Assembly (NCBI GenBank): GCA_024958655.1
Contig: JANWUR010000015.1
Location: 1 to 64,000 of the forward strand
Source of the DNA: Cyanobium sp. FGCU6
GTDB taxonomy: Bacteria; Cyanobacteriota; Cyanobacteriia; PCC-6307; Cyanobiaceae
DNA: 64,000 bases
Reading direction: 5' to 3'
The translations under genes were made by a program, and so were the position numbers. The stretch's first letter is position 1. Every line of letters begins with the position of its first letter. The notes below the pieces were generated by a model. That model made no database searches, had not been told where the DNA came from, and saw nothing but the letters and a program-made list of their open reading frames with translations. This document shows positions 1-64,000 of this stretch, in pieces.

Positions 1-108
1 TTCCTGCTGGAATCAACTGTGGCGCAACGGTTCTGGGTTTCTCAGCAGGCCCTAATTAGTTTATACCGGAATGACGCTACAATAGTAGCTGCCCACGGGC
101 GTCGACTT

Positions 109-2259
109 TCAGAGGATCATGCGTGGAACTTTGCCGACCTCCTCAGCCTCCTCCTCGGACACTGGAGTCGCCGGTTGCCGCCATGGCCAGGAATTGCCAT
201 CATGGCAACGCTCAAGGAGGAAGCTAACCTCATCGAGACGGCCTAGGGCCCTCGGATCGCCGCTGCACTGGGGGAATTGACAGGTGGAACCTTCGATATT
301 GGTGCCAATAGAAGTAGGCTCAAACAGAGAAACTGGCTTGCTTGAGCTGTACGGCATTGGCACGCCGTTGGGGGTTTTGGGATTACCGATCGAGGCCCGC
401 CAAAACGGATCTAAGATCAGGGAATGAGTTGGCGGGTTGTAGTTGATGGCATTCCAGAAGCGGAGGAGCCAGCCTGGGCCAAAATCGCTCCAAGTCTTCC
501 CCGTAAGGCAGGTGTAAAGATTACTCAAATGTGTCTGCACGACTGTCGTATCCAATACCGCGCAGTCGAGCTCGGCGTCGCATTCGGTCGAGCGGCGATT
601 CATATTTGCCGACCCGCAAACAAGGAGCATATCGTCGTAGGTTTGCGCCTTCGCGTGCACGTAAACGCCGGCGTTGATGGATTGCGACCACATATCTAGA
701 ACCATCACGTGCGAACGGCTGGCCTCGTCCAGCCCGTTCCAGAGGGCCTGGAGCGCATTCTTCCGCAGCATCAGCTCCATCCCCGGCTCAGTCGTCCCGA
801 ACGGCGGCAGGACAATCATCAGGAGCAGGTCGGACTTGGCCATGATCTGAGCTGCCAGCAGCTTCGCCAGTGGCTCACTCCAGAAGTACTGGTCCCAGAT
901 CGTGATCAGTTTGGATGCCTGCTTGACGGCATTGGCCACGCCAGCCATCACAGTGAATTCGCCGCGGACAAAAGGGCCCACGGATGTATCAGGGCGCAGC
1001 GGTATGGTTCGCCACATCTGGACCGTCGATGATCCGACCGGAAGCAATGCTTTGGCCACAGGAAGATGAAGCACTTTGCCGTTGGCGAAAGCTGATGGGC
1101 TGGTCAGCTGCACCTGATTGTCGAAGCCGATGGTGCTGTTCCGATTGAAGGTATAGACTCGGCCGTTGGTGTCCATGATCCAGCGCTCGGCGAACTGCTG
1201 CTCAAGGGTCGCCACGACTGGGCCCTGCAGCTGGAGATGCTGGTCGTGCCAGTGGCGGTACCCGCTGCCGTACACTTTCTCGGGGAGATCCTCGGGGAAC
1301 TGGCCGTCGTCGAGCAGGGGCGAGCCCTTGTACGGATAGTCCGGATAGCTCCCGGTCGGTGGCGGACTCTGCTTGGGCCATCCAGCACTCGAGAGTGGGA
1401 TCGTGCTGCCTGACTGCCAGTCACCTGAGCCAATCGACTGGCTGCCGGACAGCCCGAAATCGCGTCGGGTAAACGCCAGATCGACGCCTCCGCAGAACGC
1501 GATATTGACCTGACCCACCCGAACCGCGATCATCTTCTGGTGCAGCGATGCAGCCAACGGTGCAGCTGTACGAAGGTCTAGGGCAACCACGCCAATAGGC
1601 TGGTTGAGTTGCCATAGGCTCTGGAGGGACGCATTGTAATCCTGGACCGCTGCGGCAACCGACCAGTGCTCGTCTGCCAAGTTCGTCATCGACCTCCGCT
1701 GGAAGGACGTGGGCATCCAGAGCAGAATCCGCACGTTGATCCCGGCCGCCATCATCCGAATGACCAGGCCAAGCGCCGTCTGGTCTTTGGCAACCGTGGT
1801 GCTCGGGTTCCAGGGGCCGCCCCCCCATGGATTCCCGGTGGAAAGATCGCGCAGCGCGTTGAACTGCCAGTCAGCAATGTAGACGTGGCCTCGTTGGCCA
1901 GGTGGCACGTCGTTTTCAGCCTGAGCCTGCGCGTCCGCGATCGCGCTTTCGAAAGCGCTGCAGATCGCCGTAAAAGTGAGATATCCGCCAACCATAGGGA
2001 CGACCGCATTGCCAGAGTCCCAAGGCGAATGTCCGGAGTAGGCCCGCGCCGCCATCGCCGTTCCGTCACCCCATGGTCGGCCATCGCCGTCTGCCGCCGT
2101 CGGGTTGGAGGAGGTGAAACCGAGGAGCCAGGTGGACGCTGCATCAGCGCCATTCGAGCCCGCGCCAGTGACCATGCCTTCGGCTGGCCCGCCTAGCGAC
2201 AGACTTGGGCAACCCGTGATGGGCTGACTCGCCAAATTATTGGTTGACACCATAAACAT
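109..2259 (-). CDS. Phospholipase D-like protein with two HKD-type half-sites
   Basis: About 716 residues, read as a PLD-superfamily phosphodiesterase. The C-terminal half-site is canonical: HAKAQTYD followed by GSANMNRRS, which fits HxK(x)4D with the downstream GSxN. The N-terminal half-site has H240-Q-K242 followed by GG at 257-258, but arginine sits where the motif aspartate is expected. PLD enzymes use two such half-sites to cleave a phosphodiester through a phospho-histidine intermediate; the substrate here is unknown. No convincing signal peptide or membrane segment is visible. The open frame continues upstream to about 2811, but that extension runs antisense through a recognisable transposase, so I start at the ATG whose first base is 2259 (MFMVSTNN; an ATG at 2253 is the alternative). 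No strong Shine-Dalgarno is visible. Family assignment is firm; activity is uncertain because of the altered first half-site. Confidence 0.75.
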   Translation of the reverse strand: MFMVSTNNLASQPITGCPSLSLGGPAEGMVTGAGSNGADAASTWLLGFTSSNPTAADGDGRPWGDGTAMAARAYSGHSPWDSGNAVVPMVGGYLTFTAICSAFESAIADAQAQAENDVPPGQRGHVYIADWQFNALRDLSTGNPWGGGPWNPSTTVAKDQTALGLVIRMMAAGINVRILLWMPTSFQRRSMTNLADEHWSVAAAVQDYNASLQSLWQLNQPIGVVALDLRTAAPLAASLHQKMIAVRVGQVNIAFCGGVDLAFTRRDFGLSGSQSIGSGDWQSGSTIPLSSAGWPKQSPPPTGSYPDYPYKGSPLLDDGQFPEDLPEKVYGSGYRHWHDQHLQLQGPVVATLEQQFAERWIMDTNGRVYTFNRNSTIGFDNQVQLTSPSAFANGKVLHLPVAKALLPVGSSTVQMWRTIPLRPDTSVGPFVRGEFTVMAGVANAVKQASKLITIWDQYFWSEPLAKLLAAQIMAKSDLLLMIVLPPFGTTEPGMELMLRKNALQALWNGLDEASRSHVMVLDMWSQSINAGVYVHAKAQTYDDMLLVCGSANMNRRSTECDAELDCAVLDTTVVQTHLSNLYTCLTGKTWSDFGPGWLLRFWNAINYNPPTHSLILDPFWRASIGNPKTPNGVPMPYSSSKPVSLFEPTSIGTNIEGSTCQFPQCSGDPRALGRLDEVSFLLERCHDGNSWPWRQPATPVSEEEAEEVGKVPRMIL

Positions 2260-2376
2260 ATCTTGTGAGTTGCTTGCATTCTGAACAGCCCGAGGGACCC
2301 AGGCTGTTGAGCTTGCAAAGCTTAACTTTGCTTTACTTGATTGTCCAGTTCGCTCCGCGGACGGCGGTTCAGGGGC

Positions 2377-3060
2377 ATGGACTGGCACACATGCACCAGT
2401 CAGCTCATGGTGCATAACGGCATCCAGTTCCAGAACGGGCTTTCGCTGCCTGGCTTCCAGCTGCTCTACAGCACCGAGGAGCAATGTGAGGCAGCCCTGG
2501 GGAAAGCTCGCTGGCCCGATGGGTTCCGCTGTCCCCGATGCATTGGCCATGAGCATGGGCTGGTCTATGGCCGCCGGCTCAGGCGCTATCAATGTCGGAA
2601 CTGCGGCCATCAGGCCACGCTCACGGCTGGCACGATCATGCAGGCTACCAAGCTGTCTCTGACCACCTGGTTTCTGGTCTACTACCTGATCGGCCAGGCC
2701 AAGACCAGGATCTCCTCGCGGGAGCTCAGCCCCACCTGAGTGTGAAATACGACACCGCCTGGCTGCTGCACAACACGATTCTGCGGGCGATGGCGATCGG
2801 GATGAGGCCAACCTTCTGCGGGGAAGGATCCAGATCGATGATTTCTACCTTGGCGGAGAACTCCCTGCCGGGAAGGCGGGTCGGGGATCTGAGAACAAGA
2901 TCTCCATCGTCTCTCGGCCGTCTCCTTGAACGAAGAGGGGCATCAGATTCACCCCAGAATCACAGCCGTGAGTAGCTTCAGCTCAGAGGCATCGCTGACT
3001 GGGCCAAACGCTATCTGGCACTCAGTAGCCAGGTGCTTTCCGATGGTCTGGCATACTGTA
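2377..3060 (+). pseudogene. IS1595-family transposase remnant (frameshifted, 3' end missing)
   Basis: Pieces of an IS1595-type DDE transposase are recognisable in order but in different frames. The N-terminal zinc ribbon (WPDGFRCPRC, then RYQCRNCGHQATLTAGT) runs to a stop at 2739. The helix-turn-helix-like segment (SVKYDTAWLLHN) continues in another frame from about 2740. The segment around the first catalytic aspartates (QIDDFYLGGE, then GKAGRGSENK) is in a third frame from 2831. A last piece (AIADWAKRYLALSSQVLSDGLAYC) ends at about 3060, where the IS66-type sequence begins. I could not find the remaining C-terminal part on the other side of the IS66-type element. No active product is possible. 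Confidence 0.8.
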
Positions 3061-3065
3061 GTCCC

Positions 3066-4433
3066 ATGACCATGGTAGGCTGCTACTACAAAATGGTTGT
3101 CGCCAAGGGGAAGCACCCCAACGACCAGCAGCAGGAGAACGCTGAGCTCCGCGGCCAGCTCGCCGCCTTGGCAACTGAATTGGCCGGCCTGCGGGAGCGG
3201 ATCGGCCGCAGCTCGCGCAACTCCTCCAAACCACCCTCCTGCGACGGGCCTGGGTTCCAGCCGCCGGAGCGGCGTAAGGGCACTGGCCGCAAGCGCGGTG
3301 GCCAACCGGGCCATCCCGGATCGGGGCCTGAGCTGCTGCCGATCGAGCGGGTGGATGAGGTGGTAGAGCACCACCCCGGCTGCACCGGTTGGTGTGCCCC
3401 TGCTGCTCCACCAGCACCTGTGCGCCGTTACCGGTGGATGTGGACGTGAGCCGCTGCGGTCCCAGGCTCAGTTCCTTGATCGCGTTGCTGGGAGCTGCCT
3501 TCCCCCTGAGCATCAGCAAGAGTCAGGCGCTGCTGCAGCAGGTGCTGGGGGTCGAGCTGGCACGGGCGTCGATCGTCAGGAGCCTGCAGCGGATGAGTGC
3601 AGCGCTGGAGCAGCCCACCACAGCAGCCCACCGGGCCCTGCAGCAGCAGCCGGTGGTCTACGTGGATGAAACCGGCGCCCCCACCGGCAATGCCGATGGC
3701 CGTAATCCCACCGGCAGGCGCGGCTGGCTGTGGGTGGCGATGTCTCCGGTTGTGACGGTGTTTCTGCAGGGCCTGAGCCGCTCAGCGGCAGCGGCCACCG
3801 CACTGCTGGGCCACGGCTTTGGCGGAATCGTGGTGAGCGATCGCTTCTCGGCTTACAACCACCTGCCCACCCAGCAACGGCAGCTCTGCTGGGCCCATCT
3901 GATCCGTGATCTGACCGCCATCGCTGAGCGCTCCGGCGCCAACGCTGGGTTCGGCGCCCAGCTGCTGGGGCTGCAGCGACAGCTGTTTGAGTAGTGGCAC
4001 CGCTACAGGGACGGAACGATCAGCTGGCCCGCGTTGCAACACAGCAGCCAGCCGATCCGGCTGGCGTTTGAGACCACCCTCCAGCAGGTGGTGGAGCTGG
4101 GCGTTCAGCGCGGCGAGCGAACGCCATGGGCCAGCACGGTGCGCACCTGCCAGAAGCTCCTGAAGGTGGCTGATGCGTTGTGGACCTTCCTGGAGACCCG
4201 TGGAATCGAGCCCACCAACAACGCCGCCGAACGTTCCCTGCGCCAGTCGGTGATTCAAACGCTAGATCAGTCATGGCCTCCAATCGTGCCAAGGTGCGAT
4301 CTGCCGCAGCCACCTGCTCACCGTCACCACCAGCCTGAGGCAGCAGGGGCGCGATGTCTGGCAGTTTCTGGAGCAAGCCTGGCTTGCCCATCACCGCGGC
4401 GGGGTGATGCCTTCATTGCTGCCAGATTCCTGA
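3066..4433 (+). pseudogene. IS66-family transposase (TnpC-like), broken by frameshifts and a stop
   Basis: A TnpC-type IS66 transposase readable only across interruptions. The N-terminal coiled coil and basic linker (SSRNSSKPPS, then RKRGGQPGH) lie in one frame to about 3385. The zinc-finger and catalytic core continues in another frame: VYVDETG holds the first aspartate and VVSDRFSAYNHL the second. A TAG at 3992-3994 interrupts the core in frame. The following segment keeps the glutamate motif (TNNAAERSLR) near 4230, and a further shift near 4285 moves the tail (QGRDVWQFLEQAWLAHH) into a third frame ending at 4433. ATG 3066 is the earliest plausible start and 3093 an alternative. It abuts the IS1595 remnant. 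I could not define terminal inverted repeats or a target duplication. Confidence 0.82.
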
Positions 4434-4535
4434 AGCGGCCGTTATCGGACACGATGACTGTGCTCGCTTGGCGATGAGCGCATGGGGATGCTGGTGCTTG
4501 GCGATGCGTCTCGCCCCCTGAACGTTTACGGGTCT

Positions 4536-6848
4536 TCAGTACCAGGTGCGGGGCAGGGACCCCTGAAGGGTACGATTGACGAAATTCTGGTATCGGCCCC
4601 TGGAATCTGCGATCTGTGCCTGCAGTCGAGCCTGGTAGTGGAACACGGGATCACCCGCTGAATCCCGAGAGGAACTCAGCGCCGTGTGGGTGGTGCATCG
4701 AATCTTCCATACCCTCCCGTCCACTTCGCGTTCCATAGTGGTAACCATGGAGGTCTGGCCACGATGGGAGAGGGGATCGGCGGGGTCGATGGAGAAGATT
4801 TCCTGGCTCACTTGCTCCACCAGGAGATCCTGCAGGAGCCCTTGGTAAAGCACAGCTCCGGCGTCCTTGGACTTCTCCACGCGGATGCGTGGCCCGGCTG
4901 GCGTTTGCACGGTCTCCAAACGGCGCAGCTGATCGCCAGGCCGGCGGGTCACCGTCGGAACGTGCAGGTTTGGATCGATACAGGTGATCGCGCTCTCGGG
5001 GGAGAGCAGGGAGGCCATGGCCCCATCCTGTTGGCGGGGCACTCGTCGCGGCAGGACCAGCGCGGCGATGGGGAAGGAGTCCAGGGGGCCAGTGGTCAGC
5101 GTCAGCACCGCCAAGTCCGGTGGGGTCCAGAGCACTGGGAATAAGGATGTCGACAAGGCGAGACGCAGGGTCCAGCCCTTGCGAAAGGTGTGTCCGATGA
5201 CATTTAAGGGAATGCGCACGGAAAACACTTCTCCTGGTTTCAAGCGTTCCGGCTGGGCCATGTCGCCGGATCGAAAACAAAGATTGAAGAATCGATAACT
5301 CACCAATCGGGACGCCCTGCTGCGGGGACTGACCTCGCAGAGGCGTAGCACCAGCACGGCTTTGGGCACATCCGAAGCCAGCGTGAGCACCACGCTGGGA
5401 AAACCGAACACATCCAGATCTTCCTCCAGGGGCAGGCTGTCAAAGGTGAGGGAATCACGGTCGGCCTCCCTTTGGTCCCCTGGTAGATCGTCGTCATCTG
5501 AGCGACCCCAGGATCCGTTCTCCAGCATGGTGGTGGCCACCACGATCCGGCGTGGCGTTTGCAGGGTGGCGGCCTGGGCGGGAGGCTCGGCCAACAACCG
5601 GCCCGAGGCCGAGAGATGGAGGAGCAATGGCTGGCTGCGCTCTGGCCAATGACCGTCCTCCGCAACCCAGCGTCCTGAATCGGATGTGGCGGGCGAGCGA
5701 TCCGGTTCGCGGGAGCTGCCGAGCCAGACCGTGAAGGGTGGCCAAGGGGTGCCGGCGGGCGGTGGTTGTTCCTTCTACCATCGATCCCACCAATGGTGGA
5801 GAAGATGGGGGAGCCAGTCGATCCGTGGGCCTGGGTAGCCGGTGTTGGGGGAGGCGTGGCCCCATGCCCCCAGTAAGGCTTCAACAGGTTTGCCAGCCGC
5901 CGTGAGGCCCGCCATGACGTGGGCGACGGGATTGCTGTAGCCTATATCGCAATAGCCGGAAACGATATTCACAGGCACTTTGACCTTGGCATACAGATCA
6001 CGGACGCTGGTCTGACTCCAATAGGCATCGCGGGTGGGATGGCTGGCCCAGGTAGCGAACCAAAACTCAGCCTGATTCAATCGTTCACGCCACATCGTCT
6101 GCCATTGATCACCAACGACCAGGGGATCTGGCGGCTGGGTCAACCAGCCCCACATCAGGGAGGCCCAATCGAACTGGTCCTGCATCATGGCGCCATTCAT
6201 GGTGTGCACATCGTCGCTGTAGCGATCATCGGTGCCACTTACGATCAATACCGCCTTCAGAGCCTTCGGGCAATCATCCCGGGCCGCCACCATCAAAGAA
6301 TTGATCGCACTCCACGACCAGCCGAGCATGCCCACCTTGCCATTGCACAGGCGATGGGCCGCTAACTGTTTGATAACTTCCACACACGAATCTAACTCTT
6401 CTTGTGTGTATTCATCCCTGAGGACGCCATCTGAATCGCCGCTGCCCTGAAGATCCACACGGCAACACAAATAGCCGTGGTAGGCAAACCAAGGGTAAAA
6501 ATCACTATCGCCCAGCAGCATGCCATCCCGTCTTCGATAGGGATTCAGTTCAACCAGGGCCGGGAGTTTCTCCCCCTCTGCCACTGCTTTGCTGGAGATC
6601 CAATAGTGGCCTTGCAACCGCAGGGGTGGCTTCCCTTTCGGGTGAATCGTGAAGCTGATGGGTTCTGGATCAGGCACCTCTGCGCGTACGGGGAAACAGG
6701 TCGTCTCCCGTGGAGGCCCTTCCCTGGAGCGGGCGGGGAGGATCCGGGTCGAGAGCATGGCCCCCGCCAGCCAGAGAAAGCCTCGCCGGCTGATCAACAA
6801 CTGCCGCTCAACCGCCGACCAGCGTTGATGACCGCGTGAATGAGCCAT
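4536..6848 (-). pseudogene. CocE/NonD-type (X-Pro dipeptidyl-peptidase-like) hydrolase split by an in-frame amber codon
   Basis: Two open segments lie in the same frame and are separated only by TAG at 5775-5777. The upstream segment (357 codons) starts with a Tat-type signal (SRRGFLWL at about 20-27) and contains the alpha/beta-hydrolase core: the nucleophile motif GWSWS (S178), an aspartate in NIVSGYCDIG, and a histidine in LGAWGHASP. It ends HHWWDRW, then the stop, then KEQPPPAG without loss of frame. The downstream segment carries the jelly-roll galactose-binding-like domain typical of CocE/NonD esterases and S15 peptidases. About 770 codons in total. Upstream of the stop the core would still be made, but the C-terminal domain would be lost unless the codon is read through or is an assembly error. 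It sits alone between degenerate insertion sequences. The specific substrate is unknown. Confidence 0.82.
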
Positions 6849-6991
6849 GGCGCCTTCCAGCCCGATTCACCAATTCTGGCCTTGAAGGGGCCAAAAGTAA
6901 CCTTTACCTATCAATCTTCAATAACGGGGCTTACGACAGGTGGAGAACGCTGCCGTCAGCTGTCGTCCCCACCAGTGGTGTAATTCCCCCG

Positions 6992-7026
6992 GCGCTCCCA
7001 CCCCGGCGTAGCCGGGGCGGGAGCGC
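6992..7026. other. Strong GC-rich hairpin between the hydrolase and the IS256-type gene
   Basis: Arms at 6992-7007 and 7011-7026 are inverted repeats of 16 bases with one mismatch, separated by a three-base GTA loop. There is no run of T after either arm, so it is not a canonical intrinsic terminator. It lies about 100 bases upstream of the IS256-type transposase start and could reduce read-through into it or be part of the element end. Confidence 0.55.
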
Positions 7027-7127
7027 ACCTCAGGCGGCTGGCCCAGCGGCTGACGTTGCAAGGGGCGGGGGGCCCGTGTGGGCAGGCCCGTTTCCCTGGT
7101 TGGAGTACCAACTCAACCAGACCAATC

Positions 7128-8439
7128 ATGCCCACCAGACACTGTGCCGCTGCACCTGAGCTGGCTTCGCTACTCGATGGCAGCAGCGCCGGGGAGCTGA
7201 TCCCCGAACTGGCTCGCCACGGCCTGCAGCAGCTGATCGAGTTGGAGCTCTCCGCCTTCCTCGGTGCGGACCGCCATGAGCGCACCGAGGAGCGGCTCGG
7301 CCACCGCAACGGCTACCGGAGCCGCACCCTGACCACCCAGGTGGGGGATCTCGCGCTGCAGATCCCCAAACTGCGGGCGGGCAGCTTCCTGCCCTCGATC
7401 CTTGAGCCCCGCCGCCGGGTCGATCAGGCGCTGTATGCGGTGATCATGGAGGCCTACATCGGTGGGGTCTCCACCCGCAAGGTGGATTCCCTGGTGGCGG
7501 CGCTGGGCTCCCAGGGCGGCATCTCCAAGTCGCAGGTGAGTCGCATCTGCCAGGAGATCGACCAGCAGGTGCAGGCCTTCCTGAATCGGCCACTGGAGGA
7601 CAGCGGCTACGCCTATGTGTACTTGGATGCCACGTATCTCAATGGCCGCCAGGGCAAGGCCCAGCAGGTCACCTCCCGTGCCGCCGTGGTGGCGATGGGC
7701 GGGGCACCCCGCGAATTCAGCGCCATGGGCGCTGGATTCGTGGGGACCCCGGGAGTGAATGGCGATGGCCGTCGTGAGCTTTTGGGTCTCAAGGTGGGCA
7801 ACAGCGAGACCGAGGCCTTCTGGGCCGAGTTCATTCATCTCCCACCTCAAGGAGCGGGGCCTTGCTGGCGTCAAGCTGGTGATCTCTGATGCTCACTCCG
7901 GACTGACCAAGGCCATCCGCAGGCAGCTGCAGGGAAGCGTCTGGCAGCGCTGCCGGGTCCATCACCGCTTCGCGGAAGGCTTCGCCTACGCCCGCAACCT
8001 GCTGCAGTGCGTCCCCAAGACTCACCAGGGCATGGTCACCGCCGCCCTGCGCAGCGTGTTTGCTCAGGAAACCGCTGCGGAGATCCAATCCCGCTGGGAC
8101 GATCTGGCCGCCTCGCTGGCCGAGCGTTTCCCCAAGCCCGCCGCATTGATGCACGAGGCCAGGGAGGACGTGCTGGCCTTCCGCCACTTCCCCAAGGACC
8201 ACTGGAAAAAGGTCTGGAGCACCAACCTGCTCGAGCGGGTCAACGAGGAGATCAAGCGCCGCACCCGCGTGGTGGGCATTTTCCCCAATGACGCCGCGAT
8301 CATCCGCCTGGTGGGGGCGGTGCTGCTGGAGCAGCACGAGCACTGGCAGCTGGAGGGCCGCCGCATGTTCTCCGCCGAGAGCATGGCGACCATCCCGGAG
8401 CTCGGTGACATTCTCGACCTGCAAGCCCTCAGCGCCTGA
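7128..8439 (+). pseudogene. IS256-family (mutator-type) transposase with one frameshift
   Basis: Nearly full-length IS256-type transposase read in two frames. The first frame (ATG at 7128 to a stop at 7889) carries the N-terminal region and the first catalytic aspartate in YVYLDATY. The second frame takes over near 7830-7850 (FISHLKERGL), carries the second aspartate in LVISDAHSGL and the catalytic glutamate region WSTNLLERVNEEIKRR, and ends at 8439. All three acidic residues are therefore present but split across the shift. IS256 members are normally encoded in one frame, so I treat this as a disabling indel and not programmed frameshifting. Flanking inverted repeats were not identified. Confidence 0.85.
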
Positions 8440-8574
8440 GAAGGTCAGCACGAAGGCCCCAGGTGATCAAGGCTGCAGCGCCCCCACCTCAGATGGCAAC
8501 GGCATAGGGGGAGTAATAACCGACGGCAGGGAAGGAGGCAGCGAACAGCTTCCACCAGTCAACAGAAGACGGCA

Positions 8575-8868
8575 TTGGAAGAATTACCGAGCTCTTTACT
8601 GTATGGGCCTGAGCGGACCCTACGGGCAACAAACTCCTGGGTGACGCTCGTGTCACTGGAGCTGCCGATCCTGGGGGTCGATGGCACGGTGGTGTCCTGG
8701 GCTGGAGAGCTTGCCCTGACCTCTCCCCTGCCGCCTCGAACCCCAGCCAAATCATCCGAGTGGCGGGTCACCATTGAAGAGTGGGAATTATTGCCAGGCG
8801 ATTCTGAGGCGGGGGGTACCGGAGGTCTGCAACGGAGGATCGTCTACGCCGATCAGTTTTTTCTCTGA
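8575..8868 (+). CDS. Hypothetical short protein (uncertain)
   Basis: A 97-codon open frame from a TTG at 8575. The translation has a plausible amino-acid mix (LVSLELPILGVDGT, then SSEWRVTIEEWELLPGD), but I recognise no domain, and no ATG or well-spaced ribosome site precedes it. It may be the 3' remnant of a larger gene, because the frame stays open upstream of the TTG. It lies in the degraded island between the IS256-type pseudogene and the hicAB remnant. Confidence 0.25.
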   Translation: MEELPSSLLYGPERTLRATNSWVTLVSLELPILGVDGTVVSWAGELALTSPLPPRTPAKSSEWRVTIEEWELLPGDSEAGGTGGLQRRIVYADQFFL

Positions 8869-8937
8869 CCCCCCCCTGCGTCAGGAAAGAAGACCACTCG
8901 GTCTGACCCGTCCACCAGGGGGGGGCAACCGACGACC

Positions 8938-9105
8938 ATGAAACCTCCCTATGACCCTTCCGTGCGGGACGCCGTCCGCATCCGGATCGATCAGGTCATC
9001 TCAACGCCCGCTATCACCTGGCCGCAAGGTGTGATCGGCGAAGAAGACGACCTTGTGGTGGCGGCTCAGGTGTCTGGCGATGTTATCCGTTTCTCTATGC
9101 CATGA
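8938..9105 (+). CDS. Hypothetical 55-residue protein (uncertain)
   Basis: ATG at 8938 and stop at 9103-9105 encode a 55-residue product (begins MKPPYDPSVRDAV). It overlaps the 3' end of the convergent hicB remnant by eleven bases. No family is recognised and no membrane segment or signal is visible. Composition is reasonable for a real small protein, but length and neighbourhood make it doubtful. Confidence 0.25.
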   Translation: MKPPYDPSVRDAVRIRIDQVISTPAITWPQGVIGEEDDLVVAAQVSGDVIRFSMP

Positions 9106-9384
9106 CACTTCTCTGCAGCACTTCCTGAGCGAGCGTGTTGAGACTCTTCCCCTGCACCTCCGCAGTCATCGCCAGCTTCTCGTGCAGTTCAGGAGAAATT
9201 CGTAGATTGAACTTGCCTGAATACTGTCTACGCGGCTCGATACCATGTTCTTTGCATACCCAAAGAAATACCTCCAGTGACTTCTTGAACTCACGACGCA
9301 GCTCATCCCACGGCAAGTTGGCGCTGACAGGTCGGATGAAGATCAGCTCAAGGGTGCGCTGGTGCTTCCTCTTCTTTGCACCAT
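9095..9384 (-). pseudogene. Collapsed hicAB toxin-antitoxin locus (HicA N-terminus joined to HicB C-terminus)
   Basis: On the minus strand a continuous frame first reads KKRKHQRTLELIF then PVSANLPW, which matches the N-terminus of a HicA mRNA-interferase toxin. It then passes directly into DELRREFKKSLEVFL, YSGKFNLRISPELHEKL and SLNTLAQEVLQ, which is the C-terminal half of a HicB antitoxin with its Arc-like DNA-binding domain. The toxin's catalytic histidine region and the antitoxin's N-terminal half are missing, so an internal deletion between hicA and hicB is the simplest reading. The apparent toxin ATG (9382-9384) is out of frame with the KKRKHQ segment by an indel. The only in-frame start is a TTG at 9316, which would give a 73-residue HicB-like fragment able to bind DNA at most. 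Confidence 0.7.
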
Positions 9385-9923
9385 GGTACCATCTCCCGGT
9401 ACCGGATGCAGCGACCTCTCATCGGCTTGCTGGATACGGATAGCGATTATGGATAGATCGTGCAGCGGACCTTTTCTGGCCTCTGATAAACGGATCCGCC
9501 GATAAGCATTCAGGTTGTTTCCCATGGGCGATGGGGCTTGCTGCTCCCCGGGCCCGCCACGCAGCACGTGCTTGTCACTCATGGTGGTGTCGGGTTCATG
9601 GCCCTGCAGCCCATCTGCTCTTGAATCGTGCGACTGTCATGGCTATCGCTGCCTGGGACACCAGCCCAGGAGGTGGGTCCTTCTCGCCCACTCTCTCAGG
9701 CACGATCATCTGCTGATCATCAGCGCCTTTGCCCTGGCACACTGTGATTGGCCGGCTCTGAACATCCACGGCGATGCAGCCGCAGCCGCAAGGCCTTCGC
9801 CCCCTCCAGTTCCAGGGCTCGCTCCAGCGACTCTCGATCCAGAAACACAGTGGCAGCCAACCAACAAGCCTTGTTACTTCTTCAGGGAGGCACGCTGGTC
9901 CTCGCGCTTCCACCAGAAGGTCC
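9385..9923. other. Stretch of about 540 bases without a supported gene
   Basis: Open frames exist on both strands but none has recognisable motifs. On the minus strand around 9740-9860 a short stretch reads like coding sequence (VFLDRESLERALELEGAKAL), but it runs into stops after about 45 codons. It may be a remnant of a lost gene. No tRNA, repeat or insertion-sequence end was recognised. Confidence 0.4.
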
Positions 9924-10244
9924 TCAGCCCATCACGCCATCCATAAAGTCGAAGGCCACCACCCCCTCCACGCCCCCTTCCAGCATCGGCAGCAGCTTGG
10001 CAACAACGGCCTGGTGAAGAGGATGCGGCAGGTAGGCATCACGGGCAGCCTCATCAGCGAAGGTCATCGTGAATCCGTGCGTGAAGCCCTGCGACAGCCC
10101 TTCGGGAGAGTTGTAGACACCGCCCTGAAAGGCATTCAGGCCCGGAATCGACTGGCGGAAGCTGCGCAACTCCTCAAACACGGCCTCCACGGATCCCTCC
10201 GGCAGATCGGAGCGGAAACGGAAGAGCACGACGTGGGTCACCAT
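9924..10244 (-). CDS. Dabb (stress-responsive alpha/beta-barrel) domain protein
   Basis: 106 residues covering one Dabb domain: start MVTHVVLFRFR, the central FTHGFTMTFADEAARDAYLPHPLHQ, and the terminal strand VVAFDF. Dabb proteins are small dimeric ferredoxin-like barrels; a few are cyclases or stress-induced proteins, and most bacterial ones have no assigned reaction. A good ribosome-binding sequence (AGGAAAG) lies about seven bases upstream of the ATG at 10244. No operon partner is close: the next gene on this strand begins about 240 bases away. Cytosolic. Function beyond fold is unknown. Confidence 0.8.
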   Translation of the reverse strand: MVTHVVLFRFRSDLPEGSVEAVFEELRSFRQSIPGLNAFQGGVYNSPEGLSQGFTHGFTMTFADEAARDAYLPHPLHQAVVAKLLPMLEGGVEGVVAFDFMDGVMG

Positions 10245-10480
10245 GGAAGCTTTCCTGAAGCCTGTTCATTCTGCACAAGTGCCAATCCGTTTGACGTGGC
10301 CACCACATCGTGGCACCTGAGCCTGTACTTCGCATTGAGTAGATCCAGTTCATGAAGCTGAATCAGGTGGATGCATTCCCTGCCCAGGCTGCAGGGAATG
10401 CTCGGCGCAGAGGCCAGCTGGCGGTGCTAGATCAGGTGGCTCCAGCCTGGTGAAGACGAATGGCATCCCAGCCAGCAACC

Positions 10481-10738
10481 TCACTGAACGTCAGACTCCG
10501 GGGGCGCAATCTGCACGGTCCCGGCCGTTTCGATGGCGCTGACTCCGTCCACGTTCCTGAGTTGATCAAGGTTGGTTTCTGCGGCTCTGCCGCAGATCAT
10601 GCCCAGACTCTCCAGCGGCTCGCCGCTGATATCAAGGCCGTAACTCTGGAGTTGCGAAGCGATCTGGCTGAGATTGGCCTTGCGATCTTCGGCTACGGTA
10701 ATGATCACGTCTACTTTGGGTTGAGCGATTTCGCCCAT
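10481..10738 (-). CDS. Small ferredoxin-like propeptide/inhibitor-like protein paired with a subtilisin
   Basis: 85 residues from the ATG at 10738, preceded by GAGGAA at good spacing. The upstream ATG at 10771 would add eleven residues and lacks comparable support. The pattern is beta (VDVIITVAED), helix (NLSQIASQLQSYGL), a strand ending LGMICGR, helix (NLDQLRNVDGVSAIE), and a terminal strand with tail QIAPPESDVQ. This matches a cyanobacterial family of about 80 residues with a conserved IAPP-type tail, sometimes mis-annotated as ketohydroxyglutarate aldolase, that resembles the I9 propeptides folding and inhibiting subtilisins. It lies 118 bases downstream of an S8 protease gene on the same strand, so I infer a separate chaperone/inhibitor for that protease. 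Confidence 0.65.
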   Translation of the reverse strand: MGEIAQPKVDVIITVAEDRKANLSQIASQLQSYGLDISGEPLESLGMICGRAAETNLDQLRNVDGVSAIETAGTVQIAPPESDVQ

Positions 10739-10856
10739 GGTGAGTTCCTCTTGCGATCCTTGCCGGCTCATGACGCGCCGTGGAGTGCGCCATGAGTCGG
10801 CAGGCTGTGTGTCAAACCTACAGGACTTTTTGCGACCGAAAGGTCGACCCTACTAG

Positions 10857-12167
10857 CTAAGGGGCTTGAACAAGGCCCCGGCCCACATCCACGATCGGGA
10901 GTGACAGTGCCCGGGCGCTGGTGATCAGCTGCTGCCACAGAGCAGCACCGCGGGCACCACTGGATTGGGCCCACAGGGCGGCAATACCAGCGACATGCGG
11001 TGTTGCCATGCTCGTCCCGTTGATGCTGCGGTAGCGCGTCGGCATCGGCCAGGAGGAAGTCACCGCGACGCCCGGAGCAGCAATGTCGACGGCCGTTCCG
11101 TTGGCGCGGGCCGTGTCTCGCGCCGAGAAATTTCCCATTCGCAGGTTTCCGTCCAACGCTCCAACGGCCATGAAGGTCCTGCTGTTGGCCGGTCGGCCGA
11201 CAAAGCCGAAGTTGCCGGCTGAGCGGTTCGCGTTGTTGCCGGCCGCCGCCACGATCAGGCTGCCAGCATTCAGGGCGCGTTGACCGGCAGTCTCGTAGAA
11301 CGTGGTGGAGGATGGAACATCAGCCCCGAGTGACATCGAAATCACCTGGCACCGGTTCGCGACAGCCCAGTCGATGGCCGCCAGAATGCCGCCGTCGCCA
11401 CCGCTTCCGGAATCAGAGAGCACCTTGCCGATGAAGATGTTGGCTTTGTAAGCGATGCCGTAGCGAGGACCCATCGCCGGCTTGAACGCGCCGCAGGCCG
11501 TCCCTGTGCAATGCGTGCCGTGGCCATGGCCGTCGTTCGCGCTCGCCACACCGGGGATGAACGACCGAGAGACGATTGATCGGCCCACGAAATCGGGGTG
11601 GGACAGAAACAGGCCGGTGTCCAGGACTGCCACGTTGATGCCTTGTCCGCTGAATCTCGAGGTGGCCGCCTTGGTCGCGATGAGGCCCCACGTGTGGGTA
11701 GGGCTGTCCAGGAATGCCGCCGCTTCAATCAGGTCTGTGTCCTCTTCGCCCCCCGGAGACCCAGAAGAGGCCGAGGTGTAGAGGCTCTGCGCACAATCTC
11801 GAAAACCGCGCAGGTAATCAATGGACACCCCCTTCAGTTCGCTCAGGGCATACATGATGCCTTCCGGCTCGACAGCAAGAATCGCGGAATCTTCGCCTGC
11901 CTCCATCGCCAGCGCTCCAGCGGCGTCGGGTGCGGCGTTCACCACAGCCATGCCGAGATTGCCCAGAACTGCGCCTCCCTCGGACGGAACCTGGTCCATA
12001 TCGATACCGGAATCCTGGAAATCCGCACTCCTGACAAGATCAGAGTCCCTCACTCCGGTAAAATTCTCCAAAGCCGCGACTGCCTCAGTTGATGCATCTT
12101 CGCGAAACGTGACGATGTACCGGCCGGTGGATTCGGGTTCGCTCTGCGCCAGGAATTCCGAGTTCAT
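10857..12167 (-). CDS. Subtilisin-like S8 family serine peptidase
   Basis: 436 residues with a complete S8 catalytic triad: D183 in VAVLDTGL, H216 in HGHGTHCTG, S386 in NGTSMATPH, and the oxyanion asparagine in AAAGNNANRS. Residues 15-110 resemble an I9-type propeptide (YIVTFREDASTEAVAAL), so the enzyme probably makes its own prodomain. No Sec or Tat signal is visible, so it is cytosolic or exported non-classically. A linker of about 40 residues rich in S, G and E (around 132-150) separates the propeptide from the catalytic domain. The start at 12167 is supported by TTTAGGAGCAG upstream of the ATG. The small propeptide-like gene follows on the same strand. Substrate unknown. Confidence 0.9.
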   Translation of the reverse strand: MNSEFLAQSEPESTGRYIVTFREDASTEAVAALENFTGVRDSDLVRSADFQDSGIDMDQVPSEGGAVLGNLGMAVVNAAPDAAGALAMEAGEDSAILAVEPEGIMYALSELKGVSIDYLRGFRDCAQSLYTSASSGSPGGEEDTDLIEAAAFLDSPTHTWGLIATKAATSRFSGQGINVAVLDTGLFLSHPDFVGRSIVSRSFIPGVASANDGHGHGTHCTGTACGAFKPAMGPRYGIAYKANIFIGKVLSDSGSGGDGGILAAIDWAVANRCQVISMSLGADVPSSTTFYETAGQRALNAGSLIVAAAGNNANRSAGNFGFVGRPANSRTFMAVGALDGNLRMGNFSARDTARANGTAVDIAAPGVAVTSSWPMPTRYRSINGTSMATPHVAGIAALWAQSSGARGAALWQQLITSARALSLPIVDVGRGLVQAP

Positions 12168-12554
12168 GGATCTGCTCCTAAACTGAGGTAAAGGTCATGT
12201 TAAGGCTCTTGGCGCCTAGTTCACTTCAAGCACAAGAACGTGGAAAGCATGAAGCTTCTGCCATTGAAGCCTTATATCGTTTCTAGCCATCTTTTCTATG
12301 TCAACTTGCCTCGAACCGTAATTCGTCAAGGAACGTTGTGCTTCTTCAACTGGGATCATCGGCTATCCGGACCCTGGGATTCTGCCGTTCTCTCTGAAGG
12401 TGCGCAGGCGATGGTCTTCCCGGGCGATGGGGATCGCTTCGGTGGGCCGGCTCAGCCCATCCCGTTGAGGCCTTGTAGCGGGAAGCGTTGCGGCAAGGGG
12501 TGTTGATGCGGCGCCGTGGTCAGCAGAGCCGCTCTCCCCTTGTGGCGACTCCTT
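12168..12554. other. Intergenic stretch with no supported gene
   Basis: It holds the 5' flank of the protease gene, including the AGGAG ribosome site just upstream of 12167, and the 3' flank of pyrC. A plus-strand frame at 12240-12506 has no recognisable features and unusual composition, so it is not called. Confidence 0.5.
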
Positions 12555-13583
12555 TCACGCCAGCCGCCAGCTCAGCAGCTCGCCGGCGTGGAACGGCACC
12601 AGGCTGAGGTCGCCCTCGCCCAGCCGCTGGGGCACCAGCTGGTCGCAGCGCTCCAGGGTGATCGTGCCCTCGTTGAGCGGCAGGCCGTAGAAGCGCGGAC
12701 CGTGCTCGCTGGCGAAGGCCTCCAGCCGCTGCAGCGCTCCCTCCTGCTCGAACACCGCCGCGTAGCTCTCCAACGCGAAGGGAGCGTTGTAGATGCCGGC
12801 GCAGCCGCAGGCCGACTCCTTGGCCGAGCGTGGATGCGGCGCTGAATCGGTGCCCAGGAAGAACGTGGGGTCGCCGCTGGTGGCGGCCGCCACCAGTGCC
12901 CGGCGGTGCCGCTCCCGCTTGGCCACCGGCAGGCAGTAGAAATCAGGCCGCAGACCACCGCGGAACATCGCGTTGCGGTTGATGTGCAGATGGTGCGGCG
13001 TGATCGTCGCCGCCACCCTGGGTCCGCCTGCGCGCACGAAGTCGGCCGCCTCGGCGGTGGTGATGTGCTCCAGCACCACCTTCAGCCCCTGGTGGCGCTG
13101 CAGCAGCGGCGCCAGATGGCGCTCGATGAACACCTCCTCCCGGTCGAACACATCCACCGCGGCGTCGGTGACCTCGCCGTGGATCAGCAGCGGCAGGCCG
13201 ATCCGCTGCAGCGTTTCGAACACCCGCTCCAGTTTCGCCAGATCGGTGACCCCGGCCGCCGCGTTGGTGGTGGCGTTGGCCGGATAGAGCTTGCAGGCCG
13301 TGAACACCCCCTCGGCCTGGCCGCGTTCCAGCTCCGCCGGGTCGGTGTCGTCGGTGAGGTAGGCGGTCATCAGCGGCGTGAAGCCGGCGCCCGCGGCGGC
13401 GTGGATCCGCTCCCGGTAGGCCCGCGCCGCCGCCACCGTGGTGATCGGCGGGCTGAGGTTGGGCATCACGATCGCTCTGGCGAACTGGCGCGCCGTGGCC
13501 GGGGCCACCGCCTGCAGCAGGGCTCCATCGCGCAGATGAACGTGCCAGTCGTCGGGACGGCGCAGAGTGAGGGTGTCGGCCAT
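12555..13583 (-). CDS. pyrC: Dihydroorotase (class II, PyrC type)
   Basis: 342 residues, normal for the homodimeric class II enzyme that cyclises N-carbamoyl-aspartate to dihydroorotate in pyrimidine synthesis. Metal ligands are visible: DDWHVHLRDG near the N-terminus (HxH), the carboxylated lysine in CKLYPANATTN, histidines in LIHGEVTD and VLEHIT, and the catalytic aspartate in LGTDSAPH. A substrate-binding segment TPHHLHINRNAMFRGG is present. The ATG at 13583 fits the conserved start. The next gene upstream on this strand begins at 14173 and ends 17 bases before pyrC, so the two probably form an operon. Cytosolic. Confidence 0.95.
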   Translation of the reverse strand: MADTLTLRRPDDWHVHLRDGALLQAVAPATARQFARAIVMPNLSPPITTVAAARAYRERIHAAAGAGFTPLMTAYLTDDTDPAELERGQAEGVFTACKLYPANATTNAAAGVTDLAKLERVFETLQRIGLPLLIHGEVTDAAVDVFDREEVFIERHLAPLLQRHQGLKVVLEHITTAEAADFVRAGGPRVAATITPHHLHINRNAMFRGGLRPDFYCLPVAKRERHRRALVAAATSGDPTFFLGTDSAPHPRSAKESACGCAGIYNAPFALESYAAVFEQEGALQRLEAFASEHGPRFYGLPLNEGTITLERCDQLVPQRLGEGDLSLVPFHAGELLSWRLA

Positions 13584-13600
13584 CGGCGGAGCGCAGCGGA

Positions 13601-14173
13601 TCAGTCGTCGCGCCGCAGGAAGGGGCCCGGCCGACCATGGCCATGCTCGCCCGTGACCAGGTAGCCGCTCAGCGCCAACAGCAGCAGGCTCAGGCAGAAG
13701 AAGGCCAGCGACTGCCCATCGGTGATCGGCAGGGTGAGCATCGCCTTGAACGCCGAGACGATCAGGGCCACCACCAGCACCTTCACCAGCTTCTCCTTCA
13801 GCTGGTCGAGGTTGCGGATGTCGAGCAGGCCGCTGCCACCGCCCGAGCCTTCGCGGGCGGCCTCGATCGGTGAGATCAGCAGCTCGTACACCCCGTAGCC
13901 GAAGATCAGCAGGGCGATGCCGATCAGGTAGAGGTCGATGCCCGTCACCACTCCTCCCAGCAGCTTGGCCATGTAGGCCATGTCCGCATCGGCGGCATGG
14001 CCCAGCCCGAGGATCGCCTTGCCGATCTCGGCGGTGCCCAGCAGGAAGGTCACCACGGTGCTCGCCAGGCTCATCACCACCGGCAGGATGGCGATCAGGC
14101 GCAGGCGCCACAGCATGCGCTCGAAGCGCTGCTCACCCCGCTTCAGGCGAGGTGGGGAGGCGGAGGGGGCCAA
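13601..14173 (-). CDS. YqhA/UPF0114 family membrane protein
   Basis: 190 residues with four predicted membrane segments: about 26-48 (LIAILPVVMSLASTVVTFL), 80-103 (GIDLYLIGIALLIFGYGVYEL), 132-150 (VKVLVVALIVSAFKAML) and 156-175. The sequence around IDLYLIGIALLIFGYGVYELLIS and DQLKEKLVKVLVVALIV is characteristic of UPF0114. The family has no established activity; some members have been proposed to affect ion or osmotic homeostasis. It precedes pyrC by 17 bases and is divergent from the DUF167 gene, whose start is about 50 bases away, so the short gap must hold both promoters. Confidence 0.85.
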   Translation of the reverse strand: MAPSASPPRLKRGEQRFERMLWRLRLIAILPVVMSLASTVVTFLLGTAEIGKAILGLGHAADADMAYMAKLLGGVVTGIDLYLIGIALLIFGYGVYELLISPIEAAREGSGGGSGLLDIRNLDQLKEKLVKVLVVALIVSAFKAMLTLPITDGQSLAFFCLSLLLLALSGYLVTGEHGHGRPGPFLRRDD

Positions 14174-14226
14174 GGACGTATCCAGGTTTTACGAACCGTA
14201 GGGTGGCCGGTGTACCCACGCGATCG

Positions 14227-14517
14227 ATGGCAACGCAGGAGTGCGTGGCGCTGCGGATCCGCCCCCGCAGCGGCGTCGATGCGGTGGTGGGCGAGCGGGA
14301 GGGCGCGATCGAGATCCGGCTGCAGGCGCCTCCGGTGGATGGGGCCGCCAACGAGGCCCTGAGGCGCTTCGTGGCCCAGCGGCTCGGGCTGGCGCCCCGG
14401 GCTGTGACGATCCTGCGGGGGCTGACGGGCCGGCACAAGGCGATCACGGTGGAGGGCATGACGGCGGCCGGAGTGCGGGCCATCCTTCTCGGCAGGGCGA
14501 CGCCTCCGGCCCGTTAA
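14227..14517 (+). CDS. DUF167 (YggU-like) family protein
   Basis: 96 residues. The family core is clear: LRIRPRSGVDAVVG, then IEIRLQAPPVDGAANEALRRFVAQ and a terminal GLTGRHKAITVEG. These are small cytosolic alpha/beta proteins of unknown biochemical role, widespread in bacteria and plastids. The ATG at 14227 gives the usual length. It is divergent from the YqhA-type gene and is followed by the truncated cupin gene after about 57 bases on the same strand. Confidence 0.85.
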   Translation: MATQECVALRIRPRSGVDAVVGEREGAIEIRLQAPPVDGAANEALRRFVAQRLGLAPRAVTILRGLTGRHKAITVEGMTAAGVRAILLGRATPPAR

Positions 14518-14574
14518 CGGCGCGGGGCGCCCGGCAGCGGCAGAGTTCCCAGACCCCCCCCGGCCCCTGCTGCC

Positions 14575-14979
14575 ATGTCCGCCCCGGTCCTCAGGTCCGC
14601 CACCCCCGGTTCCATGCTGCTGGTGCGGCTCTGCGTCCTCGTCAGCCTCACCGCGGCACTCCCTTCGGGGGCGGAGCCACCCCCGGCCCCCGCAGGAGTG
14701 GCCCCTGTGCCGGCCCCCGCCGGGATCGTGACGGTGCGCCCCACGGAGGCGATCCTCTCCCGCCAGCGGCTGGGGCAGTTCGTGGGCATCTCCGGCGCCA
14801 ACAGCGGTGCCCGCGGCCTGTCGATGAACCGGGCCGGTGATTTCCTGTTCATCCCTCCGGGTGTGCCCCACCAGCCCACCAACCTCAGCGCCACCGAACC
14901 GGCGATCGCGATCGTGGCCCGCAACGATCCGCACGAGCAGGAGCATGTGGAGCTGCTCGAGCCGCCGGCGGCGCCCTGA
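14575..14979 (+). pseudogene. Secreted cupin protein with an internal in-frame deletion
   Basis: 134 codons. An N-terminal signal-like segment (MLLVRLCVLVSLTAAL) and a proline/alanine linker precede a cupin start (LGQFVGISGANSGARGLSMN) and a cupin end (AGDFLFIPPGVPHQPTNLSATEPAIAIVARND). In related cupins these flank about 45-55 residues that contain the first metal-binding motif (GxxxxHxHxxxxE). Here LSMN is joined directly to RAGDFLFI, so that motif is missing and the barrel cannot be complete. The frame is intact, so a protein may be made. I call it a probable non-functional deletion allele; a real minimal domain is the alternative. Confidence 0.65.
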
Positions 14980-15002
14980 CCCCTGGCTGCGGGGTCTTCG
15001 CC

Positions 15003-16247
15003 TCAGCGCCCCTTGCCCTGATCGCCGCTCGTGCCTTCGAGGCGTCGCACCACCCACCGCCCCAGCCGCCCCGCGTCCCCCAGCTGCCGTCGCAGCTTTT
15101 CCAGTTCCTCCTTCCGCAGCCTCTCCTCCTGCTCGAGGCTGGGGATGCGCTCCTCGAACGGCAGGGCGCACCGTTGGGCGAGCCAGCGGCCCAGCTGCCG
15201 GGGTTCGCTGGGATCGTGGATCCGGCGCAGCAGGCTGTGGCTGGCCGGCAGCTTGCCGCCGCCCCCGCCGGCTCTGGCCCCCGCCAGAGCGCCGGCCGGA
15301 TGCAGATCGGTGGCCGTCAGGTCGTACCAATGGTCGCCGTCGCTGTCGGTCGAGCGGCATAGCCGCAGGGCCCGGGCCTCGAACCGCTCCCGCAGCTCGC
15401 CGCCGAACCGGCGCTGAAGCACCATCCGACGGCTTTCCAGCCTCCACTCCATTCGGCCCCGAAGCAGCCAGATCGTTCCCCAGATCGCTGCTGCCGTCGG
15501 GACGGCCACCATCAGCGTCAGGGGCCAGAGGGTCGGTTGGGCCTGGGCCTGGTGGAGCAGCACGGTCAGCACCAGGGCGGGCACCAGGGCCAACCCGGCC
15601 ATCACCTGGCCCTGGCGACGCCGCAGCCGCGGGTCCTGCACCAGCAGGGGGCTCCCCAGGGAGGGCGTCAGGCAGGCCCATCCCTGCGGCAGCCTCGGCG
15701 GAGCGTCGCCCGTGGTCTCCCTTGCCCGACCCAGGGCCGCTCGCAACTGCCGGGCCGCCTGCCGACGCTCCGCTTCCGTGCCCAGATCGCTCAGTTCCAG
15801 GGTGCGATCGTCGAGGTCGACCACCAGGGGGCCGCAGCGGCCGCTGCGCTCCGCCACCCGCAGGCCGCGGATGGCGCTGCGCGGCAGCCGGCGGCGGCTG
15901 CGGAACGGCCCCATCCGCGTCTGCCAGAGGAGTTCATCCGCCTCCAGGTCCAGCCGGTCCTCCCCGGCGACGCTGCGCACCAGCTGCCTCAGGGCGCTCA
16001 GACCGCCGATGGTCCAGAACGTGAGCCAGAGCACAAGGAACAGTCCGATCGCCAGGGCGGCAGCCACCGGGAGGGGTTCCGGCCCCATGCCGTCGCCACG
16101 CAGAAGGGAGCGGATGCCCCAGACCAGCACCGTCAGGGCAAACACCTCACCCACCGCCCAGCCGCACAGCCACACGCTCAGGAAGGCCGCCGTGAAGAAG
16201 CGCCCACCGCCGCGGGGCCGCAGCCGGATGCGTACGGGCTCGGCCAT
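15003..16247 (-). CDS. Hypothetical membrane protein with paired helices
   Basis: 414 residues from the ATG at 16247 (MAEPVRIRLRPRGGG). There are two pairs of hydrophobic segments, about 17-49 with 58-85 and about 220-240 with 245-265. Each pair is followed by a basic-to-beta stretch with PH-like features (DRLDLEADELLWQTRMGPFRSRRRLPRSAI; MEWRLESRRMVLQRRFG), a layout seen in bPH2-type membrane proteins. The C-terminus is a charged helix (EQEERLRKEELEKLRRQLG), probably coiled coil. The following gene's stop lies about 13 bases from this start, so the two probably share an mRNA. No enzymatic motif and no known function. Confidence 0.65.
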   Translation of the reverse strand: MAEPVRIRLRPRGGGRFFTAAFLSVWLCGWAVGEVFALTVLVWGIRSLLRGDGMGPEPLPVAAALAIGLFLVLWLTFWTIGGLSALRQLVRSVAGEDRLDLEADELLWQTRMGPFRSRRRLPRSAIRGLRVAERSGRCGPLVVDLDDRTLELSDLGTEAERRQAARQLRAALGRARETTGDAPPRLPQGWACLTPSLGSPLLVQDPRLRRRQGQVMAGLALVPALVLTVLLHQAQAQPTLWPLTLMVAVPTAAAIWGTIWLLRGRMEWRLESRRMVLQRRFGGELRERFEARALRLCRSTDSDGDHWYDLTATDLHPAGALAGARAGGGGGKLPASHSLLRRIHDPSEPRQLGRWLAQRCALPFEERIPSLEQEERLRKEELEKLRRQLGDAGRLGRWVVRRLEGTSGDQGKGR

Positions 16248-16260
16248 CCTCGGCTCCCGG

Positions 16261-16728
16261 CTACAGGGCGGCTGCGGCGAAGACGCCCTCCCCCTGGACC
16301 GGGGTGGCGCACACCTCGCCGTCGCCGTCGCGGAACACGGCCCAGATGCTGCCGGCTTCCAGACCCACACACAGCTCGCCCAGCAGGGCCGCCTCCGGCC
16401 GGCTGGCCCCCAGATGGGTGGCCGCCAGCTGGGCCAGGCCCTGGGCCGTCCCCACCGACAGGGCGCCCCAGCGGCCGCCGGCGGCGGGATCGGCCAGCTG
16501 GCCGTTCTCGCCGGAGCAGAAGAGCAGATCGATCAGCTGGCCCGCCGTGTGGGGCAGGACGGCCTCCTTCCACAGCCGCGCCACCACGTCGGAATGGTCG
16601 AGGTCGCAGGTGATCGTGCCCTCGGCCCCATCGGGACCCGTGCCGGTGAGGCGGAACGAGCGGCTCTGCTCCAGGGCGGTGCGGATCAGCGCGGTCCTGC
16701 CCTCCTCGTTCAGGGCGAAGAAGTCCAT
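16261..16728 (-). CDS. Hypothetical protein of 155 residues
   Basis: ATG at 16728 (MDFFALNEEGRTALIR) gives a soluble alpha/beta protein with no signal or membrane segment. It has the segment FRLTGTGPDGAEGTITCDL, a helical middle (ARLWKEAVLPHTAGQLIDLLF), and a glycine-rich strand region (GSIWAVFRDGDGEV). I do not recognise a family. It lies between the NCS2-type permease gene and the paired-helix membrane protein gene on the same strand with short gaps (45 and 13 bases), consistent with one transcript. Confidence 0.6.
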   Translation of the reverse strand: MDFFALNEEGRTALIRTALEQSRSFRLTGTGPDGAEGTITCDLDHSDVVARLWKEAVLPHTAGQLIDLLFCSGENGQLADPAAGGRWGALSVGTAQGLAQLAATHLGASRPEAALLGELCVGLEAGSIWAVFRDGDGEVCATPVQGEGVFAAAAL

Positions 16729-16772
16729 GGGGCGGCGGCCGGTCGCTGCCAGCCTGACACCATCGGCGCGGT

Positions 16773-18389
16773 TCAGGGCCCGGGCGAACGCTCGCGCGGG
16801 GCGAGCGAGGCCCCCAGGAACACCAACGCCATCACCAGATAGCCCAGGGCCCAGGGGGCGCCGGTGCCCCAGCCCGGCTGCAGGGCCGTGTCGGCGAGGG
16901 TGAAGCGCCAGGCGTGCAGCAGGCCCACCCAGGAGCCCGCTGCCGCCACCAGAGCGCAGAGGGACGCGGCGCGGAAGCGCTGCTCGATCACGTACACGAG
17001 CATCGCCGCCAGCAGCATCGCCGCCACGATCTGCCCCTGTTCGAGGGCGAAGGCTCCGGCCGCCCAGACGTCGGCCTGCTGCAGCGGCGGCAGCAGCGCC
17101 GGGCTGAAGGGGGCGGTGGGGGTGCCGGCGCCCCCGGCCCGCAGACCTGCCTTCAGCAGCAGCGCCCCCCATCCCGCCAGGCCGGGCAGCAGGCCGAGCA
17201 CCACCGCCGGCGCATGGCGTTCCGGCGTGGCCTGGAAGGCCTGGGCCGCCATCACCAGGGCGATGTAGAGCACGATCGCCATGCCGGCCTCCACCGGCAC
17301 CAGCTGCCCCACCAGTCCGAACAGGCCCAGCAGGCAGCCCAGGCCCATCACCAGGCCATTGAGCCAGGAGTAGCCGAGCCGGGCGCCCATGCCCTTCCAG
17401 CCCGGATGGCCGATGTAGATCGTGGTGGGAAAGCAGGAGCCCAGCAGGGCCGCGGCGGTGGAGCCGATGCCGTTGATCAGCAGCGATTCGCGCGCCGGAT
17501 AGGGATCGCCGCAGGCGGCGGCGCTCTCGAGGTTCTGCAGCGAGCCGAGCAGGTTGAACAGGCCCATCGGCACCGTCACCCCCAGCCAGGGCAGCAGCTG
17601 GTCGCGGCCGGCCCAGAGGGCTTCCAGCTGGAGGCGAGGAAGATGCAGTCCCACCTGGGCGGCGTTCGACTGCCAGCTGGCGGCATCCACCTTGATCAGG
17701 CCGGTGCTCCAGGCCAGGGCGATGCCCACCAGCACCGCCAGCAGCCCGCCGGGCAGCGGCAGCCGCACCCGCCCGTAGTACGCCACCAGGATCACCGCCA
17801 GCACCGCAAGACCCACCACCGGATGGGTGTAGGTGCGCAGCAGGAACCCCAGGCCGATGTAGCCCAGGGCGATGCCGGCCAGGGTGGCGAGCAGGGCGGC
17901 GCGCGGCAGCCAGCGCCGCAGGATGCCGGCACAGAACGCCCCGCCAGCCTCGATCAGTCCCGACCCCAGGCAGGCCATCAGACCCGCCTGCCATGACAGC
18001 CTCACCGCCGCCTCCGCCCCCAGCCCCTGGCCCAGGGCGGTGAGCTTCACCGGCAGCATCACCAGGAACACATAGGCGAACAGGCTCACCGTGTTGATGC
18101 CGTACGGCAGCGCCGTGCGGTCGTCGCGCCCGTCGGCCCGGTCCAGCCGCCGTGCCTGGAGGGCATAGGCCACGTTCCCCAGCACCAGGCTGAGCCCGGC
18201 CGCCGGCAGGATCGTGGCGAAGATCAGCCGATCGGGGTAGCCCAGCACCCCGCGGCACAGCGCCACGATCAGCAGGATCTGGATCAGGTTGTCGAGTGCC
18301 AGCCCCAGGAAGCCGTCGAGGTCGCCCCGCACCCACCAGCGCGGCGAAGCGGCGCCGTGGTGGGGCGGGAACGGCGCGGTGTTGCTCAT
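16773..18389 (-). CDS. NCS2-family permease (purine/xanthine-uracil type)
   Basis: 538 residues with about 12-13 hydrophobic segments. The start GDLDGFLGLALDNLIQILLI, the segment DDRTALPYGINTVSLFAYVFL and the central VTVPMGLFNLLGSLQNLESA match the nucleobase:cation symporter-2 family, AzgA-like branch, which takes up purines or related heterocycles across the inner membrane. The conserved half-helix motif region (FPTTIYIGHPGWKGMGARLGYS) is present. Substrate cannot be read from the sequence. A loop around 425-450 is unusually rich in glycine, alanine and proline. It heads the transcript with the two hypothetical genes downstream. Confidence 0.8.
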   Translation of the reverse strand: MSNTAPFPPHHGAASPRWWVRGDLDGFLGLALDNLIQILLIVALCRGVLGYPDRLIFATILPAAGLSLVLGNVAYALQARRLDRADGRDDRTALPYGINTVSLFAYVFLVMLPVKLTALGQGLGAEAAVRLSWQAGLMACLGSGLIEAGGAFCAGILRRWLPRAALLATLAGIALGYIGLGFLLRTYTHPVVGLAVLAVILVAYYGRVRLPLPGGLLAVLVGIALAWSTGLIKVDAASWQSNAAQVGLHLPRLQLEALWAGRDQLLPWLGVTVPMGLFNLLGSLQNLESAAACGDPYPARESLLINGIGSTAAALLGSCFPTTIYIGHPGWKGMGARLGYSWLNGLVMGLGCLLGLFGLVGQLVPVEAGMAIVLYIALVMAAQAFQATPERHAPAVVLGLLPGLAGWGALLLKAGLRAGGAGTPTAPFSPALLPPLQQADVWAAGAFALEQGQIVAAMLLAAMLVYVIEQRFRAASLCALVAAAGSWVGLLHAWRFTLADTALQPGWGTGAPWALGYLVMALVFLGASLAPRERSPGP

Positions 18390-18471
18390 GGGACGGGGGC
18401 GCTGGGGGGAACGCTACGGCCGGCGCTGACGTCGATCGCGCGGGGCTGATGCCGAGACCGAAGCTCCGCCC

Positions 18472-18999
18472 TCAGGGAATCAGGCCCGCGGCCCGCAGCT
18501 CCTCGCTGAAGCCGAAGCGTTCCGTGCAAACCAGGCGATCGGGGAACAGCAGGCCGTCGAGGTGGTCGCACTCGTGCTGCACCACCCGGGCGTGGAAGCC
18601 CTCCACCTCCGCTGCGATCGGCTCTCCCCCGGGCCCGAAGGCCTCCAGCCGCAGCCGCTGCCAGCGGCGCACCTCGCCCCGCAGCCCCGGCACGCTCAGG
18701 CAGCCCTCCCAGCCCAGCTGCTCCTCCTCTCCCAGGCGCGTGAGCCGGGGGTTGACCAGCACGGTTTCGGGGATCGGCGGCGCCTCCGGGTAGCGGGGGT
18801 TGGCCGTGATCCCGTAGATCACCACCCTCAGATGCACCCCGATCTGGGGGGCGGCGAGGCCGGCGCCGGCGCGCTCCGCCATCGTGTCGCGCAGGTCGGC
18901 CACCAGGGCATGGAGCTCCGGGGTGTCGAAGCGCTGCACCGGCGCCGAGGCCAGGCGCAGGCGGGGATCGCCGAGGCGCAGCACCGGGCGGATGGCCAT
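18472..18999 (-). CDS. def: Peptide deformylase
   Basis: 175 residues from the ATG at 18999 (MAIRPVLRLGDPRLR). An in-frame ATG at 19062 would add 21 residues not typical for the family. The three deformylase motifs are present: GAGLAAPQIG (motif 1), EGCLSVPG with the metal-binding cysteine (motif 2), and QHECDHLDG with the HExxH-type ligands (motif 3). The enzyme removes the N-formyl group from nascent peptides using Fe or another divalent metal. It is divergent from the CaCA antiporter gene starting at 19098, so promoters lie in about 100 bases. Confidence 0.95.
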   Translation of the reverse strand: MAIRPVLRLGDPRLRLASAPVQRFDTPELHALVADLRDTMAERAGAGLAAPQIGVHLRVVIYGITANPRYPEAPPIPETVLVNPRLTRLGEEEQLGWEGCLSVPGLRGEVRRWQRLRLEAFGPGGEPIAAEVEGFHARVVQHECDHLDGLLFPDRLVCTERFGFSEELRAAGLIP

Positions 19000-19097
19000 G
19001 GGCGGCAGCAGCTGGCCCCACTCTGCAGCCGAAGGGGCGACCCGCTGCCTTGGCGGTTTCACGTATGGGCCAGAATCCGGCCCAAGTAACGGCCCGC

Positions 19098-20180
19098 ATG
19101 ACCTTCCTCACCAGCTCGATCCTGATCCTGGTCGGCATCGGCCTGCTGTTCGCCGGCGGCGAACTGTTCGTGGCCGGCTCCGTGGCCCTGGCCCTGCTGC
19201 TCGGCATCCCCCAGATCGTGATCGGTCTCACGGTGGTGTCGCTCGGAACCAGCGCCCCCGAACTGTTCGTGAGCCTGTTCTCCACCCTGCAGGGCAGTGC
19301 CGGTGGCGATGCCATCGCCGTGAGCAACATCGTGGGCAGCAACATCTTCAACGTGATGGTGGTGCTCGGCATGAGCGCCCTGGTGGTGCCGCTGCGCGTG
19401 AAGAGCCGGCTGGTGAAGCGCGATGTGCCGCTGCTGCTCGGCGTGTCGATGGCGGTGTGGGGCATGGCCTCCGGCGGCCGTGTCACCTGGCAGGCCGGCG
19501 TGGCCCTGCTCACCGCCATGGTGATGAATGTGGTCTGGGAGATGCGCACCGCCGGCGAGAACCCGGATGAAAGCGAGGGGCTCGATGAGGACGACCAGGC
19601 CACCCCCGTGGTGGCGGCCCTCAAGCTCGCCGGCGGCCTGGTGCTGCTGGTGGTGGGATCGCAGCTGCTGGTGCGGGGGGCCATCGCCGCCGCCCAGATG
19701 CTCGGGGTGAGCGAGACGGTGATCGGCCTCACGATCGTGGCCGCCGGCACCTCCATGCCCGAGCTGGTGACCTCCCTGGTGGCGGCCTACCGGGGCAAGG
19801 CGGATCTGGCGATCGGCAACGTGGTGGGCAGCAACCTGCTCAACCAGGTGGTGATCCTCGGCCTGTGCGCCACCGTGTCCGGCCCCCGCGGCCTCGGGGT
19901 GGACCCGGTGATGATCAGCCGCGACCTGCCGATCATGGTGCTGACCACCCTCGCCTGCCTGCCGATCTTCTGGACCGATGGCGTGATCTCGCGCCTGGAG
20001 GGAGGCATCCTGGTGTCGCTCTATCTGCTCTATCTGGGTGAGCAGCTTCTGCAGAACTCCGCTTCCACCTGGACCGATGAATACCGCGTGATCCTGCTGG
20101 TGGCCGGACTGCCGCTGCTGCTCTCCTTTCTGATGTGGCAGAGCGTGCGTTGGCGCCGGCTGCGCAGAGTCGCGCCATAG
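19098..20180 (+). CDS. Calcium/sodium antiporter (CaCA family, YrbG-like)
   Basis: 360 residues with about ten membrane segments and an internal repeat. Each half carries the alpha-repeat ion-binding motif: TVVSLGTSAPELFVS near residue 50 and TIVAAGTSMPELVTS near residue 225, each followed by VGSNI/LFN-type sequences (NIVGSNIFNVMVVLG, NVVGSNLLNQVVILG). A negatively charged loop (DESEGLDEDDQ) separates the halves. The protein probably exports Ca2+ in exchange for Na+ or H+ across the inner membrane. ATG 19098 is preferred over an upstream in-frame ATG at 19050, which would add a non-conserved leader. Confidence 0.9.
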   Translation: MTFLTSSILILVGIGLLFAGGELFVAGSVALALLLGIPQIVIGLTVVSLGTSAPELFVSLFSTLQGSAGGDAIAVSNIVGSNIFNVMVVLGMSALVVPLRVKSRLVKRDVPLLLGVSMAVWGMASGGRVTWQAGVALLTAMVMNVVWEMRTAGENPDESEGLDEDDQATPVVAALKLAGGLVLLVVGSQLLVRGAIAAAQMLGVSETVIGLTIVAAGTSMPELVTSLVAAYRGKADLAIGNVVGSNLLNQVVILGLCATVSGPRGLGVDPVMISRDLPIMVLTTLACLPIFWTDGVISRLEGGILVSLYLLYLGEQLLQNSASTWTDEYRVILLVAGLPLLLSFLMWQSVRWRRLRRVAP

Positions 20181-20380
20181 GTTGGCGGCAGCAACGTCGT
20201 CCGTTTCGTTGCCCGTGCACCCGCACCGCCAGCTGGAAAGCCTGGCAACCTCGCTCTCCTGTCCCTTCGATTGCCGTCGCGGGCTGTGGCAGGGCCGTCT
20301 CTGACGGGAATCCAGTCCTCCGGCTGATCCACCCAGCCCGATAGGGTGGCAGCACTACGCCCGCCGGGTTCCCCTCCGCT

Positions 20381-21055
20381 GTGATCGAACTGCCTTTCCT
20401 TCACGGCGGTGTCGACGCAGAGGCCCTCGGCGATCTCCTGCGCCGCTGGGGCTACGGCCTGATCTTCCTGGCGATGCTGCTGGAGAACGCCGGCCTGCCG
20501 ATCCCGGGGGAGACGGTGACGCTTCTCGGGGGCTATGCCGCCGGCAGCGGTCAGCTCAGCCTGGCCGGCGTGATGGCGGCCGCGGCGGGCGGAGCGATGC
20601 TCGGTGACAACCTCGGTTACTGGGTGGGGCGCCGGGCCGGCTGGGCATTGATTCTGCGGGTGGGTGGGCTGCTGCGCCAGTCGCCCGACCAGCTGGAGAG
20701 GCTGCGCGCCCGCTTCCTGCGCCATGCCGGTACCTCGGTGCTGCTCGGCCGCTTCGTGGCGGTGCTGCGGGTGATCGCCGGGCCGATGGCCGGGGCGGTG
20801 GGCATGCCCTGGCCCCGCTTCGCCCTCTGCAACGCCGCCGGCGCCCTGCTCTGGGCCGGCACCATGGTCAGCCTCGCCTGGGTGGGCGGTCGCTGGATTC
20901 CCTTCGAGCGGATGGTGCAGGGGGTGGTGGAGTTCGGCCTGGGCGCCCTGCTGCTGGTGGTGGTGCTGCTGCTGGTACCCCGAATGCTGTCGCGGGCGGA
21001 AGAGCGGTTCGAGCGGGAGCCGGCGATCCCGGACGACGGTTCCAGCCGTCGCTGA
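20381..21055 (+). CDS. DedA/SNARE-associated family membrane protein
   Basis: 224 residues, GTG start at 20381. Family motifs are clear: ENAGLPIPGETVTLLGGY, then GDNLGYWVGRRAG and the basic segment LLGRFVAVLRVIAGPMAG. DedA proteins are inner-membrane proteins of the VTT fold linked to lipid (undecaprenyl or phosphatidylethanolamine) flipping and proton-motive-force homeostasis; the substrate here is unknown. About four to five membrane segments. The DUF475 gene follows after 60 bases on the same strand. A second DedA gene lies at 29171. Confidence 0.9.
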   Translation: MIELPFLHGGVDAEALGDLLRRWGYGLIFLAMLLENAGLPIPGETVTLLGGYAAGSGQLSLAGVMAAAAGGAMLGDNLGYWVGRRAGWALILRVGGLLRQSPDQLERLRARFLRHAGTSVLLGRFVAVLRVIAGPMAGAVGMPWPRFALCNAAGALLWAGTMVSLAWVGGRWIPFERMVQGVVEFGLGALLLVVVLLLVPRMLSRAEERFEREPAIPDDGSSRR

Positions 21056-21115
21056 GCCTCGGGCCTGGGCCCCGCGCCAGACCTCGGCGAACATGGACCC
21101 AGCCGACCCTGTCGC

Positions 21116-22168
21116 TTGCCTGCTCTTCCCTGGCGCTACCTGCGCTACCTGCTCGTCCCCCTGGCATGCTGCGCCGCCGGGCTGGTGATCGTGCTGGGCA
21201 GCCGCGGGCCCTCGGCGGCCTGGATCGCCCTGGTGCTGCTGCTGCTGGAGGTGTCGCTGTCCTTCGACAACGCGGTGGTCAACGCCCGGGTGCTCGATCG
21301 GCTCACGCCGGGGCAGCAGCGTTTCTTCCTCACCTGGGGCCTGCTGATCCCGGTGTTCGGCGTGCGCTTCGCCGGCCCGCTGCTGATGGTGGCCCTGGCC
21401 GGAGGCGTGGGCGTCGGCCAGGCTCTCGATGCAGCCCTCCATCACCCGGCGCACTACCGGGAGCTGCTGGAGCTGGCGCAGCCCCGCATCCTCGCCTTCG
21501 GCGGCATGTTTCTGCTGATGGTGTTCCTGCGCTACTTCTTCGATGAGGCCAAGACCCTCCACTGGTTCCGGCCGCTGGAGCGCCGGCTCAGCGCGGCCGG
21601 CAGGATCGAAGCGCTGGAGATCGCCCTGGCGCTGATCCTGCTGCTGCTGCTCGACGCCGCCCTTCCAGGGGAGTTGCGGGCTGAGGTGATGATCGCCGGC
21701 GTGATCGGTCTGGTGCTGCAACTGCTGAGCACCTCGCTCTCGGAGGCTTTCGGCGACGAGGAGCAGGCCGGTGCCCGGCTGGCCGCCGGTGGCGGCCTGG
21801 CCAGCCTGCTCTATCTGGAGCTGCTGGATGCCTCCTTCAGCCTCGATGGCACCATCGGCGCCTTCGCCATCACCTCCGATCTGACCCTGATTCTCACCGG
21901 CCTGGGGCTCGGGGCCCTGTTCATCCGCTCACTGACCCTGATGCTGAGCCGCGAGAAGGCCCTCGATCAGCTCGTGTACCTCGAGCACGGCGCCCATTAC
22001 GCCATCGGAGCGCTCGGGCTGCTGATGCTCGGCGGGATCTGGCTGCATGAGCACGCCATCGAGCTGCCGGAATGGCTCACGGGCCTGATCGGCATCGTGC
22101 TGCTGCTGCTCTCCCTCACCGATTCGCTGCGCCATCACCGGCGCCGGAGCAACCCCGAGCCGGGCTGA
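21116..22168 (+). CDS. DUF475 (TerC-related) membrane protein
   Basis: 350 residues from a TTG at 21116; the start is tentative. About nine hydrophobic segments. Characteristic motifs are LEVSLSFDNAVVNARVLDRL in helix 2, the pair RYFFDEAKTLHW, and LYLELLDASFSLDGTIGAFAIT in the second half, giving two acidic membrane motifs as in the TerC/DUF475 superfamily of putative metal transporters. TerC relatives are linked to manganese or calcium export, and the nearby CaCA antiporter and P-type ATPase suggest a cation role. I looked for a yybP-ykoY riboswitch in front and did not see one. Confidence 0.8.
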   Translation: MPALPWRYLRYLLVPLACCAAGLVIVLGSRGPSAAWIALVLLLLEVSLSFDNAVVNARVLDRLTPGQQRFFLTWGLLIPVFGVRFAGPLLMVALAGGVGVGQALDAALHHPAHYRELLELAQPRILAFGGMFLLMVFLRYFFDEAKTLHWFRPLERRLSAAGRIEALEIALALILLLLLDAALPGELRAEVMIAGVIGLVLQLLSTSLSEAFGDEEQAGARLAAGGGLASLLYLELLDASFSLDGTIGAFAITSDLTLILTGLGLGALFIRSLTLMLSREKALDQLVYLEHGAHYAIGALGLLMLGGIWLHEHAIELPEWLTGLIGIVLLLLSLTDSLRHHRRRSNPEPG

Positions 22169-22192
22169 CCCCGTTTCCGGCACGGTGGCCGC

Positions 22193-22573
22193 TCAGAGCT
22201 TCTGCAGCCGCCGGTGCAGTTCGCCATACAGGCGCCAGGTCGCTTCCGGATCCCGCCCCGCCACCCCGAGGGCTCCGGTCTCGTCGGTGGGCACGCACTT
22301 CACCGAAGCGCTGAGATCCAGCTGGGGATGATGCGCATCCCAGCCATCCTGGAGGCGTCGGCCCCGCGCGTCGGTGAAGGTCACCGGTGTGATGCGCCCC
22401 GTCAGGCCAGCCTCCTCGAGCATCCGCCGCATGTCCCGCAGGCATTCCTCCCGCGAGGTGCTCACCACGAAGGTGTCGAGGTAGAGCAGCGGCCCCGCCG
22501 CGCCCGCACCGGGCGCCGCCAGCAGCAGGGCGAGGGCCAGCAGGGCTCGGTGCGGACGAACGACCGGTGGCAT
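22193..22573 (-). CDS. Secreted hypothetical protein of 126 residues
   Basis: A typical Sec signal (PHRALLALALLLAAPGAGAAG, about 7-27) precedes a compact domain of about 100 residues with two cysteines (C44 and C93 region) that could form a disulphide. Segment LYLDTFVVSTSREECLRDMRRMLEEAGL has a helical, charged character. No family was recognised. It ends the minus-strand transcript after the SLC13 permease, separated from it by four bases, so it may be a periplasmic accessory to that transporter. Confidence 0.65.
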   Translation of the reverse strand: MPPVVRPHRALLALALLLAAPGAGAAGPLLYLDTFVVSTSREECLRDMRRMLEEAGLTGRITPVTFTDARGRRLQDGWDAHHPQLDLSASVKCVPTDETGALGVAGRDPEATWRLYGELHRRLQKL

Positions 22574-22577
22574 GGGC

Positions 22578-24398
22578 TCAGAGACCGAAACGCCGGCAGA
22601 TCAGCCAGGGCACCAGCACCGCCAGCCCCAGGGTGAGCGGAGCCCCGTAGCGGGTCATGTCGAGGAAGCGGTAGCGGCCCGGGCCGAACACCATCAGGTT
22701 GGTCTGATAGCCGATCGGGGTGAGAAAGCTCTGGCTGGCGGCGAACACGATGGCGAAGATGAAGGCCATCGGCGGCAGCCCCAGCCCCTTGGCCAGTTCG
22801 GTGGCGATCGGCATCAGCAGCACCACGGTGGTGCCGTTGCTGAGGGCTTCGGTGAATACCTGAGCCAGCACGAACACCACCAGCAGCACCGCATAGGGCG
22901 GCCAGTCCTGCAGGGAGTGGAGCAGGTCGGTGGCCATGGCCTCCGCCAGGCCGGTCTTCTGCATGGCGGCGCTGAAGCACGACAGCGAGCCCAGCAGCAG
23001 GATCACGTCCCAGCGCACGGCCCGCTGCAGTTCACCCGGCCGCAGGCAGCCGGTGGCCACCATCACCGCCACCGCCAGCAGCACCGCCGCCATCAGGTTG
23101 ATCACCTTGAACAGCGGCAGCAGGATCACCAGGGCGGCCACCACCACCGCCACCCACTTGCGATCCGTGGTGGGAAGGTCCTTCTCCAGTTCTTCCAGCA
23201 GCACCAGGTCGTTGTTCGCCTGCATCCCGCGGATGGCGTCGAGCGGGGCCTGGAGCAGCAGCACATCGCCGGGCTGGAGCACCACTCTCCCCAGCCGCTC
23301 CCGCAGCACCTGGTTGCCGCGGCGCACCGCCAGCACCGTGGCGTTGTAGCGCTGGCGGAAGCGCTGCTCGCGCATGCTCGTGCCGGCGATCGTCGAACCG
23401 TTCGGCAACAGCACCTCCACCACCCGCTGGGGGGAACCGGGCTGGCCGGCCAGCTCGCGCAGATCGTCCTCGGTGTCGCCCACCGGTGCCAGGGTCACGG
23501 TGTGCTCCTGCTGCAGCCGCAGGAGGTTTTCACGGTTGCAGCGCAGCAGCAGCCGGTCGCCGGCCTCCAGGGTCACATCGGCAAAGGGAGCGCCGAAGCT
23601 GCGATCGCCCCGGTGCAGCTCCAGCACGTCGACATCGAAGCGCCGCTGCAGGCGGCTGTTGTGCAGCGACTGGCCGATCAGCTCCGAACCCTGCGGGATC
23701 AACACGTCGGTGAGGTACCCCTCGCGGGCCAGCCCGGCCAGCAGGTCGTCGTCGCCGCTGCCTCGATCCGGCAGCAGACGCGCGGAGGCCCACAGCAGGT
23801 AGAGGCTCCCCAGCAGCCAGATCGGGATGCCGATCGAGGTGAAACTGAACAGTTCGAGCGAGCCGAAGCCCAGCTGCCGGCTCACGTCGCTGGCCAGCAG
23901 GTTGGTGGAGGTGCCGAGCAGGGAGATCGTGCCCCCCAGCACCGTGGCAAACGAGAGGGGGAGCAGCACCTTCGACGGCGAGATCCGCCGCCGCTGGCAC
24001 CAGCCCTCCAGCACCGGCAGCAGGGTGGCCACGATCGGGGTGTTGGGGATGAAGCCGGAGATGGGCCCCACCACCCCCACCAGCAGGGCGATCATCCGCT
24101 GGGGGCTGCGGACGGAATCGGAGCCGATCAGGGCCCGCAGCCGGTCGAGGCCACCGCTGCGGAAGAGGCCCGCCGACACGGCGAACAGCCCCATCAGGGT
24201 GATCAGCGCAGGGCTGCCGAAGCCCTGCACCGCTTCGTCGGGATCCAGCACCCGGAAGGTCACCAGCAGGGCGGCGGCCAGCAGGCCCGTCACCTCCGGA
24301 GCCAGCCAGCCCGTCACGAACAGCACGATCGAGCCGCCGAACACCGCCAGGGTGAGCAGCCCGGGGGCGGTGGCGGCCACCTCCAGAAACGCGCTCAT
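22578..24398 (-). CDS. SLC13/DASS-type permease with two TrkA-C (RCK_C) domains
   Basis: 606 residues. About five membrane segments, then a soluble region of roughly residues 205-395 with two RCK_C-like domains (LIPQGSELIGQSLHNSRLQRRF and LLPNGSTIAGTSMREQRFRQRYN), then the second membrane half. Typical motifs are SGFIPNTPIVATLLP, GTISLLGTSTNLLAS and SQSFLTPIGYQTNLMVFGPG (SNT/TNL-like sodium-binding sequences). Such proteins transport anions such as sulphate or dicarboxylates with Na+, and the RCK_C domains may sense ligands. Its ATG shares one base with the upstream permease's stop (TGATG), so the two are translationally coupled. Confidence 0.85.
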   Translation of the reverse strand: MSAFLEVAATAPGLLTLAVFGGSIVLFVTGWLAPEVTGLLAAALLVTFRVLDPDEAVQGFGSPALITLMGLFAVSAGLFRSGGLDRLRALIGSDSVRSPQRMIALLVGVVGPISGFIPNTPIVATLLPVLEGWCQRRRISPSKVLLPLSFATVLGGTISLLGTSTNLLASDVSRQLGFGSLELFSFTSIGIPIWLLGSLYLLWASARLLPDRGSGDDDLLAGLAREGYLTDVLIPQGSELIGQSLHNSRLQRRFDVDVLELHRGDRSFGAPFADVTLEAGDRLLLRCNRENLLRLQQEHTVTLAPVGDTEDDLRELAGQPGSPQRVVEVLLPNGSTIAGTSMREQRFRQRYNATVLAVRRGNQVLRERLGRVVLQPGDVLLLQAPLDAIRGMQANNDLVLLEELEKDLPTTDRKWVAVVVAALVILLPLFKVINLMAAVLLAVAVMVATGCLRPGELQRAVRWDVILLLGSLSCFSAAMQKTGLAEAMATDLLHSLQDWPPYAVLLVVFVLAQVFTEALSNGTTVVLLMPIATELAKGLGLPPMAFIFAIVFAASQSFLTPIGYQTNLMVFGPGRYRFLDMTRYGAPLTLGLAVLVPWLICRRFGL

Positions 24399-26278
24399 CA
24401 GAGGTAGAACCCCACCGTGGTCACCACCCGCGTGCCCCGCTCACGCAGGGCCTGGCGCAGCAGGATCGTGGACTGGTTGTGGAGCAGGTTCTCCCAGCGA
24501 TGCCGGGTCACGAACACCGGCAGCACGATCATGCAGAACCGGCGCCGATCCTTGCGGTGGTCGGTCTCGAACCGCTTCACGAAGTCCACCACCGGCTCCA
24601 CCAGCGAGCGGAAGGGGGACTCGAGGATCACCAGCGGCACCTCGGGCACCTGCCGCATCCACTGCTCCCGGAACTTCTCGGCCCGGCCGCCCCCCAGATC
24701 CACGTGCACCGCCACCAGATCGCTGGCCACTGAGCGCGCGAAGCAGATCGCCTCGAAGGTGCCACGGTGCAGCTGGCCCACCAGCACCACGGTGGGGGTG
24801 CCACCGGCCGGGGGTGGTGCGGGCAGCTTGAGCTTCACGTCGGACGCCATCCGCAACCGGCGTGCCACATGGTTGTAGTGGGTGCGGATGCGCAGGAACA
24901 GGCTCACCAGAATCGGGATCGCCACCACCACCACCCAGGCGCCGTGGCTGAACTTGCTGTAGAGCAGCACCAGCATCACAACGCCGGTGATCAGCGCCCC
25001 CAGCCCGTTGACCAGGGCCTTGCTCAGCCAACCCCGGCCCCGCAGCCGCCACCAGTGCATGACCATGCCGGCCTGGGAGAGGGTGAAGCTCAGAAACACC
25101 CCCACGGCGTAGAGCGGGATCAGGCGGCTGACGCTGCCCTGGAAGATCACCAGCAGCAGACCGGCGAAGGCGCTGAGGGCAAAGATGCCGTTGCTGAACA
25201 CCAGCCGATCGCCGAGGGAGGAGAGCTGGCGCGGGAGGTAGCCGTCCTGGGCCAGGAAGGCCGCCAGCCGCGGAAAATCGGCGTAGGCAGTATTGGCCGC
25301 CAGCAGCAGGATCATCAGGGTGGCCAGCTGCAGCAGCGCCAGCAGCACGCCGTTGCCGAAGATCAGTTCCCCCAGCTGGTACAGCAGCGTGGGGCCGTTC
25401 TCCAGGTACACCACCCCGCTCTGGTGGGCGAGGGCGCTGATGCCGCCGAACATCACGGCCAGCATCACCGTCATCACCACCAGCACCCGGCGGGCGTTGC
25501 GCCACTCCACGGGGCGAAAGGCGGTGACGCTGTCGCTGATGGCCTCGATGCCGGTGAGGGCCGCGCAGCCGGAGCTGAAGGCCCGCATCAGCAGCACCGG
25601 CCCCATGGCCATCAGCCCACTCCCGTGGCCCTGCTCCAGCAGTCGCTCCTGCGCCGCCAGGGGCACCGTGGCGAGCTGGCCCATGCCGCTCTTGAGCGCT
25701 CCCGCCACCAGCAGGGTGATCACCAGGCCCATGAAGGCATAGGTGGGCACGCTGAGCAGCCTGGCGCTGGAACTCACCCCGCGCAGGTTGGCCACCATCA
25801 CCAGCACCACCGCCAGCAGGCACAGGGGCACCCGCTGCGCTTCCAGATCGGGGAAATAGGAGGTGAGGGCGGCGATGCCGGCGGCGATGCTCACCGCCAC
25901 CGTGAGCACGTAGTCGATCGAGAGGGAGGCGCCGGCCACCAGGCCGGTGAGGGGGCTGAGGTTCTCCTGGGACACCCGGTAGGAGCCGCCGCCGTGGGGG
26001 TAGGCCTTGATCGTCTGCCGGTAGCTGGTGGCCACGATCACCATCAGCCCCACGATCAGCGCGGTGATCGGCAGGGTGAAGCGCAGGGCTGCCGCGCCGG
26101 CCATTCCCAGCACCAGCACGATCTCCTGGGTGGCGTAGGCCACCGAGGAGAGGGCATCCGAACTGAGGATCGCCAGGGCCTCGGCGTTGCTGTATCGCTC
26201 CTCGTGGTGCGCGCTGGTGGGCAGGGGGTTGCCGATCACGGCCCGGCGCAGGGCCTCCAGATCGGGAAAGCGCACCAT
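24398..26278 (-). CDS. APC-superfamily permease (amino acid/potassium-type)
   Basis: 626 residues from the ATG at 26278. Twelve or so membrane segments carry the APC signature at the start (EALAILSSDALSSVAYATQE) and the glycine-rich helix 1/3 region (AYPHGGGSYRVSQENLSPLTGL). The C-terminal 140 residues are soluble (VVLVGQLHRGTFEAICFARSVASDLVAVHVD) and resemble a USP-like nucleotide-binding fold. This architecture is found in bacterial permeases annotated as amino-acid or KUP-related transporters; the substrate is not determined. Coupled with the SLC13 gene by a one-base overlap. Divergent from the P-type ATPase gene. Confidence 0.85.
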   Translation of the reverse strand: MVRFPDLEALRRAVIGNPLPTSAHHEERYSNAEALAILSSDALSSVAYATQEIVLVLGMAGAAALRFTLPITALIVGLMVIVATSYRQTIKAYPHGGGSYRVSQENLSPLTGLVAGASLSIDYVLTVAVSIAAGIAALTSYFPDLEAQRVPLCLLAVVLVMVANLRGVSSSARLLSVPTYAFMGLVITLLVAGALKSGMGQLATVPLAAQERLLEQGHGSGLMAMGPVLLMRAFSSGCAALTGIEAISDSVTAFRPVEWRNARRVLVVMTVMLAVMFGGISALAHQSGVVYLENGPTLLYQLGELIFGNGVLLALLQLATLMILLLAANTAYADFPRLAAFLAQDGYLPRQLSSLGDRLVFSNGIFALSAFAGLLLVIFQGSVSRLIPLYAVGVFLSFTLSQAGMVMHWWRLRGRGWLSKALVNGLGALITGVVMLVLLYSKFSHGAWVVVVAIPILVSLFLRIRTHYNHVARRLRMASDVKLKLPAPPPAGGTPTVVLVGQLHRGTFEAICFARSVASDLVAVHVDLGGGRAEKFREQWMRQVPEVPLVILESPFRSLVEPVVDFVKRFETDHRKDRRRFCMIVLPVFVTRHRWENLLHNQSTILLRQALRERGTRVVTTVGFYL

Positions 26279-26357
26279 CGAAATGCCTTTGCGGCAGAAA
26301 GGAAACCTACGTCCCTGAACCTCTGGGCTTACCTTCCCCCCAGCACGGCTCCCCGCC

Positions 26358-29147
26358 TTGACCTCCACCCCCGCCGCCACGAAGGCTCCGCTGACGCCCT
26401 GGCACGCGCTGGATCCCCAGGAGTGCCGCCGGCGGCTGGAGAGCGGCAGCGAGGGCCTCACCACCGCCCAGGCGGCGGAGCGACTGGCGCGCGAGGGGCC
26501 CAACCGGCTGGAGCTCGACCCCGGACGCAGCAACCTGCGCATCCTCTGGGATCAGCTCAGCAATGTGATGCTGATCATGCTGCTGGCGGTGGCGGCGGTG
26601 TCGGCGGCGATCGCCCACATCAACCAGCGCTTCCCCAAAGACGCGATCGCGATCGTGCTGATCGTGGGCCTGAACGCTCTGCTGGGCTACCTGCAGGAGA
26701 GCCAGGCCCAGAAGGCCCTGCAGGCGCTGCGGGAGATGGCGGTGCCCCTGGTGCAGGTGCGCCGTGATGCCGAGTGGCAGCGCCTCGACAGCGAGCAGCT
26801 CGTGCCCGGCGACCTGATCCGGCTGGAGGCGGGCGACCGGGTGCCGGCCGATGCGCGGCTGCTGGAGGTGGCCGAGCTGGGCGTGCGCGAAGCGGCTCTC
26901 ACCGGTGAGGCCGAGGCGGTGGCCAAGCGCGCCGACCTCATCCTTGAGGAGTCCACCCCGGTGCTCGAGCGCCAGAATTGCCTCTTCCAGGGCACCGAGG
27001 TGGCCCGGGGCCGAGGCACCGCCGTGGTGACCGCCACCGGCATGGGCACCGAACTGGGCCAGATCGCCGGTCTGATCAGCACCGCCGGCGGTGAGGCCAC
27101 GCCCCTGCAGGAACGGCTCGATGGCCTGGCCAACGTGCTCGTGGGCTCCGCCCTCGCGCTGGTGGCCGTCGTGGTGCTGGGCGGCTGGGCGATGGGTCAG
27201 AGCCTGCTCGATCTGCTCGAGGTGGCCCTTTCGATGGCGGTGGCGATCGTTCCCGAGGGGTTGCCGGCGGTGATCACCGTCACGCTCGCGATCGGCACCC
27301 AGCGAATGGTGAAGCGCGCGGCGCTGATCCGCCGGCTGCCGGCGGTGGAAGCGCTCGGATCGGTCACCGTGATCTGCACCGACAAGACCGGCACCCTCAC
27401 CCAGAACCGCCAGGTGGTGCAGGAGCTGCGCTGCGGCACCGAAGCGGTGGCCGTGGGCGGCCACGGCTACGACCCCACCGGCAGCTTCACCGCCTCGCCG
27501 CTGGCCCCACCGCCCGGCGCCCGGGCCGGCAGTGTGGCGGGGGCCCGCCAGCTGCTGCTGCAGGCCGGGGTGCTCTGCAGCGACGCCGAGCTGCGCCGCG
27601 ATGACCAGGGCCTCTGGGAGGTTCTCGGCGATCCCACCGAGGGCGCCCTGGTGGTGGTGGGGGCGAAGGCCGGCATCGATGGCTTCGCCCTGCGGGAGCA
27701 CTACCTGCGTGAAGCCGAGATCCCCTTCAGTTCCGAGCGCCAGCTGATGGCGGTGTGGGTGCGCGATACCGATGGCAGCCTCCAGGCCCCGCTGGGCACC
27801 GTGGCGGAGGGGTCCCGCACGCTGATGATCAGCAAGGGCGCCCCGGAGGTGATTCTCACCACCTGCGACCGCTGGCTCGATGGTGCCGGTGTGGTGGGGT
27901 TGGGGGAGGCCGAGCGCCAGTGGTGGCTCGCCCAGGCGCGCGAGCTGGCGGCGGCCGGGCTGCGCGTTCTGGCCTTCGCCTGCGCTCCCCATCACCCCAG
28001 CCCCGAGCACGAGCTGGAGCACCAGCTGCTGCTCGGCCTGATGGCCCAGCTCGATCCGGCGCGGCCGGAGGTGCCGCTGGCGGTGGCCCGCTGCCGCGAG
28101 GCCGGCATCCGGCCGGTGATGATCACCGGCGACCATCCGCTCACGGCCCGGGCGATCGGCGCCGGCATCGGCCTGGTGGCCACCGATGGCGAAGTGGTGC
28201 TCGGCCGTGAACTCGAGCAGCTCGACGACGAGGGGCTCAAGGAGGTGGTGGGCCATTGCAGCATCTACGCCCGGGTGCCACCTGAGCAGAAGCTGCGGAT
28301 CGTCAAGGCGCTGCAGGCCCGCAGGGAGGTGGTGGCCATGACCGGCGATGGCGTCAACGATGCTCCCGCCCTCAAGCAGGCCCATATCGGCGTGGCGATG
28401 GGCATCACCGGCACCGAGGTGAGCAAGGAGGCTTCCTCGATGGTTCTCCTCGACGACAACTTCGCCACGATCGTGAACGCGGTGGAGGAGGGGCGACTGG
28501 TGTACGCCAACATCCGGCGCTTCGTGAAGTACATCCTCGGCAGCAATGTCGGCGAACTGATCACCATCGCCGCCGCCCCCCTGGTGGGGCTGGTGGGGGT
28601 GCCGATGACCCCGCTGCAGATCCTGTGGATGAACCTGGTCACCGATGGCGTGCCGGCTCTGGCCCTGGCCCTCGAGCCCGGCGAGGCCGGCCTGATGCAG
28701 CGCCGGCCGGCCCAGCCCGGCGAATCGATCTTTGCCCGCGGCGTGGGGTCTTACATCCTGCGCATCGGCGTGGTGTTCGCGATCTTCGTGATCAGCCTGA
28801 TGGTGTGGGCCTACCGCACCTACGGCCCCGAAGGCCCCTGGCGCACCATCGTGTTCACCACCCTCTGCCTTGCCCAGATGGGCCATGCCCTTTCGGCCCG
28901 CAGCGAACTGCCCCTGATCCGCGTGCCCCCCTTCTCCAACCCCTGGCTGCTGGGGGCCGTGCTGGTCACCGCCGCCCTGCAGCTCGTGCTGCTCTACGTG
29001 CCGCCCCTGGCCTCCTTCTTCGGCACCGTGCCGCTCTCCGGCCGTGACCTGGCCATCTGCGTGGGGGTGAGTGTGCTGTTCTTCCTCTACCTGGAGATCG
29101 AGAAGCTCTGGCGGCTCAGGCGCCGGCGGTCCTCCGCCGACGCCTGA
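26358..29147 (+). CDS. P-type cation-transporting ATPase (PII/Ca2+-type)
   Basis: 929 residues. Order of parts: N-terminal cation-ATPase domain ([13 protein letters not shown]), TM1-2, actuator domain with TGEA at about 182-185, TM4 with VPEGLP at 298-303, phosphorylation loop with D342 in DKTGTLTQN, nucleotide domain, hinge [18 protein letters not shown], and a C-terminal cation-ATPase domain with the remaining TM helices. This fits SERCA/PMR1-like pumps that export Ca2+ or Mn2+ or exchange Na+/K+. The start is a TTG at 26358, about 80 bases from the divergent APC gene; no ATG lies close by. It works next to a CaCA antiporter and a DUF475 protein in the same window. Confidence 0.9.
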
Positions 29148-29170
29148 GCCAGGGCCCGCAGCCTCAAGCT

Positions 29171-29830
29171 TTGGACCTCTCTGTTCTGGCCGACGATTTC
29201 ACCGCCGCCCTCGAGTCGGCCGTGCGCAGCGACCCTCGCAGGGCCTACCTGCTGATCGCCGGGGTGATGCTGCTAGAGAACCTGTTTCCGCCGATCCCCT
29301 CGGAGATGGTGATGCCGCTGTGTGGCGTGCTGATCCACCAGGGCCATCTGGCGTTCGTGCCGGTGATCCTGGCCGGGCTGCTGGGCACCCTTGCCGGCGC
29401 CTGGTTCTGGTATGGCGTGGGCCGGCTGGTGGACGAGCGCCGCCTGGAGCGGCTGCTTGAGCGTCATGGCGGCTGGATGGGCCTGCGCGCCGAGGATCTG
29501 GCCGCCAGCCGCCGCTGGTTCTGCCGCCATGGCGGAGCGGTGGTGTTCTGGGGCCGGCTGATTCCCGGCATCCGCCCGTTCGTCTCCTTGCCGGCGGGCA
29601 TCGAGCTGATGCCCCAGCCGGCCTTCCTGCTCTGGAGCGGCGCCGGCAGCCTCGTGTGGCTGAGCGCCCTCACCCTCGCCGGCCAGGGCCTTGGAGCCGG
29701 TTGGCGCCATGTGGTGGAGGGCAGTCAGCCCCTGGCCCGCTTCGGGCAGGTTCTGGTGGCAGCAGCACTGCTGGCGGCGGGGATCTGGCTCTGGCGCCAG
29801 GCCCGGCGGCGGCGCAGCGGGCGCCGCTGA
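29171..29830 (+). CDS. DedA family membrane protein
   Basis: 219 residues from a TTG at 29171 (an alternative start inside is possible). It has the family pattern ENLFPPIPSEMVMPLCG, then LLGTLAGAWFWYGVGRLVDERRLE and the arginine-rich GRLIPGIRPFVSLPAGIELM. Four to five membrane segments. It begins 23 bases after the P-type ATPase stop and so is probably cotranscribed. It is only moderately similar in sequence to the DedA protein at 20381, so the two are not a recent duplication. Confidence 0.85.
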   Translation: MDLSVLADDFTAALESAVRSDPRRAYLLIAGVMLLENLFPPIPSEMVMPLCGVLIHQGHLAFVPVILAGLLGTLAGAWFWYGVGRLVDERRLERLLERHGGWMGLRAEDLAASRRWFCRHGGAVVFWGRLIPGIRPFVSLPAGIELMPQPAFLLWSGAGSLVWLSALTLAGQGLGAGWRHVVEGSQPLARFGQVLVAAALLAAGIWLWRQARRRRSGRR

Positions 29831-29834
29831 GCCT

Positions 29835-30113
29835 TCATTCGCCCCTGGAGCCCTGGTCCTCGCCCATGGCCGGGCTGGCCTCCTGCGCGTCGGGCCCGGC
29901 ATCGATCAGGTCATTCATCGATCCCAGCAGGAACAGCAGCGCTCCACCCAGAGCCATGAACCCGAGGAACAGCGCCGCCTGCCAACGCCGCCGCCGCTCC
30001 TCCGCCAGGAGGGCGGTGTCCATGGGGCGGCCGCAGTCGGAGCACACGAGTTTCACCTTGCTGCCGCTCCCCACCTTGGTCACCATCCGGCAGCCGCATT
30101 TCGGACAGGCCAA
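29835..30113 (-). CDS. Small zinc-ribbon membrane protein
   Basis: 92 residues. An N-terminal zinc ribbon uses CPKCGC at 3-8 and CSDCG at 24-28, followed by a basic helix (LAEERRRRWQ) and one hydrophobic segment at about 46-65 (ALFLGFMALGGALLFLLG), with an acidic C-terminal tail. No known function; such ribbon-plus-TM proteins are common orphan genes. It converges with the DedA gene with only a few bases between stops and is divergent from ndhF. Confidence 0.65.
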   Translation of the reverse strand: MACPKCGCRMVTKVGSGSKVKLVCSDCGRPMDTALLAEERRRRWQAALFLGFMALGGALLFLLGSMNDLIDAGPDAQEASPAMGEDQGSRGE

Positions 30114-30285
30114 GGGCGGTGACGGCTGAGGAGTTCATGCATCTTCGCAGTCTTGCCGGGATCGATAAGCAGTGCTTGGAAGGCCTATTGGGAGTTCCTG
30201 CCCTGCGCTGCCCCCATTGCCCTGGTCCTGCCCTTAGTGTTCCGAGCTTACGGCACGTCGCCCGGCGCGTCTCTTCCCTGCCTTC

Positions 30286-32166
30286 ATGACCCTCCTCCCC
30301 GCCCAGACGGCCTGGCTGGTCCCGCTTTATCCCCTGCTGGCGTCGCTGCTTTCGATGCTGTGGTCGCCGGGGCTGATCTCCCGCACCGGGCCACGCCCCT
30401 GCGGCTACCTCAACCTCAGCCTCGCGAGCGTGGCCTTCCTGCACAGTGCGGCGGCCCTGATCGCTCTTCACTCCAATTCCGCCGCCGGATCGGCGGCCAT
30501 CTACCGACCGCTCACTTTCGGCTGGACCTGGCTCGAAACCGCCGGCCTCCGGGTGGGCTTCGACGGCCTGATCACCGAACCGGCCCTGATTGCGATGACC
30601 GTGATCACCGGCTTGCACGTTCTGGTGCAGATCTTCGCCATCGGCTATCTGGAGATGGATTGGGGCTGGCCCCGCTTCTTCGGCTCCCTGAGCTTCTTCG
30701 AAGCCGGCCTCTGTGCCCTGGTGCTCACGGATTCGCTGTTCTTCAGCTACGTGATCCTGGAGTTGCTCACGGTTGGCACCTACCTGATCGTCGGCACCTG
30801 GTACAACCAGCCCCTGGTGGTGAAGGGCGCGAGGGATGCCTTCCTCACCAAGCGGATCGGCGACCTCATCCTGCTGGCTGGCGTGATCGCCCTGCTGCCG
30901 ATCACCGGCACCTGGAACTTCCACGGTCTGCAGGCCTGGGCTGCCGACCAGGCCAACAATCAGTTTCCGCTGCCGGCAGGCTTCAGCCTGATCGTTCTTG
31001 CCCTGATTGCCGGTCCCATGGGTAAATGCGCCCAGATTCCCCTTCACCTCTGGCTGGATGAGGCCATGGAGGGCCCCCTCCCTTCCACCGTCCTGCGCAA
31101 CTCTGTGGTGGTGGTCGGAGGGGCCTGGGTGCTGCTGCGCCTGCTGCCGCTGATCGAGCTGGTCCCCCTGGTGCAGACGGTGCTCGTGATCGTGGGCGGC
31201 ACCTCCGCCGTCGTCGGCGCCGTCATCGCCCTCGCCCAGATCGACATCAAGCGTGCTCTCTCCTTCCTCGTGACCAGCTGGATGGGCCTGCTGTTCGTGG
31301 CGGTGGGCCTCGGAGGCATCAGCGTGGCCGATCACCTGATGCTGGTGTATCCCCTGCCCATGGCGTTGATGCTGATGGTGATCGGGGCCATCGTGATCAC
31401 CAACGTCACCCAGGACCTCACCCAGCTCGGTGGCCTCTGGAGCAAGCGACCGCTGATGGGCCTGGCTTTTCTCACCGGCGCCGCCGGTCTGATGGCCCTG
31501 CCGCCGTTCGGTGGCTTCGCCGCCCTCCGCGAGCTCCTGGCCCTGACGGCCGCCAGCTCTCACCCCTTCCTGCTGGGCAGTCTGGTGCTGTTCACCAATG
31601 CCCTGATCAGTGCCGGCCTGATCCGCGTGTTCGGCCTGATCTTCTGCGGTCCCCCCTCGGTGTTCACCACCCGCTCTCCGGAGGTGCTGTGGTTGATGGC
31701 CCTGCCCACCCTCGTGCTGATGGGCCTGGCGCTGCACCTCCCCCAGCTGCTGGTGATCAACGGGGTCTTCGCCCTCTCCCCCCTGCCGGGGTGGGGACCA
31801 CTGGCGATTCCCCTGCTGATCTCCACCTTCGTGGGTGGTGGCCTGTCCGCCGTGTTCTATCTGAGGCCCCATCCCCTGGCCCACCTGCCGGCAGCGCTCG
31901 GCGGCCTCCAGGACTGGCTCGCCCACGACATGCAGACGGAGCGCTTTTACCACCGTACGATCGTGGCGCTTGTGCTGGCGTTGGCCGGCCTCAGCCGTTG
32001 GTCTGAACAGCGGCTCATTGATGGCTTCAGTGGTGGCACAGGGGTTGCTGCGATGGCCGGTGCCCGCAGGCTCAGCCTCACCACTTCAGGGCGATCCCAG
32101 GCCTATGCCCTCACCCTGGTGCTGGCGATCCTGCTGATGACGGCCTGGTTGCTCTCGGGCCGTTGA
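30286..32166 (+). CDS. ndhF3: NDH-1 subunit F of a CO2-uptake complex (NdhF3/F4 type)
   Basis: 626 residues with about 16 hydrophobic segments. Family sequences are visible: YVILELLTVGTYLIVGTW, then KGARDAFLTKRIGDLILLAGV, the quinone/proton-channel loop GPMGKCAQIPLHLWLDEAMEGP and ALAQIDIKRALSFLVTSW. The divergent C-terminus, shorter than in respiratory NdhF1, fits the CO2-uptake forms. Together with ndhD, the cup gene and the fasciclin gene downstream it forms the NDH-1MS-type complex that hydrates CO2 in the thylakoid-facing cytosol while pumping protons. The F3 versus F4 label is by synteny with ndhF3-ndhD3-cupA-cupS and is not certain. ATG 30286. Confidence 0.85.
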   Translation: MTLLPAQTAWLVPLYPLLASLLSMLWSPGLISRTGPRPCGYLNLSLASVAFLHSAAALIALHSNSAAGSAAIYRPLTFGWTWLETAGLRVGFDGLITEPALIAMTVITGLHVLVQIFAIGYLEMDWGWPRFFGSLSFFEAGLCALVLTDSLFFSYVILELLTVGTYLIVGTWYNQPLVVKGARDAFLTKRIGDLILLAGVIALLPITGTWNFHGLQAWAADQANNQFPLPAGFSLIVLALIAGPMGKCAQIPLHLWLDEAMEGPLPSTVLRNSVVVVGGAWVLLRLLPLIELVPLVQTVLVIVGGTSAVVGAVIALAQIDIKRALSFLVTSWMGLLFVAVGLGGISVADHLMLVYPLPMALMLMVIGAIVITNVTQDLTQLGGLWSKRPLMGLAFLTGAAGLMALPPFGGFAALRELLALTAASSHPFLLGSLVLFTNALISAGLIRVFGLIFCGPPSVFTTRSPEVLWLMALPTLVLMGLALHLPQLLVINGVFALSPLPGWGPLAIPLLISTFVGGGLSAVFYLRPHPLAHLPAALGGLQDWLAHDMQTERFYHRTIVALVLALAGLSRWSEQRLIDGFSGGTGVAAMAGARRLSLTTSGRSQAYALTLVLAILLMTAWLLSGR

Positions 32167-32224
32167 AGCGAGACGCTCGCTCTGCAGGCCCCTGGATCGC
32201 TCTGGCCTGCGTCGATGGCCACCA

Positions 32225-32258
32225 CCCCTCGGCGCTAGCCTTGCCGGCGCCGAAGGGG
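32225..32258 (+). terminator. Stem-loop between ndhF and the haem/LOV gene
   Basis: Arms at 32225-32235 and 32247-32258 pair over 11 bases with one bulge (CCCCTCGGCGC against GCGCCGAAGGGG) around an 11-base loop. No T-run follows, so it may be a Rho-type or processing signal and not a strong intrinsic terminator. It would separate ndhF from the sensor cassette. Confidence 0.45.
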
Positions 32259-32271
32259 CGAGTGATCTTCC

Positions 32272-33729
32272 TTGGCTGACCGTCCGCCAAGCCCTGTTTC
32301 ATCCCTGAGACGCGTCGCTGCCGGGCTGCGAGCGCTGCTAACGGCGTTATGGCGTCCGGATACGGTGCTCTGGCTTCTGCTGGCGTCCCTGCTGCTCCTC
32401 CCCCTGGTGATGGTGAACGCCATCTCGGGGGCCACGGTGGCCCAGATGAAGATGCAGGCGGCAGAGATCGCCAGCCTGGCCACCGATATCCGCTCCTACT
32501 ACGCCGACAACGTGATTGCACGCCTGCAGGCCGCTGATGGCAAGGCTGTGTACAGCGAAAACTATCGCCAGGTCCATGGCGGGATTCCGATTCCTGCCAC
32601 CCTTTCCATCGAACTTGGAGCCCTGTTCGACAATGCCCATCGCGATGGCCGTATCTCCTATGAGTTCCTCTCCGACTACCCCTTCGCCAAACGGGTAGCG
32701 AAGCCGCTCGATGATTTCGAAACCGAAGCGATCCGAGCCTTCCGCACCAACCCTTCTCGTACCACCTTCACCCAGCTCACGGGCAACGGTCTGGGGCGCT
32801 CCGCCTACCGACTGGCCACTCCGGTGATCATGCGCCGGGCCTGTGTGACCTGCCACAACGCCCATCCCGATTCTCCCAAGCGCGATTGGAAGGTGGGTGA
32901 TATCCGTGGCATTCAGGAGGTCACGGTGAGGGGTCTGCAGGTGAACAGCTTTGGCAGACTTGGCAACATGTTTGGTTATATCAGTGTTCTGGGCATCCTC
33001 TCGGTCGCGGCTGCAGGTGTGTTCCAGCGTCAGAGCCGCAAGCTTGAGCGGATCAACGAGAAACTCAGCATCGTTCACACGCGCGAATCCGATCTGGCGG
33101 CGCGCATGAGCGATCAGGTGGAGGAGCTGGCTCTGTTTGGCACAGCGGTCGACAACTCCATCGTTGGTATTGCCATCGCCGATATGCGCAAGCCCGACAG
33201 TCCGCTGGTGTATGTCAATAATGCCTTCACCCAGATCACTGGCTATTCCAGAGACCTGGCTGTTGGCTTCAATTGTCGTTTCCTGCAGGGACCCGATACG
33301 GACCCCAACGAGATTCAAAAGATTCGCAAGGCTTTAGATCAAGGCCAGGCTTATACCGGCGAGTTATTGAATTACCGCCACGATGGCAGCCGCTTCTGGA
33401 ATCGCCTCACACTCTCGCCCGTGGGTGGTAGCGCAGGCAAGCCCGACTTCTTTGTGGCCAACCAGGTGGATGTCACCCAGCTCAGGCAGGAGCGGGGGGT
33501 TCCAGTGGAGGCTCTCACAGCCCTTGCCGGCAATCTGGAGGCCGCTCGTTCAGCGCTTGCCGATGCCAGACGCTTTGCGGAAGCCCTCGATCAGCTTCTA
33601 CGCAGGACGGATCACTGGACCGTCGAGCCTGAGGCCTATCTGCGTTCCGAGGAACAGGCGCACCAGCACCTCGACGACCGGCTGGCGCAGATCTCCGGAG
33701 TGCTCGATCGCTACAACCAGGGACCCTGA
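32272..33729 (+). CDS. Membrane sensor with a Tll0287-like c-type haem domain and a LOV photosensor domain
   Basis: 485 residues from a TTG at 32272. TM1 at about 31-50, then an extracytoplasmic Tll0287-like (DUF3365) domain to about 230 with a c-type haem motif CVTCH at 191-195, TM2 at 231-251, and a coiled linker. A PAS domain spanning 285-405 carries the LOV signature GFNCRFLQG (332-340), in which C335 would form the photo-adduct with flavin. It also has the typical strands (LLNYRHDGSRFWNRLTLSPV, FFVANQVDVT). The last 80 residues are helical with no output domain. I infer a redox or gas plus blue-light sensor. The diguanylate-cyclase gene follows after two bases, so it is probably the output partner. 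Confidence 0.8.
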   Translation: MADRPPSPVSSLRRVAAGLRALLTALWRPDTVLWLLLASLLLLPLVMVNAISGATVAQMKMQAAEIASLATDIRSYYADNVIARLQAADGKAVYSENYRQVHGGIPIPATLSIELGALFDNAHRDGRISYEFLSDYPFAKRVAKPLDDFETEAIRAFRTNPSRTTFTQLTGNGLGRSAYRLATPVIMRRACVTCHNAHPDSPKRDWKVGDIRGIQEVTVRGLQVNSFGRLGNMFGYISVLGILSVAAAGVFQRQSRKLERINEKLSIVHTRESDLAARMSDQVEELALFGTAVDNSIVGIAIADMRKPDSPLVYVNNAFTQITGYSRDLAVGFNCRFLQGPDTDPNEIQKIRKALDQGQAYTGELLNYRHDGSRFWNRLTLSPVGGSAGKPDFFVANQVDVTQLRQERGVPVEALTALAGNLEAARSALADARRFAEALDQLLRRTDHWTVEPEAYLRSEEQAHQHLDDRLAQISGVLDRYNQGP

Positions 33730-33731
33730 TC

Positions 33732-34952
33732 GTGCCACCCGCATCCCTTCGTCAATCGTTCCGTCACGTGCGCCAGTTGCTGCTCTCGTACTGGCTGGGC
33801 TGCAGCCTGTTGATTCTCTTGATGGTGACGCTCTACGACCTCTGGGAGCACCGCAATCAGATCGTGCGGGAGGGTGAGCATGCCGCCCATGTGGTGGAGT
33901 CCAGTCTGCGCATCCCGATGACGCACCGGCAGCGCCAGAATCTGCTCGAGGCCTATGGTCTGACGAATCAGACTCAGCGCTTCGATGATCGGATCAATCT
34001 GCTGCTTGTGATCGATCGCACCGGCAGGATTGCCTACTCATCCCGTCCTACATGGCAATCGCTGCTCATCAGTGATCCACTGTTTGATCAAATGGCAGTC
34101 GACGACCCTGATTTCACAGCTGTCGTTCGCTGCTTCCGCAGCACCGCCAGCGATTGTATGGAGTTGCGCAGCGAGGACTTGCATCTGCATCTGCGCGGCA
34201 ACTCAGTGGTGCGCCCGATCTGGATGCCGTCAACGGATCTTGGCCTGCCGAGGCAGCCGTTTCTGGTGCTGGTGAATTTCGATTCCGGCATGTTGATCAA
34301 CGACGTTCTTCAGGATCTCCCCAGGCTGGTTTTTTTCTCGGCCCTGGTTGCCATGCTGCTCGCTGCGGCACTTTGGCTGGTCATCTCCAGCAGGATGTTG
34401 CCCCAGTTGCTCAAGGCAAGCCAGACCGACGACCTTACCCAGCTGATGAACCGCACCAGTTTCATGGATCTGGCGATGGAACAGCTTGCCGAAGCCGAGG
34501 AACGCCAGGCCGAGCTTGTGTTTGCCATTCTTGACATCGATCATTTCAAGCGAATCAACGACACCTACGGCCATGGCTGCGGCGATGCCGCCCTGGCCTC
34601 TGCGGGTTCGTTGCTGCGCACCGTCACCAGACCTGAGGATCTGGTCTGTCGGTTTGGCGGGGAGGAATTCGCACTGCTGATCGCTACCTCTCAACAGGAG
34701 GCCAACAAGGCGCTGGAGCGGCTGCGCCTGCAGCTGGAGATGAATACCCTGCGCTACAACACTCACCGCATAGCCCTCACGGTGAGCATTGGCGCCGCCG
34801 CTACCGCGCGATGCGGCTATAATCTTGATTATCTCTACAATGCTGCCGACAAAGCTCTTTATGCTGCTAAGGGCGCTGGCCGAAATCGGGTTCAATGGAA
34901 CATGGGAGAGTTGATCAGCCGCCTGTCCCCCTCCTCGGCAACAGGCCACTGA
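33732..34952 (+). CDS. Membrane diguanylate cyclase (GGEEF) with an extracytoplasmic sensor segment
   Basis: 406 residues from a GTG at 33732, two bases after the haem/LOV gene stop. TM1 about 16-37, an extracytoplasmic region of about 150 residues (38-195) with no named family, TM2 about 197-219, then a complete GGDEF domain. The active site is GGEEF at 309-313, preceded by RxxD (R300-D303), the product-inhibition I-site. Substrate-binding sequences LDIDHFKRINDTYGH are intact. It should make c-di-GMP. It sits between the haem/LOV sensor and a GAF-EAL protein in what looks like one transcript. Confidence 0.88.
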   Translation: MPPASLRQSFRHVRQLLLSYWLGCSLLILLMVTLYDLWEHRNQIVREGEHAAHVVESSLRIPMTHRQRQNLLEAYGLTNQTQRFDDRINLLLVIDRTGRIAYSSRPTWQSLLISDPLFDQMAVDDPDFTAVVRCFRSTASDCMELRSEDLHLHLRGNSVVRPIWMPSTDLGLPRQPFLVLVNFDSGMLINDVLQDLPRLVFFSALVAMLLAAALWLVISSRMLPQLLKASQTDDLTQLMNRTSFMDLAMEQLAEAEERQAELVFAILDIDHFKRINDTYGHGCGDAALASAGSLLRTVTRPEDLVCRFGGEEFALLIATSQQEANKALERLRLQLEMNTLRYNTHRIALTVSIGAAATARCGYNLDYLYNAADKALYAAKGAGRNRVQWNMGELISRLSPSSATGH

Positions 34953-34957
34953 AGGCA

Positions 34958-36910
34958 ATGCAACCACCACGCATTCCTGACGATGAAGCAGACCGGCTGC
35001 AACAACTGGCAAGCTATGGCGTACTGGATACGGTGGCCGATCCAAACTTCGACGATATCAGTGAGCTCGCCCGTTTCCTTGCGGGAACTGAGATAGGCAT
35101 GATCAGTCTGGTCGACAGTGATCGGCAGTGGTTCAAGAGTTGTGTGGGTGCATCCCTTGGTCAGAAGCAAACACCACGTGACATCTCCTTCTGCGGCCAT
35201 ACGATCCTTCAACGTGAACCGCTGATCATCAACGACGCCCTTGAGGATCCTCGCTTTGCGGACAACCCACTTGTCGTGGGTGACCCCTTCTTGCGCTTTT
35301 ATGCCGGCTTTCCCCTGATCAGCCCCAATGGCTTCGTGGTGGGCAGCCTGTGCGCGATCAGCACGCGGCCCCATCAGCTCACGGATGGCCAGATCGATGG
35401 CCTGAAGCGTCTGGCCGGACTCGCGGTCTTGCAGTTGGAACATCTCCGGGAATCCGCCCTCCTGTCCACCGGTGTACAGGCCATCGAGGTGGAGAGGTTG
35501 TCCAGCATGACCAGCAACCGGCTCAGTTCGTTGGACCGCCTGATCAACCGTGATCAGATGGTGCAGATGCTGGAACTGATGTTTGGCATGAGTCTTGACT
35601 CTCGCTTCTCCCTGCTGCGATGCTGCTTTCGTGATTATGAACGGGTGAATTCAAATCTTGGTGGAATCGTCGCCGAGGAATATATGAATGAGGCGGCTCG
35701 ACGGGTGCTGGCAGCCGTGCCACGCTCAGCATCAGTGGCTCGTTTTGCGGATGCTGAATTTGTGGTGTTGCTTCCCTTCACGGTGCAGCAGGATGAAGTG
35801 CAGAAAGTTGCGGAACGGATTCTTGCCTTTGCTAGTCATATCTACCGCAGTGGCAGCCAGTCGCTGCCGATGACGCTGTCGATTGGTGTTGCTGTCCATG
35901 AGCAGAACTATGCGGGATCGGAGGAGATGCTCGCTGACACCAGCATGGCCGTGCGCCTGGCTCGTCGCTCCAGCGGCAACGCTTTCCGCTTCATCGACCA
36001 GGAGTCGCGGGCTGCAGCTCGCGCAAGCTATCGACTCGAGTCGGATTTCCATGAGGCCCTGGCCGCCAGAGAACTTGAACCCTTCTTTCAGCCGATTGTC
36101 GATCTTGCGAGCGGTGAGCCGTTCGGATTCGAGGCGCTCGCGCGCTGGCGGCATCGGAATCAGTGGTTGGAGCCTGCCACGTTCATCCCCATTGCCACCG
36201 AGTGCGGTCTCACCGGGGAGCTGGATCTGCTGATCATCGAGAAGGCGCTGGCGGCCATGCCGCTGCTCGCCCAGCCGGTGCCGGGACTCCCGCTGACTCT
36301 GAGCCTCAACGTTTCCGGCATTCTGCTCGAGGAGCCGGAGTCGCGACGGCGTCTGCTCGGCCTGATCGACGACAACCCCCGCCCGCCGGCCTGGAGGTTG
36401 CAGGTCGAACTGGTGGAAGATATTTTCCAGGATACGAGCAGTGAATTCACCTGTTTCCTTCGTGACCTTGTCGAACGTAATGTTGCTGTCGCCATCGACG
36501 ACTTTGGAACAGGCTATTCATCTCTGGCCCGCCTGATCTCCCTCCCGATCAAGACAGTGAAAGTCGATCGTGCCTTTGTATGCAAACTCGCTGATTCGGA
36601 TGATTTACCACGAACACTGCTGCGAACCATGTTCACCATGATTCGTGATCTCAACCTCGACATCACCGCCGAGGGGGTGGAAACCGAGCAGCAGCGGGCG
36701 TGGTTGGTGAATAATGGCGTTTCCGCGGGCCAGGGTTATCTGTTTTCTCCGCCGATGGCCATCGGTGACACCATCAGCCTTCTTCAGCAGCTTGATTACC
36801 GCCCGCGGGCGCTTCCCGTTGATCCAGGTCGCATCAGGGCCGGCGGCCGCCGCCGCCTTGGCTCCCTGTTCCGGCTGCCGTTTCAGGCCAGGCGTCGCCG
36901 CAGCGACTGA
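34958..36910 (+). CDS. GAF / degenerate GGDEF / EAL phosphodiesterase-type protein
   Basis: 650 residues from the ATG at 34958; an ATG at 34895 would overlap the previous gene by 58 bases. GAF domain at about 25-160. GGDEF-like domain at about 180-350, with RFADAEF (262-268) in place of the RxGGDEF signature, so cyclase activity is unlikely. EAL domain at about 375-615 with FEALARW (391-397), N451 in LNVSG, E484, DDFGTGYSS (514-522), K535 and D537, E572 in TAEGVET, and QGYLFSPP. The EAL site looks complete, so it should hydrolyse c-di-GMP, with the GAF domain as input. No membrane segment: cytosolic. It ends the signalling cassette before ndhD. Confidence 0.88.
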   Translation: MQPPRIPDDEADRLQQLASYGVLDTVADPNFDDISELARFLAGTEIGMISLVDSDRQWFKSCVGASLGQKQTPRDISFCGHTILQREPLIINDALEDPRFADNPLVVGDPFLRFYAGFPLISPNGFVVGSLCAISTRPHQLTDGQIDGLKRLAGLAVLQLEHLRESALLSTGVQAIEVERLSSMTSNRLSSLDRLINRDQMVQMLELMFGMSLDSRFSLLRCCFRDYERVNSNLGGIVAEEYMNEAARRVLAAVPRSASVARFADAEFVVLLPFTVQQDEVQKVAERILAFASHIYRSGSQSLPMTLSIGVAVHEQNYAGSEEMLADTSMAVRLARRSSGNAFRFIDQESRAAARASYRLESDFHEALAARELEPFFQPIVDLASGEPFGFEALARWRHRNQWLEPATFIPIATECGLTGELDLLIIEKALAAMPLLAQPVPGLPLTLSLNVSGILLEEPESRRRLLGLIDDNPRPPAWRLQVELVEDIFQDTSSEFTCFLRDLVERNVAVAIDDFGTGYSSLARLISLPIKTVKVDRAFVCKLADSDDLPRTLLRTMFTMIRDLNLDITAEGVETEQQRAWLVNNGVSAGQGYLFSPPMAIGDTISLLQQLDYRPRALPVDPGRIRAGGRRRLGSLFRLPFQARRRRSD

Positions 36911-36920
36911 GCGGCGTCGA

Positions 36921-36976
36921 CGCGGCCCCGGGGATCAGGCGCACTGATCTGACCGATCACGACAGCTGGGGCCGCG
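36921..36976 (+). terminator. Nested stem-loop after the signalling cassette
   Basis: Outer arms CGCGGCCCC (36921-36929) and GGGGCCGCG (36968-36976) are perfect inverted repeats. An inner six-base hairpin GATCAG/CTGATC lies at 36933-36949. No T-run follows. It is a candidate terminator or structured leader for ndhD, whose start is about 100 bases downstream. Confidence 0.45.
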
Positions 36977-37072
36977 AGGGCGACAAAGCAGGGTCTCCTT
37001 CATTAGCTTCCCCCAACCCGGCACGCCTTCGGTCCCGGATCCTTCCGGCCCGTCTGACCTCTTCCTGTATCG

Positions 37073-38626
37073 ATGCCTCCGTTCACCCTGCTGTTCCTGC
37101 TGATCCCACCGCTGCTCGGCGTCCTTCTGGTGCAGCTGGTTTCAGCCGAGCGTCCCACGCTTGTGAGAGCCCTGGCGGTGGTCGGCCCCGCCGTGCAGCT
37201 GCTGCTCGCCCTGCTCTGCTGGCGCCTGCCAACCCCCGCCCTGCACCTGAGCTGGTTGCCGAAGCTCGGTCTGAGTTTCGACCTTGCCCTCGATGGTCTC
37301 TCGCTGCCGCTGCTTCTGCTGACCGCGCTGATCACCGCTCTGGCCATTCTCGCGTCACCGGCGGACCAGAGCCGCCCCCGCCTGTTCCATTCCCTGCTGC
37401 TCGCCACCAATCTGGGGGTCGCCGGGGCCTTTCTTGCCCGCAACGGGCTGCTCTTCCTGTTCTGCTTTGAGCTGGTGCTGATCCCCACCACGTTGCTGGT
37501 GGCCATCTGGGGTGGGGCGAATCGGGCTTCCGCTGCGATCCGCTTCATCATGTATGGCGCGGTTTCCGGACTCACCCTGCTGGCCGCGGTGCTGTCCCTG
37601 GGCTGGTACGGCACCGGGGGCTTCAACCTCAGCTACGCCTCGCTTGCAGCCTCCGCCCTGCCCCCTTCCGCGCAAGGGGCGATCCTGCTGTTGTTGCTGC
37701 TGGCGTTCGGTCTCAAGCTGCCGGTATTCCCCCTGCATGGCTGGCAGCCTCTCACCTACGCCGAGGCTCCCATACCGGTGGTGATGATGCTCGGAGGGGT
37801 GGTGTCCAAGCTGGGGGCCTACGGGCTTCTGCGCTTCGGGGTTGGCTTCCTTCCCGACGCCTGGACCGCCTGGTCGCCCTGGATCGCCGCCGCCGGCGCC
37901 ATCAGCGCCGTCTATGGCGCCCTCAATGCCATTGCCCAGAGCGACATCCGCCGGCTGATGGCCTACAGCTCCCTCGGCCACATGGGCCTGCTGGTGCTGG
38001 GGCTCTCCGCCGCCACCCCCCTGAGCCTGCAGGGGGCGGTGGCTCAGATGCTGGCCCACGGCATGATCGTGGCCCTGTTATTCGCCTGCGTGGGGCTGAT
38101 CGAACGCAAGACGGGCACCACCGCCATCCCCGAGCTCTCCGGCCTGATGAATCCGCTGCGGGGCCTCCCCTTCACCATGGGCATGCTGCTGCTGGCGATG
38201 ATGGCCGCCGCCGGCATCCCCGGCCTGGCAGGTTTCCCTGCGGAGCTGCTGGTGTTCGAGGGAAGCTGGACCACCTTTCCCCGCGCCACGCTGGTGAGCC
38301 TGATCGCCTCAGGCTTCACCGCCGTCTATGCCATCCGTCTGTTCAACAGGGTGGGCTTCGGCCGTCTTGACAACGACCGTGCCGACTGGACGTCCACCTG
38401 CTGGAGCGAACGGGCCCCGGCCATGGCGCTCACCCTGCTGGTGATCGGTGCGGGCCTCTGGCCCACGGCCCTCACGGGCTGGAGCGAGACCGAATCCACC
38501 GATCTGGCTGTGCGCTCCCAGCCGTTCCTCAGCAGCGCCGTCCCCTCGCCCGAAACCCTCGCCGCTTCCGGTTCCACCCTCGTCGCCGCCACCCTCCCTG
38601 CCACCTCGGAGCTGCGCACCTCATGA
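37073..38626 (+). CDS. ndhD3: NDH-1 subunit D of a CO2-uptake complex (NdhD3/D4 type)
   Basis: 517 residues, about 14 hydrophobic segments. Proton-channel features are present: LLFLFCFELVLIPTTLLVAIWG, GLKLPVFPLHGWQPLTYAEAPIPVVMMLGG and NAIAQSDIRRLMAYSSLGHMG. This is the membrane-arm subunit that pairs with NdhF in the CO2-hydrating NDH-1 complex. Its last codon overlaps the start of the cup gene (ATGA, 38623-38626), so translation is coupled. It is separated from ndhF by the three-gene signalling cassette and an untranslated gap of 162 bases, which could hold its own promoter. Confidence 0.88.
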   Translation: MPPFTLLFLLIPPLLGVLLVQLVSAERPTLVRALAVVGPAVQLLLALLCWRLPTPALHLSWLPKLGLSFDLALDGLSLPLLLLTALITALAILASPADQSRPRLFHSLLLATNLGVAGAFLARNGLLFLFCFELVLIPTTLLVAIWGGANRASAAIRFIMYGAVSGLTLLAAVLSLGWYGTGGFNLSYASLAASALPPSAQGAILLLLLLAFGLKLPVFPLHGWQPLTYAEAPIPVVMMLGGVVSKLGAYGLLRFGVGFLPDAWTAWSPWIAAAGAISAVYGALNAIAQSDIRRLMAYSSLGHMGLLVLGLSAATPLSLQGAVAQMLAHGMIVALLFACVGLIERKTGTTAIPELSGLMNPLRGLPFTMGMLLLAMMAAAGIPGLAGFPAELLVFEGSWTTFPRATLVSLIASGFTAVYAIRLFNRVGFGRLDNDRADWTSTCWSERAPAMALTLLVIGAGLWPTALTGWSETESTDLAVRSQPFLSSAVPSPETLAASGSTLVAATLPATSELRTS

Positions 38627-39933
38627 CACCTCCCACCGCCACGGCCCCCGAGCCCGTCGCCGCGCCTCTGATCCCGCCCTCCAGCCATCGCTATGCCGAT
38701 GTGATCCATCGCCTGGAGGCGGGCGGCTCGATGCTGCCGGACACGCCGGAGAATCTGATGCAGATCATCGGCATCTACAAGGCCTATGCCGTGCCGATGG
38801 ACTTCTACTGGCGCGACCTGCTCTACATCGCCGAGCAGGTGTTCCTCGATCCTCTGCCGGCCTTCAAGTACTTCCCCAGCCAGGAGTATCTCGATCTTCC
38901 CAACTCCTACGCCGGTGATCAGTCTAAGCTGCGCATCTGGCGCGGCGGTGAAAAGGCCCATCCCGAACTCCTGGAGTTCATGGAGAAGGGTGAAACCGGC
39001 AAGATGTCGAAGCTGCTGCATCACCTGTGGCACGACCGCATCAACATGGAGTTCGCCGAGGCCTGCATGGAGGCCATGCTCTGGCATCAGGGCATGGGCG
39101 GACGCTTCTATGACTATCTCGACAGCGACGCCTATCGCGCCAATGCCGACCGGGCGATCAAGGCCTACTTCCGCGGCAATCCGCTGATGCTGGGGCTGTA
39201 TGCGCTGTTCCCTGAGATGTTCATGGAGCAGGTGAAGAAGATGAGCTATTACGCCAATCTCGGCCTGTTCTGGGAGGTGATGGCGCCTGTGTTCTTCGAG
39301 ATGAGCGACATCTACGACGAGGGCGGCTTCAAGGGCGTTCCGGACGCCATGAACTTCCTGGTGAACGGTATCTTCGCGGTGGCAGGCCGGCCGATCTATC
39401 ACCACGTGTTCATCAGGGGGGAGTGTTTCGAGGTCATTCCCAAGAGTGAAGGCTTCACCTGGCTTTATGAGGCGGCTCTGCCCTACGTGGAAGCCGTGTT
39501 CTATCGCACAGCGCCGTTCCGCGGCACCAAGAGCTACAACGCCCAGGCCTACCAGGTGCCCGCCGATCAGGCCGATTTCCACTACGGCATTCTCTATGCC
39601 GACGTGTTCCCGGTGGGTTCGGCCGGCATTCCTCCCACCCTGCTGATGCAGGACATGCTGCATTTTCTCCCCCCCTATCTGGAGGATCTCTACAAGCAGC
39701 ACAAGCGTGGCGAGGAGGACAAGCTCATCCAGCTGGGCATCACCTTCCAGCGCTCGATGTACAACGTCACCTCGGCGGTGATCCAGGCCCTGCGCTGCGC
39801 CCTGCTCTATCCGCTCGATGACACCGATCCCGAGCACCTGATGGCCAACCGCCGCTTCTTCGAAGCCCAGATGGACCGGTTCCTGCGGCCGGAAGCCCGT
39901 CTGCCCCAGATCCAGACCCAGGACTACCGCTGA
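38623..39933 (+). CDS. cupA: CO2 hydration protein (CupA/ChpX-type subunit of NDH-1MS)
   Basis: 436 residues. The recognisable family segment runs from HRYADVIHRLEAGGSMLPDTPENL through FKYFPSQEYLDLPNSYAGDQSKLRIWRGGEKAHPELLEF to DMLHFLPPYLEDLYKQHK. Cup proteins cap the distal end of the NDH-1 membrane arm and carry a metal site for vectorial conversion of CO2 to bicarbonate. The start overlaps ndhD by four bases. Length is closer to CupA than to the shorter CupB-type proteins, and the downstream fasciclin gene also points to CupA. The A versus B/X name is inferred. Confidence 0.85.
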   Translation: MTPPTATAPEPVAAPLIPPSSHRYADVIHRLEAGGSMLPDTPENLMQIIGIYKAYAVPMDFYWRDLLYIAEQVFLDPLPAFKYFPSQEYLDLPNSYAGDQSKLRIWRGGEKAHPELLEFMEKGETGKMSKLLHHLWHDRINMEFAEACMEAMLWHQGMGGRFYDYLDSDAYRANADRAIKAYFRGNPLMLGLYALFPEMFMEQVKKMSYYANLGLFWEVMAPVFFEMSDIYDEGGFKGVPDAMNFLVNGIFAVAGRPIYHHVFIRGECFEVIPKSEGFTWLYEAALPYVEAVFYRTAPFRGTKSYNAQAYQVPADQADFHYGILYADVFPVGSAGIPPTLLMQDMLHFLPPYLEDLYKQHKRGEEDKLIQLGITFQRSMYNVTSAVIQALRCALLYPLDDTDPEHLMANRRFFEAQMDRFLRPEARLPQIQTQDYR

Positions 39934-39955
39934 TCCCTCTCCTCACTCCATCGCC

Positions 39956-40357
39956 ATGGCCACCATCATCGAAACCGCGCAGGGAGCGGGCTGCTTCGCC
40001 ACCCTGCTCACCGCCGTGGAGGTGGCGGGCCTCACCGCTGCCCTCGAGGGGCCGGGCCCCTTCACGGTGTTCGCTCCCGTCGACGACGCCTTCGCTGCCC
40101 TGCCCCCCGGCACGGTGCAGACCCTGGTCGACAACCCGCCCCAGCTGGCGCGCATCCTCAAGTTCCACGTGCTCGCCGGCGCCCACACCCGCAGCGAGCT
40201 GGTGACCCAGCCGGAATGGTCGAGCCTGGAGGGCGCGCCTGTGGCCATCCGGCGGGCGGACCCCTTCGAGGTGAAGAACGCCACCGTCGTGAGCGCCGAC
40301 ATCGCCTGCGACAACGGCGTTGTTCATGTGATCGATCGGGTGATCCTGCCCGGCTGA
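39956..40357 (+). CDS. cupS: Fasciclin-domain protein (CupS-like)
   Basis: 133 residues making one fasciclin (FAS1) domain: TAGFATLLTAVE-type start (ETAQGAGCFATLLTAVEVAG), GPFTVFAPVDDAFAALP, and the final H-box with NGVVHVIDRVILPG. No signal peptide, unlike surface fasciclins, fitting the soluble CupS subunit of the NDH-1MS complex. It starts 22 bases after the cup gene on the same strand. Gene order ndhD-cupA-cupS matches the inducible high-affinity CO2-uptake cluster known from other cyanobacteria. Confidence 0.85.
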   Translation: MATIIETAQGAGCFATLLTAVEVAGLTAALEGPGPFTVFAPVDDAFAALPPGTVQTLVDNPPQLARILKFHVLAGAHTRSELVTQPEWSSLEGAPVAIRRADPFEVKNATVVSADIACDNGVVHVIDRVILPG

Positions 40358-40429
40358 GCAAAGGCGGTCGCATCGCACCCGCCCGTCAGCATCGGCGTCG
40401 CGGTCGTTGCGGGCGATGATCAGGCCAAG

Positions 40430-41905
40430 ATGGGGAGAATGCCGTTGAGGGCTGCCCGCCGCCACAACATCCTGGCAAGCTTCGGCGCCCTGATGCTGGC
40501 CGGTCTGGTGGGCATCGCGCTGATCAGCTTTCTGCGGGCCCGCGATCTGCTCCACCGACAGATCAGCGGCACCACGCTGCCGCTCACCTCCGACACCATC
40601 TATGCCGGGGTCGAGAACGACCTGCTCCAGCCGGTTCTCGCCTCAGGCCTCATGGCCCGCAACACCCTGCTGGCCGACAAGCTGGCCCGCGGTGAAGCCG
40701 ATCCCGATCGGATCGCGGCCTACCTGCGTGGCGTGCAGGAGCGCACCGGAGCGGTCACGGCCTTTCTCGTCTCCGACCGCACCCGCAGCTACCACCACCC
40801 GAGCGGCGTTCTCAAGCAGGTCTCGCCAGACGATCCCCAGGATCGTTGGTATTTCCGCTTCCGCGACTCCGGGCGGACGTTCGAGATCAACATCGACCGC
40901 GACACGGCCGATCTGCAGCGCACCACAGCCTTCATCAATGTGCGGCTGCTCGATGCCGACGGCCGCTTCCTTGGGGTTGTGGGCCTGGGGCTGGACATCC
41001 GCTCGCTGATGGCCCAGCTGCAGCGCTACCAGCAGCGCTACGGCGGTCGGATTCTGCTGGTCGACCAGCAGGGGCGGATCAAGCTGGCCGCTGACCGAAC
41101 GACCGGCAGCCTGGACGACATCGTGGGCCTGGCCCCTCACCGACGGCGGATCCTCTCGGCCCCTTCCACAGCCCTGCATCTCGAGCGCATCGGCCGGACC
41201 TCCTACGTCAGCAGTCGCCGCATCCCCGAACTCGACTGGGTGCTGGTGGTCCAGCAGACGAGCAGCCTCGCCCTGCGCCAGCTGGAGAACCTGCTCGCTC
41301 AGAATCTGATCGCCGCGGTGCTGATCAGCCTGGTGCTGCTGTCACTGGCCCAGCTCACGGTGGGGAGGCAGCAGCGTGAGCTGGAGCGACTCGCCAGCAC
41401 CGACAGCCTCACCGGCCTGCTCAACCGTTCCGCCTTCGAGCCCCTGTTCCAGCACCATGTCGCTGAGACCCGCCACCGCCGCGAACCCCTGGCGGTGGCC
41501 CTGATTGACATCGATCGCTTCAAGCAGGTCAATGATCACTACGGTCATCCCCAGGGCGATGATGTGATCTGTCAGTTAGGTCGCCGGATCGTGCAGCACA
41601 TCCGCCCCGTGGATCTGCTGTTCCGCTGGGGCGGTGAGGAATTCCTGCTGCTGCTGCCGGGCTGCGCCCTTCCCCGGGCCAGGGACCTGCTCGAGCGGCT
41701 CCGCAGCGATCTGCACGATCAGCCCGTCGCCCTGCCTGAGCGGACATCCCTGCCACCGTTCCCCGACCAGCTCCTGCCCGTGACGATCAGCATCGGTCTG
41801 AGCGTCCACCGATCAGAGGAATCCAGTGCGGAGCTGCTGCAGAGGGTCGATGAGGCCCTTTACAGCGCCAAGCGCGGCGGGCGTGACCGCCTCTGCATCG
41901 CATGA
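40430..41905 (+). CDS. Membrane diguanylate cyclase with a dCACHE-like sensor
   Basis: 491 residues; ATG 40430 (an in-frame ATG at 40439 is the alternative). TM1 about 12-35, an extracytoplasmic double-CACHE-like domain at about 45-280 (RTGAVTAFLVSDRTRSYHH, DRWYFRFRDSGRTFEINI, RFLGVVGLGLDIRSL), TM2 about 285-310, then a GGDEF domain with DIDRFKQVNDHYGH and an active RWGGEEF. CACHE domains usually bind small metabolites such as amino acids. Its stop overlaps the start of an amino-acid binding lipoprotein gene (ATGA), which suggests coupled expression with the transporter downstream. Confidence 0.88.
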   Translation: MGRMPLRAARRHNILASFGALMLAGLVGIALISFLRARDLLHRQISGTTLPLTSDTIYAGVENDLLQPVLASGLMARNTLLADKLARGEADPDRIAAYLRGVQERTGAVTAFLVSDRTRSYHHPSGVLKQVSPDDPQDRWYFRFRDSGRTFEINIDRDTADLQRTTAFINVRLLDADGRFLGVVGLGLDIRSLMAQLQRYQQRYGGRILLVDQQGRIKLAADRTTGSLDDIVGLAPHRRRILSAPSTALHLERIGRTSYVSSRRIPELDWVLVVQQTSSLALRQLENLLAQNLIAAVLISLVLLSLAQLTVGRQQRELERLASTDSLTGLLNRSAFEPLFQHHVAETRHRREPLAVALIDIDRFKQVNDHYGHPQGDDVICQLGRRIVQHIRPVDLLFRWGGEEFLLLLPGCALPRARDLLERLRSDLHDQPVALPERTSLPPFPDQLLPVTISIGLSVHRSEESSAELLQRVDEALYSAKRGGRDRLCIA

Positions 41906-42987
41906 GTTCACCTCGAACCGCCACTTCTCCGCGTCGCTGCTGCCGCAGGCTCCTTGCAGCGCTCGGTGTTGGTCTGCTGGTGGCGGGCTGCCGTCCCGAG
42001 GCGGTCGGACCGCAGAGCCCCACCATCGCCAGGATCCGCCAGCGGGGCCGGCTGATCTGTGCTGTGGATGGGGCCGTGCCGGGCTTCAGCACCGTGGCCT
42101 CCTCCGGCCGCTACGAGGGCATCGACGCCGACTTCTGCCGGGCTGTGGCAGCCGCGCTGCTCGGCGATCCGGAGAAGGTCGACTTCCGCCCGGTCACCCC
42201 GGCGGAGCGCTTTGTGGCGCTGAACAGCGGCGAGGTGGATCTGCTCTCGATCAGCTCCACCCACACCCTCTCGCGCGATGCAGCGGGGGGCAATGCCCTC
42301 AGCTTCGGGCCCACCTTCTTCCATGACGGCCAGGGGGTGATGGTGCCGGCCGCTTCGGGCGTGCGCCGCCTCGCCGATCTGGCGGGCAAGCCGATCTGCG
42401 TGGAGAGCGGCACCAACACCGAGCTCAACCTGGCCGACCGCATGCGCGAGCTGGGCCTGCCCTATCAGCCCCTGCGCTTCCAGTCGGGGGAACAGGCCTA
42501 TCCGGCCTACGAACAGGGGCGCTGCGCGGCGATCACCAGCGACCGTTCCCTGCTGGCGGGCAAGCGCACCGGCTTCCGCAACCCCTCCGCCCACGTGCTG
42601 CTGCCGGAGTTGTTGAGCAAGGAGCCCAGCGCCAAGGTCACGGTGCAGGGCGATCCGGTGTGGGCCGATGCCATCCGCTGGATCACCTACGCGCTGTTCC
42701 AGGCCGAGGAGAGCGGCCTCACCCGCGCCACGGTCGCCGCCCGGGTGGCGGAGGCCCGGGCCCGGCCGGAGCAGGCGGAGCTGCGCCGGCTGCTGGGGGT
42801 GGAGGGGGATCTGGGCCGCCAGCTCGGGCTGCCCAACGATTTCGTGGTGCGGGTGGTGAAGGCCGTGGGCTCCTACGGCGAGCTGTTCGATCGCCATGTG
42901 GGTCCCGCAACCCCGCTCGCCCTCGATCGGGGTCCCAATCGCCTCTGGACCCGGGGCGGCCTCCACTTCGCCCCCCCTTTCCGCTGA
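41902..42987 (+). CDS. Amino-acid ABC transporter substrate-binding lipoprotein (first of two)
   Basis: 361 residues. Lipoprotein signal with lipobox LLVAGC near residue 30. The mature part is a periplasmic binding protein of the polar/general amino-acid (AapJ/BztA) type: RGRLICAVDGAVPGFSTV, GRYEGIDADFCRAVAAALLGD, DLLSISSTHTLSRDAAGG and ICVESGTNTELNLADRMRE. It is closely related to the next gene, so the pair arose by tandem duplication. One difference is SSTHT where the second copy and family members have RNTTMT-type sequence, so binding preference may differ. The start overlaps the upstream cyclase gene by four bases. Confidence 0.88.
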   Translation: MSSPRTATSPRRCCRRLLAALGVGLLVAGCRPEAVGPQSPTIARIRQRGRLICAVDGAVPGFSTVASSGRYEGIDADFCRAVAAALLGDPEKVDFRPVTPAERFVALNSGEVDLLSISSTHTLSRDAAGGNALSFGPTFFHDGQGVMVPAASGVRRLADLAGKPICVESGTNTELNLADRMRELGLPYQPLRFQSGEQAYPAYEQGRCAAITSDRSLLAGKRTGFRNPSAHVLLPELLSKEPSAKVTVQGDPVWADAIRWITYALFQAEESGLTRATVAARVAEARARPEQAELRRLLGVEGDLGRQLGLPNDFVVRVVKAVGSYGELFDRHVGPATPLALDRGPNRLWTRGGLHFAPPFR

Positions 42988-43066
42988 GGCCGCCCGGCGC
43001 TGCGACCCGCCAGGCAGCGCGGATGGCGCACACCTGCAACAATGCGGCCACCTTCAGAATCCCCGG

Positions 43067-44128
43067 ATGTCACGCCACTGGATCAGCGCTCTGCCGGTCT
43101 CCCTGCTCGGCCTGGGCCTGCTCGCCGGCTGCGCCCCTGACGGTGGCGGCGTGCAGAGCACAAAAATGGCCGCGATCCAGGGCCGCGGCAAGCTGATCTG
43201 CGGTGTGGAGGGCAAGCTCCCCGGCTTCAGCTTTGTGCTCCCCTCCGGCCAGTACTCCGGGCTCGACGTTGATGTGTGCAAGGCGGTGGCGGCCGCGGTG
43301 CTGGGGGATCCCAGCAAGGTGGAATACCGCGACCTCAACTCCAGCGAGCGATTCGCCGCCCTGGCCAGCGGCGAGGTGGATCTGCTCTCGCGCAACACCA
43401 CCATGACCCTCAGCCGCGATGCGGCCGGTGGCAACGGCCTCAGCTTCGCCCCCACCACCTTCTATGACGGCCAGGGGGTGCTGGTGCCCGTGGCCAGTGG
43501 GATCACCGATCTCAAGGGACTGGCCGGCAAGCCGATCTGCGTGGAGAGCGGCACCACCACCGAGCTGAACCTGGCGGACCGGATGCGCGAGCAGAACATC
43601 CCCTACACGCCGCTGAAGTTCCAGACCAGCGACCAGACCTTCGCCGCTTATCTCGGCGGCCGCTGCGTCGCCGTCACCAGTGACCGCTCCCAGCTGGCGG
43701 GTAAGCGCACCAGCTTCCCCAAGCCGGATGAGCACACCCTCCTGCCCGATGTGATGAGCAAGGAGCCGCTCACTCCGGCCACCACCAATGCCGATCCCGC
43801 CTGGGCCGATGCGGTGCGCTGGATCGTCAACGGGCTGTTTCAGGCCGAGGAGAGCGGCATCACCCAGGCCAACATCGACGCCAAGGTGGCCGAGGCCAAG
43901 GCCAGCGCCAACCAGGCCGACCTGCGCCGCTTCCTCGGCGTGGAGGGCGATTTCGGCAAGCAGCTCGGGCTCCCCGCCGACTTCGTGGTCAAGGCGGTGA
44001 AGGCCGCCGGCAACTACGGCGAGATCTTCGATCGCAACGTCGGCCCGAAATCAGCCCTCAAGCTCGATCGCGGCCTCAACCGGCAGTGGAAGGACGGTGG
44101 CCTGATCTACTCGCCGCCCTTCCGCTGA
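43067..44128 (+). CDS. aapJ: Amino-acid ABC transporter substrate-binding lipoprotein (AapJ/BztA type)
   Basis: 353 residues from the ATG at 43067. Lipobox LLAGC around residue 21. Family core: GRGKLICGVEGKLPGFSFV, DLLSRNTTMTLSRDAAGGNGLSFAP, and ICVESGTTTELNLADRM. The binding protein delivers polar or general L-amino acids (glutamate, glutamine, aspartate class) to the permease pair downstream. Its stop shares one base with the permease start (TGATG). It is the copy with the more typical motif and is directly attached to the permeases. Confidence 0.9.
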   Translation: MSRHWISALPVSLLGLGLLAGCAPDGGGVQSTKMAAIQGRGKLICGVEGKLPGFSFVLPSGQYSGLDVDVCKAVAAAVLGDPSKVEYRDLNSSERFAALASGEVDLLSRNTTMTLSRDAAGGNGLSFAPTTFYDGQGVLVPVASGITDLKGLAGKPICVESGTTTELNLADRMREQNIPYTPLKFQTSDQTFAAYLGGRCVAVTSDRSQLAGKRTSFPKPDEHTLLPDVMSKEPLTPATTNADPAWADAVRWIVNGLFQAEESGITQANIDAKVAEAKASANQADLRRFLGVEGDFGKQLGLPADFVVKAVKAAGNYGEIFDRNVGPKSALKLDRGLNRQWKDGGLIYSPPFR

Positions 44129-45144
44129 TGGCAGCGGAGCCTTCATCCCACCGCCCGTCTGCCGTCGGGGATGGCACTCCCTGGTGGCGCGATCGGCGCG
44201 TCGTTCCCTGGATCATTCAGGCCGCCGTGGGTCTGGTGGTGCTGCTGGCGATCGCGTTTCTGCTCGGCAACCTGGTGCGCAACCTCACCGCCGCCGGTCT
44301 GCTGCTGAGCTGGCGCTGGCTGAATCAGCCCGCCGGCTTCGACATCTCGGAATCGCTGATCCCGTTCAATGCCCAGCTGCCCTACTGGCGGGCTCTGGCG
44401 GCGGGCCTGGTGAACACGATCCGGGCGGTGCTGGTGGGCCTGGTGGGCGCCACCCTGCTGGGCACCCTGGTGGGCATGGCCTCCTTCAGCCATAACGGCC
44501 TGCTCAAGCGCCTGGCCCGGATCTACGTGGAGGTGGTGCGCAACATCCCACTGCTGCTGCAGCTGGTGTTCTGGTACTTCGTGGTGTTCCTCACCCTGCC
44601 CAACGGGGCGGCGGCCCTGCAGCTGCCGGGGATCGTGCTGGCCAAGTCGGGCCTCTATCTGGCCGGGCTGGGCGAGGGCCTGCGCTGGCTGGGGCCCCAG
44701 CTTGTGAATGGCGTCTGGCAGGCGCCGATCCGGCTCACGGTGGAGTTTGCGGCCCTGCTCACCGGCCTGATCGTCTATTCCGGCGCCTTCATCGCCGAGG
44801 TGGTGCGCGGCGGCCTGGCGGCGGTGCCCAAGGGCCAGTGGGAGGCGGCCTCCTCCCTGGGCCTGGGCTGGTTCACCACCCTGCGCCACATCGTGCTGCC
44901 CCAGTCGCTGCGGGTGATCGTGCCGGGGCTGAACACCCAGTACATCTCCCTGGCCAAGAACTCCTCGCTGGCGGTGGCGGTGGGTTACACCGATCTCTAC
45001 TCGGTGGCCGAAACCACCCTCAACCAGACCGGCCGGGCGGTGGAGGTGATCCTGGTTCTGCTGGCCGCCTACCTCAGCCTCGATCTGCTGATCTCGCTGC
45101 TGATGAACGGCATCAACCACCTGGTTCAGATCAAGGAGCGCTGA
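44128..45144 (+). CDS. aapQ: Amino-acid ABC transporter permease (AapQ/BztB type)
   Basis: 338 residues from the ATG at 44128. About eight hydrophobic segments. The HisM-type permease core has GLVNTIRAVLVGLVGATLLGTLVGMASFS near 95, YVEVVRNIPLLLQLVFWYF, and the cytoplasmic EAA loop (KGQWEAASSLGLGWFTTLRHIVLPQSLRVIVPGL). It forms a heterodimeric channel with the next permease. Shorter than typical proteobacterial BztB by about 60 residues in the N-terminal loop region. Confidence 0.9.
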   Translation: MAAEPSSHRPSAVGDGTPWWRDRRVVPWIIQAAVGLVVLLAIAFLLGNLVRNLTAAGLLLSWRWLNQPAGFDISESLIPFNAQLPYWRALAAGLVNTIRAVLVGLVGATLLGTLVGMASFSHNGLLKRLARIYVEVVRNIPLLLQLVFWYFVVFLTLPNGAAALQLPGIVLAKSGLYLAGLGEGLRWLGPQLVNGVWQAPIRLTVEFAALLTGLIVYSGAFIAEVVRGGLAAVPKGQWEAASSLGLGWFTTLRHIVLPQSLRVIVPGLNTQYISLAKNSSLAVAVGYTDLYSVAETTLNQTGRAVEVILVLLAAYLSLDLLISLLMNGINHLVQIKER

Positions 45145-45145
45145 G

Positions 45146-46357
45146 ATGCAGTCCCTGATCCGCCGCCTGCGCAGCGAGCTGTTTGCCACCCCGGCTGATG
45201 CTGTGATCAGCATCGCCCTCTTCACGATCCTGGCGGCGGCGGCGGCTGGCTTCCTGCACTGGGCGCTCCGCCAGGCCGAGTGGGCCGTGGTGCAGGTGAA
45301 CAGCACCCTGTTCGCCGTGGGCCGTTACCCGATCGAGCAGCAGTGGCGCCTCTGGCTGCTCACCACCCTGCTGGCCGCCGCGACCGGCGCCACCTGGGGC
45401 ATGCTGCGGGCCCACCCGCGGCGCGACCGCAGCGGCCAGCTCTGGCCCCGCAACGACCGGCTGGCGGTGGCGGTGCTGATCGCGGCCAGCCTCTGGGTTC
45501 CCTTCGCCCTGGGGCTCACCCCCGCGATCCAGCTGCGCTGGTGGCTGCTGACGGCCCTGCTGGTGGCGGCCCGCTGGCTGGCGGGCCGCTTCGGGGCCGG
45601 CCTGCCGCCCGCCCTCAAGCGGCTGCTGCCGATCGTCTGGCCTGTCCTCTACCTGGTGGGCATGGTGCTGATCGGTGGCGGGATTGGGCTCGCCCGTGTG
45701 GCCCCCGCCGAGTGGGGTGGTCTGCTGCTCACCCTGCTGGCCTCCAGCTTCGCGATCCTGCTCTGCCTGCCGATCGGCGTGCTGCTGGCCCTGGGCCGCC
45801 GCAGCGACCTGCCCCTGCTGCGCTGGGGCTCGGTGCTGTACATCGAGTTCATCCGCGGGGCGCCGCTGATCACCCTTCTTTTCCTCGGCCAGAACATCCT
45901 CGGCTTCCTGCTGCCCGGTGGCCTGGCGCCCGATCGGGTCTGGCGGGCGGCCTGGGTGCTCACCTTCTTCGCCGCCGCCTATCTGGCCGAGGCCGTGCGC
46001 TCCGGCCTGGCGGCGGTGCCCCGGGGCCAGCTGGAGGCCGCCCGCTCCCTCGGCCTCTCCTCGGCCCAGGCCCTGCGGCTGGTGGTGCTGCCCCAGGCCC
46101 TGCGGGTGGCCCTGCCGGCGATGGTGGGGCAGTTCATCTCGCTGCTGCAGGACACCACTTTGCTGTCGCTGATCGGCCTGCTCGATCTGCTCGGCGTGGC
46201 CCGCAGCGTGATGGCCAACCCGGCCTTCCTGGGCAAGAACGCCGAGGTGTACCTCACCCTGGCGATCCTGTTCTGGTGCTGCTGCGCGGCCCTGGGCCTG
46301 GGCAGCCGGGCACTGGAGCGGCGCCTCGATCCCCACGCCGTGCCCTCGCGCGTCTGA
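45146..46357 (+). CDS. aapM: Amino-acid ABC transporter permease (AapM/BztC type)
   Basis: 403 residues, starting one base after the previous stop. A long N-terminal half with four hydrophobic segments precedes the HisM-type core (WGGLLLTLLASSFAILLCLPIGVLLALG, YIEFIRGAPLITLLFLGQN, and the EAA loop RGQLEAARSLGLSSAQALRLVVLPQALRVALPAM). The N-terminal extension is typical of AapM/BztC. It pairs with the preceding permease. Confidence 0.9.
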   Translation: MQSLIRRLRSELFATPADAVISIALFTILAAAAAGFLHWALRQAEWAVVQVNSTLFAVGRYPIEQQWRLWLLTTLLAAATGATWGMLRAHPRRDRSGQLWPRNDRLAVAVLIAASLWVPFALGLTPAIQLRWWLLTALLVAARWLAGRFGAGLPPALKRLLPIVWPVLYLVGMVLIGGGIGLARVAPAEWGGLLLTLLASSFAILLCLPIGVLLALGRRSDLPLLRWGSVLYIEFIRGAPLITLLFLGQNILGFLLPGGLAPDRVWRAAWVLTFFAAAYLAEAVRSGLAAVPRGQLEAARSLGLSSAQALRLVVLPQALRVALPAMVGQFISLLQDTTLLSLIGLLDLLGVARSVMANPAFLGKNAEVYLTLAILFWCCCAALGLGSRALERRLDPHAVPSRV

Positions 46358-46376
46358 CCCCCCCCTTCACTCACCG

Positions 46377-47126
46377 ATGAGCCTTCCCACCAGTGAAACC
46401 ATGATCGAGGCCCGCGGGGTCGAGAAGTGGTACCCCAACGGCTTTCACGCCTTGCGCGGCGCCGACCTCACGGTGCGGCGCGGCGAGGTGGTGGTGATCA
46501 TGGGCCCGTCGGGCTCGGGCAAGAGCACCTTCATCCGCACCTTCAACGCCCTGGAGGATTTCCAGAAGGGCACGATCACCGTGGACGGCATCGCCCTCTC
46601 CAACGACCTGCGCAACATTGACGCCATCCGCCGCGAGGTGGGCATGGTGTTCCAGCAGTTCAACCTCTTCCCCCACCTCTCGGTGATCGACAACCTCACC
46701 CTGGCGCCGGTGCTGGTGCGCAGGCGCCCCAAGGCGGAGGTGGCGGAGCAGGCACGGGCGCTGCTGGAGCGTGTCGGCATCGCCGAGCAGGCCGACAAGT
46801 TCCCCGGCCAGCTCTCGGGCGGCCAGCAGCAGCGGGTGGCGATCGCCCGGGCGCTGTGCATGGAGCCGCGCATCCTGCTGTTCGACGAACCCACCAGCGC
46901 CCTTGATCCGGAGATGGTGCGCGAGGTGCTGGAGGTGATGCAGAACCTGGCCGCCGACGACATCACGATGGTGGTGGTCACCCACGAGGTGAAGTTCGCC
47001 CGCCACGTGGCCCATCGCGTGGTGCTGATGGCCGACGGCGAGGTGGTGGAGCAGGCGCCCCCCGAAACCTTCTTCACCAACCCGGCCCATCAGCGCACCC
47101 GCCGGTTCCTCGATCAGATTCTGTGA
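46377..47126 (+). CDS. aapP: Amino-acid ABC transporter ATP-binding protein (AapP/GlnQ type)
   Basis: 249 residues. Walker A GPSGSGKST near 42-50, Q-loop FQQFNLFPHLSV, signature LSGGQQQR, Walker B ILLFDEPTSALD and the H-loop VVVTHEV. It hydrolyses ATP to power the amino-acid uptake of the four preceding genes. Starts 19 bases after the second permease. It is the last gene of the plus-strand operon; the next gene converges from the opposite strand. Confidence 0.93.
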   Translation: MSLPTSETMIEARGVEKWYPNGFHALRGADLTVRRGEVVVIMGPSGSGKSTFIRTFNALEDFQKGTITVDGIALSNDLRNIDAIRREVGMVFQQFNLFPHLSVIDNLTLAPVLVRRRPKAEVAEQARALLERVGIAEQADKFPGQLSGGQQQRVAIARALCMEPRILLFDEPTSALDPEMVREVLEVMQNLAADDITMVVVTHEVKFARHVAHRVVLMADGEVVEQAPPETFFTNPAHQRTRRFLDQIL

Positions 47127-47163
47127 GGGTCCGATCGGCGCCAGCCTTGAGCATGCTGCCGCC

Positions 47164-47859
47164 TCAGGCTCCCACCACCGCCATCACCTCCAGCCCGTGC
47201 AGGCCTTCGTAGAGCAGCCAGGCGGCGAACACCAGGGCCAGCACGCCCACCAGCCATTCGGCCTTGTGCTGGAGCCATTCCTCGAGGCGGGCGATCGGCT
47301 CGCGGATCGAGCCGGAACTGGCGATCCAGGCCAGCGGTGGCAGCAGCAGCAGGGAGCTGGCCATCAGCGCGAACAGCCCGCTCACCTCCAGATCGGCAGG
47401 GATGCCGGGATGGTTGATCAGCAGCAGCCCCGCCTCCTTCAGATAGAACACGAGGTTTTCCGGCGTCAGCAGGGCCCCGGCGGCCCCGATCGGTACCAGC
47501 AGCCAGGTGTCCAGGCCTGGTAGCCGATTCATCAGCCGCAGCGCCATCCCCTCCTCGCCGATCAGGGCCTGGGGGGTGAGTTGATAGAGCCCCAGCGCCA
47601 GCAGGCCCCCGGCTCCCAGCAGATCGATCAGCACCTGTTCCCGCGCTCCGTGGCTCAGGCTGAGGGAGAAGTGCTGCCCCAGCAGCATCAACCCCGCCAC
47701 CGCCAGCAGGTTGGCCAGGGTCCAGCCCAGCACATAGGCGAACGAGCGGCGCAGCGGCGCCCGGCCCAGCAGCAGGAGGGTCACCACGCCGATGTGCAGG
47801 GGGGAGAAGGCGATGCCCATGCCGAACAGCGACGACTGGGTGACGAGGGAGGCGTCCAT
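47164..47859 (-). CDS. GAP-family (Sap-like) membrane transporter
   Basis: 231 residues from the ATG at 47859. Six hydrophobic segments with LysE-superfamily features: GMGIAFSPLHIGVVTLLLLG at the start (proline-rich first helix) and PLRRSFAYVLGWTLANLLAVAGLMLLGQ. The GAP/Sap family is linked to lipid or small-molecule export, including sulfolipid-type compounds in mycobacteria; the role in cyanobacteria is unknown. It converges with the ATP-binding gene and is divergent from the acetolactate-decarboxylase-like gene, with less than 100 bases between starts. Confidence 0.75.
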   Translation of the reverse strand: MDASLVTQSSLFGMGIAFSPLHIGVVTLLLLGRAPLRRSFAYVLGWTLANLLAVAGLMLLGQHFSLSLSHGAREQVLIDLLGAGGLLALGLYQLTPQALIGEEGMALRLMNRLPGLDTWLLVPIGAAGALLTPENLVFYLKEAGLLLINHPGIPADLEVSGLFALMASSLLLLPPLAWIASSGSIREPIARLEEWLQHKAEWLVGVLALVFAAWLLYEGLHGLEVMAVVGA

Positions 47860-47946
47860 CGGCGCGGGCGGAAGATCAAGCAACCTAACGGCCGTGATCC
47901 CCCTGGCGTCTGCTGCCACCCTGGAGAGCGTGGGCACGCCGGCGCC

Positions 47947-49089
47947 ATGTCCGTTCCGCTGCAGATCGCCAACACGGTCACCGATCTGATCCAGGGCGAC
48001 GTGCGCGAGCATCTGCCGCTCGAGCGGATCCCGCTGCGCGGCGACGTGCTCGGTCTGGGCACCACCAGCGGCTGGGACAACGGCGAACTCACCTTCCTGC
48101 AGGAGGGCGAAGCGGGCGACACGCGCATCTGGAAGAGCCAGCCGGCCGATGGCCGCGTGCTGGCGCTCGAGCCCGGCAGCGGCCTGCAGCACTTTCCCTA
48201 TGTCTGCTTCAGCGGCGATGCCACGGCCCTGCGGCGACCGGCGCCTCCCGCCTGCCTCGGACCCCGCCCGGGCGTGCCCCTGCAGGAGCGGATCGCCGAA
48301 GCCATGGCGCTCCTGCGGCAGGAGGGCGTGCTGGAGGCGGCGCCGATCTATGGCCTGCGGCTGCGGGCCCGCTGGCAGTCGTTGGTGATCACCGTGGCCT
48401 CCAAGCTCTGCCTCGGCGAGCTCCGCCGCAACGAGGGTGTGGCCCGGCTGCTGCCGGGGGGCGCCGCCGCCCGGGCGGTGGGGGCCTCGATCTACGAGCG
48501 GCTGCCCCATTTCCGCCTCTCCGCCCAGGATCCTGCCGATCCGGCCGATCCTGTCCGCTGGCTCGGCGCCAGCCTTCACTGGGAGGGCTGCGGCTTCTGG
48601 GACACCCGTCCCGAGAGCGGCCGGGTGACGGTGCCGGTGGCGGATGCCCACCTCCACCTGCATGGCTGCAGCACCGATCTGCGCCATGGCGGCCATCTGC
48701 ACCACGAGCACCCCGACAGCCGGCTGGCGGATCTGGAGCAGCTGGTGCTCTATCCCCTGCAGCAGCTGCAGCACCTCGCCAGCGACCTGGCGGTGAGCGA
48801 GGCCCACTGGCAGGGCGGAGAGCTGCGCTTCACGGTGGCGAACCACGGCAGCCTCGATGCCAGCGATGTGGACGTGGCGGTGGTGATCGATGACCGCTTC
48901 AGCGATCACCGCCATCTCTGCCTGCCCTGGCTGGAGGCGGGGGGCTGGGAGCGCTTCGCGATGCCCCTGCCCCTGCCGGCCGGGCGCCATGAGCTTGTGG
49001 TGGTGGTGGACCCGGAGCACCGCATCCTCGAGCCGGGCGATCGCCGGGACGACAACCGCGCGCGGCTGGTGGTGCACAGCGATGGCTGA
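47947..49089 (+). CDS. Acetolactate-decarboxylase-like domain with a C-terminal CARDB-like domain
   Basis: 380 residues. The N-terminal part resembles alpha-acetolactate decarboxylase: a start like LRGDVLGLGTTSGWDNGELTFLQEG, and a metal-site-like segment VADAHLHLHGCSTDLRHGGHLHHEH with the histidines expected for the HxH...H zinc site. The C-terminal 100 residues (LAVSEAHWQGGELRFTVANHGSLDASDVDVAVVIDD) look like a CARDB adhesion-type beta-sandwich. The decarboxylase assignment rests on motif resemblance and is not proven. No signal peptide is apparent. The stop overlaps the start of the symporter-SBP gene by eight bases, so the two are translated together. Confidence 0.5.
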   Translation: MSVPLQIANTVTDLIQGDVREHLPLERIPLRGDVLGLGTTSGWDNGELTFLQEGEAGDTRIWKSQPADGRVLALEPGSGLQHFPYVCFSGDATALRRPAPPACLGPRPGVPLQERIAEAMALLRQEGVLEAAPIYGLRLRARWQSLVITVASKLCLGELRRNEGVARLLPGGAAARAVGASIYERLPHFRLSAQDPADPADPVRWLGASLHWEGCGFWDTRPESGRVTVPVADAHLHLHGCSTDLRHGGHLHHEHPDSRLADLEQLVLYPLQQLQHLASDLAVSEAHWQGGELRFTVANHGSLDASDVDVAVVIDDRFSDHRHLCLPWLEAGGWERFAMPLPLPAGRHELVVVVDPEHRILEPGDRRDDNRARLVVHSDG

Positions 49090-51235
49090 AGTCTGGCGGC
49101 TGCCCGGCTGGCTGCGCTTCGGCGCGCTGCCGATCGGCAATCAGTGTCTGCTGATGCTGGCGGCTGGTGCGCTGCTGGGGCTCACGGTGCCAGGGGCGGC
49201 GCCGCTGCTGCAGCCGCTGGGGCTGGCCTTCCTGCAGGCCTCCCAGGTGGTGGTGATGCCCTTCCTGATCTGTGAGCTGATCGCCGGCTTCGGGGGGTTG
49301 AGCAGCGAGGCTCGCCGCGCCCTGCTGCGGGGCGGGGTCCTGGTGCTGCTGGCGCTCTGGCTGGTGGCGGCCCTGGTGGTGATCGTGCTGCCTTCGTTCC
49401 TGCCGTCGCTGGTGTATTCGGGCTTTTTCCGCAGCGACCTCTTCCTCGAGCCCGAGACCGCCGATCTACTGCGCACCTACCTGCCGGACAACATCTTCGC
49501 CGCTCTGGCGGCCGACAACTTTCCGGCGGTGGTGCTGTTCAGCTCGGTGCTGGGCATCCTGCTGCAGGGCATGGACGAGCGCCAGCAGCTCCTGCCGGTG
49601 CTGGAGGCGATGCGCCGGCTGTTCGCCCGCCTGAACCGGCTGGTGGCCCGCATCATTCCCTACGGCATCCTCGCCCTTAGCACGCTCACCTTCTCGCGCC
49701 TGGATCTGGCCCAGCTGGTGCGGATCCAGGCCCTGTTCCAGCTCGGCCTGATCGCCCTGCTGGTGCTCTCCGTGCTGTTCAGCGGCGTGGTGCTGGCCTT
49801 CACCCCCCTCACCGCCGCAGGCCTGTGGCGGATCGTGCGCGGCCCGCTGGCGCTCACCGCCAGCAGCGCCAACCTGCTGATCGCCCTGCCGCTGCTGATC
49901 GAGGGCCTGCGCGAGGAACTCGACCGGCTCCCCCCCACCCCGGAGGCGGCGACGGGGGGGCGGGCCGAGGACCTCTCGCCCCTGATCTCCCTTGGCTACG
50001 CCCTGCCCACTGTGGGACAGGTGGTCTCGTTGCTGTTCATCCCCTTTGCCGCCTGGAGTGTCGACCGGGCATTGACGCCTCTGGCGATCGCCCGCATGCT
50101 GGTCACCGCCGTGCCCTCCTCCGTGGCCGGCATGAAGGCGGTGGTGCGCCAGGAGCTGCTGAGCCAGGGGCTCCCCCTCGATCTGCTCCAGCTCGTGTAT
50201 GTGAGCGGCGAATGGCTCTACCGCCTGGAGAAGGTGCTGGCCCTCGAGGGCCTGGTGGTGCTGGCGCTTCTGGTTCATTTCGGCGCCACGGTGCACCGCG
50301 TCCGCCTGCTGCCCCTGGTGGGTGGTGCCGGCGCTGCCGCTGCCCTGCTGCTGGGGCTCGGCAGCGCCAACCGGGCGGTGCTGGCCCATCTGCTGCGCGG
50401 CTCCTACCGCAACGACGCCCGGCTGATGGCCCTCACACCGGTGGTTCCGGCCCCGGTGCCCGCTCCCCTGCCGGCCCTGCGTCCCCAGCCGGTGACCCTG
50501 CGGGCGATCCTGGCCCGGCGGGTGCTGCGGGTGGGGGTGCGCCGTGACGGGCTGCCCTGGGCCTTCCGCAATCGCCAGGGGCGGCTGGTGGGCTACGACA
50601 TCGATCTGATGGCGTCGCTGGCCCGCGACCTTGAGGTGCGGCTCCAGGTGCGGGAGGGTTCGCTGGCGGAGCTGGAGCGGTGGCTGCAGCAGGACGCCAT
50701 CGACCTGGCCGTGGGCGGCATCCAGGCCAGTCCCCAGCGGGCGATCCGCCAGCGCCTGAGTCGGGGCTATCAGGCGGTTCATCTGGGCCTGGTGGTGCCC
50801 GATGGCACGGTGGGGATGGTGCAAAACCTGCCCCAGCACCCCCTGGGGCGTCCGCTGCGGGTCGCGGTGGCCGATGCCGACAGCACCGGCCCTGAGCTGC
50901 GGGATCGCATCGCCCGGGAGCTGGGTGGCAGCGGCACCCGGCCGGTGGTGGAGCTGGTGTCGGTGCCCTCCAAGGACGTGTTCTTCACCCCCGCAGGTCA
51001 GCAGCGCTTCGATGCGCTGCTGACCACGGCCGAGGGGGGATCGGCCTGGGCCGTGCTTCACCCCCGCACCTCCCTGCTGGCGGCCTTCCGCGACCGCCTC
51101 GGCAGTGAGATGGTGGTGGGGGTGGCCGGGGATGACCAGGCCCTCACCACCTACCTCGACACCTGGCTGGCGCGGGCCCAGGCCCGCGGCCTCACCACAA
51201 CGCTTTTCCGCCGCTGGATCCTGGCGGAACCCTGA
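49082..51235 (+). CDS. Dicarboxylate/amino-acid:cation symporter fused to a periplasmic-binding-protein-like domain
   Basis: 717 residues. Residues 1-435 form a sodium:dicarboxylate symporter (SDF/GltP-like) domain with about eight membrane segments (LAFLQASQVVVMPFLICELIAGFG, DNIFAALAADNFPAVVLFSSVLGILLQG, and the substrate region SLGYALPTVGQVVSLLFIPFAAW). After a proline-rich linker (PAPVPAPLPALRPQP), residues about 465-717 form an SBP_bac_3 domain (ILARRVLRVGVRRDGLPWAFRNRQGRLVGYDIDLM, then LQQDAIDLAVGGIQASPQR). A fused binding domain on a secondary symporter is unusual and would place a solute-capture domain at the periplasmic side. Substrate probably acidic amino acid or dicarboxylate. ATG at 49082, inside the preceding gene. 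Confidence 0.8.
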   Translation: MAEVWRLPGWLRFGALPIGNQCLLMLAAGALLGLTVPGAAPLLQPLGLAFLQASQVVVMPFLICELIAGFGGLSSEARRALLRGGVLVLLALWLVAALVVIVLPSFLPSLVYSGFFRSDLFLEPETADLLRTYLPDNIFAALAADNFPAVVLFSSVLGILLQGMDERQQLLPVLEAMRRLFARLNRLVARIIPYGILALSTLTFSRLDLAQLVRIQALFQLGLIALLVLSVLFSGVVLAFTPLTAAGLWRIVRGPLALTASSANLLIALPLLIEGLREELDRLPPTPEAATGGRAEDLSPLISLGYALPTVGQVVSLLFIPFAAWSVDRALTPLAIARMLVTAVPSSVAGMKAVVRQELLSQGLPLDLLQLVYVSGEWLYRLEKVLALEGLVVLALLVHFGATVHRVRLLPLVGGAGAAAALLLGLGSANRAVLAHLLRGSYRNDARLMALTPVVPAPVPAPLPALRPQPVTLRAILARRVLRVGVRRDGLPWAFRNRQGRLVGYDIDLMASLARDLEVRLQVREGSLAELERWLQQDAIDLAVGGIQASPQRAIRQRLSRGYQAVHLGLVVPDGTVGMVQNLPQHPLGRPLRVAVADADSTGPELRDRIARELGGSGTRPVVELVSVPSKDVFFTPAGQQRFDALLTTAEGGSAWAVLHPRTSLLAAFRDRLGSEMVVGVAGDDQALTTYLDTWLARAQARGLTTTLFRRWILAEP

Positions 51236-51261
51236 GGCGAGCCTCGCTGGCCAGCTCTCCG

Positions 51262-51468
51262 TCAGGAGCGCGAATCGTTCTCCTGCTGCAGTCGCTGCAC
51301 TTGCTGCCGCACCTGCTCGTGGCGCTGCCAGCGCCGCTGGGTGAGCCAGCGCTGCAGGCCGCGATCGAGATTCTCCAGGACTTCAGCGAAGCGCCGGAAC
51401 CAACTCAGCAGCCCTCGCTGGCCAGACGCACGATAGTCGGGAATCGTGCGCGGATCAGGCTCGTCCAT
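51262..51468 (-). CDS. Small hypothetical protein of 68 residues
   Basis: Start MDEPDPRTIPDYRASGQ, then an amphipathic helix and a basic glutamine-rich C-terminal helix (WQRHEQVRQQVQRLQQEND) suggestive of a coiled coil. No family, signal or TM. It ends close to the symporter-SBP gene and lies before the GH57 gene. Codon use looks normal for the neighbourhood, so I accept it as real, but weakly. Confidence 0.5.
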   Translation of the reverse strand: MDEPDPRTIPDYRASGQRGLLSWFRRFAEVLENLDRGLQRWLTQRRWQRHEQVRQQVQRLQQENDSRS

Positions 51469-51541
51469 GGGGTTGTGCTCCGGGGCTTGATGGAGAACCT
51501 CCTGTGAAGACTATACGGAACACGTATTTTTTGTCTTCCGG

Positions 51542-53107
51542 TCAGGGAAGCGTTGCCCAGTCGGCGGCGTTGAGGTCGGGGAACAGTCCGTCCTCGCGGC
51601 GCACCGCCGTCAGCCAGTCGTCCCGCAGGGGAGTGCCGCTCTCGATCGCCTGCATCAGCCGCCAGAAGCGATCGAGATGGCGGTGAATGCGCTCCCTGGC
51701 CAGCTCGGTGGTGGTGCCGGCCCGCAGGATGAAGCTCCAGTCGGAGCTCTGGGCCAGGAGGAGCTCACGGCCCGCCTGGGTGAGCCAGCTCCGCTGTTCC
51801 GTGCTGCCCACGCCGCGGTTCACCCTGCGCACCATCGCCCGGGCGGCCCGCTGCCATTCCGGCACCACCCAGGCGTTCGTTTCATTCAGCCAGTAGTCGT
51901 GGTAGCCGCCACTGCCCCAGCTGGAAGGGGAGGGATGGCACACCTGCAGCGATCCCACCCCGTCGAGCACATCGCGCAGATGGGTGAAACTCACCCCGCA
52001 GGCTGGCCCCTGGCGGAACAGCTCCGCCAGGAAGGTCGGTCCCTCGAACCACCAGTGGCCGAACAGCTCGGCATCGAACGGGGCCACCAGCAGCGGCGGC
52101 CGCTCGATCGTGGCCGCCAGGGTCTGCAACTGGCGGCTGCGCCCTTCCAGATAGTCGGCAGCGTGCTCCCGGATGCGCGCGGCGGCCACCGCCGGCGCGT
52201 AGGGCAGCTTGGCCTCCAGCGGCGAGCCCGGAGCGCTCACCCGATGCAGCTTCAGGCCGAGGGGGCGGCGGCTGCGGATCCCCTTCCCCTGCAGAACGTC
52301 CTCCGGCAGATCCCAGCCCAGGTCGCGGTGGAACTCGCGGTAAGCCCCATCTCCCGGATACCCCTGGCTGGCGCTCCACACCGGCAGGGTCGACTCACTG
52401 TCGCGGCCGAAGAAGGCCACACCGGCCGGCGAGCAGACCGGCGCGTAGACGCCGTAGCGGGGCCGGGGGAGGGCATGGAGCAGGCCATGGCCGTCGAGGA
52501 GGGTGTAGCGCAGGCCGCAGCTGGCGAGGGTGCGGTCGAGGCCCTCGTAGTAGGCGCATTCCGGCAACCAGATGCCCAGGGGGCGCTCCCCGAGCAGCCG
52601 CCGGTGCTCGCGGATGGCCGTGAGCAGCTGGGCCCGCACCGCCTCCGGACAGTCGCGCAGCAGGGGCAGGTAGCCGTGCGTGGCAGCGCAGGTGATCAGA
52701 TCGACGATCCCGGAGCGCTGCAGCCGCTGGAAGCGGGGCAGCAGGTCGCCGCCGACGGCCTGCCAGCGGGCCAGCACAAGGCCCAGCTGGGTTTCCAGAT
52801 GGCGGGCCGCCGGCGCAAGCTCCGCGGGGGCGAGGGCGAGCAATTCGATCCGCAGCTCCAGCCAGGGGGCGAAGCGGCGGTTGAGGTCGGCGTCGCTCAG
52901 CAGCGACAACAGGGTGGGGGAGAGTCCGAGCGTTAGGCGCGGCGTCTGGGCGGGATCGGCCGCGGCAGCCTCCAGCACCTCCAGCAGCGGCAGGTAGCAC
53001 TCCTGAAGGGCCTGGAAGTACCAGTCCTCCTCCAGCGACCCGGGTTCCCCGCTGCGCACGTAGGGGAGGTGGGCGTGCAGCACCAGGGCCAGATCGCCCG
53101 AAGCCAT
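51542..53107 (-). CDS. GH57 family 1,4-alpha-glucan branching enzyme
   Basis: 521 residues, a normal GH57 length. N-terminal motif ALVLHAHLPYVR, the catalytic glutamate E183 in GIWLPECAYYEG and the general-acid aspartate D345 in APFDAELFGHWW are present, with WFEG following. The C-terminal helical domain (NAWVVPEWQRAARAMVRRVN) is typical for branching enzymes of the 1,4-to-1,6 type. It makes the branch points of glycogen and acts in the cytosol. ATG at 53107 fits the conserved start. Divergent from the NYN protein gene, with starts about 60 bases apart. Confidence 0.9.
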   Translation of the reverse strand: MASGDLALVLHAHLPYVRSGEPGSLEEDWYFQALQECYLPLLEVLEAAAADPAQTPRLTLGLSPTLLSLLSDADLNRRFAPWLELRIELLALAPAELAPAARHLETQLGLVLARWQAVGGDLLPRFQRLQRSGIVDLITCAATHGYLPLLRDCPEAVRAQLLTAIREHRRLLGERPLGIWLPECAYYEGLDRTLASCGLRYTLLDGHGLLHALPRPRYGVYAPVCSPAGVAFFGRDSESTLPVWSASQGYPGDGAYREFHRDLGWDLPEDVLQGKGIRSRRPLGLKLHRVSAPGSPLEAKLPYAPAVAAARIREHAADYLEGRSRQLQTLAATIERPPLLVAPFDAELFGHWWFEGPTFLAELFRQGPACGVSFTHLRDVLDGVGSLQVCHPSPSSWGSGGYHDYWLNETNAWVVPEWQRAARAMVRRVNRGVGSTEQRSWLTQAGRELLLAQSSDWSFILRAGTTTELARERIHRHLDRFWRLMQAIESGTPLRDDWLTAVRREDGLFPDLNAADWATLP

Positions 53108-53164
53108 GGCCCTCCAGCGGCGATCGCACTGTAGGCGCAGCTTCTAGGGTGTTCGGAAGATCCG

Positions 53165-53734
53165 GTGGCCCCTCCTCCGATGCAGCGGGTTCTGGCGGTC
53201 GATGGCCACAGCATGTTCTATGCCCAGCAGAAGATGGGCTGGTTCTTCGATCCGAGGCGGCTGCTGGAACTGGCGGCCGAGCCGGAGGGTACGGAGCTGG
53301 CCAGCGCCTTCTGGTACGCGGGCCTGAAGGATCCGTCGGATCAGCGGCCGTTCCGCGATGCGCTCACCAGCCTGGGCTTCACGGTGCGCACCCGCCCTCT
53401 GAGGGAGCTTCAGCCCGCCGGCGGCGGTTCGCCGAGCGAGGGCGAAGGGCGACAGTTCGCCCGCGCCAACCTCGACGTGGAGATCGCCATCGACCTGATG
53501 GCGGTGGCCCATCGCTGCCAGGAGGTATGGCTGCTCAGCGGCAGCCGCGATCTCGAGCGGCTGGTGGAGGTGCTGCGGGCCCGGGGCCTGCGGATCGTGC
53601 TGCTCAGCACCGATGGCATGGTGGCCCGGGAGTTGCGCAACGCGGCCGATCGCTTCGTGGATCTGGCGTCCCTGCGGCCGCGGCTGGAGCGCTCCGAGGC
53701 CCTGCAGGCCCCGGTGTTCAGCCGCAATCACTGA
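53165..53734 (+). CDS. NYN domain protein (LabA-like)
   Basis: 189 residues from a GTG at 53165 (ATG at 53180 possible). NYN fold: first aspartate motif RVLAVDGHSMFYA, then FWYAGLK, a DIAI-type segment VEIAIDLMAVAHR and a terminal VWLLSGSRDLERLVEVLRARG with the second acidic site. NYN domains are PIN-like nucleases; in cyanobacteria the LabA/LalA proteins of this fold act in circadian output. Here only the domain is certain. Soluble. A gap of about 70 bases separates it from leuA. Confidence 0.75.
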   Translation: MAPPPMQRVLAVDGHSMFYAQQKMGWFFDPRRLLELAAEPEGTELASAFWYAGLKDPSDQRPFRDALTSLGFTVRTRPLRELQPAGGGSPSEGEGRQFARANLDVEIAIDLMAVAHRCQEVWLLSGSRDLERLVEVLRARGLRIVLLSTDGMVARELRNAADRFVDLASLRPRLERSEALQAPVFSRNH

Positions 53735-53803
53735 GGCGCGGACCCGGGGCGGGGCTGGCCCTAGGATACTGCTTACTCATAGTCATTTCGCTTAGGCATT
53801 CCG

Positions 53804-55429
53804 ATGGCCCGCGATCCCGGTCGGGTACTGATCTTCGACACCACGCTCCGCGATGGCGAACAGTCGCCCGGCGCCAGCCTGAACCTCGAGGAGAAGCTGG
53901 CCATCGCCCAGCAGCTTGCCCGTCTCGGCGTCGACATCATCGAAGCCGGCTTCCCCTTCGCCAGCTCCGGCGATTTCAACGCCGTGCAGCGCATCGCCGC
54001 CAGCGTCGGCACCCCGGACGGCCCGGTGATCTGCGGCCTCGCCCGCGCCGCCGCCGGCGACATCAAGGCCTGCGCCGAGGCGGTCGCCCCCGCCGCCCGC
54101 CGCCGCATCCACACCTTCATCGCCACCAGCGACATCCATCTCGAGCACAAGCTGCGCAAGAGCCGCGCTGAGGTGCTCACCATCACCCGCGAGATGGTGG
54201 CCTACGCCCGCTCCCTCGTCGACGACGTCGAGTTCTCCTGCGAGGACGCCGGCCGCAGCGATCCGGCGTACATGCATCAGGTGATCGAGGCGGCGATCGA
54301 AGCCGGCGCCACCACGATCAACATCCCCGACACCGTGGGTTATGCCACCCCGGCGGAATTCGGCGCGCTGATCGCCGGCATCAATGCCGCCGTGCCCAAC
54401 ATCGATCGCGCCGTGATCTCCGTGCACGGCCACAATGACCTCGGCCTGGCGGTGGCCAACTTCCTGGAGGCTGTGAAAAACGGCGCCCGCCAGCTCGAGT
54501 GCACGGTCAACGGCATCGGCGAGCGGGCCGGCAACGCCTCGCTCGAGGAGCTGGTGATGGCGCTGCACGTGCGCCGCAGCTATTTCAATCCCTTTCTCGG
54601 CCGGCCGGCCGACAGCAGTGAGCCGCTCACCGGCGTGCGCACCGAGGAAATCACCAAGACCTCCCGCCTGGTGAGCAACCTCACCGGCATGGCGGTGCAG
54701 CCCAATAAGGCGATCGTGGGGGCCAACGCCTTCGCCCACGAATCCGGCATCCACCAGGACGGCGTGCTCAAGAACCGCCTCACCTACGAGATCATCGATG
54801 CGCGCACCGTCGGCCTCACAGACAACCGCATCTCGCTGGGCAAGCTCTCCGGCCGCAGCGCCTTCCGAGCCCGACTCGAGGAACTGGGCTACAGCCTCGA
54901 AGGGGAGGATCTCAACGACGCCTTCATCCGCTTCAAGGAGCTCGCCGACCGCAAGCGGGAGATCACCGACCGGGATCTCGAGGCGATCGTCAGCGAGCAG
55001 GTGCAGCAGCAGGGGGCAGCCACCTTTGTGCTCAAGGGCGTGCAGGTGAGCACCGGCACCGGCCTGCGGCCCACCGCCACCGTCACCCTCGCCGGTCCCG
55101 ATGGCGAAGAGCGCACCGAAGCGGCGCTCGGCACCGGCCCGGTGGATGCCGTCTGCCAGGCCCTCAACCGCCTGGCCGGTGTCCCCAACGAACTGATCGA
55201 GTTCAGCGTCAAATCGGTCACCGAGGGCATCGACGCCATGGGTGAGGTGACGATCCGCCTGCGGGCAGGCGGCGTGCTCTATTCCGGCCATTCCGCCGAC
55301 ACCGACATCGTCGTGGCGGCGGCTCAGGCCTTCGTGAATGCCCTCAACCGCCTGGTGGCCGGCAGCCAGCGCGCCCCCCTGCATCCGCAGAAGACCCCCC
55401 TGCCGCTGGCCGATCTGCCGCGGGTATGA
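53804..55429 (+). CDS. leuA: 2-isopropylmalate synthase
   Basis: 541 residues, full length. The TIM-barrel starts [18 protein letters not shown], with metal-binding histidines in [33 protein letters not shown], and the regulatory C-terminal LeuA dimer domain with [14 protein letters not shown]. It condenses 2-oxoisovalerate with acetyl-CoA in leucine synthesis and is feedback-inhibited by leucine in other organisms. ATG 53804. The stop overlaps the start of a small membrane-protein gene (ATGA). Confidence 0.95.
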
Positions 55430-55878
55430 CCATGAGCCGTGCGCTGCGTCAGCTGCTCCTCAGGGGCTTTGGCCTGCTGCGCTGGCTGATCTGGGTCGTG
55501 GGCCTGGGCTTTCTGTTGCTCGAGGCGCGCGAGCTCACGGCCCAGAGGCAACTGACGCAGATCACGGTCTTCGCGGTGCTGTTCCTGGTGGCGAGCTTCC
55601 AGCTCAGCACGGCGCGCTTCCTGGTGACGGGCCCTGATGCAGGCGAGGCCCCGACCGTTCTGCAGAGCGCCCTGGCGATGTTCGCCGCCTCGCTGTTCTC
55701 GGTCCTCGATGGCGCCCTCGATCAGATCTTCGTCCTGCTGCCCGCCGGCGCAGCGGGCAGTGCGGCGCCTCTCCTGCATCTCCTGAACTGGGCCGTCAAT
55801 CTTGTCTGTGTGGTTCTCGCCCTGGCCTCGATCGAGTTGTTCCTCGCCACGCTGCGCCGTCTGATCGCCCGCTTCTGA
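55426..55878 (+). CDS. Small membrane protein downstream of leuA
   Basis: 150 residues with about four hydrophobic segments ([14 protein letters not shown]-like, [50 protein letters not shown]) and a basic tail [13 protein letters not shown]. Translation may begin at the ATG overlapping leuA (55426) or the next ATG at 55432. The topology resembles PsiE-like proteins, but no diagnostic motif is visible. Operon position suggests co-expression with leuA only. Confidence 0.55.
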
Positions 55879-56029
55879 AGCCGCACGGCAGGCTTTGGGT
55901 CTTCTCGCGAGGCTGCACTTCCCCGAGCTGGGGGCAGAGCCGCCCACCGGTACCGATCGTCAGCGACGCCGCCAGGGTTGCCGGACATGCGCAGCGGAAC
56001 GATCCAGCGCTTCGCAGCAGGTCTCAGCC

Positions 56030-57127
56030 TCAGGCCTGGGAGGGGCCAGAGCCCTGGGCAGGGCCTGCGGCCACATCCAGCTCAGCCAGCTCCGTCGCCG
56101 CTCCGCAGGCAGGGCAGTAGGGATAGAAGGCCGGGTGGTGGTGCTCGCAGCGCTGGCAGTGGGTCTGGATGCGCAGCCCGCAGTGCATGCAGAAGTCGGG
56201 CAGCGGGGCACCGGCCCCGGCGAGCGAGCGTTCGCAGCTGGGGCACTGGCGCCGGGCCAGGCTCTGCAGCGCCTTCTCATAGCGGATCTGCTGCAGACGT
56301 TCCTGCTGGGGGGCCTGCTGTTCTGATTGCTTGCGCTGCAGATAGGCCCGCAGCCAGCGCATCAGCGCCCGGCCGCCCAGGTAGGTGAGCAGCGCGCCGA
56401 TGCCGTAGCGGATGTAGGCGCCGAAGCTGGGCAGGTAGGGCACCAGTTCCACAAAGAAGGCGAACAGGGCGAATAGCAGGAAGCCCCACACGAAGGGCCA
56501 CTGCTCACCGCCGCGATGGCGTCGGAACAGGTGCACCGACAGCGCCAGAACGGGCAGCACAAATCCCAGACGGATCAGGAAGGCAGTCCATTGATGGCGG
56601 CTGAGGGCCTGTGCATACGCCTGCTGACCGCGGCGCTCCAGATCCGTGCGCTTTCGTTGCAGCGGCTCCAGACGGGCCTGCAGCGCCTGCTGCCGCTGCT
56701 CCAGCTGCCGTTGCTGCTCGGCCAGCTGGCGTTCCTGCTCCAGCCAGGCGTCGAGCTGGCGGGCCCGCTGCAGCACCTCGGGGTTCTGATCGCTCTGGGC
56801 GGTCACCGCCCGGGCCGCTCGCCAGGTCTCGAAGCTCTGGCGCTCGCGCTGCAGATTCTCCTGGGCAACGCCACGCCGGCGCCCCAACTCGCCGATCTCC
56901 ACCTGCAGCCGTTGCCGCTGCTCCTGCAGCGGAGCGATGCCCTCCTGCACGCTCCGCAGGGCTGAATCCTGGCGGAACTGGGCGAGTTGCGGCGCCCGGC
57001 TGAGCAGGGGCAGATCGGCGATCAGGCTGGCGCCCACCTGGATCAGGAACCAGGCGAACAGCACGGCGATCGTCCACTGACCGGCGCGCACCAGCCGTTC
57101 GGGGCCGCGGGATGGGCTGAGCATCAT
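56030..57127 (-). CDS. Membrane protein with long coiled coil and C-terminal zinc ribbons
   Basis: 365 residues from ATG 57127 (57124 alternative). A TM at about 21-40, then about 150 residues of coiled coil rich in E, Q, R (LQEQRQRLQVEIGELGRRRG, QQRQLEQRQQALQARLEPLQRKRTDLE), two further hydrophobic segments at about 175-200 and 205-225, and a C-terminus with cysteine pairs CPSCERS, CMHCGLRI, CQRCEHH, CPACGAA that make zinc ribbons. No known family. The layout suggests a membrane-anchored scaffold. It is divergent from the orphan permease gene, whose start is about 110 bases away. Confidence 0.65.
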   Translation of the reverse strand: MMLSPSRGPERLVRAGQWTIAVLFAWFLIQVGASLIADLPLLSRAPQLAQFRQDSALRSVQEGIAPLQEQRQRLQVEIGELGRRRGVAQENLQRERQSFETWRAARAVTAQSDQNPEVLQRARQLDAWLEQERQLAEQQRQLEQRQQALQARLEPLQRKRTDLERRGQQAYAQALSRHQWTAFLIRLGFVLPVLALSVHLFRRHRGGEQWPFVWGFLLFALFAFFVELVPYLPSFGAYIRYGIGALLTYLGGRALMRWLRAYLQRKQSEQQAPQQERLQQIRYEKALQSLARRQCPSCERSLAGAGAPLPDFCMHCGLRIQTHCQRCEHHHPAFYPYCPACGAATELAELDVAAGPAQGSGPSQA

Positions 57128-57234
57128 GGTGAAGCGACAACCCATGCTGATCAGCGCTGCCGCCTGGGTCACCCCGTCCTCTCCCCTCCCACCACCCGCA
57201 GGCAGCAGACTGGCCGGTGCAGCCTCCCTGCGCC

Positions 57235-58083
57235 ATGGCCCCGTCCGGCACCCGCCCACCCCGCTCGCCGTTGGCCACCGCGCTGCAGCTGGCGGCCCTG
57301 CTGCTGGTGGCGGTGCTGATGCTCCTGCCGCTGCTGTGGCTGGTGAGCACCTCGCTCAAGGGGCCCGCCGAGGACATCTTCACCAGCCCGCCGGCGCTGC
57401 TGCCCGCCCAGCCCAGCCTGGAGGCCTACGGCCGCCTGTTCGCCGCCCATCCGATCGGCAGCTATCTGCTCAACAGCACGATCGTCAGCGCCCTGGCGGT
57501 GCTGGCCAACCTGCTGTTCTGCTCCCTGGCGGCCTACCCCCTGGCCCGGCTGCGCTTCGCCGGCCGCGGACTGGTGCTGGCGCTGGTGGTGGCCACGATC
57601 CTGATCCCCTTCCAGGTGGTGATGATCCCCCTCTATCTGCTGATGGTGCAGATCGGGCTGCGCAACACCCTCTGGGCGCTGATCCTGCCCCAGGCCGCCA
57701 CCGCCTTCGGCATCTTCCTCCTGCGCCAGAGTTTTCTGGCGGTGCCGGTGGAGCTGGAGGAGGCGGCCCGCATCGATGGCTGTTCGCCGCTGGGGGAATG
57801 GTGGAACGTGATGCTGCCGGCGGCCCGGGCCGATCTGATCACCCTGGCGATGTTCGTGTTCATCGGCACCTGGAGTGATTTCCTCTGGCCGCTGATCATT
57901 CTCGACGACCCCGGCCTCTACACCCTGCCGCTGGGCCTCCAGCAGCTCGCCAGCAGCTTCTCGCTCGACTGGCGCCTGGTGGCCGCCGGTTCGGTGGTGT
58001 CGATCCTGCCGGTGCTGCTGCTGTTCGTGCTGCTGCAGCGGTTCATCCTGCCCAGCGCCAGCGGCGATGCGGTGAAGGGCTGA
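57235..58083 (+). CDS. Carbohydrate ABC transporter permease (MalG/GgtD type), orphan
   Basis: 282 residues from ATG 57235 (a GTG at 57217 is possible). Six hydrophobic segments with the conserved EAA loop LEEAARIDGCSPLGEWWNVMLPAA and the start LLVAVLMLLPLLWLVSTSLK. Sugar transporters of this type need a second permease, a binding protein and an ATPase, none of which is in the window, so the partner genes must be elsewhere. A glucosylglycerol/sugar transporter is likely in a cyanobacterium, but the substrate is not shown by the sequence. Confidence 0.8.
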   Translation: MAPSGTRPPRSPLATALQLAALLLVAVLMLLPLLWLVSTSLKGPAEDIFTSPPALLPAQPSLEAYGRLFAAHPIGSYLLNSTIVSALAVLANLLFCSLAAYPLARLRFAGRGLVLALVVATILIPFQVVMIPLYLLMVQIGLRNTLWALILPQAATAFGIFLLRQSFLAVPVELEEAARIDGCSPLGEWWNVMLPAARADLITLAMFVFIGTWSDFLWPLIILDDPGLYTLPLGLQQLASSFSLDWRLVAAGSVVSILPVLLLFVLLQRFILPSASGDAVKG

Positions 58084-58093
58084 GGCAGAGCGC

Positions 58094-58945
58094 TCATGCC
58101 GGGCCGTCACCCGGGAACAGCTTGCGCAGCCAGGCGGCCATCGCCGTGTTCACCGCCAGCAGATCCGCCACCGGCTGGTCGGTGAACGGCAGGGTGGGCA
58201 GGTAGCCGTCGGGGCCGAACTCCGGCGTGAGGGTCAGCCGGGCTCGCCCGCGGCGGCGCTGGTCGGCGGCGAACAGCTCCCAGCAGGCCCGGTGGGCCGC
58301 CAGCGCCTGCGCATGTTCCGGGGCGAAAGGATGGCTCACCTGCGGACCCTGGGCATGGCCCACCCGGGCATGGATGTGGTCCACCCGGGCGGCGATCGCC
58401 AGGATCGGCTCGAGATCCGGGGTCATCAGCCGTTCCGTGGCCACGCACCAGTGGCTGAGGTCGGCCGTGAGGCGCAGGCTGGGGAAGGCCTCCAGCCACC
58501 GGCCGATCCGCCAGGGATCGCTGAGGCTGCGGGAGCGGTGGGTCTCGACGCTCACCGGCAGCCCGCTGCTCTCCACCAGCGCCAGGGCCCGCCAGAAGAA
58601 CGCCTGCTGCCGCTCCCACGGCCAGCTGTCGCTGCCGGTGATCAGCGTCACCTGCAGGGGATCGAGCGCTGCGCACCCCTCCAGCTGCTCCGCCAGTTCC
58701 CAGAGGTGCTGCTCCGGCGTTCGCGCCAGATCGGGCACGTAGTCGCCGCCGCTCACGAGTTCCACCACCAGCGCCAGGCCGGCGTCGGCCAGGCGGGCCG
58801 CCACCTCCGGCAGCGGCAGGGCGGCCAGGGCAGGGTGGCGCAGGTTGGCCTCGAGCCCGTCGAAGCCGTGGCGCCGCGCCCGCGTGATCGCCTCCTCCAG
58901 GCTGCCGGCGAAGCCCCAGAGGCTGGTCAGCAGAACCGTTTCCAT
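58094..58945 (-). CDS. Sugar phosphate isomerase/epimerase-like TIM-barrel protein
   Basis: 283 residues from the ATG at 58945 (METVLLTSLWGFAG). AP-endonuclease-2/xylose-isomerase-like TIM barrel: ARRHGFDGLEANLRHP, LPVSVETHRSRSLSD, LRLTADLSHWCVATER and DHIHARVGHAQGPQVSH carry the histidine/glutamate metal ligands. The reaction and substrate cannot be read. It converges with the orphan permease gene and lies beside, but divergently from, the riboswitch-led guanidine operon. Confidence 0.75.
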   Translation of the reverse strand: METVLLTSLWGFAGSLEEAITRARRHGFDGLEANLRHPALAALPLPEVAARLADAGLALVVELVSGGDYVPDLARTPEQHLWELAEQLEGCAALDPLQVTLITGSDSWPWERQQAFFWRALALVESSGLPVSVETHRSRSLSDPWRIGRWLEAFPSLRLTADLSHWCVATERLMTPDLEPILAIAARVDHIHARVGHAQGPQVSHPFAPEHAQALAAHRACWELFAADQRRRGRARLTLTPEFGPDGYLPTLPFTDQPVADLLAVNTAMAAWLRKLFPGDGPA

Positions 58946-59055
58946 GGCACGAAGGTGAGGCGCCGGCACGTTCGCCGGCATGGGCCTGTGGTTCGGTAGC
59001 GCTCGGCACAGGGGGGGCGCCGCGGAGCGCCGAAGATCCAACAGCGGAAGCAGTT

Positions 59056-59166
59056 CCTAGGGTTCCGACCCCGATCCGGCCCTGCCGGCGTGGTGCCTGG
59101 TCCGAGAGGAGCTCACCGGTGCCTGCGGGTGTCCGGTTGCACGGAGGGATAAAAGCCCGGGAGACC
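59056..59166 (+). promoter_or_regulatory. Guanidine-I (ykkC) riboswitch
   Basis: The class consensus is readable in order: CTAGGGTTCCG (59058-59068), a variable stem, GGTGCCTGGTCCGAGAG (about 59092-59107), a second stem with CACCGG/CCGGTTG-type pairing, ACGGAGGGATAAAAGCCCGGGAGA (about 59141-59164). These are the conserved ligand-binding elements of guanidine-I riboswitches. The ATG of the guanidine hydrolase is about 30 bases further. Guanidine binding normally turns expression on. No Shine-Dalgarno-like AGGAG is visible between the aptamer and ATG, so control could act on translation or early termination. Confidence 0.92.
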
Positions 59167-59195
59167 GCTCACCCCCACCTCCTGCCCTTCCCCCC

Positions 59196-60386
59196 ATGAG
59201 CGAAGCCTCCGGCCCTGCTGGCGCATTCGATCGCCGCTTCGCCGGCGAGGGCGCCGCCGCCCTCGAGAAGGAGGCCCGGCTTCCCCTCACCGGCTGGCAG
59301 CAGGAGGTGGAGCAGGGCCACCGCTACGGCCTTGAAGCCGCCGAGAGCATCGTCGACCGGCGCATCTCCACCTTCTCGCGCGGCGAGCTGCCCCATTTCG
59401 CGGGCATCAACACGTTCATGAAGGCGCCCTACATCGAGGATGTGAACCGCGTCGGCGAGTTCGATGTGGCGATCGTGGGCGTGCCCCACGATTCCGGCAC
59501 CACCTACCGCCCCGGCACCCGCTTCGGTCCTCAGGGCATCCGCCGCATCTCCGCTCTCTACACGCCCTACAACTACGAGATGGGCGTGGATCTGCGCGAG
59601 CAGATCACCCTCTGCGATGTGGGCGACATCTTCACGATCCCCGCCAACAACGAGAAGAGCTTCGATCAGATTTCCAAGGGCATCGCCCACGTGTTCGCCA
59701 GCGGCGCCTTCCCGATCATCCTCGGCGGCGACCACTCGATCGGCTTCCCCACCGTGCGCGGCGTCTGCCGCCATCTGGGCGACAGGAAGGTGGGCATCAT
59801 CCACTTCGACCGCCATGTCGACACCCAGGAGATCGACCTCGACGAGCGCATGCACACCTGCCCCTGGTTCCATGCCACCAACATGGCCAATGCTCCGGCC
59901 GAGAACCTGGTGCAGCTGGGCATCGGCGGTTGGCAGGTCCCCCGCGAAGGCGTGAAGGTGTGCCGGGAGCGGGGCACCAACGTGCTCACGGTCACCGACA
60001 TCTGCGACATGGGGCTGGAGGCGGCCGCGCACTACGCGATCGAGCGCGCCACCGACGGCACCGACTGCGTCTACATCTCCTTCGACATCGACTGCATCGA
60101 CGCCGGTTTCGTGCCCGGCACCGGCTGGCCTGAACCCGGCGGTCTGCTGCCGCGCGAGGCGCTCAAGCTGCTGGAGCTGATCGTGCGCAACGTGCCGGTG
60201 TGCGGGCTGGAGGTGGTGGAGGTGTCGCCCCCCTACGACATCAGCGACATGACCTCGCTGATGGCCACCCGCGTGATCTGCGACACCATGGCCCACCTGG
60301 TGGTGAGCGGTCAGCTGCCGAGGAAGCAGAAGCCCGCCTGGATCAGCGACGTCTGCAACATGAACGTCGATCGCCAGTGGAGGTGA
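59196..60386 (+). CDS. gdmH: Guanidine hydrolase, nickel-dependent arginase-fold enzyme (GdmH type)
   Basis: 396 residues, close to the length of the cyanobacterial enzyme (Synechocystis Sll1077). Arginase/agmatinase metal-binding residues are H180 in LGGDHSIG, D205-H207-D209 in HFDRHVDTQE and D297/D299 in SFDIDCIDAGFVPGTG. The N-terminal extension of about 80 residues (LPHFAGINTFMKAPY) fits this clade. The enzyme cleaves free guanidine to urea and ammonia and needs nickel inserted by dedicated HypA/HypB-like chaperones, which are encoded directly downstream. It follows the guanidine-I riboswitch. Cytosolic. The family name is strong because enzyme, chaperones and riboswitch all agree. Confidence 0.9.
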   Translation: MSEASGPAGAFDRRFAGEGAAALEKEARLPLTGWQQEVEQGHRYGLEAAESIVDRRISTFSRGELPHFAGINTFMKAPYIEDVNRVGEFDVAIVGVPHDSGTTYRPGTRFGPQGIRRISALYTPYNYEMGVDLREQITLCDVGDIFTIPANNEKSFDQISKGIAHVFASGAFPIILGGDHSIGFPTVRGVCRHLGDRKVGIIHFDRHVDTQEIDLDERMHTCPWFHATNMANAPAENLVQLGIGGWQVPREGVKVCRERGTNVLTVTDICDMGLEAAAHYAIERATDGTDCVYISFDIDCIDAGFVPGTGWPEPGGLLPREALKLLELIVRNVPVCGLEVVEVSPPYDISDMTSLMATRVICDTMAHLVVSGQLPRKQKPAWISDVCNMNVDRQWR

Positions 60387-60389
60387 GCC

Positions 60390-60806
60390 ATGCATGAAGT
60401 CGACATGACCAGGTGCCTGCTGCTCTCCATGGGCGAATGGAAGCAGCAGCATGCGCCCCGCCAGCCTCGGGTCAGCACGGTGCATCTGCAGGTGGGTGCC
60501 TTCACCTGCGTTGAACCCGACCAGCTGGTGTTCACCTGGGAGGCGGCGGTGCAGGGCAGCTGGCTCGCCGGCGCCCGGCTGGCGATCGAGCCGGTGCCGC
60601 TGCTGGGCCGCTGCGTGCTGTGCTCCTCCACCTATGCCCCCCTGCAGGAGCAGGGCTACCGCTCCCCCTGCTGCAACCACCCGATGGAGGAGATCGTCAG
60701 CGGCCGCGAGCTGCGCATCCGCTCGGTGGAGTACGCCCTCGACGATCCGCCCGCCAACGCCTCCCTTCCCTCGTCGTCCACCTCCACCTGCGTGCCCTGC
60801 GCCTGA
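60390..60806 (+). CDS. ghaA: HypA-like nickel chaperone for guanidine hydrolase (GhaA type)
   Basis: 138 residues beginning MHEVD, the nickel-binding N-terminus of HypA (M1-H2-E3). Zinc site uses C75 and C78 (CVLC) and a second cluster at C94-C95-N-H97 in place of the usual CPxC, which is unusual. A hydrophobic helix and the end motif [12 protein letters not shown] match HypA. The start is three bases after the hydrolase stop with GGAGGT upstream. In Synechocystis the homologous GhaA assists nickel loading of GdmH. Its C-terminal 25 residues ([17 protein letters not shown]) are extra. Confidence 0.85.
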
Positions 60807-60811
60807 GACCG

Positions 60812-61525
60812 ATGCACATGCCCCTGGAAGACACCCTCGGCCTCAACCTGCTGGCGGCTAACCAGCACCAGGCCGAGCACAACCGCGACCACTTCGATGC
60901 CTGGAACCTGCTCTGCCTCAACGTGATGAGCAGTCCCGGCGCCGGCAAGACCTCCCTGCTCGAGCGCTCCCTGGCGGCCCTCGCCGGGGAGTTCGCCATG
61001 GCGGTGCTGGAGGGCGACATGACCACCCAGCTCGACGCCCAGCGGCTCGAGGCGGTGGGCGTGCCGGTGGTGCCGATCACCACCGGCCGGGCCTGTCATC
61101 TCGATGCGGCGATGGTGAGCGGCGGCCTGCGGCTGCTGAGGCAGCGGCTCGATCCGGCGAGCCTCGATCTGCTCTGGGTGGAGAACGTGGGCAACCTGGT
61201 ATGCCCGGCGGAGTTCGAGGTGGGCGAGCACCGCAAGGTGGCGTTGCTCAGCGTCACCGAAGGCGACGACAAGCCGCTCAAGTACCCGGTGATGTTCCGC
61301 GAGGCGGACTGCGTGCTGATCACCAAGGTGGATCTGCTGCCCCATCTGCCGGTGGAGGTGGAGCGCATCGAGGCCCATGTCCGCCAGGTCAATCCCCATT
61401 GCGCGGTGATCCGCGTTTCGGCCACCAGCGGTGAGGGGCTGGCCACCTGGCACGGTTGGCTGCGGGAGCAGCGCGCCGCCCTGGCCGCCGTTCCCTCGGC
61501 TCCCCCGCTGGTGGGGGTGGCATGA
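60812..61525 (+). CDS. ghaB: HypB-like nickel-insertion GTPase (GhaB type)
   Basis: 237 residues from ATG 60812 (a second ATG at 60818). P-loop SSPGAGKT at 40-47, then the metal and GTPase regions ([70 protein letters not shown]). It lacks the His-rich N-terminal tail seen in some HypB proteins. GTP-driven nickel transfer from HypA-like to the hydrolase is inferred from operon order. The last codon overlaps the next start (ATGA). Confidence 0.88.
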
Positions 61526-62898
61526 GCACGCCGTCCGCGCTCTCCCTCCAGCCCGGCATTGCGCCCGCCGAGGCGCGGGCCGAGCTGCAGGCCCGCGGCA
61601 TCCGCTATGCCCTGGCCAGCTTTGTGGATCTCCACGGCGTCAACAAGGCCAAGGCGGTGCCGATCCACCACCTCGAGGCGATGCTGGCGGGATCGGAGCT
61701 GTTCACCGGCGCCGCCCTCGACGGCGTTCCCCAGGACGTCAGCGACGACGAGGTGGCGGCCGTTCCCGACCTGGCCTCCGCCACCGTGCTGCCCTGGCGG
61801 CCCGACACCGTGTGGCTGGCGAGCAATCTCCACCTCAACGGCAGACCGTTCGAGGCCTGCAGCCGCAACATCCTCTGCCGGGTGCGCGACCAGGCGGCCC
61901 GCATGGGTCTGCGCTTCAACCTCGGCATCGAAACCGAATTCTTCGTGCTGCGCCGCCAGGGTGACGGCCGGCTGGTGCCCGCCAGCGCCCACGACACCCT
62001 GGAGAAGCCCTGCTACGACCTGCGGGGCCTGCTCGACAACCTCGACTGGCTCGACGAGCTGGTGGAGGCGATGAATGCCCTCGGCTGGGGGGTGTACTCC
62101 TTCGACCACGAGGATGCCAACGGCCAGTTCGAAACCGACTTCGGCTACGCCGACGGCCTCGTGACCGCCGACCGCGTGACCTTCTTCAGGCTGATGGCGC
62201 GCGAGATCGCCCGGCGCCATGGCCTGATCGCCAGCTTCATGCCCAAACCGTTCGCCGATCGCACCGGCAGCGGCGCCCACTTCAACATGTCGCTGGCTGA
62301 TCTGGGCAGCGGCGCCAACCTGTTCGAGCCCGAAGACGGCACTCCAGGCGGGGTGAGCGAGCTTGCCCGCCGGTTCATCGCCGGTGTGCTGCGCCATGCT
62401 CCCGCCATCTGTGCCGTGATCGCTCCCACGGTCAACAGCTACAAGCGCCTGGTGGTGCAGGGCAGCATGTCGGGCTTCACCTGGGCGCCGGTGTTCGTCT
62501 GCTACGGCAACAACAACCGCACCAACATGCTGCGCATCCCCGCAGCCGGCAGCCGGGTGGAATGCCGGGCCGCCGACAGCGCCTGCAACCCCTACCTCGC
62601 TGCGGCGATGCTGCTGGCAGCCGGCCTGGAAGGGATCCGCGAGGGCCTCGACCCCGGCGCCCCCAATCTGGTCAACGCCTACCGGCTCAGCCCCGAGGAG
62701 CGGCGGGAGCGGAGCCTCGCCACCCTGCCCCGCACCCTCGGCGAAGCCATCGAGGCCTTCGCTGCCGATCCCCTGGGCCGCGAGGTGTTCGGCGAGGCGA
62801 TGGCCGACGCCTTCCTCTCCTTCAAACGCCAGGAATGGGCCGATTACCACGGCACCATCTCGACCTGGGAGCACGACCGCTACCTGGAGCTCTTCTGA
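61522..62898 (+). CDS. Glutamine-synthetase-like enzyme (GlnT/type III-like)
   Basis: 458 residues. The glutamine-synthetase fold shows IETEFFVLR (metal glutamate), [17 protein letters not shown] (GxGxHxN), NRTNMLRIP and [25 protein letters not shown]. The sequence belongs with GlnT/gamma-glutamyl ligase-type proteins more than with the main GlnA. It overlaps ghaB by four bases. Given the operon, it may capture ammonia released from guanidine or amidate another substrate; its actual substrate is not shown by sequence. The N-terminal domain ([20 protein letters not shown]) is complete. Confidence 0.85.
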
Positions 62899-62962
62899 GC
62901 CCGGGGTCGTGCCCGTCCGTTCTGCCGCCGTTGCTCATCCCACCCCCTCCACCCCCTCCGCC

Positions 62963-63973
62963 ATGGCCCCTACCACTCCCCTGCGCTCCCGACGGCGCCT
63001 GCTGGGCCTCCTGCTGGTCGCCGCGATCGGTGGCGGTGCCCTCAGCAGCTGCGTCAGGCCGCCGTCCACTGAGGCACCGGTGCGCATCGGTTACAGCGCC
63101 TGGCCGGGCTGGTTCCCCTGGAAGGTGAGCGAGGAGAAGGGCCTGTTCGCCAAGGCCGGCGTGCCTGTCACGCTGCAGTGGTTCGACGGCTACCTCGATT
63201 CGATCAATGCCCTCAACGCCGGGCAGCTCGATTGCAACAGCCAGACCCTGGGGGACACCATCAGTTCGGTGGCCGGCGGTGCCGACCTGCAGGTGGTGCT
63301 CACCAACGACAATTCCACCGGCAACGACCAGGTGATCGCAGCTGAGGGCATCCGCAGCGTGGCCGACCTCAAGGGCAGGAAGGTGGCCGCCGAGGAGGGC
63401 ACCGTGGACCACTACCTGCTGCTGCTGGGGTTGAAGAAGGCGGGGCTCTCCGCCAGCGACATCACCTTCGTGCCGCTGGAAACCGGTGCCGCCGCCGCGG
63501 CCTTCGTGGCCGGCAAGGTGGATGCGGTGGGGGTGTTCGCCCCCTTCACCACCCAGGCGCTCAAGCGCCCGGGCAGCACCACCCTGTTCTCCTCCCGCGA
63601 CTTCCCCGGCGCGATCAGCGATCACCTGGTCTGCCGCCGCGATTTTGTCGAGAAGAACCCGGAGAAGATCCAGAAGATTGTCAACACCTGGTTCGCCACC
63701 CTCGACGCGATCAAGGCCGATCCCCAGGGCACCCTCAGGATCATGGCCGCCCGCGCCGGGGTGAGCGAACCGGAGTACAAGGCCTACGACGCCGGCACGC
63801 GCATCTTCACGCTCGAGGAGAACCGCAAGGCCTTCGAGCCCGGCACCACGATGGCCTCCCTCCCCTACGCGGCGAAGCAGATCAGCGCCTTCCTGCAGGA
63901 GGTGGGCCTCGCCAAGACCCCGCCCAGGCTCGACGGCCTGCTGCAGCCGAAGTTCGTGAATGCCGTGCCGTGA
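62963..63973 (+). CDS. ABC transporter substrate-binding lipoprotein (SsuA/NMT1-like), probably guanidine uptake
   Basis: 336 residues from ATG 62963 (an earlier ATG 62909 lacks support). Lipoprotein signal with GGALSSC near residue 32. NMT1/ThiY-like periplasmic binding fold: VRIGYSAWPGWFPWKVSEEKGLFAKAGV, VQAGQLDCNSQTLGDTISSVAGGADL and ADLKGRKVAAEEGTVDHYLLLLGLKKAGL. In cyanobacterial guanidine operons a similar ABC transporter brings guanidine in; the permease and ATPase would lie beyond 64000. The gene is 64 bases after the synthetase stop. Substrate is inferred from the operon only. Confidence 0.8.
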   Translation: MAPTTPLRSRRRLLGLLLVAAIGGGALSSCVRPPSTEAPVRIGYSAWPGWFPWKVSEEKGLFAKAGVPVTLQWFDGYLDSINALNAGQLDCNSQTLGDTISSVAGGADLQVVLTNDNSTGNDQVIAAEGIRSVADLKGRKVAAEEGTVDHYLLLLGLKKAGLSASDITFVPLETGAAAAAFVAGKVDAVGVFAPFTTQALKRPGSTTLFSSRDFPGAISDHLVCRRDFVEKNPEKIQKIVNTWFATLDAIKADPQGTLRIMAARAGVSEPEYKAYDAGTRIFTLEENRKAFEPGTTMASLPYAAKQISAFLQEVGLAKTPPRLDGLLQPKFVNAVP

Positions 63974-64000
63974 GGGAGTCGACGTTCTGGCCGCGACTGC

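Follow-up and report, generated by a model that had tools for sequence, protein, structure and literature searches.

The cyanobacterium Cyanobium sp. FGCU6 encodes a membrane protein that combines a haem domain of the Tll0287 type with a LOV domain, carries no recognised output domain, and is followed by the genes of a diguanylate cyclase and a probable phosphodiesterase in a conserved three-gene cassette. The most economical reading of this association is a receptor for two inputs that controls c-di-GMP enzymes in trans, and we consider it fairly likely that the protein is a transmembrane dual sensor, in which a haem ligand or redox state, on the one hand, and blue light, on the other, control the c-di-GMP output of the neighbouring genes. 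The domain identities, the key residues, the hydropathy topology, the absence of a recognised output domain, and the conservation of the cassette are established by the data below. The window is the whole stretch of 64,000 nucleotides that was analysed (contig JANWUR010000015.1 of assembly GCA_024958655.1, positions 1 to 64,000 of the forward strand), and its relevant features are listed in Table 1.

Table 1. Sensor, cassette, and neighbouring genes in the window, with the basis of each assignment.
Feature	Position	Strand	Basis
ndhF3-family gene, upstream	30286..32166	+	TIGR01960 over cut-off
Haem-LOV sensor protein, 485 aa, without output domain	32272..33729	+	ORF, Pfam/NCBIfam; 18-member family
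Membrane segment 1, residues 33-51	32368..32424	+	hydropathy
Tll0287-like / sCache_heme domain, residues 57-219	32440..32928	+	Pfam PF11845
CVTCH haem c attachment motif, residues 191-195 (predicted)	32842..32856	+	CxxCH in 18/18
Membrane segment 2, residues 233-251	32968..33024	+	hydropathy
LOV domain, residues 288-406 (PAS_9 306-403)	33133..33489	+	Pfam, PDB matches, fold match
Adduct cysteine C335 (predicted)	33274..33276	+	C in 18/18
Two C-terminal helices (412-445, 451-482) without a known domain	33505..33717	+	structure model
Membrane diguanylate cyclase with GGEEF, RxxD I-site, and C134 and C142 in its extracytoplasmic domain	33732..34952	+	
GAF / degenerate GGDEF (ADAEF) / EAL protein, probable phosphodiesterase	34958..36910	+	domains, motifs
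Downstream ndhD-type gene, assigned to ndhD3 from its position	37073..38626	+	TIGR01972 over cut-off
ChpXY (CO2 hydration protein), assigned to cupA from its position	38623..39933	+	TIGR01964 over cut-off
Fasciclin-domain gene at the cupS position	39956..40357	+	Pfam PF02469

Architecture of the sensor

The sensor gene is an uninterrupted ORF with a TTG start, whose context (TTG GCT GA) is common to the window and to the orthologue in genome G020. A first-pass annotation, made from the sequence alone, had proposed an extracytoplasmic Tll0287-like domain with a CVTCH motif, followed by a cytosolic LOV domain, and both domains score far above the Pfam cut-offs, with 75.5 bits for PF11845 (now sCache_heme; cut-off 24.1) and 72.1 bits for PAS_9 (cut-off 27). 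The two strongest hydrophobic peaks of the chain flank the haem domain, so that the CVTCH motif is predicted to be extracytoplasmic and the LOV domain to lie inside; a weaker third peak (residues 286-304, 1.41) coincides with the beginning of LOV. Neither Pfam nor NCBIfam recognised any domain after LOV, and the structure model has two helices there, which bears out the proposal of a purely helical C-terminus without output. The sensor is thus neither a LOV-GGDEF-EAL fusion of the SL2 type, with output domains within the chain, nor a short LOV protein of the RsLOV type, which is soluble and made of LOV and flanking helices only, its LOV domain being preceded by the haem domain and two membrane segments.

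Two of the observations that count against our preferred explanation concern the structure of the chain. First, the structure model, built from 18 homologues (mean pLDDT 75.9), has a pTM of 0.42, at which the arrangement of the domains is unreliable. Second, the C-terminal helices, the likely contact with a partner, are missing in locus L131 and different in L054. L131 (7051-8298) is a third, very diverged sensor copy in genome G529 (branch 2.6), which stops just past LOV, without the helical tail, and still has the cyclase next to it.

The haem domain

The sensor presumably binds haem covalently: C191, C194, and H195 are unchanged in the 18 sensor homologues, and the genome encodes ResB, for haem c attachment. 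The fold of the domain is of the Cache type (sCache_heme) and not PAS, according to the available text of the preprint PMC12889525. A PDB search with the single sequence of the domain gave no match, a 12-row profile matched only the C-terminal half of 5b82 (E 0.0004), and a HAMP-bearing homologue matched HAMP structures only. The sensor is the sole PF11845 match of its own genome. The haem domain alone is common, with PF11845 in 231 of the 388 sampled genomes of the class, a share that exceeds the ~30% of Cyanobacteriota given in PMC12889525, the two samples being different.

The sixth haem ligand of Tll0287 is a cysteine (PMC12889525). In eight stand-alone homologues (191-241 aa), the cysteine of a VCxPVG motif aligns with P106 of the sensor, in a stretch of low identity; in the precursor L164 this cysteine is Cys68. 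The latter presumably corresponds to Cys46 of mature Tll0287. All 18 sensors have a proline at P106 and hence, as far as this low-identity alignment goes, no axial cysteine, as in the NO-binding signalling group, with which the column would place them rather than with the cytochrome-like group. In the preprint, a signalling protein lacking the axial cysteine has an NO koff of about 6e-4 per s, a cysteine-bearing stand-alone protein releases NO much faster, and neither of the tested proteins gave a stable O2 complex (PMC12889525, available text). By analogy, the haem of the sensor may be open to a ligand.

The LOV domain

The LOV part matches phototropin and bacterial LOV domains in the PDB, best of all LOV1 of the Chlamydomonas phototropin (2.3e-29), and has GFNCRFLQG with C335 where the first-pass annotation had placed it. 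The model shows a LOV fold (Z 18.7 and rmsd 3.0 over 137 residues with 9vf7_C; Z 18.1 and rmsd 1.8 over 121 residues with 6ph2_B), and the Foldseek alignments to RsLOV, with ~200 columns at rmsd 23-24, are too loose to be used. LOV chains took up the listed fold matches of the sensor model, as GGDEF structures did those of the cyclase model. Among 20 of the 27 PAS_9-matching loci of its own genome, the sensor alone has the motif G.NC[RHK][FL]L.

Aligned to CrLOV1, the window protein has N334, C335, R336, Q339, R352, N367, N377, and Q398, which we take to be the FMN contacts, R352 being that of the phosphate. The LOV domain would accordingly be expected to bind FMN and to undergo a photocycle. 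Six of these residues (N334, C335, R336, N367, N377, and Q398) are invariant in the 18 homologues, while the Q339 column has Q in 11, R in six, and H in one, and the R352 column has R in 13 and A or I in five. Because R352 is lost in five of 18 and Q339 changed in seven, some of the sensors may handle flavin differently, a further point against our preferred explanation. In a second clade (the sensors of L126-L130), R352 is lost and R replaces Q339; phosphate binding or dark recovery may change there.

Distribution and relatives

The haem-LOV sensor is present in some freshwater cyanobacteria and is not a one-off. A four-row profile (A1; E <= 1e-25, best three candidates at most per genome) matched 18 of 400 genomes of the same family; the matches extended over both domains in 15 genomes, with 18 loci, and over the haem domain only in the other three (G548, G524, and G511). 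A contig scan with two patterns special to the sensor family gave 12 loci, 11 of them with both domains, which we take as 11 of the 18: Cyanobium sp. Cruz CV13-4-11, CZS25K, FGCU52, and T1B-Tous, Synechococcus sp. GreenBA-s (two loci), Vulcanococcus limneticus LL, and four MAGs. The remaining locus, from a MAG labelled Akkermansia (L115), matched in the haem domain only. A chance occurrence of the motifs is ruled out, as every one of the 18 homologues, at identities down to 50%, retains CxxCH and, in NCR(F)L, the adduct cysteine.

The profile searches covered Cyanobacteriota. In the class-wide one (388 genomes, E <= 1e-30), A1 matched 91 genomes, with both domains in G000 and G020 only and one domain in the other 89; given that the best four candidates at most were taken per genome, these genomes may hold further haem-LOV fusions. 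The closest relatives of the haem domain that we examined end in Guanylate_cyc domains, all with PF11845 over the cut-off, and comprise four cyanobacterial proteins (L132, L140, L025, and L027) and three from alphaproteobacterial plasmids (Rhizobium, Pararhizobium, and Chelatococcus). The pairing with LOV looks like a domain exchange within the haem-domain family, as judged from these sequences.

Class III cyclases with sCache_heme lie on alphaproteobacterial plasmids at L173 3893-5485, L174 3860-5452, and L176 2390-3946. The haem domains of the two rhizobial ones among them are ~43% identical to that of the window, and the other cyanobacterial ones seen ~31-37%. In total, 386 plasmid records matched the sensor, none over 80% of the query among the 25 matches listed, of which the widest were two from Chelatococcus (65%), which join a haem domain to a cyclase and lack LOV, as checked for one of them. 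Five phage records matched, over the LOV part only, and 15 stretches of viral contigs matched a pattern, with no relative among them.

A cassette of three genes

The cyclase ORF begins with GTG two bases past the stop of the sensor, as had been noted earlier. Apart from L054, where the contig stops, each of the 17 readable loci has a GGDEF protein directly downstream of the sensor, at -31 to +13 bases from the sensor stop in the 16 loci where this was measured, with an overlap (-4) in seven of them. The cyclase is split over two frames in L119, and its start could not be placed in L130. Its GGEEF, the site of a diguanylate cyclase, is found in 17 of 17 and the RxxD I-site in 14 of 17; the cyclase model (mean pLDDT 86.7) reaches a Z of 26.5 against known GGDEF structures. 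C134 and C142 are invariant in the 17 cyclases and possibly form a disulfide. Because of these invariant extracytoplasmic cysteines, the cyclase may carry an input of its own.

A broken sensor-cyclase fusion is ruled out, since the two proteins are in separate reading frames in 17 of 17 readable loci; an ORF of 1030 aa in L130 crosses the sensor region in another frame and holds the cyclase only.

The third gene, absent from the first-pass annotation together with the ndhF3/ndhD3 setting, starts preferably at the ATG at 34958 rather than at the ORF start at 34895. Its product in the window carries EALARW, DDFGTG, KVD, and AEGVE, i.e., the EAL motif set. The GGDEF site is degenerate in the 15 readable cases (15/15) and the EAL motifs are kept, so that the protein is probably a phosphodiesterase. 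A GAF/GGDEF-EAL-type protein comes next on the same strand in 16 of 17 loci, including L122, whose contig holds just its first part. L131 has a convergent PAS-GGDEF-EAL gene instead, which we count against our preferred explanation. With a GGDEF neighbour in all readable loci and a same-strand EAL neighbour in all except one, the sensor, the cyclase, and the probable phosphodiesterase form a conserved three-gene cassette.

Genomes G529 and G579 have three and two copies of the sensor, each with its own cyclase beside it, and sensor identity rises and falls with cyclase identity (Spearman 0.86, from 136 non-independent pairs among 17 loci). The earlier suggestion that the downstream cyclase is the likely partner is thus strengthened by adjacency in every readable locus and in several genomic settings, and has to be amended in one respect: the output is probably that of the cyclase and the phosphodiesterase.

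Genomic setting

The gene order of the window and the fasciclin gene point to an ndhF3-ndhD3-cupA-cupS cluster that the cassette interrupts; a second ChpXY is encoded elsewhere in the genome. The main clade of the sensor tree (clade A) has 12 loci, of which 11 are assessable, L122 being too short to judge. Genes of the CO2-concentrating mechanism (CCM; ndhF3/ndhD3/cupA, sbtA) are in or beside the cassette in eight of the 11: 1) between ndhF3 and ndhD3 in the window, L052, and L120; 2) downstream of cupS in L054 and L121; 3) upstream of ndhF3 in L119; 4) beside sbtA, a BMC-domain gene, and ndhF3 in L118; and 5) beside sbtA and the same BMC-domain gene in L053, with no ndh gene in the stretch. 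NDH-1 genes adjoin the cassette in seven of the 11. The stretches of L123, L124, L125, and L126-L131 hold none of the tested CO2-concentrating proteins.

On the tree, the CCM label requires three changes vs 6.1 in shuffles, 6 of 500 of which are as low, so several of the eight loci share ancestry. A single old link followed by losses is possible, and gene linkage by itself does not prove a function. A common control by NdhR is reported for ndhF3/ndhD3/cupA, sbtA/B, and an antiporter (PMC13249358, available text).

Three further loci deserve mention. Right after the fasciclin gene, the window encodes a dCache-GGDEF protein and two SBP_bac_3 solute-binding proteins (40430-44128), possibly another c-di-GMP input next to this NDH-1 cluster. 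In L123, a gene with a PilZ domain (5569-6162), whose product could be a c-di-GMP receptor, is found ~1.25 kb away from the cassette. In L052 (10565-12444), the ndhF3 of G020 reads as two ORFs, from either a frame change or a sequencing error.

Proposed mechanism and alternatives

In the explanation that we prefer, the sensor would sit in the membrane as a receptor that uses two cofactors. The sCache_heme domain, placed either outside the cytoplasmic membrane or in the thylakoid lumen, would hold a covalently bound haem c whose sixth ligand is not a protein cysteine, and would respond to NO, to another haem ligand, or to redox state. Inside, the LOV domain would carry FMN and sense blue light via the adduct at C335. 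The two inputs would converge on the helical linker that connects the second membrane segment to LOV. Since it has no enzyme of its own, the sensor would act in trans on the neighbouring c-di-GMP enzymes, changing the activity of the downstream diguanylate cyclase and probably also that of the GAF-GGDEF-EAL phosphodiesterase, and so set the level of c-di-GMP. Cofactor binding, the photocycle, and physical contact with the partner are predictions of this explanation, in which light may either raise or lower c-di-GMP and one or both enzymes may be targets. A more specific version, which we hold to be rather doubtful, is a coincidence detector, in which one chain would read extracytoplasmic NO or redox state (haem c) together with cytosolic blue light (LOV), steer c-di-GMP through a dedicated cyclase and phosphodiesterase, and so tie the light and haem signals to the CO2-concentrating mechanism, among whose genes the cassette is repeatedly found.

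Three other explanations have to be weighed. The first has an appreciable chance of being right, if clearly the lesser one: the haem could be a redox sensor of the periplasm or thylakoid lumen to which LOV adds light, so that light is compared with the state of electron transport. The host is phototrophic, NDH-1 genes are adjacent in seven of the 11 assessable clade-A loci, and stand-alone sCache_heme members look redox-like in the available text of PMC12889525. Against this, all 18 sensors have proline where the redox-like group has its axial cysteine, and the redox-like cases of the preprint are stand-alone domains, whereas the sensor is fused to a signalling domain (PMC12889525, same text).

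It is unlikely, second, that the sensor acts on another partner, e.g., a kinase-like protein or an NDH-1 component, and that the genes merely travel together. The partnership with the cyclase is known from gene linkage alone, CCM genes are close in eight of the 11 clade-A loci, and the C-terminal helices loosely overlap the DHp helices of LOV kinases (4gcz, 277-480, rmsd 11.9), yet none of the 17 readable loci lacks the adjacent cyclase, even though other neighbours change, and the C-terminal helices have no family-wide histidine column (the best has 9 of 18). We reject a degenerate DHp for these helices, which have a loose structural overlap only and no histidine shared across the family.

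Third, LOV might be a flavin redox or structural module and haem alone signal, given that some sensors differ at R352 and Q339 and that redox-active flavin PAS9 domains are listed in the available part of PMC8846402. Against this very improbable reading, neither C335 nor any of five other polar contacts varies among the 18 homologues.

Relation to known systems

The sCache_heme domain, LOV, and the c-di-GMP enzymes are each known; the pairing and the proposed wiring in trans are new. In the open-access papers searched, we found no membrane chain with both haem c and LOV sensors, nor any characterised protein with this pairing, as the first-pass annotation had suspected. AppA of Rhodobacter sphaeroides resembles the sensor in uniting flavin-based light sensing and a haem/redox response in one protein, and differs from it in being a soluble BLUF protein with non-covalent haem that acts on a repressor.

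Other systems share one side each with the one described here. The sCache_heme signalling proteins, for which fusions to PAS, GGDEF/EAL, and other domains are listed, have in common with the sensor the Cache-type extracytoplasmic domain, CxxCH, and membrane segments, and the NO-binding protein of P. azotoformans likewise lacks the axial cysteine (PMC12889525); in the sensor, however, the cytosolic domain is a LOV photosensor without output domain, and we found no mention of LOV, or of blue light as signal, in the available text of that source. The sCache_heme class III cyclases of cyanobacteria and rhizobia, which have the closest haem domains among the matches listed (those on Rhizobium plasmids), differ in having a Guanylate_cyc domain where the sensor has LOV. 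Control of c-di-GMP by a cyanobacterial LOV domain is likewise seen in SL2 of Synechococcus elongatus (LOV-GGDEF-EAL; PMC8846402), which is a single soluble fused chain without haem, whereas the sensor is a membrane haem protein whose enzymes are in separate genes. PapB-PapA of Rhodopseudomonas palustris similarly has an output-less photoreceptor acting on a separate EAL protein, but PapB-PapA uses BLUF, is soluble, and has no haem and no cyclase (PMC8846402); Cph2 with Slr1143 gives a second precedent for a separate photoreceptor. DgcO-PdeO (DosC-DosP) of E. coli is likewise a haem-controlled cyclase-phosphodiesterase gene pair (PMC8846402), but with the haem inside the enzymes, O2 as the sensed ligand, and no light input. 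These comparisons with PMC8846402 refer to the available part of its text.

If our preferred explanation is true, the sensor would be a natural receptor that reads an outside signal by haem and inside light by flavin in one chain. It would offer a small testable system for two-cofactor integration and for an output-less LOV protein that drives separate c-di-GMP enzymes. According to the available text of a 2026 review (PMC13249358), SyCRP1, which regulates some CCM genes, is bound by a c-di-NMP receptor. That the cassette is linked to ndhF3/ndhD3/cupA and sbtA offers a concrete starting point for asking how light might control carbon uptake through c-di-GMP in picocyanobacteria.
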